A stretch of 64,000 bases of DNA from Rhododendron vialii (lineage: Eukaryota; Streptophyta; Magnoliopsida; Ericales; Ericaceae), in contig NC_080565.1 of assembly GCF_030253575.1 (NCBI RefSeq), positions 14,534,501 through 14,598,500 on the forward strand, given 5' to 3'. Of this stretch, positions 1 through 64,000 are shown one piece after another (position 1 is the stretch's first letter; each line of letters starts with the position of its first letter). The position numbers and the translations under genes are program-made. Under the pieces are notes generated by a model. It was not told where the DNA came from, searched no databases, and saw nothing but the letters and a program-made list of their open reading frames with translations.

Positions 1-104
1 GGGAGAGCACAAACTATGAATGCAGAGTGTAAGTATTGGAATTTAGCTGTAGCTCAGGGTTTTTAATTGCAAAGATTTCTGCCAATATTCTTAACCACTA
101 GAGT

Positions 105-1713
105 TGTAGAGACCCGTATTTAATTTATTTAATTTTAATGTTTATAATTGAGAAAAATGGGAAATGTGATGTGTTTAAAGGATTTGGGACTAATGTGATA
201 AGATGGTTAGTTGAGGGGTGCATGTGCAATTGACTTATATGTTGGTGTGTGTGTATATATTTGTGGGGTGTATGTAGAGGAGAAAAATCTCCCATTTTTC
301 TTCTCTCTCCCTCTCCCAACTCTTTCTCTCTCCTCTGCTCTCTCCCTCTCTCTTGCTCTCCCTCCAAATTTCATCCAACTCACTCAAAACCCACTCAAAA
401 CTACCTCCAATCTTTGATCCCTATGCGTATTGTAGTCCGTATTCCGTTGGTGTGAGCTCGGACGAGGTGTATTGCACTCGGTTTCGATTTTCGGAAGCTA
501 GGGCTCGTAACTTTCGCGGGTTTCATTCTTTGGCCTTGAGGTAGGGATTCTACCTCTCAATATATGTGAAGGAAGTATTTTCTAGCCTTGAAATCGTGAC
601 TATGGTTGTTATTGTTGTTGTTGTAGTTGAATCCTTGAAAATCTGCTCAAACTAACACTGTATCGATACTACCCTGCTCAGTATTGATACCAGATCCTCT
701 GGAATGTTTCGAAGCCCACCTGTATCGATACCAATTTGACCAGTATCGATACAGATTGGCTTAGGGACATTTTTGTTGTTTTGTTCCGAACTCTATTGTT
801 TTGGTCTCCGATCACTTCTAACTTATTCTAAATATCACCAAATTATTTCATAACATGATTAATCATACCCATTGAGTTCATGAAGTATCTTTGCATCTCT
901 TGCCCTTGTTCGGTAGAAATTTTACGTTGATTATCGCTTGAACTTCGATTGAATTGGAGTGACACATTACGAGAGTACGAGACGCATGAATAGTTATTGA
1001 CACAACAAGAACATTCGGGACCCATCAACGGGTGGGTGCCTGGCAGGGGGTATCGGGATCCTTTAATTGGCCCTGCAGGAGCAAAAGCTCATATTGACTA
1101 CATTCAGGACCTACCGATGGGTATGGTGCCTAGCAGGGGGTATCGGGATCCCTTAACTGGCCCGGCAGGAGCTTCGGCTCATGACACTTATGACAAAAAG
1201 AGGTTGGACACATGAAAGATGGAACTGGTTCTAGTATGAGTAAACGATGTTCGTTAGTTGGTTGTTTCGAGATTGTTGGTTATCCTATGGCCCTTGTTCT
1301 TGTTCATATCTTGAGATCAGCCTAGCATTTCTTTTGCATATAATGTTTATGTAGAATTTTCTACTGGGCTAGTAGCTTGCATGGTTGGAATGCTTGAATG
1401 TGGAATTATTTTTGAAAGCCAACGTTGAGGAGTTACTTAGTCATCTTTGTAATTTTTTTTTTGAAGATGTATTTGTAACTCTAATTGTAAATCTTTAACT
1501 ATGAAATATTGTAATCCTTAACCCTTTCAATACTCTGTACTTATGTTATTTTGGGCTTGAAGCCAACAATGTAATCTTTTGAAAACTCTTGGATGTTGAA
1601 GTGCAATTACGGAAGTGGAAATATTGAACTCTTTTGGGGTATTTGTGCGGATTATTGTGAGGTTTTATTTATGGAAATCCTTTATATTTATGTTGAAAAT
1701 TGAGGGTGTGACA
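105..1713 (+). mobile_element. Solo LTR, family S, copy 1
   Basis: The element begins TGTAGAGACCCG and ends GGGTGTGACA. It is flanked by a 5-bp TSD with one mismatch (AGAGT at 100-104, AGAGC at 1714-1718). No gag or pol is visible, so I read it as a solo LTR left by recombination between the two LTRs of a retrotransposon. Two further copies of the family lie at 10000-11702 (minus strand) and 41677-44022 (plus strand). All three share the ends, a conserved stretch around TTTCTACTGGGCTAG and a cluster of short palindromes; here TATCGATAC-type palindromes sit at 659-755. The lineage (Ty3 or copia) cannot be decided from an LTR alone. Confidence 0.75.
1021..1190 (+). repeat. Two-copy tandem repeat, 90-bp period, inside solo LTR
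   Basis: Two units about 90 bp apart share GGGGGTATCGGGATCC and a following GGCCC(T/G)GCAGGAGC segment. The equivalent part of each other family S solo LTR carries a different tandem repeat. Confidence 0.7.
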
Positions 1714-1720
1714 AGAGCCT

Positions 1721-3085
1721 TGTGTGACGGCCCAAGACTTTATGGCTTGCGCTCTAAGCGACACCAAATAACAGTCAGAGTTGCCCAAGTCAGCCTACCC
1801 ACAAAGCTAATTTAGCCTCCTTGTGAACAAGAAACCAACACACTCACTCAAGAAAGAACAAGAAACCAACACACTCACTCAAGAAAGATAATATGGATAA
1901 GGAGGCTCTTTCACTATATGCAAGAATAACAATGTACAAGAACTACAAGGCTACTGCCTCTCACAAGCTCTCTCTAGCTCACACTTGTTCTCCCACTCTA
2001 TATGGACGCAAATGAGTCCCTCAACCTATTTATAGGTTCCAAGAACCTCCTTGGAAACATCTAGAACTCTCCAATATTCTACCAAGTCCTAAAACGAGTA
2101 CAAGTGGAATATCCTAATAACTCTAGGAAGTTCCACACTCTTTCAGAACCCTATAGAATACTCTAGCTGCATCCAACGTCTTCTTGAACATTTCTAACTC
2201 TTTCAGAATTCTCCAAACTCTTCTAAGCTAATCCAGACCCTAATGAGCCTTCTAGAATCTTCTCGGAGTCTCCACCAACTTCTAAGAGCTTCCAATGTCA
2301 CAAAAGTTGACAGTCCGTAACACTTGGGAACACTTTCTCACTAACATAATGGTAATCAACTTCTATGTGTTTTGGGAGGATATGAAAAATTGGATTGGAA
2401 GCTAAATAGTTCATTGAAACATTGTCACAACAAAGATCAGAAGAAGAGGATAGAGGTATATTCAAATCTATGGAATGTGCCTAAATAAAGTGATCCTATG
2501 GGATGTTTATTAGGAGGCAAAGAAGCCAAAAACCATGTTCCTTCATATACAAGAGCCTTAGAGCATCTCCAACCAAGCTCTATATCTCCATATTTTGGAC
2601 CTATGGAGATCAAGTGGACTCCAACCAAGCTCCATTTTGGAGCTCCAAAATGGAAACCCGACATATGGAGACTCAACACAAAAAATGGAGACTCGTCTTC
2701 TTTTTTACTTTTCACTTCTCTTTCTATATAACATGCACTTTCAAATTTTATAATGTCAATTATAAAATTTGTACTACTAAAAAGATAATGTGAATATCTT
2801 TAATTTTACACCAATATTAGATATATTTTGCGGAAAATTTAAAAAAACTAGGTAACTTGAATTTTGAAGGAATGTTGGTAAGTAATCAAGGGAAAATGTG
2901 GGAATTATGAGAATTTTTTTTTAATATAGAGATGGAAATGAAGATTTGTTGTTGGAGTGTATATGAATAATAAAATGATCCAAATTTACTTATTGAATTA
3001 AAAGTACGTGTGATTCTCCAAAATGGAGTTTTGGAAACTCATGAGTTGGAGATGCTCTATTCATCAAGCATAGCCAGAGATAGTG
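1721..3085 (-). mobile_element. Decayed Ty1/copia element with 3' LTR
   Basis: Read on the minus strand, 3085-3058 continues across a MITE into 2560-2440 and encodes the start of a copia reverse transcriptase (TWFLASLPPNKHPIG). Then 2430-2323 matches the end of copia RNase H (NYLASNPIFH, KHIEVDYHYV). The middle of pol is missing, so this is an internally deleted copy. The segment 1721-2322 is the likely 3' LTR: on the minus strand it starts TGTTACGGACTG and ends near CCGTCACACA. A 31-bp unit is tandemly duplicated at 1825-1887. No 5' LTR was seen. The element is certainly non-functional. Confidence 0.6.
2561..3057. mobile_element. MITE with GAGCATCTCCAAC terminal inverted repeats
   Basis: The left end GAGCATCTCCAACC is matched by the right end GTTGGAGATGCTC, and a CCAAAATGGAG motif recurs inside both arms. 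It has no coding content. It interrupts the copia reverse-transcriptase reading frame of the surrounding element, so it inserted later. I could not resolve a clean target-site duplication (left flank TTA, right flank TAT), so the superfamily is left open. Confidence 0.6.
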
Positions 3086-3109
3086 GCTGACCCAGAAATT
3101 TCATCACCT

Positions 3110-3130
3110 GGGGGGGGGGGGGGGGGGGGG
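3110..3130 (+). repeat. Poly-G run of 21
   Basis: An unbroken G homopolymer. It follows a GTGGCTGACCCAG motif (3083-3096) that resembles the GTGGCGGA-type ends seen at 22497 and 23088. Confidence 0.9.
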
Positions 3131-3362
3131 CATATATCTTGAGCTTGAAATAAAATTTAGCATAATATTGAACTAAACGTTAACATCCAACACAAAAGTT
3201 TGTAAACATAGTACAAAATCTAAACATGCATGTATTTTTATGTATATCCATGTATTGGAACTAAATCATAATGTCAAAACCGTGTATTTAGGAATTTTGG
3301 GTTTTGAAAGAAAAATAATGAGGAACTTTAAAATTTGTAGTGGTTTTAAAGCAAACTTATGA

Positions 3363-3606
3363 TTAAAAAATTAAGTACTCCAATTTTCAATTCGTTTGAA
3401 TTGGTGCGAAAATCTTATTTTTTGATCATTTTATCCTAAAGGGTTATAATTAATTTTTGACTTTAGGGCTTTCAAATGAAAAGCAAATGTTTAATTATAA
3501 GAGCCCTAGAGAGAAATATTAATCATGACCCTTTAAGATAAAATGATTAGAAAAGTAAGATCTTCACATCGGTTCAAACAGATTGAAAATTGGAGCACTT
3601 AATTTT
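3363..3606. mobile_element. Fold-back MITE, family F, isolated copy
   Basis: The arms are inverted copies of each other: CCAATTTTCAATTCGTTTGA near 3380, and its complement (TTCAAACAGATTGAAAATTG) near 3575. The motifs ATTTTATCCTAAAGGGT and ACCCTTTAAGATAAAAT face each other further in. It is the same family as the cluster at 37039-38195. It has no coding content. Confidence 0.65.
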
Positions 3607-3688
3607 GAGATTAATTTAACCCAAATTTTGTTGAGCTTGATATTGAAATAAAATTTTATCATTTTTTTAAAAAGAAGGCATGGGGACA

Positions 3689-4900
3689 TGATAGGTGCTG
3701 AAAAGCACCCTTTTATTTCCATTAATTTAGGCTTTGTCGGTCTTATCTAGTGTTATTTAATGAGATTTAATTGGTTTGTGATGTTTCAGGGCTTACGGAG
3801 CATTCAGAAAGGATTTAGAGTAATAATCGTGAGTTAAGGATGTTTCGGAAAGATCCGCGGCGAGAAGAAGAGGGAAAAGGTGAAAGCTGAAAATCTGGTC
3901 CTGACCAAGGCTATGCTCGTCCGGACGACCAAAGTTGGAGCATCAATTTGAACAATCTGTTTTGCTGGTTCGGACAATGGAACCGCTGGTCCAGACTAGC
4001 GGGCTGCAGGCGAGAATTTCAAATTGGTTTTAATTCTTGTTTTTTCGGGCCGAACTAGAAAAGGAGGCCTTAGCTTATTATTTAGGTTACGTTATCTTTT
4101 TCCAACAGCTATTGAGAGATCCATGACAAGAATACAATGTTAAAGGAGATTTTCTCCATGTTCTTCATTCGTTCTTCAACTTCAAGCGGATCTTCTTTCT
4201 CCATGGCCGGCTAAACCCCTTGTCTAGGGGGAAGATGAAACTTCTCATCAAGTAACTCTATTTTATGTATGGGTTTTAGGTTTATTATTTGGATTGATTG
4301 TATAACTAAGAACCCTTTCCGTTTCAATTGAATGGAATGAATTGAATGGTTTTAATCTATTGAGTATTTGTATGCATGCTTTCAAATACGAGTTATACAA
4401 TGGTTTTCATTGATTGTAGTTGGAGTTCTGAGATAGATTATGCTCGTAAGACGGGCCGTGCCGTTAGGCGGCCAAACCGTACTTCTGAGACGGTCCGTGC
4501 TATGAGATAATCTATGCCTTTTAACAACTCCATAATTTTCTTGACGATTATTGCTAGGGTTTGCAAGCCCTCACAATAATCTTTTCTGATTCAAATAATT
4601 AATCTCGCCTATGCATGTTGGAGTTACGCGGTCGAGGTGGATTCGAACCCTAGATTTTCTCTCCAATCGTTACAAACTTTCCATTTAATTATTTCTCTTA
4701 GTTTAATAAATTCTCCAAATTCTCCAAATTCAAACAACCAAACTTCCTTTGCCCGAATTAATTTAAAAATTAATCGAATTTGTTGTAACTTAGCCATACT
4801 GTCTCCGTTGGAACGATACTCGGTCTTGACCACTATTCTACAGAGCAGTAGTTAATTCGAAGGTTTTATAAATTTATTTTTGACACGGAACGACGTGGTC
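3689..4900 (+). mobile_element. Ty3-type LTR, right end unresolved
   Basis: It starts TGATAGGTGCTGAAAAGCAC. The inverted element at 18655-20018 starts similarly on its own strand (TGATAAGCACCC). The distal part (4800-4880) contains GGAACGATACTCGGTCTTGA and a GACCACTATTCTACA block of the kind found near the 3' end of long plant Ty3 (Tat-lineage) LTRs; that assignment is from memory of the family. No primer-binding site or second LTR was found, so solo or truncated status is open. The right boundary is approximate. Confidence 0.4.
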
Positions 4901-5653
4901 AGAACACGTGACCCCATGTGCCCCAAGGTGGTCCGCCACTGGCTAGAGACACCACGACCTGCAGGACCAGACGATGCACTAGTCTGATGTCTGATCAGAG
5001 AGGTATGCATCAGGATACGCTAACAGAATATATTGGCGAGTTAGCGTGTTTAGGCATATCTCCCCCACCGGACGTCGAACAAATGCATTGTTTGCTCCTG
5101 CAGGTCCCCAAACTTACGGCCTATGTCGTGGCCATACCCTCGTGTCATTCTGATGTTGTTTGGCTATTTTTGTCAAGTACGTTATTTAACGGTTGAACCT
5201 TCGCAAAGTTGGTCACGATGCCATATTCAACGTAAGACATCTTCTCGTTCGGACATTTCAAAGATGCACCACCTATACTGTTGCAAAGTTGATATGCTCA
5301 ACTTTGAGATGGCTAAGGCAGCGTGTCCTTTGGATGACCAGAGGGGAACATATGTCACATTGAAGATGGCACCGTGGTCAACTTTACTAAGGTGAGAAAC
5401 CAAACAACCCTAGTGCTCATAATTTGCAAACGTGATCGGACGAACTCAGGGTCGCACCGTGGCGTAGCCGGAGGGTCTGTGAACCTGCAGGACCATAAGG
5501 GGCGTGCTCCACCAATTTGCATGCCTGTGCGTCGGCTTGTTAGTCCAAAAGTAGAGTTACTCTATTTATGAACAGGTGGGTGTGCAGGTGGCCCTCCGCC
5601 ATTGTCGCGTGCACTAATCTATATGCCCATGTGCCGCCCTGATGGTTCAAAAC
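4901..5653. other. Unassigned stretch before the copia element
   Basis: GC-richer than its surroundings, with recurring CCTGCAGG(A/T)CC motifs (4959, 5098, 5486). Short open frames show no recognisable domain. It may be decayed retroelement interior, but I cannot support that. Confidence 0.3.
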
Positions 5654-6145
5654 TATTGGAATTTGGGGCCGGTCCAGGACCAAATCGGGTCGCCCATGTG
5701 GGCATGACTCGGTGACCTAGATATTATAGAGTCCTATTTCATCTTGGAGATAAGATAGGAGAAGTTGAAGTAATTCTAATTTCTTAGGATTAGAAGACTT
5801 CTAAAACATCTAGGATGCTCTCTCTATTTATTTCCTGCAGGATGTTCATAGAGATATATACAATATGATACCTAAGAGATATACGAAAAAGAATAGAGTT
5901 CTGGAAAACTCTCTCTCTTCGATAATTCTCTCTCTCTACCATTAAAGAGCAATCCGGAGCTTTTGCACCGTGGAATAGAGGGTGATACTCGATCCTCGTA
6001 GTATCACTCTATTGCAGGAATTTGTTGCTGATTTAGTACGTGATCAAGAGTTCGTAATCCATCCACACCAAGGTCCGGTTCGGTTAAAGTTCGCAAGGTA
6101 ACCCGAACCACCCGTTTCCGCACTATGGTTATATTTTATCTAACA
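5654..6145 (+). repeat. Copia 5' LTR
   Basis: It runs from TATTGGAATTTGG to TTTTATCTAACA. The 3' copy starts TGTTGG, so the first dinucleotide here has mutated from TG to TA. A CTCTCTCT-rich block and a GTGGAATAGAGGGTG segment are shared with the 3' LTR. Confidence 0.88.
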
Positions 6146-6146
6146 T

Positions 6147-6159
6147 TGGTATCAGAGCC
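6147..6159 (+). promoter_or_regulatory. Primer-binding site, initiator tRNA-Met type
   Basis: TGGTATCAGAGCC starts one base after the 5' LTR. This is the usual plant copia primer-binding site, complementary to the 3' end of initiator methionine tRNA. Confidence 0.9.
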
Positions 6160-7558
6160 TTAGTTGGATGTTTTCGTGCTCTTCAGTACTTGAATAGCCA
6201 TATGTATCATGTTTTAGGCATACAGATTGACTGATTTTCGTGTGTGCCAGATATGGGTTCGAAAAACATGATTTTTCAAAAGTTCTCGGAATTGCTTCAA
6301 AATTTTACAGAACGTAGTCCATAACATGTAGATCAAATTTGGAAAGTTTCGTGTTGATTGGATAAACCGTTTGTGAGAAAATCAAACCTTAGTTAGTTTT
6401 TGCGAAACTTTGACTGGACAGAGGTTTTTCTATGTTTTGATTTAGCATGCGGGACTTACATCACTGTGTAGCTCTTGTTTCTAGCTTTTCAATGGTATAT
6501 TATAAGCTTAATTTGGAGTTACGGATCAAAAGTTATGACAAATCCTAGTTTGGACATGTTTTGAAGAAGAAGAAGTGCAGTTTTTGCACTCTCTCACTCT
6601 CAGCCGAGAGAGAGTGAGATTCACCCCTCACTGTACCGGTGTCATATGGAAAAACCGAGAGTACTGCTGAACTCGAAATTGAATTTTCTACGTTTCTTTG
6701 TATTTATTTTATTTTTCTGAAATGAAATTATTTTTCAGAATTTTAAATGCAAGAAAAATGAAAATTTTGACTCGGTTTATGAGAGAGTGGGGATGCGTGC
6801 CTCCTCCATTGGGAACCAAATTTTTTGTGGCATATTCTGCTACTATTTCCCATTGTTTGGTGTATGAGGTGTAATATTCCAGTGAGCATGATTTTTTATT
6901 CTATATTTTCTGTTCGTTGTTTATTCAGGAAAATTAGAATAAAATTCTAAAAAATTATAAATTTTCATATTTAACCTCCTGGAATCAGTACCTATTCATT
7001 GGTGTAGGTTGTGTATTTTTCCAGAACACGTTGATATTATTTGGCATTTTCTACTTGTTATTTATTCTTGGAGAATTAGAATAAATTCTGAAAATTGACA
7101 ATAATTGCATGTGAGCAACTGGAAATGTACAAAATATTGAAAACGGAATTTTTAATATTTTGGACGATTTTACATGTTGTATGTGGCATGTTTGGATAAT
7201 TTTTGGCATTGTTCAATGTTTAAATTATTCATTTTGATAGCATGAAAAATAGTTTTTAATGCATAAATTGTGTTATGCACTATAAAAAATTTGTTTCATG
7301 CTTGTGATGTGCCATATCTAGTGGGTGGTTGTTCGGTAGAGAAAATATTTTCATATATTTTTTCGGAAAACTAAAATTTTGCGCATGAATTAAATTAAAT
7401 TGTAATAATAAAATACTTAGAGGCGCAGGTGATGATTATAAGCTTTGCGAGTTTTCGATCTTGCGACATGTATGGTATTATTATTTTCTAATTTAGATTC
7501 TTGCTGCAAAATAATTCTGTATTGTGTTGTTATTAATAATCCCATGCGCATTGTTGAA
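6160..7558 (+). other. Copia leader region
   Basis: AT-rich untranslated leader between the primer-binding site and gag. No coding sequence is visible. It includes a short inverted CTCTCACTCTC / GAGAGAGTGAG pair near 6590-6620. Confidence 0.6.
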
Positions 7559-8238
7559 ATGGAAGCTAAGAAAGCTGTAGCAGGTTTGACCCAAGTTGAA
7601 AAATTAAAAAGCGACAATTATAATGTTTGGCGCTTTGAGATCCAATATCTCCTCAATGAGCTAGAGGTCTTGGAGACCCTCGACCATGAGATGGTTGAGC
7701 CAAACTTAGTGACTCACCACAGTATCTTCGTCATCTTGAGGCCTTTGAGAAATGGTACAAGAAAGATCAGTGTGCGCGACTTACTATGGTACGCAGCATG
7801 CATAACGATTTGATATGTTAGTTTGAGTACTATGAGACTGCTCATAAGCTGTGGAAAGCTATCAAACAAAAATATGATATCGACTTCTTGACTAAGATGG
7901 TCTCAAACTTGAAATGTGATGATGAACATAAATCCGAGATCATGAAGGCTAAGTGCCAAGAGGCAGCTGAGCCAGATGGTTCATGCATCATAGTTGAGAC
8001 TGTCCCTCGAAGGTCTAGGTACCAGCGAAGGAAGACTAAACGTGCCCTTAAGAAAGGAGTTGCTATAGGCCTTAACCCTATTGGCGCTGGTTCTTTTAAG
8101 CGTAATAGAGGCAAGAAGAAGAGCGGTGACAAAAACAAGGCCAGAAAGGCGTGCTTTTACTGTGACAAGTTGGGACACTTTGCTCGTGAGTGCACTGAGC
8201 CTAAGAAGGTAAACCATATTTTTTGTTTCTCGTGTTGA
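7559..8238 (+). pseudogene. Copia gag remnant with zinc knuckle
   Basis: The frame opens at ATG 7559 (MEAKKAVAGL) with LKSDNYNVWRFEIQYLLNE, the usual N-terminal part of copia Gag, and stops at 7811-7813. The rest continues in another frame from about 7842 and contains a CCHC zinc knuckle at 8152-8193 (C-X2-C-X4-H-X4-C: CFYC, GHFAREC). Gag packages retrotransposon RNA; the knuckle binds nucleic acid. The frameshift makes this copy inactive. Confidence 0.8.
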
Positions 8239-9999
8239 CTATTTTGGAACATGTCAAGGTTTAGTTGCTTATTCTCCTCATTCAAGGGTTGTAGACTCAA
8301 GAGCAACCAACCAATTAGCGAGGAAACAAGACAAATTTGTGGAGTATCGCCGAGTTCCAGTTGGAGGCCGAAGAATTTTCATGGGAAACAAGTCTAGTGT
8401 GCTAGTGTTGGGTGTTTGGCAAGCTGGACATGCGACATGGGCGCATTTTTATTTTTTCATGAAGTACTTTATGCTCCAAGAATTTGACGAAACTTGTTAT
8501 TAGTCACTAGCATGATGGGTCAAATTTTTCATTTTTGTTTGAGAGTAGCTAAGTGAGGATTGATTTGGGTACAATTTATTATGATTTTGGATGGTTTGAT
8601 AATACTAGATGTTATTAATTTTTATTTTAATAATATTGCTAGTGATTCTATTTGATTTGTTACATCTTCTGTTGATGTTGATTCTTTTAAATGGCATTGG
8701 AGATTAGGTCACATTGGGCAAGAGGGGGACTTGTTAAGTCAACCTACCCATTTGTGACCATTGCCCAACAAGAAAAGCAATTAGAAATCATTCAGAAAAC
8801 CATAAGGGCATTTGTTCCATTACAGCTTATCCGTTAGACATTTATGGCTAAAATTGAGTCACGAGATGTGGATTCCTCGAGGAGGATTTTCCTAGCAGAT
8901 GAGAGGTTAGTAGAGATGAAGAACTCTATGAGATAGAGAATTCAACGAGAGGTGCACCAAATTGTCCAGTTGAGAATGGGGAAGAAATTCTCCTACCTCC
9001 TGGGGATAGTGGGAGCGACTTGCTTAATCACATATTAGATCTAATAGTTATGGATTCTCAAGATCCTCTTAGGCATAGAAGCAAACATTGAATAATCTCT
9101 CGTCGTCTGTTTGAGATTGAGAGGGAGTTTGTCATGATTGCTCCTGAAGATTAAGGAGAGCCCAAAACAGTAGGAGAAACTCCTTTATCAGCCTGCTAGT
9201 AAGGAATGGATAGCTGCAATGTAAGATGAAACAGAGTTATGAAGATAATCCTTGTCTGGGACTTGGTTGATCTTTCGCTTGGGCGCAAGATCATTGGGAA
9301 CAAATGGGTTCTTAAGATCAAACGCGAAACAAATGGTCCCATATTGAGTAATAAGACTCGTTTAGTGGCGAAGTTATTCTAGCCTTAAAAACTATTTTAC
9401 ATGGACGTTAAGTCAATAGGCTAGGAGCGTAGAGTTTGCAAGCTCCAACGGTCTATCCATGGCCTAAAATAATTATCCAGGCAGTGGTACTTGAGATTTC
9501 ATTGAGCCATTTGGGTTTACGATGATCAATGAAGGCCATTGCGTGCATATGATGAGACGGTCCAAAAAAAATAGTTTTTTGATATTGTCATTCTATGTTG
9601 CTGACATTTTAGTTGGCTGGAATGACTAAGAGATGATTGTCGCCACACAGTTATGGTTATCCTTCACTTATGAGAGGAAGGAATGGGCAAAGCAAGCTAT
9701 GTGCTCAGAGTTGAGATCTTAAGGGATCCTTCTAGGAAGATTCTTTCTTGAAGAATGTTTTTAGAACGATTCCGGAGACAAAGCTGCAAACTCATAGACA
9801 CTTCTATTGTTAAAGGCGAGACTTAGGGGCTTAACATGGAACCTAAAACTCCTAAAGAATTGGAACTGATGGCCCACGTGCCCTATTCAAGTACCATTGG
9901 CAGCTTATAAGTAGTTATTGGTCTAATTTTAGTCATGATCGTTGACAAGCAGTCAAGATGATATTAACATATCTCTGATGGACTGCTAATTATATGCAT
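8239..9999 (+). pseudogene. Copia pol remnant: protease, integrase, reverse transcriptase
   Basis: Fragments appear in order across several frames. The protease region near 8290 reads VDSRATN where the family has VDSGATN, so the Gly beside the catalytic Asp is changed. A pre-integrase motif WHWRLGHIGQE lies near 8692. The reverse-transcriptase start near 9290 reads IGNKWVLKIKRETNG. The active-site box near 9600 reads YVADIL instead of YVDDIL. An RNase H leader (AHVPYSSTIGSL) lies near 9870. In-frame stops separate the pieces. The region is then cut by the nested solo LTR. No active enzyme can be made. Confidence 0.8.
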
Positions 10000-11702
10000 T
10001 GTCACGCCTTTGATTTTTAACATAAATAGATAAATCATTTCGATAAAAGATCCTCGCATAGGACAAATAATACCCAAAATGGTTTACCACCTGTTTAATT
10101 ACAAACGAAGTCCCCAAGTTTAAAAACAAAAAAAATACATCCTTGGCATCGTGGCCCAAATTAAGTTAAATACATGTGCAAAGTATTTAGAATATTACAA
10201 TCTTATGTCAAAAGATCAAACAAAGTAAATTAGTTACAATACCATCTCTATCCAAAAGTAGACTAATACAAAGATGGATGAGTAACTAAGTCATGTTAGC
10301 TTCCAAAAGTCTTTGTTTCCAAATACACCATGTCATGCAACCTATTGTCCTGCGTTCGAACCTAAAAAGAAGGATTTTGCTGAGCTACACTAGCCCAGTA
10401 GGAAATTCTCTACAAAATCTACATGCAATGAGATGATAAGCATGAACGAATCAAATTAAACGACAAATCTAAATAATGCACATCAAAACCCTTTTACAAA
10501 TGTTATAACAATTTCCAATCACAAACCCATACGTACACACACACGCACACACTCCTTCCAACAAAATTCCACCCCTTGCGAGATTGTGTTTCCACCCCTT
10601 GCATCACAATAGACACCACCCCTTGCGAACCTTGTGTTTCCACCCCTTGCGTCACACTAAATCCCCCATTCACTTCACAACAACAACAACCATACTATCG
10701 TCACAATTGATACCAATGCCATAAACTCATTCCACACACATTGACATTATCTAAGACGACACATATAGCTCATGAACCATGACACTCGTTACCACGATAC
10801 CATTATCAAAGAAAATGGAATCCTCAAGCCATAAAACATTCTATTCGACCATATATAGCAAATAAACACCTAAATCACACATAGTCACCGCAAAACATGT
10901 AGAGGAAGAGAGAAATCCCTACCTAGATGGGTTTTAAGCAAAACCCTAGGTCTACCAAGAGCAATAAGCTTGAATCCTTCAAAGACAAGCTTCACTCAAG
11001 TTTGGATACAAGATCTAGAACAAATAAACCCCAAAAATATGAATAACAAGCAAAGATCAACAAATAATTGAGAGGAGAGAGAGAAAAACGTGGTAGAGCT
11101 TCAAGGAGTGAGAACAAGAACACAAAACTCACCCTTGGTTCACCAAATGCAAGAATCTTGTGATTTTGAGGAAGAAAACCCTTGGATCTTGAAGATTTAA
11201 TGTTGAAATCAAAAGTATTGGGTGAGATTGGAGTTGGGTAGGTGAGAGGGGGTGTTTCCAGGTCTGGTTCGAGGGTTTTGGGTGTGAAAAATGGTAAAAA
11301 GGGGTATTTATAGTGAGCTGTCATGCGTGCTGAAAAATCAAAAATTTTGCACGATGTACCGGTACCGTGGAATGACGGTACCGGTACAGGTACCCAGAAA
11401 TTTCAGCATTTCACAGTTTTTGGTCGCGATGTACCTGTACTGGAAAAAGCTGTACCTGTACATTAAAGACAGATTCGAAATTTTTTGCCAACGTTCATCA
11501 AATCAAACCCCGATTGCTACCAACACTTCCACACATCATTTCAACACTGAAACTCAAAATCCAACTATTCTCCGAATGTCCGATACCCAACGGTAGACGT
11601 ATATCCGTACACCCCCACAAATAAACATACAACTTTATTAATAATACAATTCTTTCACGCATTAAACGTTTCTGAAATTATAATAATTTACGGGTCTCCA
11701 CA
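10000..11702 (-). mobile_element. Solo LTR, family S, copy 2, nested in copia
   Basis: On the minus strand it begins TGTGGAGACCCG and ends GGGCGTGACA. The TSD is TGCAT (9995-9999) and TGCCT (11703-11707), four of five matching. It lies inside the copia pol region. It carries a palindrome cluster at 11350-11460 (GGTACCGGTAC type) and a CACCCCTTGCG repeat at 10567-10655. No coding sequence. Confidence 0.78.
10567..10655. repeat. CCACCCCTTGCG short tandem repeat
   Basis: Four copies of CCACCCCTTGC(G/A) spaced 18-30 bp apart within the solo LTR. On the element's own strand the unit reads CGCAAGGGGTGG. Confidence 0.7.
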
Positions 11703-13009
11703 TGCCTTGCTTCCAGAGTGTGAATCTATGCCTAGTCAGGTCAAAGATATTGTTGCGCAAAAGGAAGTGATTATAAAACACATAGCTATGAGTCGCATAG
11801 TTGTATGTCCTTTGTCTAAGTCCATTGCTAAGAGGACTTTGTTGCGTAGATGATGATAGATGTGTTTTATTTATTAATTTCACTAATCACTTCTTTCAGA
11901 TTTTTGGGATATTTATGCCATTTGTGCACTTAATATTAGCTTATTATTGTTGCAATTTGGACAATTGTTTATTAGAAAACACATACAGAATTTAAAGATT
12001 GATGTTAGCAGGTTAAGATTGGCTCACTGACACGAGCAATCGCCTTCTGCGCTTGAGATAGCGAGCGAAGATGAGACGGATGGGTAGTAAGATATACAGG
12101 TTGGACCTGTGATATAGTCTGATAAGAAGAATCAGATATACCCACAATATGTCGCCTTGGTTGGAACCAAGATGAGGTCTATTAGCAAAAGGCCAATTTC
12201 GGATAGTTCCCCCTATCTTGAGATTAGCTTGTTTTTGTTAGCCAGACGTGAGGACTCGTATAGCGCCATGATGGCAAGGTATCTGAGAACTCGGGTTGAG
12301 CGCTAGGTAGCGACTAGACTAAGGTCTGTACGGTGTTTGGGAGTATGACGTCGCTTTTTGGAAAAGTAACTCCATCGTAGCATGTATTCATACTACATGT
12401 GCTTGGCGATCATTTATTTTAGAGGTGAGTGAATGGATCTTTGTTTCCTCACTGTGTGAGTCTAAGCAGTCATTTAGATAAGGTGACTGCATATATATTA
12501 AATGTGCTCTTTGATTTTTGACTATGTCATGTAGTAGAGGCTTTGTGTTTCTACTCTAGCTTGACAACCTAAGACCATGAAATGTCAAGGTCCCATGGAG
12601 CATGTCTGGGAAAGCAGCAAGGTTAAAATGAAGTGACATGAGGGCAAAAAGAGGATCATTTAGTAATACACCCTTGCAATATATTCATTGTCGACAACTC
12701 AGGTCGCTCAATTGGGATGCGGATCGGGTGTGAATATAGAGTGCATGATGTTGGGCAGTCAAGCATGCTTTTTGGAAGGATTAAAGATACTTGGTCCGGT
12801 GTAACTAAATGGATTCAGGGTACATGAGACACTCTTATGGGTTGATGTCTCTATGCTGGCTCTTAAAAGAGTTTTTAGTGTAGAGCTCCCACTTGCAGGT
12901 GCTCCAGCAATCGCACGGTTCATTAGCGCGTATGAGTTTGCTTATTAGTTGGGTAGATGGAAGAGAGATTGATACAACTTGTCATGCCCATGCATGGACG
13001 AGTGGGAGA
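11703..13009 (+). other. 3' part of copia element, with polypurine tract
   Basis: Continuation of the copia element after the nested solo LTR. It has no long open frame. The last bases before the 3' LTR (12999-13009) are purine-rich, GAGTGGGAGA, a typical plant copia polypurine tract that primes second-strand synthesis. The rest is untranslated or too decayed to assign. Confidence 0.65.
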
Positions 13010-13508
13010 TGTTGGAATTTGGGTCCGGTCCGGGACCAAATCGGGTCGCCCATGTGGGCATGACCCGGTGACCCAGATATTATAGAGTCCTATTTCATCT
13101 TGAAGATAAGATAGGAGCAGTTGAAGTAATTCTAATCTCTTAGGATTAGAAGACTTTTAAAACATCTAGGATGCTCTCTCTATTTATTTCCTATAGGATG
13201 TTCATAGAGATATATACAATATGATACCCAAGAGATATACGAAAAAGAATAGAGTTTTGGGAAACTCTCTCTCTTCGATAATTCTCTCTCTCTACCATTA
13301 AAGAGCAATCCAGAGCTTTTGCACCGTGGAATAGAGGGTGATACTCGATCCTCGATCCTCGTAGTATCACTCTATCGCAAGAATTTGTTGCTGATTTGGT
13401 ACGTGATCGAGAGTTCGTAATCCATCCACACCAAGGTCTGGTTCGGTTAAAACTCGCAAGGTAACCCGAACCACCCGCTTCCGCACTATGGTTACATTTT
13501 ATCTAACA
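13010..13508 (+). repeat. Copia 3' LTR
   Basis: It begins TGTTGGAATTTGG and ends TTTTATCTAACA, matching 5654-6145 with about 20 scattered differences. It also has a short tandem duplication of GATCCTC near 13347 that is absent from the 5' LTR. Confidence 0.88.
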
Positions 13509-15167
13509 AAAATGAGAGTCGATAGTTTGATTAACATCACTACCTCTACAAGAACTCTCTCCTTTCTCTAGTACTCTTCTTACTGAAGGAAACTTTGGAT
13601 TCATTTCGTCAATAAATTTCAATGGTTGTTGAATAGCCGTATATAATGTATTGAGTACAAAAACGAACATCAGGAATGTGTTATACATGTAAAGCAATGC
13701 GAAAATAACTTCAATTTGTTGATGAACTAGTTTATAACTACAAATCGAGTCTTATCTCATATTATCGGATGATATTGGTGCTGTATTGAAAAGTTTTTGA
13801 ATCAAATAAGAATGAAATCAGGTTGCCAAGAAGATCTAGACATCTAGGGGTTGTGACTTCAAATAAGGGCTTCGTTTAGATCAATTATGTATTGGTACTA
13901 TTAGGGCTTAAACTAGGCAACAATTAACATCAAATGCAAACTCAAAAATGTTCCATTAGGGCTCTATTGAAAGAAATTAGGGATCAAAGCCAAAAATAAA
14001 CAAAACAAAGCACAATCTGGGCTAAATGTGATCTCATTTAGAAAGAATTTAGGGCACCAACACCAAACGATGCTATCCAAATGCACAAAACTTAGACATT
14101 GATGCAATAGAGGAGAGAAATCCTAATGTTGGAATACAATACTATCCTCAAAATGTTAAAAGCTGACAATGAAAGGCACACTTTTTAACAAAGGAAGTGA
14201 CTACAATTCTCCAATACTTTGAGCTTCACAAACTATAACTCACTCAAATAAATATTCTAAACTTACTCTTCTTTCACCAATGAGAAAACAGTAGGTCCAA
14301 TCCAAAACAAAAAGAAGAAAGAGCTAACAGTAGGTCAAGATTTTTGGGGTTTTTATGTGTAAGTCAAGAAAAAAATGGAAATGCACCGTTGAGGGGGTGT
14401 TTGGTAACCTTTTTGTTTTCAGTTTTTGGATTGGCCAAGTGGAGTGGCCAGCCAAGAAAAACCTGCACCAACCAAGACCCACAACCAACTTGAGCTTGTT
14501 CACATCGCAGACTGAAGGACCATTATTGAATTTGCTGCAGACGCCGTCATCGTCGACGTCGAACCGCAAAAAAATCCGTCGACAAATCCGAACAGATTCA
14601 AGAGCCAAAACCCAGATGTAGTTCCCTAGATTTGGCTCCAAAGTCCAAAAATGATGGGGAGAATGTGAGATCACCCTCTATTAGGAAAGAGTCTCAACCG
14701 TCTCACATCTATGAAGGTGGGAGAGGAAAGAAGAGAAAAGAGAATCCGGACTAAGGGAGACTAAGGAGAGGAAAAAGGAATAGAGAAAAAAGGGGGAAGA
14801 AGGGAAGGGGTGGTGGCATGGTGAGGGAGTTGGGGCCCTCACCTAGACTCTCTTTAACTTTCTTTCTACGCTACCACTTATGAAGGTTTACTTATGTAAT
14901 TTATACTTCTTATTGATTATTGATTGCTGATTGAATTGAATGTTACTCTAAATGTAGAATGGACTTAGGTGCATTGGGTGGCTTATGGCGAAGCTGTATA
15001 TGGGATTGGGGGTGGCCACGACCACCAAACCTTGGACTTTTTTTATTATATATATTTTATAGTTTTGCATGCGAATTTTTTTTTGGACAAAACAAATCTT
15101 ATTCTACTACTACTAATATAGGGGAAAGGGGATGACACTGGGGGGTTTGAACCCTCGGCTGGAGCAA
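13509..15167. other. Intergenic, nothing recognised
   Basis: AT-rich, then a purine-rich block at 14690-14815. The 14397-14418 sequence GGTGTTTGGTAACC looks like a MITE end, but I found no partner. No gene is supported. Confidence 0.4.
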
Positions 15168-15175
15168 GGAGTATA

Positions 15176-15943
15176 TAGGGATGAAATTTTTAACCAAAAA
15201 ATCGAACCGATCTACCGAACTGAATTATTTTTGCAATTTCGGTCAATTTTGTATGTTAGTCGGTTCGGTTAGATTTTAGATTCTGGAAAAATTTAAGTTT
15301 CAATTCGGTTTCGGTTTATGGGTGAAAAGGACCGAAATAAACCGAATCGAACCGAAACATAACTCCTATGCATGTTTTATCCTAGCCATTCATTTCAAAA
15401 CAGATCATATGCATGTGTGTGCCCTTCCACACCAGAGTAAATCCCCTCAAAAGCTGGACCCAAGTCACACGGTCTCTCTCTCTCTCTCCCTTTTATGTCT
15501 CTTTTTCTGCCATGGCGTCGTTTTTGCACTTCTCCCCGACGACGGTGTTGCACAGATCGGAGACCCTCTCTCTCATCTCTCACTCCAAGTCTGATCGAAT
15601 CGAAGAACCCCTCTCTCTTTCTCTCTCATCTCTCACTCATAGTTCGATATGGAGATTAATCTCGATCCGTATTCTACGAAGAAGATCACAACGACTAGTT
15701 CGTAATCCATTCGGCGGTTAAGACCGTCAGGTTTGTCTATGGATCTTCTTGTTGGTGTTGGTAACAACCTAGGTCAACAAACCGACTGAACCAACTGGAC
15801 TGTACTGACTTTAATCGCAACCGAACTGAATAGTTTTATGCCTCCATCGGTCGGTGTCAGTTCTTGACTTACAAAAACCGATTGGTTCGGTTCGGTGGAA
15901 AAACCGGCCAAAAACCGGCCGAACCAAACCGATATCATCCCTA
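15176..15943. mobile_element. hAT element, non-autonomous, with AACCGAA repeats
   Basis: The ends are TAGGGATGAAAT (left) and ATATCATCCCTA (right), flanked by a perfect 8-bp TSD GGAGTATA (15168-15175 and 15944-15951), which is diagnostic of hAT-type transposition. About 150 bp at each end are packed with AACCGAA / TTCGGTT motifs in both orientations. The middle has a CT-rich stretch and an open frame from ATG 15512 to about 15721 (MASFLHFSPTTVLH start) that I do not recognise. It has no transposase, so it would depend on one supplied in trans. Confidence 0.85.
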
Positions 15944-15951
15944 GGAGTATA

Positions 15952-16311
15952 GGACACCCACCATTTGATTATCACTTTATTTACCACATACAAAGTGAAA
16001 TTACACTCCCTATTATAAAAAAAAAAAGTGGAATAGCATTGTCACATTAATTTTAAAATTTTTCTTCTTAAAACAAAACAAAAAGAACATCATATTTAGT
16101 GATTTTTCTTGTCAGGACTTTTTTAGGATACTTAATAAATTCTCAACTCTATTTTTAATATACTTAATAACTATTCAAAAGTTTATTTTTATCGCATTTT
16201 TTTTCTCGTTTTAGTTCAATCCCTCCCAGGTATGGATTTTGGCTCCGCCACTAGTTGGGAATAACTAGTAGACGATAATGGGTTAACTAGAATAAATATA
16301 GAGTCCGTTCA
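15952..16311. other. Intergenic, with one TE-end-like motif
   Basis: AT-rich. GGCTCCGCCACTAG at 16240-16253 resembles the GTGGCGGA-type ends at 3083, 22497 and 23088, but no partner end was found here. Confidence 0.35.
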
Positions 16312-16320
16312 AAAAAAGAA

Positions 16321-17061
16321 GGGTTCTTTACCTAGACACCCCTCCAAGTATACCCATTTTTTACAATCACCCCCTCGACAAATTTCTCCTACGGCCAGAC
16401 CCTCTCATTAAAGTTTACTTTTCTCAGCCACCCCTTCCGTCAGCATTTCGTCTAGATCCGTTAGTTTTTCACCTAAGCTCCGTTACAAGTAATAAAATGT
16501 TCCAATATTGCCCCCTCCTCTCTCTCTCCCCCTTCCTCCCTCTCCGAAATCACCACCACCACCAGCCACCACAATCCCAAACCAAAACTCTAACCCCAAA
16601 CCACCACCAGCCACCATAATCAAAACCACCAAAGCCAAACACCACCACCAACCACCATAATCCCAAACCAAAACCCTAACCCTAAATCATTAGCAGCCAC
16701 CACAATCACCATCGCCACTAACTGCTCGGCTCATTTGGCTGGTTAATCACCCTTAACAAGGATAACTGACAAGACTAAACAAGAGGATTTACTTTATTCA
16801 AAACAAGAATGGAAGCGATTATGAAGGAGAAGTACCGGTGACAATAGAGGGAGAAGTTGAAGCGTGACTGATGATGGCGGTGGTCCTGAGCAGGATAGGT
16901 TTAACAAGTGTGAACTACAGGGGGTGTTGGACTCTTTATTTGCTTGAGGGAAGAAGAAGAGCCACCACTGCTGCCGTAGATGATGTAAAGTCCGTGAACA
17001 TCATCGACGACATTCTGAGTAGTAGAATTCTCAGCCCTATGCTTAGGATTAGGGTTTTGAA

Positions 17062-17108
<47 letters not shown>

Positions 17109-17379
17109 TGATGGTGGTGAATGGCATGATTGTGGTGTTCGGTGGTGGTGCTTGGCTATGGTTAATGGGAAGACAGAAATGGCGTGAATTGGTGTGGGAA
17201 TTTGCTGAGATGTTGGGATTATTAAGTAAGGGCAAAATGGTCTTTTTGTTCATTTCATTAATAGAGTTAGGACTCTAAAAAGTAAAGTTTAATGAGGAGG
17301 TTTGGCCGTGGGTAAAATTCGTAGAGGGGGTGACCATGAAAAACGGATATACTTGGAGGGGTGTCTAGGCAAATAACCC
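16321..17379. mobile_element. Non-autonomous Mutator-like element, perfect 9-bp TSD
   Basis: Long terminal inverted repeats of about 100 bp (16321-16422 and 17278-17379) share GGGTT(C/A)TTT(A/G)CCTAGAC followed by ACCCCTCCAAGTAT, roughly 80 percent identical. The flanks are a perfect 9-bp duplication AAAAAAGAA (16312-16320 and 17380-17388), the usual MULE TSD length. The interior holds a (CCA)n-rich block near 16550-16650, a (GA)n tract and an open frame from about 16871 to 17278 with no recognisable domain. Its TIR is unrelated to the elements at 31 kb and 48-60 kb. It has no transposase. Confidence 0.87.
17065..17105 (+). repeat. (GA)n microsatellite
   Basis: About 20 uninterrupted GA units inside the MULE. 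Confidence 0.95.
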
Positions 17380-17388
17380 AAAAAAGAA

Positions 17389-18382
17389 TAGAGATAGAGA
17401 GTGATGATAGGACAATGCATCCTACCAAGACCTTGGAAGAAGGGTAGCCATAGGGGACCCAACATTGTTTAAGGAAGCCCAATCCAAGATGCCCAATCTA
17501 GTACCAACAAGAATGGGTTTTATGGGGCCATTGGGATAAAAAATATAAAAAATAGTAATTGAGACAATAAAATTGTAATTAAAGAAGCCCAATCTAGTCT
17601 TGGCCCAACCCAACTAACCCAACCCGCAATAAACAATCGATTTGTCGGATGGTTTTGCCAGTTATATAGATCGGTTATGGGTCCAAAATGGCCTACCCGC
17701 CCTAGTCGGGTTGGGCTAAGGGTTTGGTCCAAACCTGACTTGACCAAACACCTCTAGCTGAGAAGGAGAACTAGTCTTGGATCCCTTGCCCGTAAATTGT
17801 TCTGTCCATTTTCATATTTTAAATTGAGGGTGTAGTCGTAATTTTTAAAACTTAAACTTCAGTAATTTAGTAGGTTTGTACTACAGTATGCTATTGTTGA
17901 CTATGTTTGACCGCCTTTTAATTAATGAAATTCTTTTATGGAATTTAAATAAATTAAAAATATTTAATTAACAATTTCGAAAATCGAAATGTACAATATT
18001 TCTACTAATACAAGACAAATTATAGAGACCCTGGGTTTCGACTTATGTGGAAGCTTCTAAAAAATTGGGAATTCTATTAATTAAGAACGATTGCCGAATT
18101 TATCGAAACTTGCATAGACAGGTATTTATTAATTTCAGATAACTATCAAATATTGATTCTAAATTCTAAATATGTTTATTACTGTTGGAAAAATTTAGTC
18201 TAATCAATTTGGCATAAAATGCTAAAATTTTACGATCTTGTGAAAATGTGCTAAGGAATTGAGAATATTTGCCTTTGGCCGGTCCACCCAATTCCACACC
18301 AAAAGCAATTCTTATTTTAGGATTGCATGTAACTTGTTTATTGATTTCATTTCTTTCTCTTTTTTTTTTGTTGCCATTTTTT
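17389..18382. other. Intergenic, nothing recognised
   Basis: AT-rich, with scattered AACCCAA motifs at 17580-17625. No gene or element end is supported. Confidence 0.4.
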
Positions 18383-18406
18383 AGTCTCAAACTAACTCTC
18401 TATATT

Positions 18407-20460
18407 AAAGGAGAGCACCTCCCTCTAACCCTAAAATAGACACCATATTTTCTCTTTTTCTTCCCTTCCTTTCCCCTTGGGTTATACCCAACTTTGGGCC
18501 GCGAGAGGAGAGAAGAGGAATCAATCTCTGCCTTCAGATCTGGTTTCTCCTTCCCCTTTTCTACGCAAACCACTTTCCGTTCGTCATTGCTTCGCTCGCT
18601 GCCGGTGGCTTCTTAAGTTGTCGGCTTTAGAGCTTTGATCCGTAAGGGGTTAGATGCTTTGTCCATCGATATATCAAAATATATGATCACCCCAGCGTAG
18701 GGCTAAAACGTCCTTTGAAGTATAATAATCTGGAAGTCCGGGTATTATACCTAAGGGAATATCATCACGGCTCGATTGGATTTGTAGAAGTAAGATTCAT
18801 TGCCTTGAGACGGTCAACTTTAGGAATAGTTTGAAACGGGGAAAAAGTGCGATAAACGTGTGATTTGAAAACGATTTAAACTAAGTGGCTAGGTCTAGGG
18901 GATTTCAACACCCAACCCTCGAATCATTTAATTTTTCTCGCGAATTACTCAGGTTGAGATACGCGTCAACGATCTTCCAACCCGAAAGATTTGACACTAA
19001 GCCCGTTTACTAGAAAAGGAGTCGAAATACCAAAGGAGTTCTAGTATTCATGTAGCAAACGCAAGGGATGACATAGCTCTAAGCATCTATGCATGTCAAG
19101 TAGGGTCGCTCTTGCCTACGCATGATCAAAGAGGTTAACACCGCCAAGATTTGATAAACAAATACTAACTACTTTGATTTTCCAACTAAACGTGAAGATT
19201 TATTGAGAAAAACATGATCAATCCAAGTCACAGAGTGCTAATCACCCCATGACCAAGCCTAATTGACTATTCACTCATGCTTGGAATTGAATCAACAAAG
19301 CTAATTATTGAAAACATAATGGAATTCATATTAAACTAGAGATTAAGATAGATCAAGAGTGTAGCTACAACTTTAATGAAGAGCGAAATAACAAATTACA
19401 ACTAACTAAGGAAGAAAAGTGTAGAATTAACTAAGAAAATGAAGAACAATTGCAAGAGTAAGTAACAAGCAAAAGTAAATCTACTCTAGATCTAAAAAGT
19501 GCTTTGTAATCTAGTTGTTTTAATTTATGACATCACGAGTATTTATATCGCCCCTGTTTTTCGCATGGAATATCCCAAAGATGCCCTAGAAAAATTTGCT
19601 CCGAAGGCCCTCTGTATCAATACCTCCACAACCTTGGTATCGGTACCGAAGCCACTAAGCTGCTTCCTTCTAACCCACTCGGTACTGATACCTCCACTGC
19701 TTTGGTATCGGTATCGAGGCCTGTATCTGCAGCTTTAGTGCTTTGGTCCTCCTCTTGGCCTTCTATGCCTTCAGGTCACCTCCGGGTCTTTAACTCTTCA
19801 TTCTCGGGCCCCGGTGACATCATTCTTGATCATTTTTGAGTCTTGAATGCCTCCAGCGCACTTTAAGCTTTAAAACATCCTTTATTAAGCAGTTTTCCTA
19901 CAAAATGGAAATAACATACCTTATGTGCAATATCAAACAAAAAGCTAAATTGACCAAACATAATGTGATAAAACTAAGGACTTAGTGCACCCATAATGGC
20001 ATTATTGGGTGCTTATCATTAAACAAGAGAATGGCTGCTCAATGACGGAAGGGAGTGTATATTTTATTTTATTTTTGTCCGGATTCTGTCCGGTTTTTGT
20101 CTGGATTTAGTTCGAATTTAATCCGATGGGTTATTTCCATCAGTTTTTGATGCTGTCTTTGATATGGAGTTCCGTCATCCCGACGTGTCTGGTGTCTAGG
20201 TACTATAGCTCAACTTATGTCGATCCTTGTTGATAACAGTGTGGAATTAGCGATGGCTCTTGCTTAGGTGTTAGACATCAGTTTCGTCTATTTGCTTTTC
20301 CTGTATGTCGTTAGTTTTAGGGTTTGGTTGTGTCTCTGTATCTCTGTATTCGGGTGGGAATCTATTACTACCATATGGCTTGATCTATATTCCGGTGATA
20401 ATCTGTAGATGCCGTATGACTTTTATAAATGGGTATGCTTATTTCATTGACAAAAAAAAA
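18407..20460 (+). mobile_element. Inner poly(A)-tailed retro-insertion, TSD1
   Basis: It ends in A10 (20452-20461) followed by ACTAAGTCTCTATATT (20461-20476). The matching 16-mer ACTAACTCTCTATATT is at 18391-18406, with one mismatch. It therefore inserted into the extreme 5' end of the outer retro-insertion. Without the nested LTR it is about 690 bp: a CT-rich leader (18420-18600) and a 3' part (20024-20450) with TCCGG-rich sequence. No coding domain is recognised. Confidence 0.65.
18655..20018 (-). mobile_element. Ty3-type solo LTR nested in the retro-insertion
   Basis: On the minus strand it starts TGATAAGCACCCAATAATGC and ends ATGGACAAAGCA. The flanks are TTAGA (18650-18654) and TTAAA (20019-20023), a 5-bp TSD with one mismatch. 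The start resembles the LTR at 3689. It contains a cluster of GGTATCGGTACC-type palindromes at 19615-19720, like the ones in the family S solo LTRs. No coding content. Confidence 0.6.
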
Positions 20461-21300
20461 ACTAAGTCTCTATATTTGGCTTCCCAAAAAAAGTTCTCAT
20501 CAACCTCAAAAATCGAAAATCTCCAAACCCTAGCCACCAACAGTCCTTCCCCTCCCCCCTCTTAGGCGGCGGGAGGGGAGGGATCCTTCCCCTCTAATCT
20601 AACTATCTTTGTTCTCTTCCCCCCACCATCGGACCGTCTTCTCTCTCAATCCTGCCACTAAAGTTCATGCGTCCATGGGAACTTTTCAGCTAGATTGTTT
20701 TCTGGCGATGTTCCGGGGCTTCGATTTCAGTGGTTGCGGGTAAGATGTTGTCCACCATCGTTCTCAGCCTCCATCTTCTCAGATTTGTGATTTGACGCCG
20801 TCTACCGCGTTTGCTGGGCGACTACCTCCCAATGATGTGTTCCTAAAGCAAAGGTGGTGGTTAAGAGTCTATCAAGGTGGTTGCGAAAGAGTGGCGGTGG
20901 ATGTAGCAACGGTGCTTCTTTTATTTTGTTTTAATAATGTCCTCTCTTTGGGGGGTTTGTCCTCTCTCGGAAGGTTTTGTCCTCCTTTGGGGGGTTTCGC
21001 TCTTTATGTTGGAGTGTTCGATCTATGGATTTCCAACCTTCTCCCATGAGAATCTTTTGATGAATATTCTCTCTCAACTTTTGTAAAAAAAAAAAAAAGA
21101 GTCTCAAACTTTTCCAACCTAAATAACCTCACACTAAAAATTCATGAAAAATAGGAGAAAACTGATACTCCATTTATTAGAGAAATAGTACTCAAGAAGT
21201 ACTCCGTAAGAAAGGAAGCGGATCATCTCCGGTAAATATTTTAGACTCGATGGGATAGCCGCAATCTGAACCGTTCGATATTGTAATCAATGGTTATGAT

Positions 21301-21630
21301 CAGGGCCGGCCCTGAGCTAAGGCGGACAAGGCGGCGGACTTAAGCCCCCGAAATTTGGCCAAAAATTGGGGCCCCAAATATGTATACCTATGTATGTAAT
21401 ATATATTTAATTAGTGCTTCCATCAACCAAAGGAGGTAGTTGGCGAAGTGGTAAGTCTAAGTATTGCTACACAGTAGAAGCAAGGTTCAATTCTCAGCCC
21501 AAGTAGCTCGCTACCTTTTTTCAATCTTATGATTTTGTTTTCGTTTTGAGGTTATTTTTTTAAAAAGAAAACATAGGACCCCTATTTTACAAGTTCGACT
21601 TAAACTTTAAGAATCTCAGAGCCGGCCCTA
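21301..21630. mobile_element. hAT MITE with CAGGGCCGGC ends
   Basis: The left end CAGGGCCGGCCCTGAG and right end TCAGAGCCGGCCCTA are inverted. The 8-bp flanks GTTATGAT (21293-21300) and GTTCTGAT (21631-21638) match at seven positions, the hAT TSD length. The 330-bp interior contains a tRNA-like Pol III unit (listed separately). Confidence 0.82.
21432..21521 (+). ncRNA. tRNA-like Pol III unit inside hAT MITE
   Basis: An A-box-like TGGCGAAGTGGT (21441-21452) and a B-box-like GGTTCAATTC (21484-21493) are spaced as in a tRNA gene. They are followed by GTAGCTCGCTACC, a small hairpin, and six T residues (21516-21521), a Pol III terminator. The full cloverleaf does not pair convincingly, so this is tRNA-derived (SINE-like) rather than a functional tRNA. 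Confidence 0.45.
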
Positions 21631-21767
21631 GTTCTGATCTGCTCGCGAAGTGTCTTTGAGAAGATTAAATTTGCCAAAGTACGGATCAGATTTGAACTCT
21701 TTCCTTGGGTCCAATGGGTCCAAACTTGGACGGGTAGAATCCGATTCCCAATAAGAAAGCGGCATCC

Positions 21768-23901
21768 ATGCATGTTCGTATGGTAAAAGGGTTTCACGCT
21801 TTCTCGTCTCTCTTCCATAACCATAAGAAAGTTTTCTCCGGCAAGGCTTCCTTTGGCTCTCGGTCTTTGGTCTGGTCCACACCCAGAAATCATAAGCAGA
21901 GGTAAGCTTCTTTCCTTCCACCTCTGTTCGACTGTTTAGAAAACAACAAAACAAAGCGATTGGTCGAATAGTTAAAAAGTTAACTGTTCAAATGTTTTGG
22001 GATAGTTCCAAGTTTTTGAAATTTTTAATGCTTTCTTGGGTACCAAGTAATATAAATTTACTAATTTGTCTTCTCTCTGTTACTGTTATTTTCTTTTCCC
22101 TATATCCAAAGCAACAGGATTCCAAGAGTATGTTTTATTTTGTTTCTTTAAGTTTCGTTACTGGTCCATTGATTTTTTCCTTCTGAAAAATGAAAATTTG
22201 TTCTGTGAGAGATGAATTGGTCTTTCATCTTTGTATTGGGGGAAATTGTTTTGACATTACCATTATTGCTTCACTCTCTGTTTATGTATGAATACCTAAT
22301 TTCTTGGCCTTTCGGCTAAGATCAACTGTGTTTATGTATTTGTGTTTGATCTTAGTGATCAGAACCTATGTATTCGTCGAGTGGTCGACTTTGTTATAAG
22401 TTCAATTCAAATTGGATAACAAAACGGGGCAAAAGAGAATGGTAAGTCGTGTAACCCTAATGTAATGAGATTTGATTCTGTTACTTCCTTAATTCAGTGG
22501 CGGACACAGGGGATACAAGGTTGCCCCAGCCCCTACGCAAGTATAAATATTCCCATTGGATATACTAGTTTTCCATGTTAGTTTGGAAAAGTTTCACGGA
22601 TTAATTGGCACCTCTAAGTACCCAAGGTGGAAACAAATCAGCAAAGTTCCTTCCTATGCATTGGCGGCGCGAGTAAAATTAAGGTGCAACAACGTATATA
22701 CACACAATATTGTCTTTTCCCAAAACCTAGCAAGTAGCACTAATATCTATGGACTCTTTTTTTTTTTTTTTTAATTACTTTTTGATATACATGTATCTCT
22801 TAATAAGTAAGGATGGATGTATTGTTATCAATGGGATAATACAAAGGCCTCCGCTATTTACGAATTCTGCGTCTGATATTTACTTGATGAAGTAATTTTT
22901 TGATGTTACAATTCTTTATGCTTTGTTTTGTTTTGATCTTGGATAGATGTGTAGATTTTCGATGAAAAATTATATTAGTTTCCTTTTGATTTTAGTTGCT
23001 GAACCAAAAAAAATGAATAAGGATGGATGTATTGTTATCAGTGGGAGAATACACAGGCCTCTGCTATTTACGAATTCTGTGTCCGCCATAGCTTTGGTTC
23101 AAATTTTCCTCCTTTCTTTCTGGTGCCAGGGTTGTTGCTGTTTCTAAATTCTTTGATGTACTTTTTGAAAGTAATTTCTTTATGCTTTGTTTTGTTTTGA
23201 TCTTGGATAAATGTGTAGATTTTCAACAAAAAATAATATTAGTTTCCTTTTGATTTTAGCTGCTGAACCGAAAAAATGATTAAGTTTCAATTTGGTATTT
23301 TCCCTTCATTTTATTTCCTTCCGCTTTCCTCCAAAACAAAGTTCGTAATTTCATAGGTTAATTTTCTCCTTGGACTTTGATTGTTGATTCTTTGATCTTT
23401 GGCTGAATTTTCACTCTTCAGTGTAAACTGTGTTATGCTTGACAATCAAACTCCATTAAACACACAATCCCCTCACCCCGTGCCTAACCAAACAAAGAGT
23501 GAGAGGAGACCTCCCATCAACGCTCCAGTTAGTATCAGTTTCTTTATTTGAGCTACTATTAACCAATAAATGCTTATTTGTAGTTTAAGATTACCAACAA
23601 AAACAATTATTGTTCCTGGTTTCTGGATATTTGAGAGTGTGACTATGGGAAAAATGTATGGGTTATATTGTTTTACTCGGTAATTCTTTTTCTTGGCTTT
23701 TGTTTCTTTCGCATAGTGGATGGTTTTATAATTCTACTTGATCTTTTGACCATTTTTTTTTTATTTCGAACCATCAGCAAAAGAATTTTCTCGTTGCTTT
23801 CAAACATGTTACATGGATTCTTTGAATGTAGGAAATACACTTCAGACACTCCATTGGTTGTCAAGGGTGTCCAAGATGTGACACCCATGCAGCAAGCATA
23901 A
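21768..23901 (+). CDS. Possible small two-exon gene, basic N-terminus
   Basis: I do not recognise this gene. Exon 1 would run from ATG 21768 (MHVRMVKGFHAFSSLFHNHK) to 21901, with donor AG|GTAAGC. Exon 2 would run from 23832 after acceptor TGAATGTAG to TAA 23899-23901, reading KYTSDTPLVVKGVQDVTPMQ. Both junctions are phase 2, and the join gives a continuous 67-residue protein. The N-terminal 45 residues are rich in Ser, Lys, Arg and His with almost no acidic residues, like an organelle-targeting peptide (inference). The intron holds a tandem duplication and TE-like ends. Extra middle exons are possible. The splice model is unproven. Confidence 0.35.
22292..22330 (+). ncRNA. U2 snRNA 5'-end-like fragment
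   Basis: ATACCT, three extra bases, then TTCTTGGCCTTTCGGCTAAG and ATCAA closely match the known 5' end of plant U2 snRNA (one base differs in the core). The later branch-point-pairing and Sm regions are absent, so this is a fragment at most. The segment also forms a 10-bp inverted repeat CTAAGATCAA / TTGATCTTAG (22316-22357). Confidence 0.4.
22497..23088. mobile_element. Possible TE with GTGGCGGACACAG ends
   Basis: Left GTGGCGGACACAGG (22498-22511) faces right CTGTGTCCGCCA (23077-23088). Similar motifs end many plant DNA transposons. The 8-bp flanks do not match well, so the call is weak. The right-end region lies in the tandem duplication described next. Confidence 0.35.
22807..23275 (+). 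repeat. Imperfect tandem duplication, about 210-258 bp units
   Basis: Units 22807-23017 and 23018-23275 both start AAGGATGGATGTATTGTTAT and both contain ATGCTTTGTTTTGTTTTGAT and TTAGTTTCCTTTTGATTTTA. The second carries an extra 45-bp stretch near 23085-23130. Confidence 0.85.
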
Positions 23902-24115
23902 TTAGTAATTAGAGTTTACTATATTATGTATCGAATGCTCTAATTATCATGGAAAGAAAAAATTAGTTTTAAGAAGAATATTTCTTCGGTCCATGTCTCC
24001 TTACTCCTTATCATGAGCTGAAGGGCCTTCTCTCTTCATTCAGACTCTTACCAAGAAGCCCTTTTAATTTTTTTGGATTTTGTTTCCCTGGATTTAGAGG
24101 TGTGGGCATCCATTC

Positions 24116-24551
24116 CTTAGTTGCAGGGAGCTCCTAAAGTGGTGCTGCTCCCACCTTGGGAGCCCGCTTTTGCGCTCCCAACTAAGGAGCTTGACGGGAG
24201 CCCGCTCCCATCGAGGTGGGAGCTCGCTCCGTACGAAGATGGGAGCTTTTATATTATATTTGTATAGAAAAACAAGGATCTATCACTTGGCTTTATTAAT
24301 TGGTCTTTGATGAACTCATATATCTAGCCTTAGTCATGATATCTTTTTGAAAAGAAATCATATATTGTACCACTAGCCCATTTCTTACACTTATGGAGGA
24401 CTTGGTTCATATTTTTACTTCTTAAATTATTATACTTTTTAAAGTGAATACTCTTTGCTACATTATTTTCATAATATAAGTACACGCTCCCAACCTTAGG
24501 AGCTTCTATATTCCGCCGCTCCCGCATCCACTCCCGCTTCGTGCAACTAAG
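24116..24551. mobile_element. hAT MITE with CTTAGTTGCA ends and GGGAGC repeats
   Basis: Left CTTAGTTGCAGGGAGC and right TGCAACTAAG are inverted. The 8-bp flanks ATCCATTC (24108-24115) and ATCTATTC (24552-24559) match at seven of eight positions. Both ends are dense in GGGAGC / GCTCCC (at least nine at the left, 24128-24250; three at the right, 24485-24540). Confidence 0.82.
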
Positions 24552-24821
24552 ATCTATTCCAAACTCGTATATTCTTTTAGTCGCAGTCATTCAAGAAACT
24601 TAATCATGTGGAGAGCAAATCCGTCAATCCACTCCAGGGTCTCGTAGTAACAAAAGTTCAATAACGATAATTGTTCAACATCTTTCCTTCTTTAAATTTA
24701 TATGCTCAATTGTGTATTCTTATCGAAAATCCTTTTTTTTTTCCCCTGAAAGGCAATTTTTTTTTATTAAACATCCTTTTGCTATCCTCACTAGATAGAG
24801 CCAAAGTAAAAGAAAAACACA

Positions 24822-27244
24822 ATGTGGTACAAAGTGGCAAAGGCATCTGAATATCTGGCGATTACCGGTGCTGGTATTGATAACATAAAGCTTGCAAAGA
24901 AGGCCTTCATATGGCCATGCCAATCTTGTATAGTCTTTGATATAACGCCAATCAACTTCTCCTTCGAAGTCAATGCCATGAGTTCAGAGAAGCTTTCATT
25001 CCTTCTTCCTGCTGTTTTCACCATTGGCCCACGGGCTGATGACCACGAAAGCCTCTTGAAATACGCTAAGCTTCTCTCTCATCATGACCGCAATTCCAGC
25101 CATGTTAAAGAGCTTGTGCAGGGTATTATTGAGGGGGAAACAAGGGTGATTGCTGCTTCCATGACTATGGAAGAAATTTTCAAAGGCACTAAAGATTTCA
25201 AAAGGGAGGTTTTTGAAAAGGTTCATTGTGAACTTAACGAGTTTGGGCTTTTGATCTATAATGCCAATATTAAGCAGCTGGTGGATGTTAGAGGACATGA
25301 GTACTTTTCTTACTTGGGGCAAAAAGTGCAAATGGAAGCAGTGAATCAGGCCAAGGTTGATGTGGCAGAAGCGAAGATGAAGGGTGAGATTGGAGCTACG
25401 AAAAGCGTAGGGCTTACATATCAGAGCGCAGCCAAAATTGAGGCAGAAACCAAGATTATGGCCACACAAAGGCAAGGTGAGGCGACGAAGGAGGAGATTA
25501 AGGTGAAAACAGAGGTTAAGATTTTTGAGAACCAGAGAGAGGCTGATGTGGCAGAGGCGAATGCTGAGCTTTCAACCAAGAAGGCAGGGTGGGGTCAGCT
25601 AGCAATGATGGCTGAGGTGGAGGCGGTGAAAGTGGTGGCTATTCAAGAGGCTGAGTTGCAGAGTGAGGTGGAGAAGAAAAGAGCATTGGCAGAAATAGAG
25701 AAACTCAAGGCTGAACATCTCAGCAAGGCTAGTGTCGAATATGAGGTTAAGGTATGTATTTTGAATGTTTAATGTCTCCTGAGCTTCATTTATCTCTGTC
25801 GTTCTTTTCACAACTAGGGGCAAAAAAGGGCTGTTCATTATAACCCTTGCATTTTTGGTTGGAAGGAAAGATAGAGTTACTATTGGGTATTCAGGCTCCC
25901 AATGTTTTACTCCCTCTGTCCCAAATTGTTGTGCCTGTTTCTTTTTTGGGATATCTCAAAAAATTGTCTATATATATTCAATATGGATCTTGTTCGATAG
26001 ATCTCAATTAGTTTTCTTAAACAATGATCTCAAAATCATAAAAACTATTGTAAATTGTGAGGTATAGACAATTTTTTGTGAGGTCCCAAAAAAGAAATAG
26101 GCACACCAATTTGGGACGGAGGTGGTATTAAAAGGCCACCCCACACACGTGCGTGCTTCGCCTCAACCATGCAGAAACATTGAGTTAACACACTGCTTGT
26201 GATTCTTGTACGACTTACCCATTGGACAGGATGTGTGCTTGAACCTTGAGGGAGAAAAGGGTACTTTGAATATTTTGAAACTTGAGAGATGAAGGGAACT
26301 TTGATACTTGCAAGTGTGCCTTCTTGTATTATTTCCCAAGAGGTAGGGTTTGTGCTTTGAAGTTTGAGCATCATTCTTGCGGAGCCAAGTCCTGTTGGGT
26401 GCTTTGGGTTGTGCTTGGACAGTCATATCAGTAAATTAATTGGTAGAAATATGGATATGAAAAATATGTTGCCCTTGTGGCGTAGCACCTTCAAAGATGA
26501 TCCTTTTGTCCATTAATTATGGATTCCATTTTCCTTTACTATAGATTTATGTTGTTGGAAGTCCAATAGAAACGTAACATCTTTTGAAAGTTCCTATGGC
26601 TTGAAATTTGCGTGGCAGTAGGATGAGTGATCGGCCTGCCCCGTTTGGAAGAAAGCCTCTAACCTTATATTTTAGCAACCACTTAAGATGTCTATTAGTT
26701 ATAAGATCTATTTCTACCAGTTCATTTTCGGCAGAATGGTACTTAAGTCAAGCTAAGGATTATATGTCTGGTTAATGTCTGAAACAATTCACAGGTGCTA
26801 GAGGCAAACTGGTATCTCTACAATAAGCAGAAGGCCGCAGAAGCAGCATTCTACGAGAAACAAAAAGCCTCCGATGGTGAATGTCTGGCAGCCAATGCAC
26901 AACTGTATGCTCGGCAACAAGCAGCAGATGCAGAGCTCTATGCCAGGACGAGGGAGGCTCAGGGACTGGTGGCTCTTGCAAAGGCACAAGGGATTTACAT
27001 CTCCACCTTGTTACAGGCTTTAGGAGGAGACTACAATGCATTGAGAGATTACTTGATGATCACTGGTGGAATGTTCACAGACATTGCCAGGATCAACGCA
27101 GAAGCGATCAAGGGATTGCAACCAAAAATTAGTGTTTGGACAATTGGTGGGGAGGCTGCAGATGGAGGGGGAGCTGGCAGTGCTGCCATGAAAGAGGTTT
27201 CCTCGGTTTACAAGGCGTTGCCCCATTTGTTTGAGACTGTATGA
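24822..27244 (+). CDS. FLOT-like: Flotillin-like protein, two exons
   Basis: Flotillins scaffold sterol-rich plasma-membrane microdomains and act in clathrin-independent endocytosis, and in legumes in rhizobial infection. Exon 1 is 24822-25751 (310 codons), intron GT 25752 to AG 26794, exon 2 26795-27244; the junction is phase 0 (VEYEVK | VLEANW). The N-terminus [20 protein letters not shown], the PHB/SPFH core ([38 protein letters not shown]; about residues 5-175) and the long Ala/Glu/Lys coiled coil (about 180-370, with repeated EA and AE pairs) are classic. The C-terminal LQPKISVW and [16 protein letters not shown] motifs are present. Length is 459 residues; Arabidopsis FLOT1 is about 470. 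The last residues appear lost through a frameshift at 27239-27242. The intron holds a Stowaway MITE. Confidence 0.93.
25910..26125. mobile_element. Stowaway MITE in flotillin intron
   Basis: The left end CTCCCTCTGTCCCAAATT and right end AATTTGGGACGGAGGTGG are inverted and flanked by TA (25908-25909 and 26126-26127), the Tc1/mariner target. It shares the internal segment around ACTAATTGAGATC with the copies at 30373 and 36359, here inverted. Confidence 0.85.
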
Positions 27245-29531
27245 GCAGATCGCTACGTTGATGCCACCGCAGATGGGGAGCCTGGCATCATGCCAACTTC
27301 CACAGTGATTAGCGTTACTCTAGGAGAATGATTTAAGAACACAACTTTATTCAGGAAAGTTAACCAAACGACGAGATTATTTAAATGATGAGCTACAATG
27401 TTTGGGTGTTTTGGTTCGAAACGAACTAGTCACAAAACGCCACATGATTGTCTTTGCAGCATTACATTTTACTGCCATTTGGTGGATTTGACTTCCACGG
27501 TTGTCAAAAGGTTTGGAATTAATGAATTTCTTTTTTCCCTAGTATGGTGTTTTAGTGGATCAACTTGTCAAAGAAATTGGTTCTAAGTGTAGTCTGTTTG
27601 GCACTTAAGCAAGTAATTACTCTTTCACTTTTATATTGTGATCCTTAATTTCATCCTTATACAGTTGTAACTTGATTGATTTTTTAAAAATGTGTGTTGA
27701 AGGTGTATGTAAAATATTGAAATTGAAAAAAAAAAAAAACAATAACCTTGCTTGAATGATGGAGGGAGGTTGTAGAGGAGGAGGATTAGGAAGAAGCAAT
27801 ATCATCATGTTGGAGGGAGGATGTAGAGGAGGATGGTGCTGGAAATTTCTGTGTCTTTTTGTTGCAAAATTTGTCCAATCCAATGCCTAGCTGTATGGAG
27901 TAAGTCTTGAACCAAATTTCAGAGATCAGGGGATCGAAGAACAACTAAGGGGTACCACACCGGCATTGGCTTTTAGAAGCCAACCAATGTGCACAAGAGT
28001 TAGCTCTACGATTACACCCAACGATCGAAGGAAGGATACATTACAATTTAAAACAAGAGTTTGGATATCGTCCGCTCAAGTACGAATACTCCAATCTGGT
28101 CTATCTATTCAATAGGAATAATTTATCACACAACATTTTATTCATGTCAATGTGACTGCTTTATTAAAAATTGAATGAGTTGCTGTTCTTCGATTTGTCA
28201 AATGATACACCGGCACATTGGCATATTGTAGTGCATACGTTGTTTGTGTTGGCTGAGTTTATCTATTTTTTTTTTTAATGACAAATGAAACAACACCACA
28301 TTAGTATGTTGTATAAAACGTTTTATATGTTGCGTTTATTGACATCTTCAGAAAAAGAGGAAAAAAAAGAAAAAGAGAGAGAGTAAAGAACCAAGGCACA
28401 TGGTTTTCTATTGATTCCTATGGATTTTTGTTGCCCGGGTCCATTGGCCAACGAGAATAGAAGAAAATGGTCTGTCTTGCAAATTTGTTCAAGTTGGTCT
28501 ATTTTGATCACATATGATTACTTCTTTTTTTAATCGATCACATGATTATTTGTGTCTGCAAAAAACTAAAGGAATCCAACAATTGGGATTCGATACAAAA
28601 AAATGAATGGTTCCAACCTAAGTCACAGCAGTCGCAAGAGCGGGAGCAGGAGTTCGAACACGAGCATAAAAATGTCTTGAAACACATCCTAAACTATTAA
28701 AATCCGCAAGAGCAAGAATTGAGAGCGCGAGTGTAAGGCGAGAATTGACAACAGAAGCGCATGACATTTTGAAGGATTATGCGACTACATTTGCAACCAT
28801 GAAGCTCAACTCAGGATAACCCCACAACAGGGCATAACACACCCTGAAGTTAATGTCAAAGGCATTTTTATCCTAAAATGAAGTGAAAAATTAGCATCTA
28901 CTTTCAGATTTAGGCATTGTTATCATCACGAAACGTTTTTCCTCTTGAGCGATTTTTTTCCCGTATTCTGGTCATAAGTTTTCTTTTTTTGATGAGCCAA
29001 AAAAGCAAAAAGATATCAAGCGAGTTTATAAAATCTAATAAATATGAAATAAGTCAAATGAATAGAAATTTCAATAGGGTAGGGAAGGATGATAATTAAC
29101 GTCCAAGCGTCCTCCAATTTTAAGCTCATTTTAAATTCACAATGGGAAACTTTTATAGAGAATCATTCTTGTAGAAAATTAACTTATTCAATATAAAGTA
29201 TGAACAAATCACATTGGTCCAAGAAAAAATAGAACAACTCATTTTTTCTGCACAGGTGATTTGTTCAATATTTATTAATGTTCAATCTAACTAAATTCTT
29301 ATATGAATAATTTCTTTTTGCAGGATCATCTACGAGATGAATAATTTCAATAAACTTGTGGGATAGGCTTGCCAAGAAATTGACCTGATGGTTAAGACTT
29401 GAAACTTTAGGGTTTGTGGTCTCTTAATTTTCTAAGTTTAAAATCTGATAGGTTAACTAACTTTCGTAGGACCAGCTCATATTAAATGGGCTTCCGTTAG
29501 TGGACTAGTGAGATAAGTCCCTCAAAAATTA
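27245..29531. other. Flotillin 3' flank and intergenic DNA
   Basis: The first 300 bp are probably the flotillin 3' untranslated region, including the out-of-frame remnant of its C-terminus. Beyond that it is AT-rich, with a GGAGGGAGG-type purine repeat at 27762-27835. Nothing else is recognised. Confidence 0.4.
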
Positions 29532-29863
29532 GGCCTTGTTCTCCTAAGCTTTTTAGGACTTTTTCTTGTTTTGTTCTTATTTTAATTTTTTTCGCGTTTG
29601 TTAATTTTACGTCAAACTTTTGTGGATTATTGATTTGTCTTGATAAGAGGAATTGGAAAAGTAAATTTTTTTTCCTTTTACCCAAATATTTTTTGAAAAT
29701 ATCAGAGAAAGCCCCAAAAGTTGGCTTTTGGGGGTTTTATCTTGGATATTTTCAAAAAAATTTGGATAAAAGTAAAAAAAAAATTGGGTTTTCTGATTCT
29801 TCTAGTCGAGATGAATCAATAATCTACAAAAATTTGACACAAAAAGCAAAGGAGAACAAGGCC
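29532..29863. mobile_element. Tourist-type (PIF/Harbinger) MITE, TSD TTA
   Basis: The left end GGCCTTGTTCTCCTAAGC and right end GCAAAGGAGAACAAGGCC are inverted and flanked by TTA (29529-29531 and 29864-29866). The centre (29655-29805) is a long fold-back: AAATATTTTTTGAAAATATC faces its near complement around 29740, and both arms contain CCCAAAAG / CTTTTGGG. Confidence 0.88.
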
Positions 29864-29866
29864 TTA

Positions 29867-30372
29867 GTCAAGAAGTGAGTAATTCGAACACTATGATTGT
29901 ATAGAAAGGATTCAAAACAGAAGCTCTAGAAATAGGACATTTCTTGTTGAGAAGCATTGAGGTAGGACTAGGAGAAAGTAGAATTATTTTTCACTCACCA
30001 CCATTTTGTAGGAATGACAATCTCAACCAATGGATATCCGAACTGATTCTCGTCGGGTATGGCACAGGTGATGGGAAACCTGACATGATAGGTTTTCGGT
30101 TTGGTTTTGATTGCGAATTTCGAATTTGATTTGAGTTTGGAAAAAAAAATCCCGACCCAATAACATCTCTGTTGGATGGTGTACATTGTAAACACAAGAT
30201 TGGCTCACGTAATAGTTTTTTTATAATTGGGTGTTTGGGCCAGTTTACGCGCACCAACGATCGGACATAACCTCCGATGGCCAGGTTTGAGATGGTTGGT
30301 CTTGCGACCTCATGGTCAAGCATCTATTGTGACAAAAACAAACTCTAATATACTTTTATATTTTTCAATATT
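29867..30372. other. Intergenic, nothing recognised
   Basis: AT-rich, no element ends and no convincing coding sequence. Confidence 0.35.
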
Positions 30373-30510
30373 ACTACCTCCATTCCAAAAAATTGTCTAT
30401 ATCTCACTATATATAATATTTTTGATGATTTCGAATTTCTTGTTTAAAAAAAACTAATTGAGATCCATCAAACAAGATACATATTGAATATCTATATTCT
30501 ATATAATATG
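30373..30510. mobile_element. Truncated Stowaway MITE
   Basis: CTACCTCCATTCCAAAA after a TA, then ACTAATTGAGATCCATCAA, matching the inner sequence of the Stowaway copies at 25910 and 36359. No right end was found. Confidence 0.5.
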
Positions 30511-30753
30511 GAAGAGCGGTACATATTTTTCACCGTTGGATTGGTACATATTTTCCAACCGTTGGATTAAAAATCTTATGCCAGTTCAATCATGTCTTTT
30601 CAGTAGAAATTAGTGGAAAATTATGCAGGTTCAATCATTCCTTTTCAGCCGAAATTAGTGGCTAACTATGGTAATCTATAATCAGCCAAAATTATCTCCA
30701 AAATTTGAATACATATTATGGTAATCTATAATCAGTCATCCTAATCTTTAGAG

Positions 30754-30856
<103 letters not shown>

Positions 30857-31335
30857 TTCTTCTGGCCGATGATTATCTACGTTAGTTTTTGTTTTTGTTG
30901 ATCAAAAAACGCTCTACTCTGGAACCTAAAAAATTCTATGGAATTGCTTTCAGAGTTCGGTCAATATACGATAGAGGCATTAATAGTTTATGTACTATGT
31001 CAGGTTTTTAATTCACTTGAATATAACTCTATAATTCGTGTTGCTTCTTTGGTTCAACAAATAAAAAATTGGTCTAGGGTCCACTATAGAGAACTTGTAA
31101 CCCAGTTAGTCCACTTCTAATGTTTGTAACCCCTCTAGTCCACTAATATAGTTCAGTAAGGCCTTAAGTCCGCTTCTTTTAAAAAAGAAATTAAACCAAG
31201 ACAAAAATGCCCTCCTATATAAGTTGTCATATAGAAAGAAACCCTAGACCAAAAATAAGTCTGGAGCGCAGCCTCCTCTCTCTCTCTCTCTCTTTCTCTG
31301 CTGTCGGAGAAAAGAAAAGTTGTGGACAGATGCCA

Positions 31336-31560
31336 CACAATGCGCTCGGCGCGGTCAAGGAGTTCGTTCATGGGCACAGCGACCTCACTGATGTCCTTGT
31401 CGCCCAAGGTCGATCGAACCGGAGGTGGAAGACGAGTGGGAGGTTGGGGTTCTGTGCGAGGGTGGTGGCGTCGATGCTGAAGTTGAGGCGGTCGTTCCAA
31501 AAGCTATGGGACATGAGATGGTGGAGCTTTTGCTCCAGGAAGCATTCAGGTAAATTAAAA
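31336..31560 (-). pseudogene. Captured C2-domain (SRC2-like) gene fragment
   Basis: On the minus strand one frame gives FWNDRLNFSIDATTLAQN and LPLVFHLRFDRP; an adjacent frame continues with LGDKDISEVAVPMNELLD. Together these follow the second half of a plant C2 domain of the SRC2/BAP type (consensus W-N-x-x-F, L-V-F-x-L-R, D-R-x-L-G-D-K-x-I-G-E-V, V-P-x-x-E-L-L-D). C2 domains bind phospholipids, often with calcium. The break is a single-base loss near 31407-31412. The N-terminal half of the domain is not seen. It sits inside MULE terminal inverted repeats, so it is a transduplicated host fragment. Confidence 0.65.
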
Positions 31561-31894
31561 ATACGTGGGTGTGGGGGCATGAATCACGATGGAGCAGTTC
31601 ATCGTCCATATTCCAAGAATACAAAGGATGACAATCAACTAGCACTCATCTTCTGATGTTTTAATGATAGTATGCGAGAATGGGGTGGAAATTAGAATAA
31701 GGATTTGGCCAGGTATCTATATGATCAGACACACGCGATTGGAAGGGGATGGAGAGAGATCAGGGGTAGGTGCTGCGATGGCTACTGGTGATGGATGCCC
31801 GGCGGCGGCCACCAGTGCAGGGGAGAAGAGAAGGGGCTAGGGTTTCATAGTTATATGTCTCAGATCTATCTTTATTTTTTATAATGTACAAAGA

Positions 31895-32260
31895 ACAGAT
31901 TGAAACATATAAGATTTATGTGCACTTTTGTTAATGTATTAGCAAACATAAGGCAAGAACGTAGATTGTGACATATAAGTTATATGTGCACTTTTTCAAC
32001 ATGCAGAGAACATATTTGGTATGGTACAAAGTTCAGATATACACATAGAATATTATATGTGCTTGCATTGGAAAAAAATACGTTTCAAATATCAATAGAT
32101 AATCTTATATGTCCCAAATCTATCTTCGTTTTTGATAACGTATAGATAGAGGACAAATTGAAACATATAAGATTATATGTGCACTTTTGTTGATATAGTA
32201 CCAAACATAAGACAATAACGCAGATTGAGACAGATAATCTTATATGTTAAGGGAAGGGAA
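31895..32260 (+). repeat. Imperfect tandem repeat with ATATAA palindromes
   Basis: Two units about 260 bp apart share ATTGAAACATATAAGAT, ATGTGCACTTTTGTT and AACATAAG(G/A)CAA. Each includes ACATATAAG-TTATATGT-type palindromes. More palindromes follow at 32300 and 32395. Confidence 0.7.
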
Positions 32261-32630
32261 GAGCTCAAAACAGGTTAAAAAAGAAGAGAAAATTTTGTCA
32301 CACATATAAGGTTATATGTTAAGGGGTGGCGGGTTCAAGAAGGGAATGGCTCAAAACATGAATAAAAAAAAGAAAATAAAAATATTTGTCACACATATAA
32401 CGTTATATCTTGGCGTGGTGGTGGTGGTGGGTGTGGTGGTGGTTCCGTGGTTACAATAAAATTGAAAAAAAAATGGAAAAATACATTTTTTTTGTTTGCC
32501 AAACAAGGCCCTTGTTCTTTTACATAGGGTAGTTTTGTCATTGCAATTATTAGTGGACTAGAGGGGTTAAGAACTTTAGAAATGGACTAATGGGGTTAGA
32601 AATATGCTATAGTGGACCTCCCAAATTTTT

Positions 32631-33135
32631 TTGGCCTATATCGTTCTTCTTTTAATGGCTTTTTGGCTGATCAAAAAACCTAGCCACGGGTGTGAATGTG
32701 CTTTCAACCTAAAAAAAATTAACCTAGCTACACTGATTTTTTACAATAGTTTTTTTCTCTTTTTTCTTTTATTTTTTCGCCTATACCGTGCTTGATCGGG
32801 CATCATTTTTTTTTTTGGCCTAACCTGTTCTTCTTTTAATGACTTTCTGGCCTATCAAAAAATCTAGCTACGAATGTGAATGTGCTTTCAACCTAAAAAA
32901 AACTAACGTGGCTAATACCATTTATGGTCTTTGAATTGCTCGTTATGTCTAGATTTTTTGGCCGACCAAAAGATCTAGCTTTATACCCGATCATCAACAA
33001 AAAAAAAAAAACTAATGTAGTTAAGAAACCTAGACATAAACTTCATGGCTTTAAAAAAAAATTATCATGGCTTTTTATCCGAGTAAGCGTCCTCACACGC
33101 AGTTACGAATGTGAATGTATTTGAATCAACAAATT
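32631..33135 (+). repeat. Diverged tandem repeat, about three units
   Basis: Units starting near 32631, 32815 and 32950 share TTTTTGGCC, GATC-AAAAAACCTAGC-like text and GAATGTGAATGTGCTTTCAA. A related piece lies left of the Pack-MULE at 30865-30910, suggesting the MULE inserted into this array. Confidence 0.55.
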
Positions 33136-34106
33136 TACTAACGTAGTTACCCCATCTTCATTTTTTTGGTGTCTCATTTACAGGATGAATAATGCGAACA
33201 AAATTAGTATGCTTCCAGTGATTAGCTAGAAGACGTATGAGGATGTGTTCGACAAAATATGTGAGAGACATGGGTGGGAAAAAAGTTTTGCTAATATTTT
33301 ACGTGCTTGGCAAAATATGTGAGACAGACACACGTATGGCTACATACCTTGCTTCTCTGCTCTTTTGTGTTAAAAAAAAAATTACCTTCCTGATACAAAC
33401 AAGAATCTTTAAACATGAAATTTCAAAAGTACATGAATCTAATAAAAACTCATTCATCTTTAGGTTACAAGTACAATTTTAAATCACAATAAAAAACTAA
33501 TTTCCACATTCTATATGCTAGAAAAAGAAAGGGTGAACCGAAAGTCCTAATATCAATTTTAAAATTTCTGTTCCCAAAAATATTGAAGGAGTTCTACGTT
33601 TTGAGATTAAGGAAATAAAAGAACAAATTGCTGACACGAAATTTCATGAGTACATGAATCTAATAAAAACTTATTCACGTACTTAGGATGTTTTGTTTTG
33701 ATGTTTGCCTGGACGGCAATAGACTGGCGATGTTGCACCTTTTTAGTCCCTACCAATTTTGAATGAGTATGCTTCCTTGATTAATGACTTGCTTTTTCTA
33801 ACAATGCTACCTTAGGTAATCCCTTTTAACCATCCATGTTTCATGTGTGTGAATCTTCTTAGTTGAATGAGTATTTTTTTATGTGCCTAATTGGTTGGTT
33901 CTTTTTCAGTATCTGTTACTAGCTAAACCTAAGCAATGAGCATGATATTGACTTTCTATTCTTTCCTTGAGCAAGAAAATAAAAGATTTTTCTCTATGAG
34001 AGAGACAATTATCAACAACCTCTTACGTTGTATGTTCTTTTTGATTTCCCCCAATTCCTAAGAGGAAATATAAAGCTTTGATTTGCTTTCTTTTTTGTCA
34101 AGGTCT
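33136..34106. other. Intergenic with a short direct repeat
   Basis: GTACATGAATCTAATAAAAA recurs at 33430 and 33650. Otherwise nothing recognised. Confidence 0.4.
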
Positions 34107-34797
34107 GGGAGAAATCAACCATGAGGTTGCATCCAAGTAGGAAGATTTCTTGAAATTGATATATGCAAGGGTTAGTTGTGTAAAGCTAATTGATAAAATT
34201 GATTAAATAGTGGCCGACCAAAGCCCCCAAGTTATTTAACTGTATGCTGCCATTATTTTTCTTCTTTTTTGTTTCCTACTTTTGTAGAGTTAGAAACTCA
34301 GAATGCCCTATAGGGGCTTAATTCTTTTGCAAGTGTGAGATCACTAATTTCTTTAGGCGTGTTGTTGGTGCTTCATAGGTATTGCACATTGATCTTTTTG
34401 GGCATTTCCTATAGTTTTCATGCGCAATGCAATTAGTAGTAGTGTAATGTGGTTCATGATTAACCTATTAAAAACCATGTTCATGTTTAACTATAGTTGC
34501 TGGGAGAAATTAACTATGAAGTTTTGCCCAAGCAGGAAAATTACTTGAAATTGGTATCTGTAAGTGTTAGTCGTGTAAAGCTAATTGATAAAATTGATTT
34601 AATAGTGGCTGGTCCAAGCCCCCAAGCTATTCAACTGTATGCTGCCATTATTTTCCTAATTTTTTGTTTCCTACTTTTGTAGAGTTAGAAACTCAAAATA
34701 CTCTGTATAGGCTTAATTCTTCTGCAAGTGCTTATCACTAATTTTTTCAAGCATGTCGTTGGTGCTTCATAGGTATTGGACGTAGATCTTTTTGGAT
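34107..34797 (+). repeat. Tandem duplication of an exon-like segment, 392-bp period
   Basis: Segments 34107-34402 and 34499-34797 both begin CTGGGAGAAAT and share GTGTAAAGCTAATTGATAAA, CAAGCCCCCAAG-type text and TTTGTAGAGTTAGAAACTCA. The second copy is open from 34497 (LGEINYEVLPKQENYLKL) to a stop at 34682; the first copy has an early stop. It may be the remains of a host exon, but I do not recognise the protein. Confidence 0.6.
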
Positions 34798-35999
34798 CAG
34801 TACGTATCATTGCTAAATTGAACTATTTTCCTTTTAGTTTTGGTTAGAGTTTAATAATGACCTAAAGAATTTCATGGCCTTTGGTTTTTTTTTTCCCCTA
34901 TAATTTGGAGTCCAATATTCTCACGTTGTTAAAAAGGTGTTAATGTGTTTATCTTTATGACATTGTGTTTTGATTTGTATTATCGATGACTTTTTATTCA
35001 CACAGCATTGTAGTCCTTTGATTAACAAGTTATTTGGGTCTGCCTTTAGGCTAAGTTATGTTTGTTTTTTCAGTTCCCTAACCTTGCATATTTTACGCTG
35101 CAATGAGTGCTAAGGGGATGGGATATTAGAGAAATGAGAAGGAAGGCTCTGCAAGTAGGTGGCAGATTTAGTTGGTTGTGGCTGGTTTAGGTTGTTTGCC
35201 CAACACGTGGAAAATTAGTTTTTAGATTTTGAAATCTAAGTGGTCTTATTCTTTGAATGTAGAAGTCCTTTTTGTTTTTTATTTGGTTGACTTAGCTTCT
35301 TATGAATTATAATCTGTTTAGATATTTCAGGACTACACTATAACTTGAGAGAGAGAGAGTCATGTTGGTTGGAAAAGGTATGTCAGTTGAAGGACATAGT
35401 AATTGTCATAGATGAGTTTGAAGGTAGGCTGGCACATCTTCAACATCACCTTACTCCCACTGAACTGTTGCTGATGCATCTCATCGGAAATGCTTCTTGT
35501 GTCGTTCAATATGATGGCGAAGCAATGGAGCATAAAATTCTGTACAAAATTCTTCTTGAGTTGTGGTGTTGGATTATATTTGCTAATGACATCTTGCATT
35601 TTACTTGAAAGATTTACTCCATTTATTAGAGAGGTTTAATTCAACATTTTCCTCTGTACCTTCTCCGTTCGCATCAATGATGGCTTGGAGTACTAAAACT
35701 CTATTGTGATCTGCGAAATCCACGTCATTTGTTTTGATAATTGGCATGTGTTTTTACTTTACTAAACAATCATGTAGTGTAATGCAAATGCAATATATGA
35801 ACATAACCTTTTTTTTTAACTCTCATATCTTATCACACCTTGCTAAGCATTCTCAGAGCCGTATTGAATACCCAATCCTTTGAGTTGTTTCAAAAAGGAA
35901 ACATACACAATATTTTAGGACCAATGGGGTATATTTTTACACATTTCAACACCCTTTTTTGACCTTATCTATTTTTAAAGAAACCAAGCTAGCACACTT
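34798..35999. other. Intergenic, one unassigned open frame
   Basis: An open frame at 35345-35608 (87 codons, VIVIDEFEGRLAHLQHHLTP inside) has amino-acid composition like real protein, but I see no splice partner or known domain. The rest is AT-rich. Confidence 0.3.
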
Positions 36000-36358
36000 A
36001 GTTTGCCTTACCCCTTCTCTCAGTGGTGGTAGAGATTCGAGCCTCATGAGGGGCGTGGTTGGGATTTAGAGCTATAGACATCCTCTGAACTCTCTGTTGA
36101 CTAACTTATTAACACTCTGTTAATGTATAAGGTGTGACAAAAAAAAAAGTAGGCTATTTTTAGCAACATTTTCCCTAATGATACCCTTAGCGACTAACGA
36201 ACCAACGAGAAACCCTTCCTAGTAAAGTTGATTGTCTTATCCTCCCTCCATAGTGGAGGCAGAGGTTCTAACCCCATGGGAGGCAAATTTGGGGTTTAAG
36301 ACTATGGACAGCCTCCGGATTTCCTGTTGATTAACATACTAATACTCGTTGATGTATA
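36000..36358 (+). repeat. Diverged direct repeat, about 230-bp period
   Basis: Segments 36010-36140 and 36240-36358 share the order AGTGG-GG-AGAG-TTC, GGGGCG/GGAGGC, ATAGACA-CCTC and CTCTGTTGA/CCTGTTGATTAAC. Possibly SINE-like. Weak. Confidence 0.4.
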
Positions 36359-36594
36359 CTCCCTCCATCTGAATTTAATAGTCATTTTTGGGAGTTCATG
36401 TCATTTTTCAATCGATTATGTCTTCTAATTTATAATGTTTTATGTAATTTTGAAAATATTGTGTTATAGAACTAATTGAGATTTATCAAACAAGATCTAT
36501 ATTGGATATAAAATTAATTACCAATTTAAAGATATAACTCATTTTTTATCCTGTTAGAATTGAATGAGGGACTATTAAATCCGGACAGAAGGAG
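36359..36594. mobile_element. Stowaway MITE, intact ends
   Basis: Left CTCCCTCCATCTGAATTTAA and right TTAAATCCGGACAGAAGGAG are inverted, with TA on both sides (36357-36358 and 36595-36596). The interior shares ACTAATTGAGAT and ATCAAACAAGAT with the other two Stowaway copies. Confidence 0.87.
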
Positions 36595-36760
36595 TATAAT
36601 ATTGGCCAAAAAACTAACGAACCAAATGGTACAACGTACTCTTTGGTTTCCGTGAGTATGTTCTGCTTAAAACCTTAAACGGGAACAACTGATCTACATA
36701 CTACACATGGCATTCAATGGATGGCGTCATTCAAAACCAAACCAAAGTCCCACATCTCTT

Positions 36761-36762
<2 letters not shown>

Positions 36763-36805
<43 letters not shown>

Positions 36806-36820
36806 TATATATATATATAT
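36763..36820 (+). repeat. (CT)n then (AT)n microsatellite
   Basis: About 19 CT units (36763-36801) followed by about 8 AT units, just before a Helitron-like start. Confidence 0.95.
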
Positions 36821-38617
36821 AATAAAACACAAGGGTGTTTAGAAATTTTCTTTTTCAATGGTTTCAGATTTCTTACTGACACAAATTTTATCTACACATA
36901 CAAACAAATCCAACGGTCTAGATTTCTCCACCGTTCACATACAAACCAATGATATCTTCGTAAATAACTTACATTGTTTGGCCAAATTTTTTATGGCATA
37001 TTTCAGAAATAGTGTGCATTCAACGCTCGGATCCCAAAGAGTCTTATATATTAAAAAAATAGTTAAAATATGAAGTGTTCCAATTTTCAATCCGTTTTGA
37101 ACCGGTGTGAAGATCTTATTTTCCTGATTATTTTATCCTAAATGGTCGTAATTAATTTTTGATTCTAAATCCTTTCTGTTAGAGCCCTAAGATAACTGTA
37201 GAACTAAATATATTTATAAGATTAAGATAAAATAAAAGCCTCTTTTCTGTTAGAGCCCTAAGATAACTGTAGAACCAAATATAATTATAAGATTAAGATA
37301 AAATAAAAGCCTTATTATAAAAAATTAATTACGACCCTTTGGGGTAAAATAATCGTTACTTAAGATCTTCGCATCGGTTCAAATGGATTGAAAATTGGAA
37401 CACTTAATCTTTTAACTATTTTTTAAGACTTTTATATATTAAAAAAATAGTTAAAAGATTAAGTGTTCCAATTTTCAATCCGTTTGAACTGGTGCAAAAA
37501 TCTTATTTTTCTGATCATTTTATCCTAAAGGGTCGTAATTAATTTTTGATTATAAAGCTTTCATTTTAGTATCTAATCTTTTAACTTTGTTTGGTTCTAC
37601 AGTTATCTTAGGGTTCTAACACGAAAGCTTTAGAGTCAAAAAATACTTACGACTCTTTAGGATAAAATGATGAGGAAAATAAGATCTTTGCACCGGTTCT
37701 AACGGATTGAAAATTGGAACACTTAATCTTTTAACTATATATTTAATATATATAACTCTCCTCAGAATGTTATGGCGCCGTTTCGATACAAAACTGACGA
37801 GATTATAGTATTAAAAAATAGTTAAAAGATTAAGTGTTTCAATTTTCAATCCATTTAAACCGGTGCGAAAATCTTATTTTTCTGATTATTTTATCCTAAA
37901 GATTAATTGTTCCAATTTTCAATTCGTTTGAACCGGTGCGAAAATCTTATTTTTCTGATCATTTTATCCTAACGGGTCATTATTAACTTTTGATTATAAG
38001 GCTTTCATTTTATCTTAATCTTTTAACTATATTTGATTCTACAGTTATCTTAGGGCTCTAATAGGAAAGCTTTAGAGTCAAAAATTAATTACGACCCTTT
38101 ATGGTAAAATAATTAGTTAATTAAGATATTCTCATTGGTTCAAAAGGATTGAAAATTGTAACACTTAATCTTTTAACTATATTTTTAATATATAAAAATC
38201 TCTTCGAACAGCCCAGATTAATTGCAGATCAATGGCTGAGATCACTTCAATTCTACCCTTAACAAAGTGCCCATACTTTCTTAGTTTATTACACAAACGC
38301 CATTGGTCTTACTCAAATTCATTTTCAAATTTCAAACCCAGGTCGGATAAAAAAAAAATTTCAAACCCAGATTATTTAGCAGAGAGGCGAACCCCCCCAA
38401 ACTCAAGTTATCACTTCACCCTCCATCCCTGTCGCTGCCTCCTAATGGCGGCCCACTCACGTTCACCCACCACGGATTGTTGCTGATTCAAAGCCTAGAT
38501 CTACCTCCACCCCTATAAGTTGGGGGAGTGTCGTATGCACGGGTAATTCTCTTTTGTCAATCAATTTAGTGTTTGAACCACTAGCTAGCAAGTGCCGTAG
38601 GCACGGACAAGCACTAA
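36803..38617 (+). mobile_element. Helitron A (probable), with MITE cluster inside
   Basis: The 5' part AATAAAACACAAGGGTGT matches the start of Helitron B (38847). The 3' part (38590-38617) has the hairpin GTGCCGTAGGCAC followed by GGACAAGCACTAA, close to the CTAG end of Helitron B but mutated. An open frame at 38232-38486 shares AAAGTGCCCA and TTACACAAACGCCA-like text with Helitron B. The exact 5' base is obscured by the microsatellite. Confidence 0.5.
37039..38195. repeat. Cluster of fold-back MITE family F, three units
   Basis: Units at about 37039-37440, 37436-37745 and 37800-38195. Each has a left arm with AGTGTTCCAATTTTCAATCC and a facing right arm with GGATTGAAAATTGGAACACT-type sequence, and inner motifs ATTTTATCCTAAAGGGTCGT and CAGTTATCTTAGGG. 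The third unit has a partly repeated left arm (37830 and 37910). The same family as 3363-3606. Confidence 0.8.
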
Positions 38618-38830
38618 TCCGATAAACCACACATGTAAACCATTACCAGTCCTCCTTCCGAGGGAGAAGGTGCGCTCGAATACTGTGCAAGGACGTGGAT
38701 TTCTTCTAACCTCTTTTTTTTTTTCCTAATCCGATGAACTGCCAAGGTAAACCAATGCCAGTCCTCCTCCCGAGGGAGAAGGGTGTGCTTGAATACCCTG
38801 TACAGACATGAATTTCTTCTAACCGATTAC
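38614..38830 (+). repeat. Tandem duplication between Helitrons A and B
   Basis: About 125-bp period. Shared CCAGTCCTCC-TCCCGAGGGAGAAGG and ATTTCTTCTAACC motifs at 38645 and 38760, each starting CTAATCCGAT. Confidence 0.75.
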
Positions 38831-38837
38831 CTAGCTA

Positions 38838-39050
38838 TCTATCTAATAAAACACAAGGGTGTGGGGACAAGTTGTTGCAATGGCTTAGATTTGTTTGATC
38901 TAAGGGTTGATGTGTGCTCTCCAACTCTCTTAAGAAAGTGCCCACAATCTTTCAAATATTTCACAAAAATGCCATCTCTTCTTTTTACCCAGCTTCTGTT
39001 GTTGGCATAATAAATAAAAAAATTCCAGCTCCTGTCGTTTGGGTCTCCCC

Positions 39051-39109
<59 letters not shown>

Positions 39110-40242
39110 GTCATCTTTTGAATCCCCACCGAGGTCTACAAATCCCGTCGAAAGTTAGGCCAAGAAACATTCCTTTGGGATTTTTGATTTATTCCGGCAA
39201 AACTAGTTGAAGAAAGCTGCGTGAAAGCTAGGACAAGAAAGCTCTGTGAAAGCAAAGGTAATGGGTCTAACAAAGAAACCATGTTTTGAAAGCCGTGTGA
39301 AACATTCCATTGAGATTTTTTTGGGGAGGTTTTGGTGTTTGTTTCTTTCCAGGGTGCAAGTAGTGTTTAAATTTCAATCTAGCTGCTGTTCCGGGTGGAA
39401 TTTGTGCCTGTTCCGAGTGTCCAAGAAATTTGGGTGATTTTTTTGGTGTGGGTGGGTGAGTGTGTTGTTAAATGTTATACAAAATCGAGTTTTGTTATTG
39501 ACTCATCTTGACGTTCCGTTTTGAATGATAGTTTAGTAGTATAGTTCGCGCCTAGGTCCACGTGTTTTCAAACCCGTCTTTTTCTTTTTCTTTTTCTCCC
39601 TTTCTTTTTTTGTTACCATCGGGTTGCCTATGCCTACATGGGTAGAAATTGATGCAAATCTTGGCAGAAATTGAACTTCCGAATAGTAAATCTATGGGTA
39701 CATAATTTTCAGCAAATTGAGCCAATTCCAATTGGGGTGGCTAGTGCCATAGGTACGGGCAAGCACTATGCCTCCAGTGATCGCTTACATTGAGGTATTT
39801 TAACCAAAGCCTGAGTTCTCTGTAACTTTTTTCGATAGCCTGTTTTTTTCTCGCGGTCCGAACTAATTTTTGTTTACTCTTTATATAGTTAGTTTATGGC
39901 GTTTGATGTGATTGAAGTTACATTGAGGTTTTTGATTTCTGGGTTCTAATATGTTCTTTCATTTCTGCAAATGGGTTTAATGTATGTGGTGGGGGATTCA
40001 TAGTAGTGCTATTTTAACTTTTTTACTTGGTATTTACTGGGATTCCATAAACAAATTGATAGTTTTTTGTAGCTAGCTTAAAAGTTTAGTTGGGGGAGTA
40101 CCGTAAGCACGGGTAATTCTCTTTCGTGCCATTAAGAAGAGGATCACATACTACACATTAACGAAATGATTTAGTGTTTGTGCCATAGGCATGGGCAATT
40201 CCAACCGGGTTGTATAGTGCCGTAAGCACGGACAAATACTAG
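38838..40242 (+). mobile_element. Helitron B, non-autonomous
   Basis: It begins TCTATCTAATAAAACACAAG after an A and ends with the hairpin GTGCCGTAAGCAC then GGACAAATACTAG, followed by T. A/T insertion, a TC start, and a hairpin 12 bp before a CTAG end fit the Helitron pattern. It contains a (CT)26 tract (39056-39107). There is no Rep/helicase gene. Helitron C starts two bases downstream. Confidence 0.75.
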
Positions 40243-41676
40243 TATCTATTCTAATATATAAAGGGGGAGCACTAGTTTGGTGTCTACGCTGTCATGTATT
40301 TCCCTTTCCCAAAATACCCTCCTAAGAGAAAAAAAAACACAAAAAAAATAGTTAATTTTGGGGATATATTTAACATTTTAACACACACAAAAAAAACTCC
40401 TGCATTCAACTATTGTGGGTAAAAACTATAGGGGCAAAATAGTAAGAGTGTCAAAAAACTGCCTATCCCCTATTGGAACTCTACACATTTACGTCTTCTA
40501 TTGTCAAAGAACTCCACGTGTAGTTACTGCTTCTCCTTTCACTATTAACTGCCTATAATTTCCATCATAATAACTCCTTCAATCTACAAAACCATGGTGA
40601 CGACCAATTTACATGAGAAAGAGAGAGAGCCAGAGATACCAGTTTTGTGAAGAAGAAGTCTGTCAAATGTCAACAACTTTCATGTTTGTACCTTCGTCTT
40701 CTTAATTTCCACAGTTATTCTACTCATTTTTCCCTATAAACTTCTGACTTTTAGTTTTGTATTCTATGTATGAACCATCAATTTCATGTCTCACTGCCTT
40801 CCTGCAGATTGTGCAGATTTTGAGTATGGGTTTTGTAGATTTTTTTGTTCGACTTAGACCTTCAAGATGTTCTTATTTCCTATTTCAGATTCGGAAGTTC
40901 ATATCTGCAGTGAAGAGAGTTTTGAAAATTAAGGGTACTCTGTCTTTCTCTCTATTGACTACCAAGTGTTTGTATTAATGTCTTCTTCTATCAAAATTTG
41001 CTTTCAACTTACTACTCTTTGACATATGAACACTTTCTTTATTCCGCAGATAATCACTTTATAAGTGATTATCTACTATTTGGTATCTTTCAGCTCTGTT
41101 TTTTACATAATTGATTATTGTTGTAAAGCAATATGGTGTTTACCCAAAAAAAATATGGTGTTTGTGTTTTTAACGATTGCATTGTTTGGGGAGTGGAAGT
41201 GGTGGAAGAAGCCCAATAGAAGAGAAGGGAATATGGTTAATAACAGTGTTTTGAATATCTAGAATATGAGAATTTCATGTCTCTTTTTGTTTGTTTCTGA
41301 TGGTAAGTTATCACCTGCCTTAACAAGGACCATGGAAAAGCCTCCAAATGGGTGGTCTGCATGGCCAAGAAAAGCCTCCAGATTAGGAACTTTTGTATAG
41401 GTGGAATCTGGTGTTTGATAACTTTTTAGTTGCCTCTGTGGGAGAAATACATGTAGGTAGTTTGCTGCTGTTGTGTTCTTGCTGTAACTAAGAATGGAGA
41501 TATCTTTATATAAATAAAAAAAACTTGGCATTATTTTTGTAAGCAAAAAAACCTGGCATTATTTTTGTACGATGCTTATATATCTTCCATGTGTTTTTCC
41601 TTGCCACATTTGTTAAGCTAATTTGTGATCTACGGATGTAAGTTGCTCACCAAATAGTATTGTATTGTGATTGAAC

Positions 41677-44022
41677 TATAAAGACCCGAAATTTCAGAAA
41701 TTATTTAAAGGTTTATTAATACTAGAAATTGAAGGAAAATGTGGAAATTATTGAGTTTGTTTGATTTGGGGTTAATATGAAAGGATTGTTAGTGGAGGGA
41801 GTACTAGTGTGAGTTGTGTGAGTATATAAATAGGAGTGTGTAGGAGTAGGGGATTAAAATCCCAACTCCATTCTCTCTCCATCTCCCGATCCCCCTCTAT
41901 CTCTCTCGGCTCCTCTTCTCTCTCTCCCTCTCCCTCTTGCTCCCAACCAAAACCCACTCAAACCAACCTCCATTCCACCTTCCTCACGCGCTATTGAGCT
42001 TGTAGCTTGTCCAGTTTGGCTCGGAGAGGAGCATTGTGGGCGTATTTTAAAGTTTGAGTTCAAGGGTTCGCGTGGCCCGATCTCTTTGTGTGTTTGCTCT
42101 CCGACTTCGAGTTAAGGATTTCTTGCTCTTTCTATGTGCCTATGAGTTGAATTTGTGCTTTGATCATACTTGAAATTGTTGGTTTGATTGTTGGGAATAG
42201 TGCAGAAAATCTGCTCGAATTGAGCTGGTATCGATACTGTTTGACATTGGTATCGATACCTTTGTGTTCTAAAACCCAAAAAATCACTTGTTATCGATAC
42301 CATTTGTCCTAGGTATCGATATCATTGCATCTGGGATGCTTCTTGGTCAAATGGTATCAATATCATTTTGCTAGTTATCGATACTTTTGGCTTAGGGGCA
42401 GTTTTTTAGTTTTGTTCTAAATTTCATCTATCATTTCTAACACCTCTAAAACACCTTTAAACTATCTCTAAACTTGGTTACTCGTCCTTTGATGATTCAT
42501 TGATCGTTTTCACTCTCAAAACAATCGTTAAGTGTCATCTTAGTTTCGTCGTAAATGAGAAATGTACCGTAAAGCTGGTTAGGAGTACCGTAGGCTATGT
42601 GGGGTGCCGTAGTGAGTATTATGGGTAGACGTGAGCATGTTTAGCAGGATCTCTTGTCGTTTTGATTTGTTGAACTATTAGTTCTCAATGGCATTCGTTA
42701 TCTAAGGTTTAAGTATCGATACAGCCGGGTCGTACGTCATATAGTTACTATAGGTTGGTAGGATACTTAGGGTATGGTGACATTGTGGGGAATGTATGGG
42801 GCGGATGTGAGTGTGTCTAGTGGTCCAAATGATGTTAAGATGATATAATAACTTGTGTCTTCACGACTCGTCGAATCTTTCAATTCTTTTGGCACTCGTC
42901 CTATGAGGTTCAAGCGTAGAAACAAATGGATAGAGTATTGTAGGTTTATATATATGGGCTTAGTACGTTATGTAGGATGCGGATATGTAAACTAATGAAA
43001 AGGCATGAACATGCACATTTGTGGAGTCATGTAAGGGTTGATTAAAGTTTTGTGGTACGACCGATAGATTGATGATGAAGTTGATTATGAAATGATGACG
43101 ATTATGAAAAGTGTGAAAGGTAACCCAAGTGGTCGTTATTGAGGGAATAGACTCGGGGTGACCCTGCGCTCGAGGGAAATAGACTCGAGGTGACCCAAGT
43201 GATTACTATTATTGAGGGAATAAACTCGGGGTGACCCTACGCTTTAGGGAAATAGACCCAAGTGATTATTATTATTGAGGGAATAGACATGGGGTGACCC
43301 TACGCTCGAGGAAAATAGACCCGAGGTGACCCTAGTGATTATTGATAGAAAATATCTGATTAAAAGGAAAGATTTTGTAATGAAGGGATTTGATGATGAT
43401 GACTATAGACACGAGAAATATTGTAGTATTGTACGATGAATAATAAAATGATTTAGAATTGGTTATAGAATAAGGTGGATTGACGTGAGTTCATTGATGT
43501 ATCTAGTTTGAGAGGTAAACGGTTAGTGACATTCAGGTGAAGTCTAGAATCCTTTAATTAAAGCGTGCAACTCGTTGGTAATCATTCGTACTTTGGGCGT
43601 ATCTTTCAATACTCACTCATTCATGATGCATGATTCATCACATTTCCATAGAGTTTGAGCATAGAATTCTCTACTGGGTACGTGTTTTGCTCAACCCGTC
43701 TATCACTTTCAGGTGCGGATCAAAGATAGCGGCATGAAGTGTTAGGCATGCATGACTTATAGACTTTATTTTGGAAGATGTAATGTAGTTCGATTCATTT
43801 TGTTTTAACCAAGGATATTTGTAATACACGTAACTCTCTTTAACTTTCGTACATATGATATTTGGGTCTTGGAGACAATGATGTAACCTTTTGAAAACTC
43901 ATGGATGAGAAGGTACAATTATGGAAGTAGAAATGTTAAATTCTTTTGGGTATTGGATGGTTATTGGGAGGTTTCATTTATGAAATTCATTTATACTTAT
44001 GTTAAAAATCAAGGGCGTGACA
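41677..44022 (+). mobile_element. Solo LTR, family S, copy 3, perfect TSD
   Basis: It begins TATAAAGACCCG (TG mutated to TA) and ends GGGCGTGACA. The 5-bp flanks TGAAC (41672-41676 and 44023-44027) are identical. It contains TATCGATAC palindromes at 42225-42395 and a minisatellite at 43130-43345. It is the longest of the three copies (2.35 kb). Confidence 0.87.
43130..43345 (+). repeat. Minisatellite, GAGGGAATAGAC units
   Basis: Three units of about 65-80 bp with GAGGGAATAGACTCGGGGTG and GACCC(T/A)-GCTCGAGG-AAATAGAC. It lies within solo LTR copy 3. Confidence 0.85.
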
Positions 44023-44472
44023 TGAACTGCTATGATGCAAGCTGTTGTGAAAATGTTAGCTGGTTAAGTACAGTAGTTAGACAGTTAATACTCTTGGCCT
44101 GTAAAATATTGGCATGCTCTATTTATGTGTATCTCAAAATAACTTGGCAAAAAAATCATATCAGTTTCAATGCAAATAACTTGGAAAATGTTATGTGTTT
44201 TCTACCTCTGAAATATCACGGCATCATTAACAGTGAGTTAGAAATTGCTTTATTTCTTTAGTTGAAGTTTGTAGTAACTACTTAACTATATACATAAGTC
44301 ATATTTTTCTATTGTCAAATGTGAAGAACGGGTAGTGACCAAAAAAATGGCGTAGGACTGAATGCATAGACAACCCTTCTTTCCCTATACTTCATTCCCT
44401 TTACTTGAGGGGGCTGCTCACAATATTATTTTTGTAATCAATATTTTCGCCTATTCAATTATTAATAGGAAA

Positions 44473-45580
44473 ATCGAAGGCAAGGAGAAATGACACAATA
44501 AAGACAAAGGGCAAGGAAAACGAGCAGCTAAGTGGTTCTAATGGAAAAGGAAAAAACAAAGTATGATGCTTATAACTTCTATTTTCTTTCTCTTCCACAT
44601 TTTAAATATAATTTGTTATATACGCATACAAGTTGGTGTTGAATCGGTACGTGATTATGAACACCTTCTTTTTTACCCCTACAGAGATTCTAAATAAGTT
44701 TTTAAACTTACACAGGTCGTAAATTGTTTCGCTTGAGAACTTTTAGGTTCAAATGATTGTATATATAACATTTAATGTAGGTTTTCATGAGGCCTCCTCC
44801 ATGTTTGCATTGTAATGATCACTTAGATATGTTGAATGCAGTATACAATTTTGAATCTAAACGTCAAAGGGAGGGCTTACCAGTTGAAAATTTTGTTCGA
44901 CGAAAAATAGAGGCATGTCGAGCCTTGCAAAATGTTGGAGAAAATATAAGTGAACAATACCTTATAGAAAAAATAGTAGACCTTCTAACACAAAGCTGGA
45001 TGCATGTGAAGCGAACAATATTTCAAAGACATGTTATAGAAAATGCTACACATTTGATGAATGCTTTGATGAAAGACGAGCATAATGTCCACTATTTGTG
45101 GATGGAGTTTGAGCAAGGGCCAATGATGCCAAACTCAACTATGAGAGCGCACATTCTAAATAAAGAAAACAAATTTCATAGTGTAAGAAAAAAAAGCTGC
45201 AAGGCAAACATTGAGAATTTGGTTCAGGCTATAGTTAATAACCTCCCGCCCACATGGCCAAAAGCAACAATCATCAAAAACTTGAAATTAAATTTAATGG
45301 ATATGAGAGCATTGGGAGCTATGCTTGAGGAGATCGAGACTGATATCATATGTTCAGAAGCTTTGGACGAAGTGGAGCAACAATTTACAGAACAAGAGGA
45401 GAAGCAGGGGAAAAAACCTCGGCAAAAGGTAATAATATATATTTTTTAAGAAAAAATTGTTTGTTACCCATTCAGTTAATTTTTACTTCAATACAAATCA
45501 TACACTAACAAACGATTAAATGTTCTTATGTGTTCCTTTTGCAGGTAGCGAAGCGAAGATTGCAATTTGATGAACTATAG
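44473..45580 (+). CDS. Gag-like split gene carried by Helitron C
   Basis: Three exon-like pieces join in phase 0. The first ends at 44560 (SKARRNDTIKTKGKENEQL, basic). The second is 44781-45428 (216 codons; from MRPPPCLHCNDHLDMLNAVY), and the third is 45545-45580 (VAKRRLQFDEL then TAG). Donors are GTATGA and GTAATA; acceptors TTAATGTAG and TTTTGCAG. The middle exon (VENFVRRKIEACRALQNVGE, SEQYLIEKI, NLPPTWPKA) recalls the helical UBN2 gag domain of copia elements, but with introns and no zinc knuckle. It may be a captured or domesticated gag-derived gene. The start of the first exon is uncertain. No function is assigned. Confidence 0.4.
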
Positions 45581-45782
45581 CTCTACAATATTTGGAGTTA
45601 CATGCTATCCAATTATTTGAATTAGTCAATTTATTTTGTTTTAGGAGTTCATCGTGCTTTAATAGTTTACATATGAGTATGAGACTGTCATCATAACTCA
45701 TTTTCAAAATTTAGCATTATCATACCAAGAGTTGTTTCTTTTTTTTTTGTTACTATTCAATTTGGATATTTTTTTCTATATT

Positions 45783-47387
45783 TATTGCTACCATTATGTA
45801 TGTTTTCTTTTAGTTATGTTGATATATTATGTTAATTTCGCCCATGCATAATAAGAAAAGCTAATTACAAGACATTATAATTAAGGCAAAACCGTTGTTT
45901 AATGAAGGCAAAACATCAGTGTACAATCTTTAAATCGCTGAACCTGTTTTTACTTTGGAATGATGCCTTCTACCTAACGTGCATATTTGCTAATAACAAA
46001 TACTAGAGGCCGAGGCACACGCGATGTATGTGCAAGTCGAATTTTCATAACGTTTTTGTAAAAATGCTTCCCACTTATTCTCTAACAATATATTCAAGAT
46101 AATATGAGCAAGTAAAAGAAAGAGTTAGAGAGATAGAACCCGATTATAGTGGTTCGGCCCGGATTTGTCCACGGTTCGGCCTAGTCCACTTCTCCTCAAG
46201 CAACTACTTGAAGGTTCCACTAATCTTCAAAAAGATTACAAGTAGTAAGTCTTGCGTGTGCTTACAACAACCTTATCCCCTAGCTTTCCCGAGGAGCTAG
46301 TGCAACCGCAAGAGTTTTCTCCGAAAACCTCTCCAAAACAACAACACCCAAATTCAAACCCGAATTTGGTCTTCTAAGCTTTCAAGTGTTTGACTCAAAC
46401 ACTCGCTTAGGAATTACAAGTATGTGAAGAAAGTATGAAAATTATCGCTCACGACTTGTACAAAATTTCTCTCAAGAAAAATATGAAAGTGGAAGAACAA
46501 GGAGAATTTAGGCTTTGATCTTTGAATAATTTTCTCTTGGAATGATGTCGCTTGAATTGGTACTCATCAATGAGCTCTTGAAGCCTTATATAGCCATCCA
46601 ATCTCCTACTAGCCCGTTTGTAGAGTGATAGACCCGTTGGAAGTTAATTTAGGAAAAATATAGCCGTTGAGATTTTACTGATCTGCGGAAATCTGCATAA
46701 ATGTACTACCGGTCGTCCGGTCGGTCGACCGGGAGGTCGTCCGCTCTCTCAATCGGTCTGCCATCCAGTGAAGTCCGGTTGACAACCTCTTCTGTTCAGA
46801 CAGCCAGCCTGTCAGCCAGTTCGTCAACCTGTAGCTCAAAAATTCATCTGAAAAATTCCGTTAAAGCATGTATTGAGCTTACTAAGTTTTTGTAGATCTT
46901 AAACTTTGAATTCAAGAGACTTTAAGCAATTTTTACAAGGTTGAGAAAATTAGTCCGAAATAACTTGGTGATAACTATAAAAACATCATCAAAATAATTA
47001 ATCTGATTTTCCGACAATCATCAAAATAAATATACAATTGTAATACATATAATTTTCCAACAAATTAATATGCATACATTTTTCCAACAATTGCTACCAT
47101 TATGTATGTTTTCTTTTAGTTATGTTGATAGATTATGTTAATTTCGCCCATGCATAATAACAAAAGCTAATTACAAGACATGATAATTAAGGCAAAACCG
47201 TTGTTTAATGAAGGCAAAACATCAGTGTACAATCTTTAAATCGCTGAACCTGTTCTTACTTTGGAATGATGCCTTCTACCTAACGTTCGTATTTGCTAAT
47301 AACAAATACCAGAGGCCGAGGCACACGCATCGGATTTTCATAACGTTTTTGTAAAAATGCTTCCCACTTATTGTTTGATCAAATTTT
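45783..47387 (+). repeat. 300-bp direct repeat flanking an insertion
   Basis: Copies 45787-46078 and 47096-47387 are about 96 percent identical by eye (both contain TTAATTTCGCCCATGCATAA and GAATGATGCCTTCTACCTAA). The second copy runs into the Helitron C 3' end, while the first is cut at CCCACTTATT by the LTR-like insert. Confidence 0.85.
46085..47065 (-). mobile_element. LTR-like insertion, minus strand
   Basis: On the minus strand it begins TGTTGGAAAATTATATG (47063 downward), a copia-type LTR start. The other end, near 46085-46106, is not resolved. It contains GGTTCGGCCCGG (46153) and a CCGGTCGTCCGGTCGG repeat (46708-46745). No coding domain. The strand and class are tentative. Confidence 0.45.
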
Positions 47388-47443
47388 CACAAATGTTGTG
47401 AAAATCCGACTTGCACATGCATCGCGTGAGCCCCGGCCTCTAG

Positions 47444-48350
47444 TATAATAAAATATAAAGGGGGAGCACCAGTTTGGTCTCTCTCCTGTCATGTATTTTC
47501 CTTTCCTAAAGTATCCTCTAAAGAGAAAAAAAAACACAAAACAAAATAGTTAATTGTAGGGATATATTGGACATTTTAACACACAAAAAACTCCCAAAAC
47601 AGTTAACACACAAAAAAAAACTCCCAAAAACAGTTACCACCCCACTACATGTCCAGATATCCTCAAAACACCCCTTTTTTCTTCAACTGCTCTGTCCATT
47701 TAACAGTTCAACTTTACCGGTTAGTTTCATAGAAAAAAAATTGCCAAATAGCGCCTCACATGAGAAAGAGAGAGCCAAAGGGACCATTTTTGTGAAGAAG
47801 TCTGCCAAATGTCAAGAACTTTGAATCGGTTTGTACCTTCATTTACAACTCATAGCTCTTTACTGTACTCATTCATTTACCTACTTTTGGATTTATTATT
47901 TTCTATTTTTCTTCGTTCATTTTTTTGGCATGATCATGCAACTTGAAGATGTAGTTTTGTGGGCCATTTTTGAAGATGTAGTTTTGTTGCCATTTGATAA
48001 TTGGCCGGATGGATACATGCACGAATATATCTACCGTCACGCTCGTTCGATGCACGGGATTACAAAAACAAAAAAAATTGTTTCGTACTCCTTTTATCCA
48101 CATCTATATATGCTCATATATGCACAATTTGACTCACCAATCACTCTCTTCTCATGCCTCGACTGTGAGTGGGGAACCAAATTTGATAGAACAAATTGGT
48201 CTCCTTTAAAGCCCTCCTTTGAGACCGGGGCACATGCGATGCGTGTACAAATTGAATTTTCACATTTGTGAAAATTTGATCAAACAATAAGTGTGAAACA
48301 TTTTTAAAAAATATTGTGAAAATCCGAGATGCGTGTGCCCCGACTTCTAG
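47444..48350 (+). mobile_element. Helitron D, non-autonomous
   Basis: It starts directly after Helitron C (ATAATAAAATATAAAGGGGG) and ends GTGCCCCGACTTCTAG followed by T (48351). Its 5' 450 bp match Helitron C, and its 3' end matches the C terminus type. An inverted pair CGGGGCACATGC (48227) / GCGTGTGCCCCG (48331) precedes the CTAG. An open frame at 47831-48271 is probably incidental. Confidence 0.72.
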
Positions 48351-48352
48351 TA

Positions 48353-48353
48353 A

Positions 48354-48387
<34 letters not shown>

Positions 48388-48388
48388 T
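48353..48388 (+). repeat. (TG)n(TA)n microsatellite
   Basis: About ten TG units followed by TA units, between Helitron D and the large MULE. Confidence 0.93.
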
Positions 48389-48682
48389 CTCACGTTAAGC
48401 CCTAGTAGGCAGAGAAACGTGCAACCCAGATCTGTCAATGGATATCGTTATTAAGAATTTTTCATAAGTCCATTATAGCACTTTTTAAACCCTATAAGTC
48501 CATTTCTAAATTCTATAACCCCTTAAGTCCATTAACCTCTTAGTAAGGATATAATAACCCTGATTGGACTAATATACCCTTATTTTATAAAAAAAATTTG
48601 CCCCGTTTTTTCATCAATTCAAAAACATTCAGTTCAAAATTCTCCATATCCCGAATAAAACTCCCAAATCACTACAAAACCC

Positions 48683-48737
48683 CTCCCCCCTTCCCCCTTC
48701 CCCCCCCCCCTTCCCCCCCCCCCCCCCTCCCCCCCTT
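48683..48737 (+). repeat. C-rich homopolymer block
   Basis: Runs of C interrupted by TT, almost purely C at 48703-48737. Confidence 0.9.
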
Positions 48738-49150
48738 TCAGAAGGAAGAAACTGGACGATTCCTGTAAAATACTCAAAACACCTAGACGGTTTGTGAAGA
48801 TCAGTGGATCGCCGTCGGCCTTCTTCGTTAACCGATCGATGTCGGACTTCTTCGTTCACCGACGGTCTTGCTTCTCCGATCGTTGCCGTTCGTCGCCCTA
48901 GTTCGTCGGACCTTCTTTGTAGTTCGTCTCCGTTCGTCGCCCGTTCTTCATCCGTTTTATTCTGGTGCATGTGGTCGTTCCTCACTCGTTCATCGGACAT
49001 TAACGGTATATATTCTCCTTTTCCGATTTCGTTTGATTCATCTCCGTCTTTCTGCATAGACGGTCGCCGTCGAAATCCTTCGGTTCATCCCCATTGCCTT
49101 GCTACGATCCATTCGGTGTGTTTCTTAGAAAACCAAAAGTGAACTATGGG

Positions 49151-50560
49151 TATATATGGTTATATATATATTTGCTAGGTTGGTGTTTGGTAAAGCTAGG
49201 GATTCAATTGTTAGTATATATATGGTTATATTAATGACGGTTATATATGGTTATATCAATCTCTGATCTAGTATGGTATGGTTGAATTGAGTTAGAGATT
49301 CGATTGATAGTATATATATGGTTATATCAATGATTTTTTTACTTTTGATATGCCGAGTAGCATAGGTTTGCATTGGACTGCTGTTTATTATAGATCATTT
49401 GTGTTGACTTTCAAGAGATGTTCATACTCTAAACTGATGTTGTTTAGTTCATATGGTTGCGGAAAATGTTTGCAAGTTTGTTTTGAATCGTTCTTCTCCG
49501 TTTGTCGCCCTAATTTCAGGGTCTCAAAATCAGACTTTGCTGACAGACTTCTCCATCAGATCCTACGACGCAATCGATACACTTGGTATGTTTATCTTTG
49601 TATATATGGTTATATGAATGGTTTGGGTATTTTAAGTTCGGGTTTTGTATATATATTGTTATATCATAAATTAGATTTCTTTAAGTTCAGAGTTTGATGA
49701 TCTCTTTTGAGGGTTTTTTATGAATGGTTTATATGTATGTTTATGTGTATGTTTGAGCAGTCCAGCATATATGGTTATATATCTGGTTTGAGCAGTCATA
49801 TGTTCTTAGTTCTTGAGCAGTCATATGTTCTTAGTTCTTGTGCAATCTATACCATCAATCCTATCAAATGGTTAATGGTTACATGTTTTTGTTTTTCTTT
49901 TCGTATATATTGGTTATATAACTGGTCTGGCTATGATAATTTAGTGTTTTACTTGCGAGTATATATGGTTATATCAATATATGAGCAGTCCAGTTTATGA
50001 TTCTCTTAGTATATATGGTTATATAATTGGGTTGGCCAAGTTATCAATTGAGGTAGAGTGTACTTATAAGTTTTTTCCCAACTTAGGAGATAAACCGGAA
50101 TTTCCCTCCAGTATCTCTCTAGAAAATTGATATCATGTCCCCTAAAAATGTCATGTTTAAATCCCCCTAGTATTTTGAATTTTAGACAAAACTCTTGTAT
50201 ACGTTATACAATTGAAAGCTTACTGCTGGATGTTCAATTTTTTGTTATCTAGAGCAGTCCAGTTTATGTTTCTTTTCGTATTTATGGTTATATATATGGT
50301 TTGGCCAAGCTATGTTAGGGTTTCGAGTGCGAGTATATAAGATTGTATCAATGTTGCCTATATATTCGGATCAACTAGGCCGATGCGCGGACCATTTCAA
50401 TAATATAATTTAATTCGTCTTATAGATATAACCCAATTCAACGAAAACACGTTTTCCCTCTGTACATGAGATATATATGGTTATATATCCTATAATGTAT
50501 ACTATATCGGGCCATCATTCATTACATATATGGTTACATGTGATTTTGCTGGTATAGTGT
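49151..50560 (+). repeat. Left subterminal repeats, TATATATGGTTATAT
   Basis: About twelve copies of (G)TATATATGGTTATAT at irregular spacing (for example 49151, 49215, 49241, 49311, 49592, 49768, 49960, 50010, 50468). The inverse complement shares the half-site ATATAAC with the right-hand repeats. Candidate transposase-binding or replication sites (inference). Confidence 0.75.
49520..49585 (+). other. Possible 5' untranslated exon of the Ulp1 gene
   Basis: Acceptor TAATTTCAG before 49520 and donor CTTG|GTATGT after 49585. The sequence GGTCTCAAAATCAGACTTTG resembles 52587-52606 inside the Ulp1 gene (RVPKSDFADRL). A next acceptor (ATGTGCAG) lies at 50679. Confidence 0.35.
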
Positions 50561-50681
50561 ATAATGAGACGTATGACATTTAGGTTATATAACGTTTATG
50601 TTTACATTTAACCACTGATTATCATAAACGTATAAAGCTGTATATTTCCATATGTTAATTTTGTTCATTGTATGTGCAGCA

Positions 50682-53600
50682 ATGACTAAACCAGAAATCA
50701 CAGGGAAAGAGTTGGTACCTGTGGCAAATGCTCAACCATTAGCAATGATTGACCATCAAAAACAGATGAGGCAGAAGAAATCACCAAGGAAACGGACAGT
50801 AGACCCAACTGTCATAAATATTGAAGACAGTGAGGAAAAGTCCAAGGTCGTCAAGTCTGCCTCACCCACCCCCCGGAAAAAAGTGGACGGAAAAAAGAGT
50901 AAAGGACTAGTAGTTGATGATGAAACACCAACTGTACAGAAATCACCTACCCCAACTAAAAAGGTGATGCCGACAAGAATCAAGTTCACAGACCATGGTA
51001 AAAAGCCAGAGACTGAAAATGTTTATGAGAGAAAGAGGAAAAGGGCAAAAAGGGAAGATGAAGGAGTTATAAATCTGCAATCCCTGACAAAGAGAGTGAC
51101 ACGTTCTTCTGAGGCAGTGCATAAATTGAAAAGGGGTAAGGATGGTGAAGAAAAAAAGATCGACACAAAGAAGAAAGAAAAAAAACCACCGCCAAAAGAA
51201 AGGGAGAACAAAGGATTTAAAAGGAAAACAAGGTCTCAAATCCCCAAGGACGGATGTTTGAACAGAAAATCAAAGGTGAACAAAAAGGAAAAGGGGGAAG
51301 AAGAAGAAGATGAGTGGGATGAAGAAGAAGAAGATGAGTGGGATGAAGAAGAGAGGGATGAAGAAGAAAAGGGAAAGGGGAAGAAAGGGCATAAAAGTGA
51401 AGGGTTCAAGGGCAAACGAAAACAAGAAAAAGTAGAACCTGGGATGTCTAATAATCCCCGGAATGTAAAGAGACATATTCAGTACAGGTAAGGACACATG
51501 AATATATGTATATATGATTGTATTGATATAATATTATATATGTTATACTGACTTGTGACAGGATATATATGATGTTATTAACTTGCTAGTTTGATACTTG
51601 AATTATATTGACTTGCTAGTTTGATACAGTAATATGAACACGTGAAAACAATCTGTTGATCAATACATTACTTCTAAAGATTTATACAGAGCACGTGTGG
51701 CTTAGCTGTTCTGAATACTATTCCTTTTTAGAAAGTTACAAGTAGTATTACATTATAATTATATACGCCATGCATGACATAACCCTAGAAACCGATGAAT
51801 CGAAAACTTGTCCAAATTTAGTCCCACTTTTGTTCTATATATATGTCACTGTCAGACCAATCCCATACAAACAGAGAATTTACTAACGACCTAGCTAGCT
51901 AGGTACATCTTCCAATACATAACAATGATGGATGCAGTGGATTCAGCTTATCCCAATCATGCCATATTCACCGAGAATGAAAAATACCGTTGATCGATCT
52001 CTCGGCCGAATCGAACCTTTTAACTAAGATAAGGGATGCATGCAAGGAATGGGGATAGTTATTCTGTATCATTTTAATTGTATTGCACTATCATATTAAT
52101 GTTAGATGTTCCATATTAACATTGATATAATGTTATATATGATATATGTAATTGTGAAAGGTTATGTATAATGTTATTACCTGAATTATATATGGTTATA
52201 TATGGTACTCTGAATCATTTCCAGTGTATTGCTTATATATATGATATTCTGTACCAATGTGTGTATTTTATGCAGGTCAACTTTAAATACTGTGGTAAAA
52301 CTGATAAGGAGTATTCCTACCGGGGAATTCACACCACTTCAAATTCAGGAGATCAATAAAACACCATTTGCGAAAATTTTGTTGGGTATTGTAGAAGCAA
52401 AAATGGATGAGGCCTACGTAAGGAAGAGCGATACCGACGTTTTAAAGTTGGTAAAACAATATGAGGGTACAAGTGGGAGATTCAAATTGGGTGGCAAGTC
52501 TGTGAAAATAACGGCGAAAGAGGTTACACTCATATTTGGAATACAATCTGGTCCTAAAAGGATTGTACTAAATCCAACTCCAAGGGTCCCAAAATCAGAC
52601 TTCGCTGATCGTCTTTGCCCGGGTCCCAAAGGCCAAAGGATATTAACAATTCCGTTACTAAGGGAATTCTTTACCAAGGCTGTTAAAGGCACCACTTTGC
52701 AGGATGCGAATGATTTGGCGCGTGTCCTATGCCTTTTGTTAATAGGGACATTATTTTTTGCAAACACACAAGCCAGAGTGAGTTGGGGTTACTTGGAGTT
52801 CGTGGAATATTTGGATAATAGCACCTCCTACGATTGGGCAACCTTCATCACCGAAGACGTTATCCAAGAATTGAACAAAAGGGCTTCTTTGAAACCAACA
52901 AAAGTCGGAGGATGCGTAATGGGACTTATGGTAACAATGACTTCCCCATTTATAATGTTTATAGGTTTTCCAATTTTTTTGTTCGTTTAAAACTAATTTG
53001 TGCCTTCTTTTAAAAACAGTATTGGCTTTGTGAGCACGTGTCTTTAATTAATCAGGGAGATCCACAAATCATACCAAGGTTCATCAAGTGGAGGATTGGT
53101 GACCTAACAAATGCACTGCGTACAAACAACTTGGACTCTCTTGATCCGCAGTTGGTAAGCATTGTATAGAGTTATATGTTTTTTTATGAACGTATTTATA
53201 AACAGTTTTGGTGCTAGATGTGATTTATAAACATCATTGGTTATTGTCTATTTTTAAAGGTATTATCTTCAGAATTGGAGCCAAGCGACGCGGAGGAAGA
53301 ATTGTATAGGTTTTCCCTAGTCCCTGATGTCAAGACTGATGTCAAGGCTGCTAAGTTGAAGACGGCAGTTGACAAGTCGGGCGATGAGGTCGTGGAGGAT
53401 ACGAGTGATGAGGAAACAGAAAGTGAGCAGGATGAAGTGGTAGACCTACTAGGTATAATCAGAACCTTGACCGAAAATAATGCAGAAAAGGACCATATAA
53501 TTTCTGAACTTCGGAGGGAAAACAAGGAGAAATCTGACACAATAGTTGAACTTAGGAGGAGGATTACAAAGCATACACAAACCACAACACCTGGTTTAGG

Positions 53601-55877
53601 ATTCGAAGGCATCTCCGCACAATTTGATAAAGACCACCTAGAGCACGAAAATGTTACGTTACATACGGAGATAGGCGGCATGCTCATAGAGAAAGACATT
53701 GTTGAAGAAAAACTTGAAGTGGCCGGAGATATAATTGATGATTTTGTGACACATGCTGTAACACAAACGTACAAGGTAAGTCAAATATATTAGGATATAT
53801 ATGCATGCTATTTAATAATCCTATTTAGGTAATAAGTTATCAATTATAAGTGTCGTCTTTTTTTTTTAAAAACAGCCAGTTGAAGATGTGGGCGAGAAGG
53901 AAACCAAGTCTAAAGAACAAGAAATAGAAAATGTGGAAGAAGAAGAAGAAGAAGAAGGGGGGATTGAATTTGTCCAGGATGAGGGTGGGCCAGAGTACAT
54001 AATGCTGCCAGATGCAGAAGTGGACAGTACGACTGTTGAAGCATACACGAGTATACTAGAATGCGACACACCGAAAGGGAAGAGGGGAAAAACGAAAGTA
54101 AAAGTGAAATCATCGTCGCTAACTAGAGGAGTGAAAAAAAAGTTCACCAGAGTGGAGAAGCGGTTAGACGATTATGTCTACAGTGATTTGCAAAAGGGGG
54201 CAAAGAATAAATTGAAACAAAAGTGGAATCCTAGTGCAGCACCGTTGATTCACTTGCTATCGAATACCGATGCGAAGCTATTGCAACAAATCGTTGACTG
54301 TTCTGACGCAGATCTCACGTAAGTAAATATACTACAATCATATAACCTCATATAACCTATTGCATGTTAGGATCTGCCGTGAAAGGGTACATTGTACTGT
54401 TTTGCGACTTGGTAGGGCAATTACATGTTACACTAGTGAAGATTTTTTGGTACCTTGTGATTCTGTGAAAGTGAAAGGGGAAAACTTCCTTCTGGCTTAT
54501 GACTTTTCATGTGTTGTTTTAAGGTTCATGGTTCATTTCCTTGGCCTTTTACTATGCCTCATCCTTTTTAGCTATAATGCATTTCATTACATTAACTGTT
54601 AACTGCTATTTGTTCATAGATGAAAAAACAGAAGAGTACATATTTCCACATTTTCTTATTTATGACCATTAATGCAATGATATAATGTCAAACATATGTG
54701 ATAACAGTTGCACTGTCTGGACCAACGATGTGACGAGAGAAGTTGTACCTCTAGAAGACATACTGAAACTATTACAAGGAGGGGACGTCTCAAACTGGGT
54801 ATGAAAATCCTATCTTATATCATGCATCAAAAACATATAAACAATTTGTGTACATATTGGTCGATTATATTCTTACCTAAATATGGAAAATAATGCAGAT
54901 GATCGACGGTCTAACTCGTATGCTAACGATCCAGCTGGATAATGATAAATACAACCACAGTAACGTTGCATATTTCCCATGCACCATCTGGGTAAAAAAC
55001 ATATATTTTACTCTTGTAAATGCCTGCATATTTAAGGTTATATATGACCATTTGTCTACTGTACTTACAAGATTTACCAATTCAACAGACTATACTGAAC
55101 ACCCCGAAAAGCGATATGAGAGCAGTTCTACTCGACAATAAGCTTGAACGTGTGTTTGAAAACGTCCGGAAAAATGGGACTAAATACTATCGTTACTTGG
55201 TATTCCCTATGAATGGCAATGGAGACAAATCAATGAAAATTACACCGTACCATTGGACAATTCTTTTCTTTGATGTTAGGAAAAAAAATTGGATGCACTA
55301 CAATTCGTTGAGAAAGAGAGACGGCAGAGATCCACTCCTGAAGGACGCCACCTTTGTGGTACGATTAATAATTCCATATATGCAAATACTCGAAAATCCA
55401 TTCACAAAAAATATCACCATCACTAATATTGTGCATTGTAAATGTAGAAAAAATATGTGGAGAATTACATGAAGGAGATGCATGCTGAGATGAAGAACCA
55501 AAGTGCAGGTACGGAAATACTCTTTGAAGAACAGAATTTTGATGCTCCAATCTTCTCACCTCAACATGCCCCACAACAAGAAAGTACATCGTAAGCTTCG
55601 AAACTCCATACAACTTCTACATACAACAGTTTGCAAAGAACTCCAAATCAACTTATCATGTTTATTTGCCACATAACTATGCAGGGTTGATTGTGGTGTT
55701 ATTGTGTGCATTCTCATGGAAGTATTGGCGCACCTTGAGCCAATCCCAAAAACATTGACAAAGACTGAAATTGACAAGTATAGAGCCGGTTTAGTATCTC
55801 GATTTTTGAACGATGAAGGTAAAAGCTGGACGATAAAGAAATGGGAAGCAAGAAGGATGGGGAAGGAGTCGCAATGA
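50682..55877 (+). CDS. Ulp1 (C48) protease-domain protein of MULE, 10 exons
   Basis: Exons: 50682-51487, 52276-52930, 53020-53154, 53260-53775, 53876-54318, 54708-54798, 54899-54991, 55089-55358, 55448-55590, 55685-55877. All have GT-AG borders and matching phases, giving 1114 residues and no internal stop. Residues 1-268 are Lys/Glu-rich, probably nuclear. About 270-530 form a plant-mobile-domain-like region (ITAKEVTLIFGIQSG, GCVMGLMYWLCEHV). About 580-660 is a coiled coil (IISELRRENKEKSDTIVELR), then an acidic stretch. The last 150 residues are Ulp1-like: PYHWTILFFD (His) and VDCGVIVC (Cys). Ulp1 enzymes cleave SUMO conjugates; the role in MULEs is unknown. The usual Asp position reads HYNSL, so Asn replaces Asp. 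The ATG 50682 is the first after the splice acceptor. Confidence 0.82.
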
Positions 55878-56844
55878 GCGTCCGTGCATTTTTGGTGTTT
55901 CCGATACATTATTTTTGGGTTTGGGATTTTATTTGGTTAAGGGGTCTGAACATTTTGATCGGATTTGACTTCGCCTATTAACTGTTAGTGATGGTCTGTT
56001 TTTTTTTTTTTTGATCCGCAGTGATGGTCTGTTTTAGATGGTACATTTTGTAAATGAAGGAATTAATATGTTAATGTAATTGGGAATGTTGGCAGGCTGT
56101 TACATTTGGAAATTAAAATGTATAGTTCATCACAATATATTCGATCTACCTACATGGTCATATTTACTTATGGACTCAAATACACGATAGGATGTTATAT
56201 TACAATGTTAAATGATTTCTTTTGGTTGTGCTGTGCTGTTTCCAATGTATAAAACATTATAACGTTATATATTCTTAACTGGACAAATGGTTATTGTTAA
56301 TGAATTCCAATATATAACGTTAAACCAAAACAACGAAAATCATTTTAGGTTTGCATCCTTAATTTTTCAAAAAAAAACAAATTACTGATGGTTATATATC
56401 AAAAAACTGTACAACATAACAAACATATATGGTCATATATTTGAGTATTTAATATGTAACATAAGGAAAAAATAATATATAATGTTATATAACGTTATAT
56501 AAGTTTAATAACGTTATATACAGTGGACCAGAAAAGGAGAATATGGAAATTTATATAACGTTATATAAATGTAATATGTTACACCGTACACAACTGATGT
56601 CTATAAAACAGCAGTGTATCTAAAAAGGAGAATATAGAATGTTATATAAGGTTATATAAAGCTAAAATGTCAAACTGTACACACCTCACGTCCACAAAAC
56701 AACAGAACTATTTATTTATCCATAATCCAAAAGAAACAATTTCACTATTTTCAGCACGAATAAAGAAAAACAAAACAACCCCCCAACTTTATAATATAGA
56801 TTCGTCCTAATCTCTCCTTTATTCTCATATTTGACCTCCTTGCC
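55878..56844. repeat. Convergent-gene gap with ATATAACGTTATAT palindromes
   Basis: Between the two stop codons. At 56255-56660 there are about eight ATATAACGTTATAT or one-mismatch palindromes (for example 56258, 56480, 56507, 56552, 56636). It must also hold both transcripts' 3' ends; no clear poly(A) signal was chosen. Confidence 0.7.
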
Positions 56845-59141
56845 TCATATATCACTTGGCTCTTTGCATGTTCTTCGGTTGTGCTTTGTAGCCTTGTGGC
56901 ACCTCCCACATTTATTTGGCCTGGTGTACGACTCTTCACCCCTTGAACGAATGCGTTTAACCTTGGGCCTATCTGCTGGCCGCCTATTCCGTGGAGGATT
57001 TATAACCCGGTCACCTTCTTTTGTAAAATCGGGAATGTCACTCTCTGCAACTGGATATATGGGTTCTTCATATGCACGCCGACACGCATCAACAAGGTAT
57101 AACGGATCCATGTGGTCCACCAAATTTCCTTCCCCTCCGCAAGCTTTAATAATAACCGTTGCAGCATGCCTACACATGAAACCGGTCGACTGCCACTTAC
57201 CACAAGAGCACGTCCTTTCCTCAACAGATACTACCTTCGGGGGAAGACAGCGCACCTCGTACAAACCAACCTTTGACATAATGATCCTCCATGACCTTCC
57301 TTTCTTAATAAAGCGAGCTAACTTCTTATCCATCTTCGGACAAATCACTGAATTCCATTTCATCGACTTTACTCTCCTATCTGCCATTTGCTTCATAATT
57401 TTCCGACGAAGCTCATCGACTAAATAAAATACAGGCATTTCCCGAGCTTTAAGAATCCAATTATTAAACGATTCCACAGCACTAGAACTCATCTCACCAT
57501 ACCGTTGACCTTCAAAATACGCGTTACTCTAATGCTCTTTGGGGACACTCGCAATAAAGGTCCTAGCTTTTTCTCCACCAAATTGGTAAAATTCTTCCTC
57601 AGCAGCTTTGTAAACCGACACCGATGAAGCATATGCACATTTGTTGAACAATTCAACGAGCCTATTCCGAAAACCTTTTCTAAACCGCCCAGGAAAGTGA
57701 TCCTTCAAGTTAAACTGTAGGTGATAAAGACAGTATGCATGATGACAACCGGGGAACATAACAGGAATATTGTTGACAAGACCTGCGTTACGATCAGTAA
57801 TAAATGTAATAGAACGTGTGGACAATATACTCCTCAAAAGGCCAAGAAACCAAGTCCAATTAGCATCATTTTCAGCGTCACAAATTGCAAAAGCTATAGG
57901 GAATAAACCTGCACATGAATGATAACATATTACGTTATATGCAAACTTATACCATGTGTAACTTCAAATAATAAAACATACAGTGTTATATATTCAAAAC
58001 TGTACAAATGAAATTTATTATATAAGGTCAAAACATAAACAACCAAGACAAACATACATTGATTTGCATCTTTCCCTGTTGCGGCAAGGAGTGTTCCTTT
58101 AAATCTACCTTTCAGATGGGTGGCATCAAGACACAAAAAAGGCCGACAATAGTTGAACCCCTTGATACAAGCGTCAAACGATACAAACAGCCGCGAAAAC
58201 TCCTTGGTTACAGGTTCAGATTCAAGCCTCAATACGCTACCCGGATTCGTAGCCCTTGCAGCTTCAACGTACCACCGAAGCCTATCGAATGAACCTTCAT
58301 AATCTCCATATAATTCCCCCCTTGCCTTCTCAACACCTAACCAAGCACTATGATAGCACAAATCAAGCCCATACTTGTCCGTGAACCAATCCAGCATGTC
58401 AATTGGAGAAGTCTTGGGTTTTTTCTCAATAATCCCAGCTATCTCATTCGCAACCAGACGGGATGACACGCGCTTATGCTTATTGGTTCGATATGTTGAA
58501 CCACAATTATGCTCATTATGACACTTTTTAATATGAAATACTCCATTGGTTCTATTTAAAATAGCATGGACATTCCATTCACACCCTATAATAACACAAA
58601 CAGCCGTCACCCTAAGTAAGTCATTTTTTACGAAACGGTACATAAAGCCATTTTCAATCGCATATTTAGCCAGCACAGCCCTGAACTCCTTCACACCTAA
58701 GGGAAATTCTTGTCCAACACCCTCTATCAAATCAGCCCAATCTTCCGTCAAATACCTAGTCTCCGCATGTTTACAATATTTTTCCGCGGGGTCCATTCTA
58801 TCCACATATTCTAACTCATCATCAACAACTTCATCAACATCAGCTTCTTCATTACTGTTACTACCAGTAATTAACATGCTACTATGTTTATTTTCATCAA
58901 CCTTCGCATTTATGCGATCACAATTAGTAAACAAGAAAAGCATGTTCTCAAAATCATATTCATTCTGAAGAGCACAATAACCATCCTCATAAGCATATGA
59001 AACAGAAAACCCACCAACAGACAGATTCTTCCACCTATTACGAATGCTGCTTAAAACATCATTCAACCTAGCACCACCCGATAACCTCACCGGAAGAATC
59101 TGCAACCCATACTTACAAATAAACATGATTGTTGAATCCAT
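56845..59141 (-). pseudogene. MuDR-type MULE transposase, one nonsense codon
   Basis: Exon 1 is 59141-58058 and exon 2 is 57908-56845; the intron has GT-AG borders on the minus strand and the join is in phase (DANQ | C, LFPIAFAI). Length would be 715 residues, typical. Order: PB1-like N-terminus (GGFSVSYAYEDGYCALQNEY), zinc-type DNA-binding region (CEWNVHA ... HIKKCHNEHNC), DDE core with Asp in LDATHL and Asp in FITDRNAGL, the C-X2-H of YCLYHL, Glu in AEEEFYQF, a SWIM zinc finger (CSCGKWQSTGFMCRHA) and a C-terminal zinc knuckle (CGRCHKATKHNRRTC). A single in-frame TAG at 57529-57531 falls after VPKEH where relatives have Trp. The 5' end has an acceptor TTGTGCAG just before the ATG. Confidence 0.87.
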
Positions 59142-59149
59142 GACAACTG

Positions 59150-59350
59150 CACAAAAAACACTGTTATATATCACAAACTGGACAACATTCCAAACATATA
59201 TAGTTATATATTTGCTTATGTCATGTGTAACTCTAGAATGAGAATATATAATGTTATATCACGATATACGAATACAATAACGTTATATACAACGTAACTC
59301 TGAACAGAGATATAACGTCATATAAGTATAATAACGTTATATACAATGTT
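59150..59350 (-). repeat. Right subterminal repeats, ATATAACGTTATAT type
   Basis: Five or six copies of (A)TAACGTTATATA or near variants (59196, 59247, 59279, 59312, 59332), upstream of the transposase start. They match the palindromes at 56255-56660. Confidence 0.7.
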
Positions 59351-59870
59351 AGATACGAAAATTATCCAGTCCAAACATGCAACTCTCATATGTACAATAA
59401 CAAATCCAAAAACAAAACAAAAAAATTAAAACAAATTCAAGATCAGCAGATGACTAGAGAGAGACGAGAGACGATATAGAGATAGATATACCCGATAGGT
59501 AGAGAGACGAAACTATAGCCTGGAATCCTTGGAGCAAGAAGAGATCGATCACCAACAACAGGATAATATTCGAGATCAACAGATGAGGAACAGGAGATGT
59601 TTGAGAGAACAATCGATCTCTTTCTCGCTGTCGCTCTATTCCCCCCGTAAATAGCGTTATTTCAAACGTACAAGGGATAATTGGGATAATGGGCTAAACG
59701 GATAACGGGATTCTTGGAAGGGTAAATATGTAATGGACTATTTCCCCTTTTAAAAGGAGTGGACTTGAATCCTTACCATATACTAATTAGTGGACTTAGT
59801 GGGTTAGAGATTTGATAAATGGACTTAGTGGGTTACAAACATGGTACAATGGACCCTAGGCCAATTTTTT

Positions 59871-60790
59871 ATATTAACTAAGCTTTGGTAGGTGGCGGGT
59901 GGATTTCAAGTCTGTCTTTTTCCGTTAGGTGCAACTATTGAATTTCTCATTCGTTACTTCCTTTTCTCCGTCTACCTCCAGCTCTATCCCTTTCTTATAT
60001 AGTACTAATAATCTACATAGTAGGAGTAGTATTTTCTTCACGTCTTATTTTTCAATGTCAATCATATAAAACAAGCATCTTTGTCACGGTCACAAAAACA
60101 TATATAATATAGAGGAGACACCAGCTGTCTTTTACATCCATCGCTACAAATTGGTTATTGCGCAGATATTGAGAGAGAGAGAGAGCGAGAGACAAAAAAA
60201 ATTGCTTCTTACAGCTGTTTAATAAGTGCTTGCATTATTGCATTTTGGCAATTTTTAGCTCTCTGTTGCCTTTGTTGACCTCGTCTTTCCAACTGGAACA
60301 ATTTTAGCGCAGACAAATTCGAAATACTGGTCTGGGGTTGGTTCCTTTCCTGCAAAAAATAGAAAGAAAGGTTTGTTTGTTTGCTCTCGGCTCTTGATTT
60401 CTTCCTCGGACTTATTCTTTCGCTGTGGCAAAGATCATTTGGGTTGTTGGGTTTCGTTCTGATACATCATCAAACAACTGGTGGGCTTTCCTGCAGTTCA
60501 ATTTTTGTTTCATTATTTGACAGCGGAATGTTCTCTTGTACTCATCTTCAATTACACTTCCGATTCTGATTTGATCTTTTCTGTACTGGGTAATCAGTGC
60601 TTTTTATTCTTTTACTCTTTTGTTGGGTTTTCCATTGCTGGGTTTTGGTCTGATTTGCATTTGAAGATCTTGGGGTTACTGTTGTATCTTCCCAGATTTT
60701 TATTCATCAAAATCTGTGATCATATAAGCTCTGAATTTTGGAGGGTGTAATAGTTTTTTCCCATCTGTTCGTCTTAAGAAAGTTGGGAGA
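59871..60790 (+). promoter_or_regulatory. Upstream region of the aldo-keto reductase gene
   Basis: Two TATA-like boxes, TATATAGT (59996) and TATATAATAT (60101), precede a short (GA)n at 60170. The remaining 600 bp would be a long leader, perhaps with an intron (a GTAATC donor-like site at 60589). No upstream coding exon is convincing. Confidence 0.35.
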
Positions 60791-63683
60791 ATGAAAGGAA
60801 AAGTTGGGACACAAGGGAGTTACTTTCTGCTGAACACAGGGCACAAAATCCCAGCCATAGGGCTTGGGACATGGCAGAGTGGGGGTGACCTCTGCGTCGA
60901 AGCCGTGAAAACGGCATTATCGGTTGGTTACCGTCACATAGATTGTTCACATCTTTATGGTAACGAGACTGAAGTAGGGGCAGCACTAGCTGAGGCTTTT
61001 AAAGGTTCTTTAAAGAGGGAGGATGTTTTCTTGACTTCTAAGCTTTTCTGCACTATGAATTCACTCAATAAGATGGAGAATTCTGTTAGGGTATCTCTTA
61101 AGAGCCTCGGAGTGTCGTACTTGGATCTGTATTTGATGCATTGGTCTGAGAGCTCAGCATTTGGGGATGCCACCGATCCTCCTTCCAAGTCAGGAAGTGA
61201 GTATCGGCAGTTCTTGAATCGGTTCAAGACTACATGGAAAGCAATGGAAGATTTGGTGACGCTGGGTCTAGTTCGAGCCATCGGGGTTAGCAATTTCAGC
61301 GTCCAGCAGATCAAGGAATTGCTTAAATTTGCAAAAATTGTACCGGCAGTCAATCAGGTAAACTCCTTGTTCTTGGATTTGGAAAATCGTCGTTAGTTAA
61401 CTTTGCATTGCAACTTTCTTCAAGTACTTATCTTATCACCTGCTCCACTATCAAGTGGGGTTATAGCTCTTTAGAAATTAGTAGGATTTTGATTTAGATG
61501 AGATTAACATTTGGCGTCTGAATTCTGAAATCATTGTATCAAAGGATGCTGGGATATTTATGGTCATTGGAGAAATATAAACTATCAAATGTGGATGTTG
61601 CCATCAGATTGGCCTTATTAGTGCTTTCTAAAGCCATTAAATATTGATGTTGTACTACCCCTGTGATACAAAACAAGGAAGAGTTGATCATCTTCACCAT
61701 TCCATTAGCTACCCATCAAAAGAAGACCTGATCACACGAGGCAAACCACTGTTGGATTCGACTGGATCTCGATTCCCTAAATCAGCGTTGCCACATTCAA
61801 CCTACTAATATTTTTAGGAAAGAGTCGCTTCAAGGGTTGTTGAGAAAATGAGAGTTGAGACATGTCAAGTGTCTAAATTCAGATCATACCTCATGTTTCC
61901 CTCCTCTTCTTCTAGTCAGTTCATTCGTTCCTAGGATGCATGTATGACATCATTCCTAGGGTGGCGCTTTTGTGTCAACTCGTGTCCAAACATTTCCGAA
62001 GAAAGGCATGCTAGTAATTGTTGGTTATCGTTACTCAAGAGTGGCAGAGGGGGTAAGATTGAAGGTAGACGTAGCCTGGTATTATTTGGCTCATTACTTT
62101 CACGTGTTGATTTTTTGAAGCTGATTCAAAGTGTCCTTTATGTGTCGCGTCCATGTCCCATTTCTTTATTGCTCCTCTTAGTTTTATTCCTCCATTTTTT
62201 TCTTGTGTCCACGGACGATTCACATTATTCTGTCCTAGGAAGAGCAACCCCCCAATTTAAAAGGGGGGGACTTGACTCACATCTGAGAGGGAGACGATGT
62301 TTCTTGTTCAGGCACAATTCATTTTGTGTCTTTTTTGTGTGTGGCAGATATCCAAGTTATACAGCTCAAAAAATTTATGAAAAAGAAGAAAACCAATAGG
62401 ATATAGTTTGTGCTACAATTTAACCAACATATATGGTGCCCCCGCATATTTTTTGTGCCATCTGCAAATTATTTTGTTGCACTTGCAGTGTATGATTCAA
62501 TGTGTCCTTGTGTGTCGTGTCCGTGTCCTGTTTCTTTATTGTTCCTCTTAGTTTCATTCCTCCATTTTTGTTGTGTGTCCAAGGACAACTCTCGTTTGAA
62601 TTATATAAGCTTTCTATTCCAGGAAGAGCAATTACCCAGTTTAGAAGGGGTTACTTGACTCACATCAGAGAGGGAGACGATGTTTCTTGTTCAGGCACAA
62701 CTCGTTTTAGTGTCTTTCTTTTTTTGTGGCAGAAATCCAAGATATTCAGCTCAAAAAATTATGAAAAGGGAAGAAAACCAATAGTATATAATTTGTGCTA
62801 CAATTTAACCTACATTTATTGTGACTTTACATATTTTTTGTGCCATCTGCAAATTTTGTTCCACTGGCAGTATATAGAAATCCCTGTTTCTTTGTTGATT
62901 TGTTCTTCTTTTTTAGGATTTGCACGGACTAGAAATGTTATGTTACAGTGTGTAATTTTGCATCATCATCCTTCTCGGTTCTTTGTCCAATAAAATGTTT
63001 GTTTTTGTTGTTTGCTTTTTTATTTAGGATTCATGTTGTGCCTCTGCATCCCTTAAAAGTTCATCATAATTTGTCTTTCTTTTCCACTTCTCCTCTGACT
63101 AAAGTGAGATGCATGCTGCAGGGGTTTAAGGTTGTCACTAGGAACAACCATAAACCCAGAGGTCTCGTGTTCACAGTTAAACCCCCATTGGTAATGCCTG
63201 GACTTATCATATACCTGCGACATGTGGTTCAGTGTAGATATCTGGGTTTTACTTTGCAGTGTTGGGTCTGAAATGACCCTTGCTTGGAGGGCTTCCTCTT
63301 TAAGAAGATAGAAAAAAAAATGAGATGCACCATGCATACATAAGACGCTTATGTGATTTGTTTTTATTTTGTGAATTTTCAGCTATGGTGTTTTGATTCT
63401 TCTATGATCCATGTTCGGCTTTTACCAGGTAGAGTTGCATCCATTTTGGCGGCAAGATGAACTTGTCAAGTTCTGTCAATCAAAAGGTATCCATGTTTCT
63501 GCTCATACACCATTGGGAGTACCAACTTCCACTCCTGGACCTTCTGATAGCGGATCAGGTGGGGAAGATGAACCTGGAACTCCTCGCATATCTTTCAGGA
63601 GGTCGAGATCAGTACACGGCCCTATGTTGAAATTGTCAGTCGTTGCAGAAATAGCAGATAGGCATAAGAAGACTCCTGAACAG
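60791..63683 (+). CDS. Aldo-keto reductase, 5' two coding exons (partial)
   Basis: AKRs reduce aldehydes, ketones or sugar aldoses with NADPH in the cytosol. Exon 1 is 60791-61357 (189 codons), the intron 61358-63428, exon 2 63429-63683 (85 codons); the junction is phase 0 (PAVNQ | VELHPF). The next donor CAG|GTACAC follows and the gene leaves the window, so about 274 residues are seen. The (beta/alpha)8 barrel signatures are GYRHIDCSHLYGNE, LYLMHW and GLVRAIGVSNF. The catalytic tetrad is Asp51, Tyr56, Lys84 and His117, all present. An unusual Ser/Gly/Pro/Arg-rich insert (TSTPGPSDSGSGGEDEPG, then RRSRSVHG) lies where relatives have a short loop. The subfamily (plant AKR4-like) and substrate are not decided. 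ATG 60791 is the first and fits the family start. Confidence 0.85.
62120..62880 (+). repeat. Tandem duplication in the aldo-keto reductase intron
   Basis: Two diverged units (about 62120-62475 and 62490-62880; period 371-385 bp) share GAGAGGGAGACGATGTTTCT, TGTTCAGGCACAA and TTTTTTGTGCCATCTGCAAA. No coding function. Confidence 0.85.
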
Positions 63684-64000
63684 GTACACCTTATTCAGTT
63701 ATCTATTATTAGTTATGTTGATTACCGCAATCTTTTACTATGTTCGTCATAGTCGCAAGACAGCCTTCATTAATTTTTACTCTTTCCCACTGTTGGTGCA
63801 ATTTATTAGTCAAGTGGATATCAATTTCTGTGAATTCCGTGACACTCTGCACTCTAGAATAAGATAAATGTCTGGACTTTGGAACCACTTTGTGAAGGAC
63901 TTCCAGCTTGTTCATGATTGTTCAATGATCCAAATAAGTGCTTAGAAGCAGAATTCAAGCAACGAGATTTACCTGAAAAAATTTAATAGCGTTGTTCATT
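63684..64000 (+). other. Start of the next aldo-keto reductase intron
   Basis: From the GT at 63684 to the end of the window. No further exon is recognised; the missing C-terminal barrel strands must lie downstream. Confidence 0.6.

Follow-up and report, generated by a model that had tools for sequence, protein, structure and literature searches.

The window, a stretch of 64,000 nucleotides of Rhododendron vialii DNA, contains a near-complete MULE in which two genes converge, namely a gene encoding an Ulp1 domain on the forward strand (50682–55877; hereafter the ULP gene) and a MuDR-type transposase gene on the reverse strand (59141–56845). The parts of the element, with the basis for each in brackets, are as follows:

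48454–59871, no strand: whole MULE copy (alignment ends, termini and target duplications in copies, left-end matches)
48454–48535, +: left terminal inverted repeat, imperfect (repeat search)
49159–50593, no strand: 5' array with 10 GTTATATA sites, often in the form ATATGGTTATATA, ahead of the ULP coding region (motif counts)
50682–51487, +: ULP exon 1, N-terminal tail that is charged, rich in indels and quick to evolve (gene model, copy comparison)
51584–52059, no strand: secondary insertion of about 480 bp in ULP intron 1 (copy alignments)
52276–52930, +: ULP exon 2, PMD-like region (gene model, dN/dS, profile match below cutoff)
53020–53154, +: ULP exon 3, end of the PMD-like region (gene model, dN/dS, profile match below cutoff)
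53260–53775, +: ULP exon 4, charged linker with a heptad-like stretch, putatively a coiled coil by eye (gene model)
53876–54318, +: ULP exon 5, acidic and basic linker (gene model)
54708–54798, +: ULP exon 6 (gene model)
54899–54991, +: ULP exon 7 (gene model)
55089–55358, +: ULP exon 8, His968 and Asn985 of the Ulp1 domain (gene model, Pfam, copy and SENP1 alignment)
55448–55590, +: ULP exon 9, Gln1047 (gene model, SENP1 alignment)
55685–55877, +: ULP exon 10, Cys1054 and stop codon (gene model, SENP1 alignment)
56264–56658, no strand: array with 11 GTTATATA sites, often in the form AACGTTATATA, located between the two stop codons (motif counts)
56845–57908, −: transposase exon 2, part of the MULE domain and SWIM finger, TAG at 57531–57529 (gene model, Pfam)
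58058–59141, −: transposase exon 1, DBD_Tnp_Mut (gene model, Pfam)
59163–59343, no strand: array with 4 GTTATATA sites, located upstream of the transposase gene (motif counts)
59787–59871, −: right terminal inverted repeat, imperfect (repeat search)

The ten ULP exons join in phase into 1114 codons without a stop and all nine introns are bounded by GT-AG, confirming the gene as originally predicted. The transposase gene comprises two exons and 715 codons with a single nonsense codon, the in-frame TAG, and is thus indeed one codon from intact; the window copy can therefore now supply at most a helper protein. Within the transposase pieces that were scanned, the MULE domain (PF10551), the Mut DNA-binding domain (PF03108) and the SWIM finger (PF04434) all score above the Pfam cutoff.

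Element ends and genomic copies

The element had been placed at 48458–59870, which is corrected slightly here to 48454–59871, with the family start at 48451. Alignments to the window begin at 48454 in eight of ten copies (two have their left ends beyond the fetched stretch) and end at 59871–59876 in nine of ten. The family start is set by three bases, GGG, to the left of 48454, which the window copy lacks; of 39 left ends elsewhere, 38 give a match that begins only at query base 4. The repeat search in the window returned an inverted pair of 87 nt with 72% complementarity, the right arm of which spans 59787–59873. Such imperfection of the terminal repeats is seen across the whole family of this element. 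Among the eight copies having both ends, six are flanked by a perfect 9-bp target duplication and one further copy by a duplication with 8 of 9 bases matching, whereas no recognisable target duplication was found at the ends of the window copy.

The genome contains full-length relatives that share these ends, as the original prediction required. Both genes lie between these ends in seven copies (window, c3_24.2, c11_18.4, c8_23.0, c6_10.0, c9_35.2 and c13_22.5), and, for the six apart from the window's own, alignment to the window does not extend past the element termini. The inference of recent activity is borne out by a second full-length insertion that is 99.8% identical to the window copy, differing by five indels and by 24 substitutions over 11,402 aligned sites, the terminal bases accounting for three of the 24; among the copies read, the ~480-bp insertion in intron 1 is common to these two only. 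We read the window element as a recently transposed member of an autonomous-type MuDR-like MULE family, a plant jumping gene with recent activity.

Copies were compared by exon-wise projection, supplemented by pairwise alignments for eight of ten (all except c12_14.2 and c6_27.8). Five of the divergent copies are less damaged (c8_23.0, c12_14.2, c6_10.0, c9_35.2 and c13_22.5), and in these ULP exons 2, 3, 4, 6, 7, 8 and 9 are free of indels at 82–93% identity. Canonical dinucleotides are present at 121 of 126 internal splice sites in seven of the ten copies, a count that omits the damaged copies c11_18.4, c8_10.9 and c6_27.8. Because indel-free exons and splice dinucleotides are conserved across copies, the open frame and predicted splicing of the ULP gene are more than chance. 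We also considered c13_22.5 as a fully intact copy and rejected it, since its exon-5 acceptor is non-canonical at the projected border.

Selection and domains of the ULP protein

Both genes are under purifying selection, in agreement with what had been suggested for the protease gene. Between the window copy and the five divergent copies, dN/dS is 0.15–0.22 for the transposase, 0.13–0.20 for the PMD-like exons 2–3, where constraint on the ULP protein is strongest, 0.21–0.27 for the Ulp1 exons and 0.36–0.40 for the linker exons. Exon 1 is weakly constrained (0.49–0.67, and 0.49–0.99 in nine comparisons). The closest copies give no sign of constraint, with dN/dS of 0.82 for c3_24.2 from 4 changes, and of 0.41 for exons 2–10 and 0.86 for the Ulp1 exons of c1_42.0, the latter from 13 changes. 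In four of the pairs formed by the window copy and a divergent copy, noncoding identity is 71–74% compared with 88% for coding sequence. The ULP protein evolves at about double the rate of the transposase (dN of about 0.09 versus 0.04), and repeats are visible by eye in its variable tail. In addition, the synonymous distance of the ULP gene exceeds that of the transposase 1.16- to 1.77-fold in all 16 between-subfamily comparisons (p < 0.05 in 12 of 16, uncorrected), an excess not expected under simple clonal descent.

Of the domains named in the original prediction, C48, MULE and SWIM score above cutoff, whereas PMD falls below it and DUF1985 is unmatched. Peptidase_C48 (35.9 bits versus a cutoff of 20.7, E 9e-9) is the sole domain of the ULP protein to pass. 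For PMD (PF10536), the whole ULP protein of the window gives E 0.14; three exon 2–3 proteins scanned give E 1.8e-4, 7.4e-4 and 0.017, all below cutoff, the best being that of a relative (21.3 bits versus 34.9). With exon 2 alone, three of seven copies match PMD (best E 0.089), the window's own exon 2 not among them. Pfam scans of the window's ULP protein returned no match to DUF287 or DUF1985; a genome search for DUF1985, in which 150 of 382 candidates were scored, produced 23 matches, none over the cutoff. A C48 profile search of the genome gave 17 matches, a list from which the window's own exon-split gene is absent.

His968, Gln1047 and Cys1054 align with SENP1 in the same order, with one residue more between Gln and Cys than in SENP1/SENP2. 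These alignments are weak (E 0.03–0.06 for SENP1/2 in a PDB sequence search with the C48 alignment; for SENP1, E 0.03 over the whole sequence and 2.1 over the aligned stretch). PDB searches with just the C48 region of the window copy, or with the exon-2 alignment, gave nothing meaningful. The His, Asn, Gln and Cys of the catalytic site are invariant in all ten copies holding the region, such that the His-Asp-Gln-Cys set of catalytic residues of SENP1 is incomplete, with Asn985 replacing the Asp in 10 of 10.

Arrays of the GTTATATA motif

The most informative feature of the element is its motif arrays. The noncoding parts contain 29 GTTATATA sites versus 1.33 expected, and across 100 shuffles no 8-mer occurred more than 10 times; the coding parts contain none and the remaining 52.6 kb of the window five. 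Sites occur in two introns of the ULP gene (1 and 7), in the intron of the transposase gene and between the genes. The terminal inverted repeats are free of them, as the first site starts 705 bp in from the left end and the last one ends 528 bp from the right end. The original prediction makes no mention of these arrays.

Ten other copies each carry 20–34 noncoding sites, with 0–1 in coding parts and 0–1 in the flanks, and in four divergent copies aligned GTTATATA places are retained at 44–60% versus 12–16% for matched 8-mers. Genome-wide, TATATATGGTTATAT occurs 624 times versus 18 for the reversed control and motif pairs 156 times versus 0, counts that are not independent because sites within one family share ancestry; 24 of 100 listed TATATATGGTTATAT places could be tied neither to the family nor to a second motif. 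Short derivatives without the ULP and transposase genes also carry the GTTATATA motif: of the 40 left ends that were scored, 27 lack both genes within 25 kb among the matches listed, and the 5' motif is present in six of six gene-less left ends on contigs 1–2.

Candidate function of the ULP gene and relation to known systems

From the VANDAL-like anatomy of the element, we infer an anti-silencing role for the ULP gene and consider it reasonably probable that the element is an autonomous MULE in which the ULP gene supplies an anti-silencing factor of the VANC/KIU kind. The N-terminal and PMD-like parts would guide the ULP protein to GTTATATA sites on family members, where it would strip repressive chromatin or DNA methylation; desilencing would permit expression of the transposase and thereby render full-length and short copies mobile. 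Most speculatively, the Ulp1 domain may act as a cysteine (iso)peptidase, perhaps removing SUMO or a similar tag from silencing proteins. A DNA-targeted deconjugating protease of this type, PMD-like and guided by the motif, whose Ulp1 centre with an active Cys-His-Asn triad strips such a tag from host silencing proteins at the arrays and so frees the family and its short derivatives, is a tentative proposal. Asn985 stands opposite the catalytic Asp of SENP1, and could indicate a dead domain retained solely as a protein-binding module. We think this unlikely, as His, Gln and Cys are kept together with the Asn in 10 of 10 copies, and papain-type cysteine proteases operate with a Cys-His-Asn triad.

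That the ULP gene is a host gene adjoining a MULE by chance is refuted, since seven copies have both genes enclosed by the same ends, and we found no point in its support. It is also improbable that the gene is a captured host deSUMOylase, a passenger with no role for the element, even though MULEs often capture gene fragments and capture of ULP by several transposon types is described (PMC2528002, PMC13317346): a passenger should decay like the noncoding sequence, whereas coding identity is well above this level, dN/dS is 0.13–0.27 in two blocks, seven exons are indel-free and the catalytic-site residues are invariant between copies. The arrays may alternatively be transposase binding sites or promoter elements, with the ULP protein acting elsewhere, for example in stabilising the transposase. 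Their presence upstream of the transposase and their retention in short copies, which must still be mobilised, would fit this possibility, which we nevertheless hold to be rather doubtful, given that the terminal repeats lack sites and that sites lie in introns of both genes and between them, like the noncoding and intronic VANC targets (PMC5735166).

If the anti-silencing reading is correct, the locus provides, in a plant genome outside the Arabidopsis work consulted, a matched pair of an intact candidate anti-silencing gene and its candidate target motif. Why transposons keep an Ulp1 protease would become directly testable, and the spread of short, motif-bearing but gene-less relatives would have a suggested route.

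The element belongs with the ULP-carrying MULEs already known. In the published accounts of Arabidopsis Kaonashi (KI-MULE) elements with KIU genes, and of melon, rice and grapevine elements (PMC2528002, PMC13317346, PMC6117577), a mudrA-type transposase is likewise paired with an Ulp1-domain gene in opposite orientation, and the elements are likewise multicopy with the C48 domain kept. The predicted Kaonashi type thus holds as regards a near-complete MULE with a ULP gene in reverse orientation to mudrA. However, KI-MULEs are defined as non-TIR (PMC2528002), and the strict label does not apply because imperfect terminal inverted repeats (87 nt) are present; the case is borderline, as the repeats may count as degenerate, a term used for VANDAL ends (PMC10398659).

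The original prediction also held the role of the protease to be unknown, which is still true of its enzyme activity, but anti-silencing by VANC is published (PMC5735166), including for KIU-carrying VANDALs (PMC13317346, citing Sasaki 2022). In Arabidopsis VANDALs, the VANC protein binds noncoding motifs, including those in introns, and removes silencing (PMC5735166). As described for VANDAL21/Hi and VANC6, where VANC evolves faster than VANA and has a variable region with repeats (PMC5735166), the second gene of our element is faster than its transposase, and short-motif arrays are similarly confined to noncoding parts, introns included (PMC5735166, PMC10398659). The published VANDAL motifs, YAGTATTAY and AGTTGTCC/AC, differ from GTTATATA, and the domains named for Arabidopsis VANC are DUF1985 and DUF287 (PMC5735166), in contrast to the C48 domain and the sub-cutoff PMD match of the ULP protein, for which anti-silencing is a candidate role.

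The fusion of a PMD-like region to Ulp1 had been singled out as worth describing; its C48 part scores above cutoff, but the PMD match is below it and a PMD-protease fusion is already in print (PMC7156037). The weak PMD similarity of exons 2–3 recalls MAIN/MAIL1 and the PMD captured by MULEs, for which an anti-silencing use has been speculated (PMC7156037, PMC5418596). MAIN/MAIL1 are host silencing proteins with a standalone PMD, unlike the ULP protein, and the MULE PMD fusions reported in these sources are to transposases, in grasses and Amborella, rather than to a ULP gene.

Gene models, protein domains and catalytic centre

The two gene models of the original prediction hold: the ULP gene is intact, its ten exons joining across nine GT-AG introns into 1114 codons with no stop, and the transposase is nearly intact, with one TAG in 715 codons.

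Features in and around the element
50682..55877, plus strand: ULP gene, ten exons
59141..56845, minus strand: transposase, two exons, tail to tail with the ULP gene
47302-48357: inverted-repeat element of ~1.06 kb, arms of ~140 nt, ~100 bp left of the MULE
about 48696-48732: long run rich in C, upstream of the ULP gene
51584-52059: insertion of ~480 bp in ULP intron 1, shared with a 99.8% identical copy and absent from the next nearest
60728-61396, plus strand: open frame starting <1 kb right of the MULE, presumably resembling an aldo-keto reductase, judged from sequence motifs

The ULP protein carries the expected Ulp1 domain (Pfam Peptidase_C48, residues 945-1085, 35.9 bits against a cutoff of 20.7), and DBD_Tnp_Mut, MULE and SWIM each exceed the Pfam cutoff in the transposase pieces scanned. 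A weak alignment with SENP1 (E 0.03 over the sequence and 2.1 over the stretch aligned) pairs His968, Gln1047 and Cys1054 with residues that we take to be catalytic in SENP1, and places Asn985 at the Asp position. All four are identical in the ten copies that retain the region, which an eleventh, c8_10.9 (copies are named by contig and Mb position), has lost. Since the papain triad includes Asn, protease activity of a Ulp1 domain with Asn985 appears plausible.

A region resembling the plant mobile domain (PMD) had been suspected upstream, and its Pfam matches stay below the cutoff. PMD ranks first among the Pfam matches of all three exon 2-3 proteins scanned (best E 1.8e-4, 21.3 bits against 34.9); the window copy gives a sub-cutoff match with E 0.14 for the whole protein and E 0.017 for exons 2-3. 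Exon 2 alone matched PMD in three of seven copies (best E 0.089), and the Pfam scan of exon 2 from the window copy returned no PMD match. Judged by these profile matches, the region would be PMD-like, not PMD. Exon 1 is charged, with repeats that by eye differ in number among copies, and holds three S/T-P-x-K/R motifs, a type that binds AT-rich DNA; the remaining protein has none.

Family, ends and constraint

The window lies at G000:C9:14534501-14598500 in a 532.6-Mb, 13-contig genome. Searches of this genome, in which the best 40 of 42 ULP and 40 of 108 transposase candidates were scored, placed ULP matches at at least about 31 sites, along with a handful of weak, short ones, and at least 27 transposase matches spanning the full query. 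Related copies with common ends exist, as anticipated: alignment with the window copy starts at 48454 in eight of the ten other copies compared (two left ends lie outside the stretch compared) and stops at 59871-59876 in nine of ten, stopping short of the transposase in c1_42.0. Among eight copies with both ends, including the window copy, six have perfect target duplications (≥9 bp) and one matches at 8/9. The window copy has no recognised duplication and is missing the family's first three bases, GGG, its left junction resembling a small deletion; among the matches listed, 38 of 39 other left ends begin at query base 4. By all features tested the element is a MULE, and it falls outside Kaonashi in the strict non-TIR sense, contrary to its initial label.

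Between the window copy and its nearest relative, c3_24.2, there are 24 differences in 11,402 aligned sites, of which three are terminal bases, and five indels. The flanks of c3_24.2 and those of the window copy do not match among the matches listed, and it is therefore a separate insertion. With a substitution rate of 7e-9 per site per year, the two would have split of the order of 0.1 million years ago. Its transposase has no stop and its ULP intron-5 donor is altered, so that, given the TAG in the window transposase, one gene is damaged in each copy.

Measured against five divergent copies with less damage (c8_23.0, c12_14.2, c6_10.0, c9_35.2 and c13_22.5), dN/dS is 0.13-0.20 in ULP exons 2-3, 0.21-0.27 in exons 6-10, 0.36-0.40 in exons 4-5, 0.49-0.67 in exon 1 and 0.15-0.22 in the transposase. 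Exons 2, 3, 4, 6, 7, 8 and 9 are free of indels in all five, and 121 of 126 internal splice dinucleotides in seven copies are canonical. Some of the five are nevertheless damaged: internal in-frame ULP stops number one in c12_14.2, three in c8_23.0 and one in c6_10.0 (ends of the last exons excluded); c12_14.2 and c9_35.2 each have a transposase stop, and c8_23.0 has a further stop near the C-terminus. Values are higher in places (up to 1.11) in the damaged copies c11_18.4, c8_10.9 and c6_27.8, as expected from frameshifts and poor alignment. The two closest copies, with few changes, give no clear constraint: c3_24.2 has 0.82 over ULP exons 2-10 (4 changes), and c1_42.0 has 0.41 for the same exons, rising to 0.86 (13 changes) within exons 6-10, its transposase comparison being disregarded as not a true match.

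The ULP and transposase trees agree on two subfamilies, each with full support, next to the group of the window copy, and the ULP protein diverges about twofold more than the transposase (dN 0.088-0.098 versus 0.037-0.044). When the window copy and c3_24.2 are set against the other subfamilies, ten comparisons give a synonymous distance 1.39-1.77 times as large for ULP exons 2-10 as for the transposase; a possible source of this raised ratio is that copies have exchanged or converted their transposase modules. At G000:C3:29378105-29382367, the ULP match is oriented relative to the transposase match oppositely to the window's.

A repeated noncoding motif

The noncoding parts of the element, secondary insertion excluded, span 5,452 bp and hold the motif GTTATATA 29 times, against 1.33 expected from dinucleotide shuffles; the maximum for any 8-mer in 100 shuffles was 10. 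With the insertion counted (5,928 bp) the number is still 29, and 5 more lie in the window's remaining 52.6 kb. Neither the element's coding sequence nor its terminal repeats contain a site, and introns contain four (ULP intron 1 has two, ULP intron 7 and the transposase intron have one each). Two sequence contexts prevail, ATATGGTTATATA ahead of the ULP gene and AACGTTATATA in the intergenic stretch and ahead of the transposase. Each of the ten other copies has 20-34 noncoding sites, 0-1 coding and 0-1 in the flanks.

Retention was compared in eight of these ten, by a test biased toward the motif because repeats aid alignment. In four divergent copies with a noncoding identity of 71-74%, 12/20, 8/18, 12/26 and 12/24 aligned window sites are intact (p 7e-6 to 9e-4), against 12-16% of matched 8-mers. 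The excess is smaller in closer copies: 15/23 against 43% in c11_18.4, 22/28 against 51% in c8_10.9, 19/23 against 78% in c1_42.0 and 29/29 against 98% in c3_24.2.

Genome-wide, TATATATGGTTATAT occurs 624 times versus 18 for the reversed control, the motif pair pattern 156 versus 0 and the triple pattern 11 versus 0, counts that are non-independent through shared ancestry and are related here to the ULP and transposase matches listed. Ten of the 11 triples, at eight places, lie beside family transposase matches. Of the 36 pairs listed for contigs 1-3, 11 have a ULP or transposase match nearby. Among 100 TATATATGGTTATAT places listed, 33 are within 13 kb of such a match and a further 13 adjoin a left end standing alone; 24 of the other 54 have no nearby motif pair or second site. 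When the best 40 of 309 left-end candidates were scored, 27 had no listed ULP or transposase match within 25 kb, and the six such ends on contigs 1 and 2, for which the motif was listed in full, all have the motif. One stretch of this kind, L054, shows the family left end and holds 17 sites within 2.3 kb; at E 1e-3 none of the window's exons matches it. Another, L053 (G000:C3:15705800-15708199), is a further short stretch homologous to the family end and carries the motif in a 29-bp tandem array, in which tandem repetition has multiplied it, as is reported for VANC targets.

Comparison with anti-silencing systems

Sections of two papers on Arabidopsis VANDALs (PMC5735166, PMC10398659) describe VANC as binding short motifs arrayed in noncoding parts and causing methylation loss, and VANC regions as variable and repeat-bearing, with the VANA transposase far more conserved; a passage in a 2026 meeting report (PMC12859917) mentions unpublished VANC structures with target DNA. 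Part of PMC5418596 treats MAIN and MAIL1 as PMD proteins acting in silencing, and speculates that MULEs use captured PMDs for anti-silencing. Because the window element has the same anatomy as VANDALs, we propose that it has an anti-silencing role, a reading we hold to be reasonably probable, in which it would work like the VANDAL/VANC system. VANC has a DUF1985 domain, whereas none was found in the window element's protein; for this reason, and since its anti-silencing activity is a prediction from sequence, we do not class the element as a VANDAL. It is an element of a known kind, bearing a candidate target motif.
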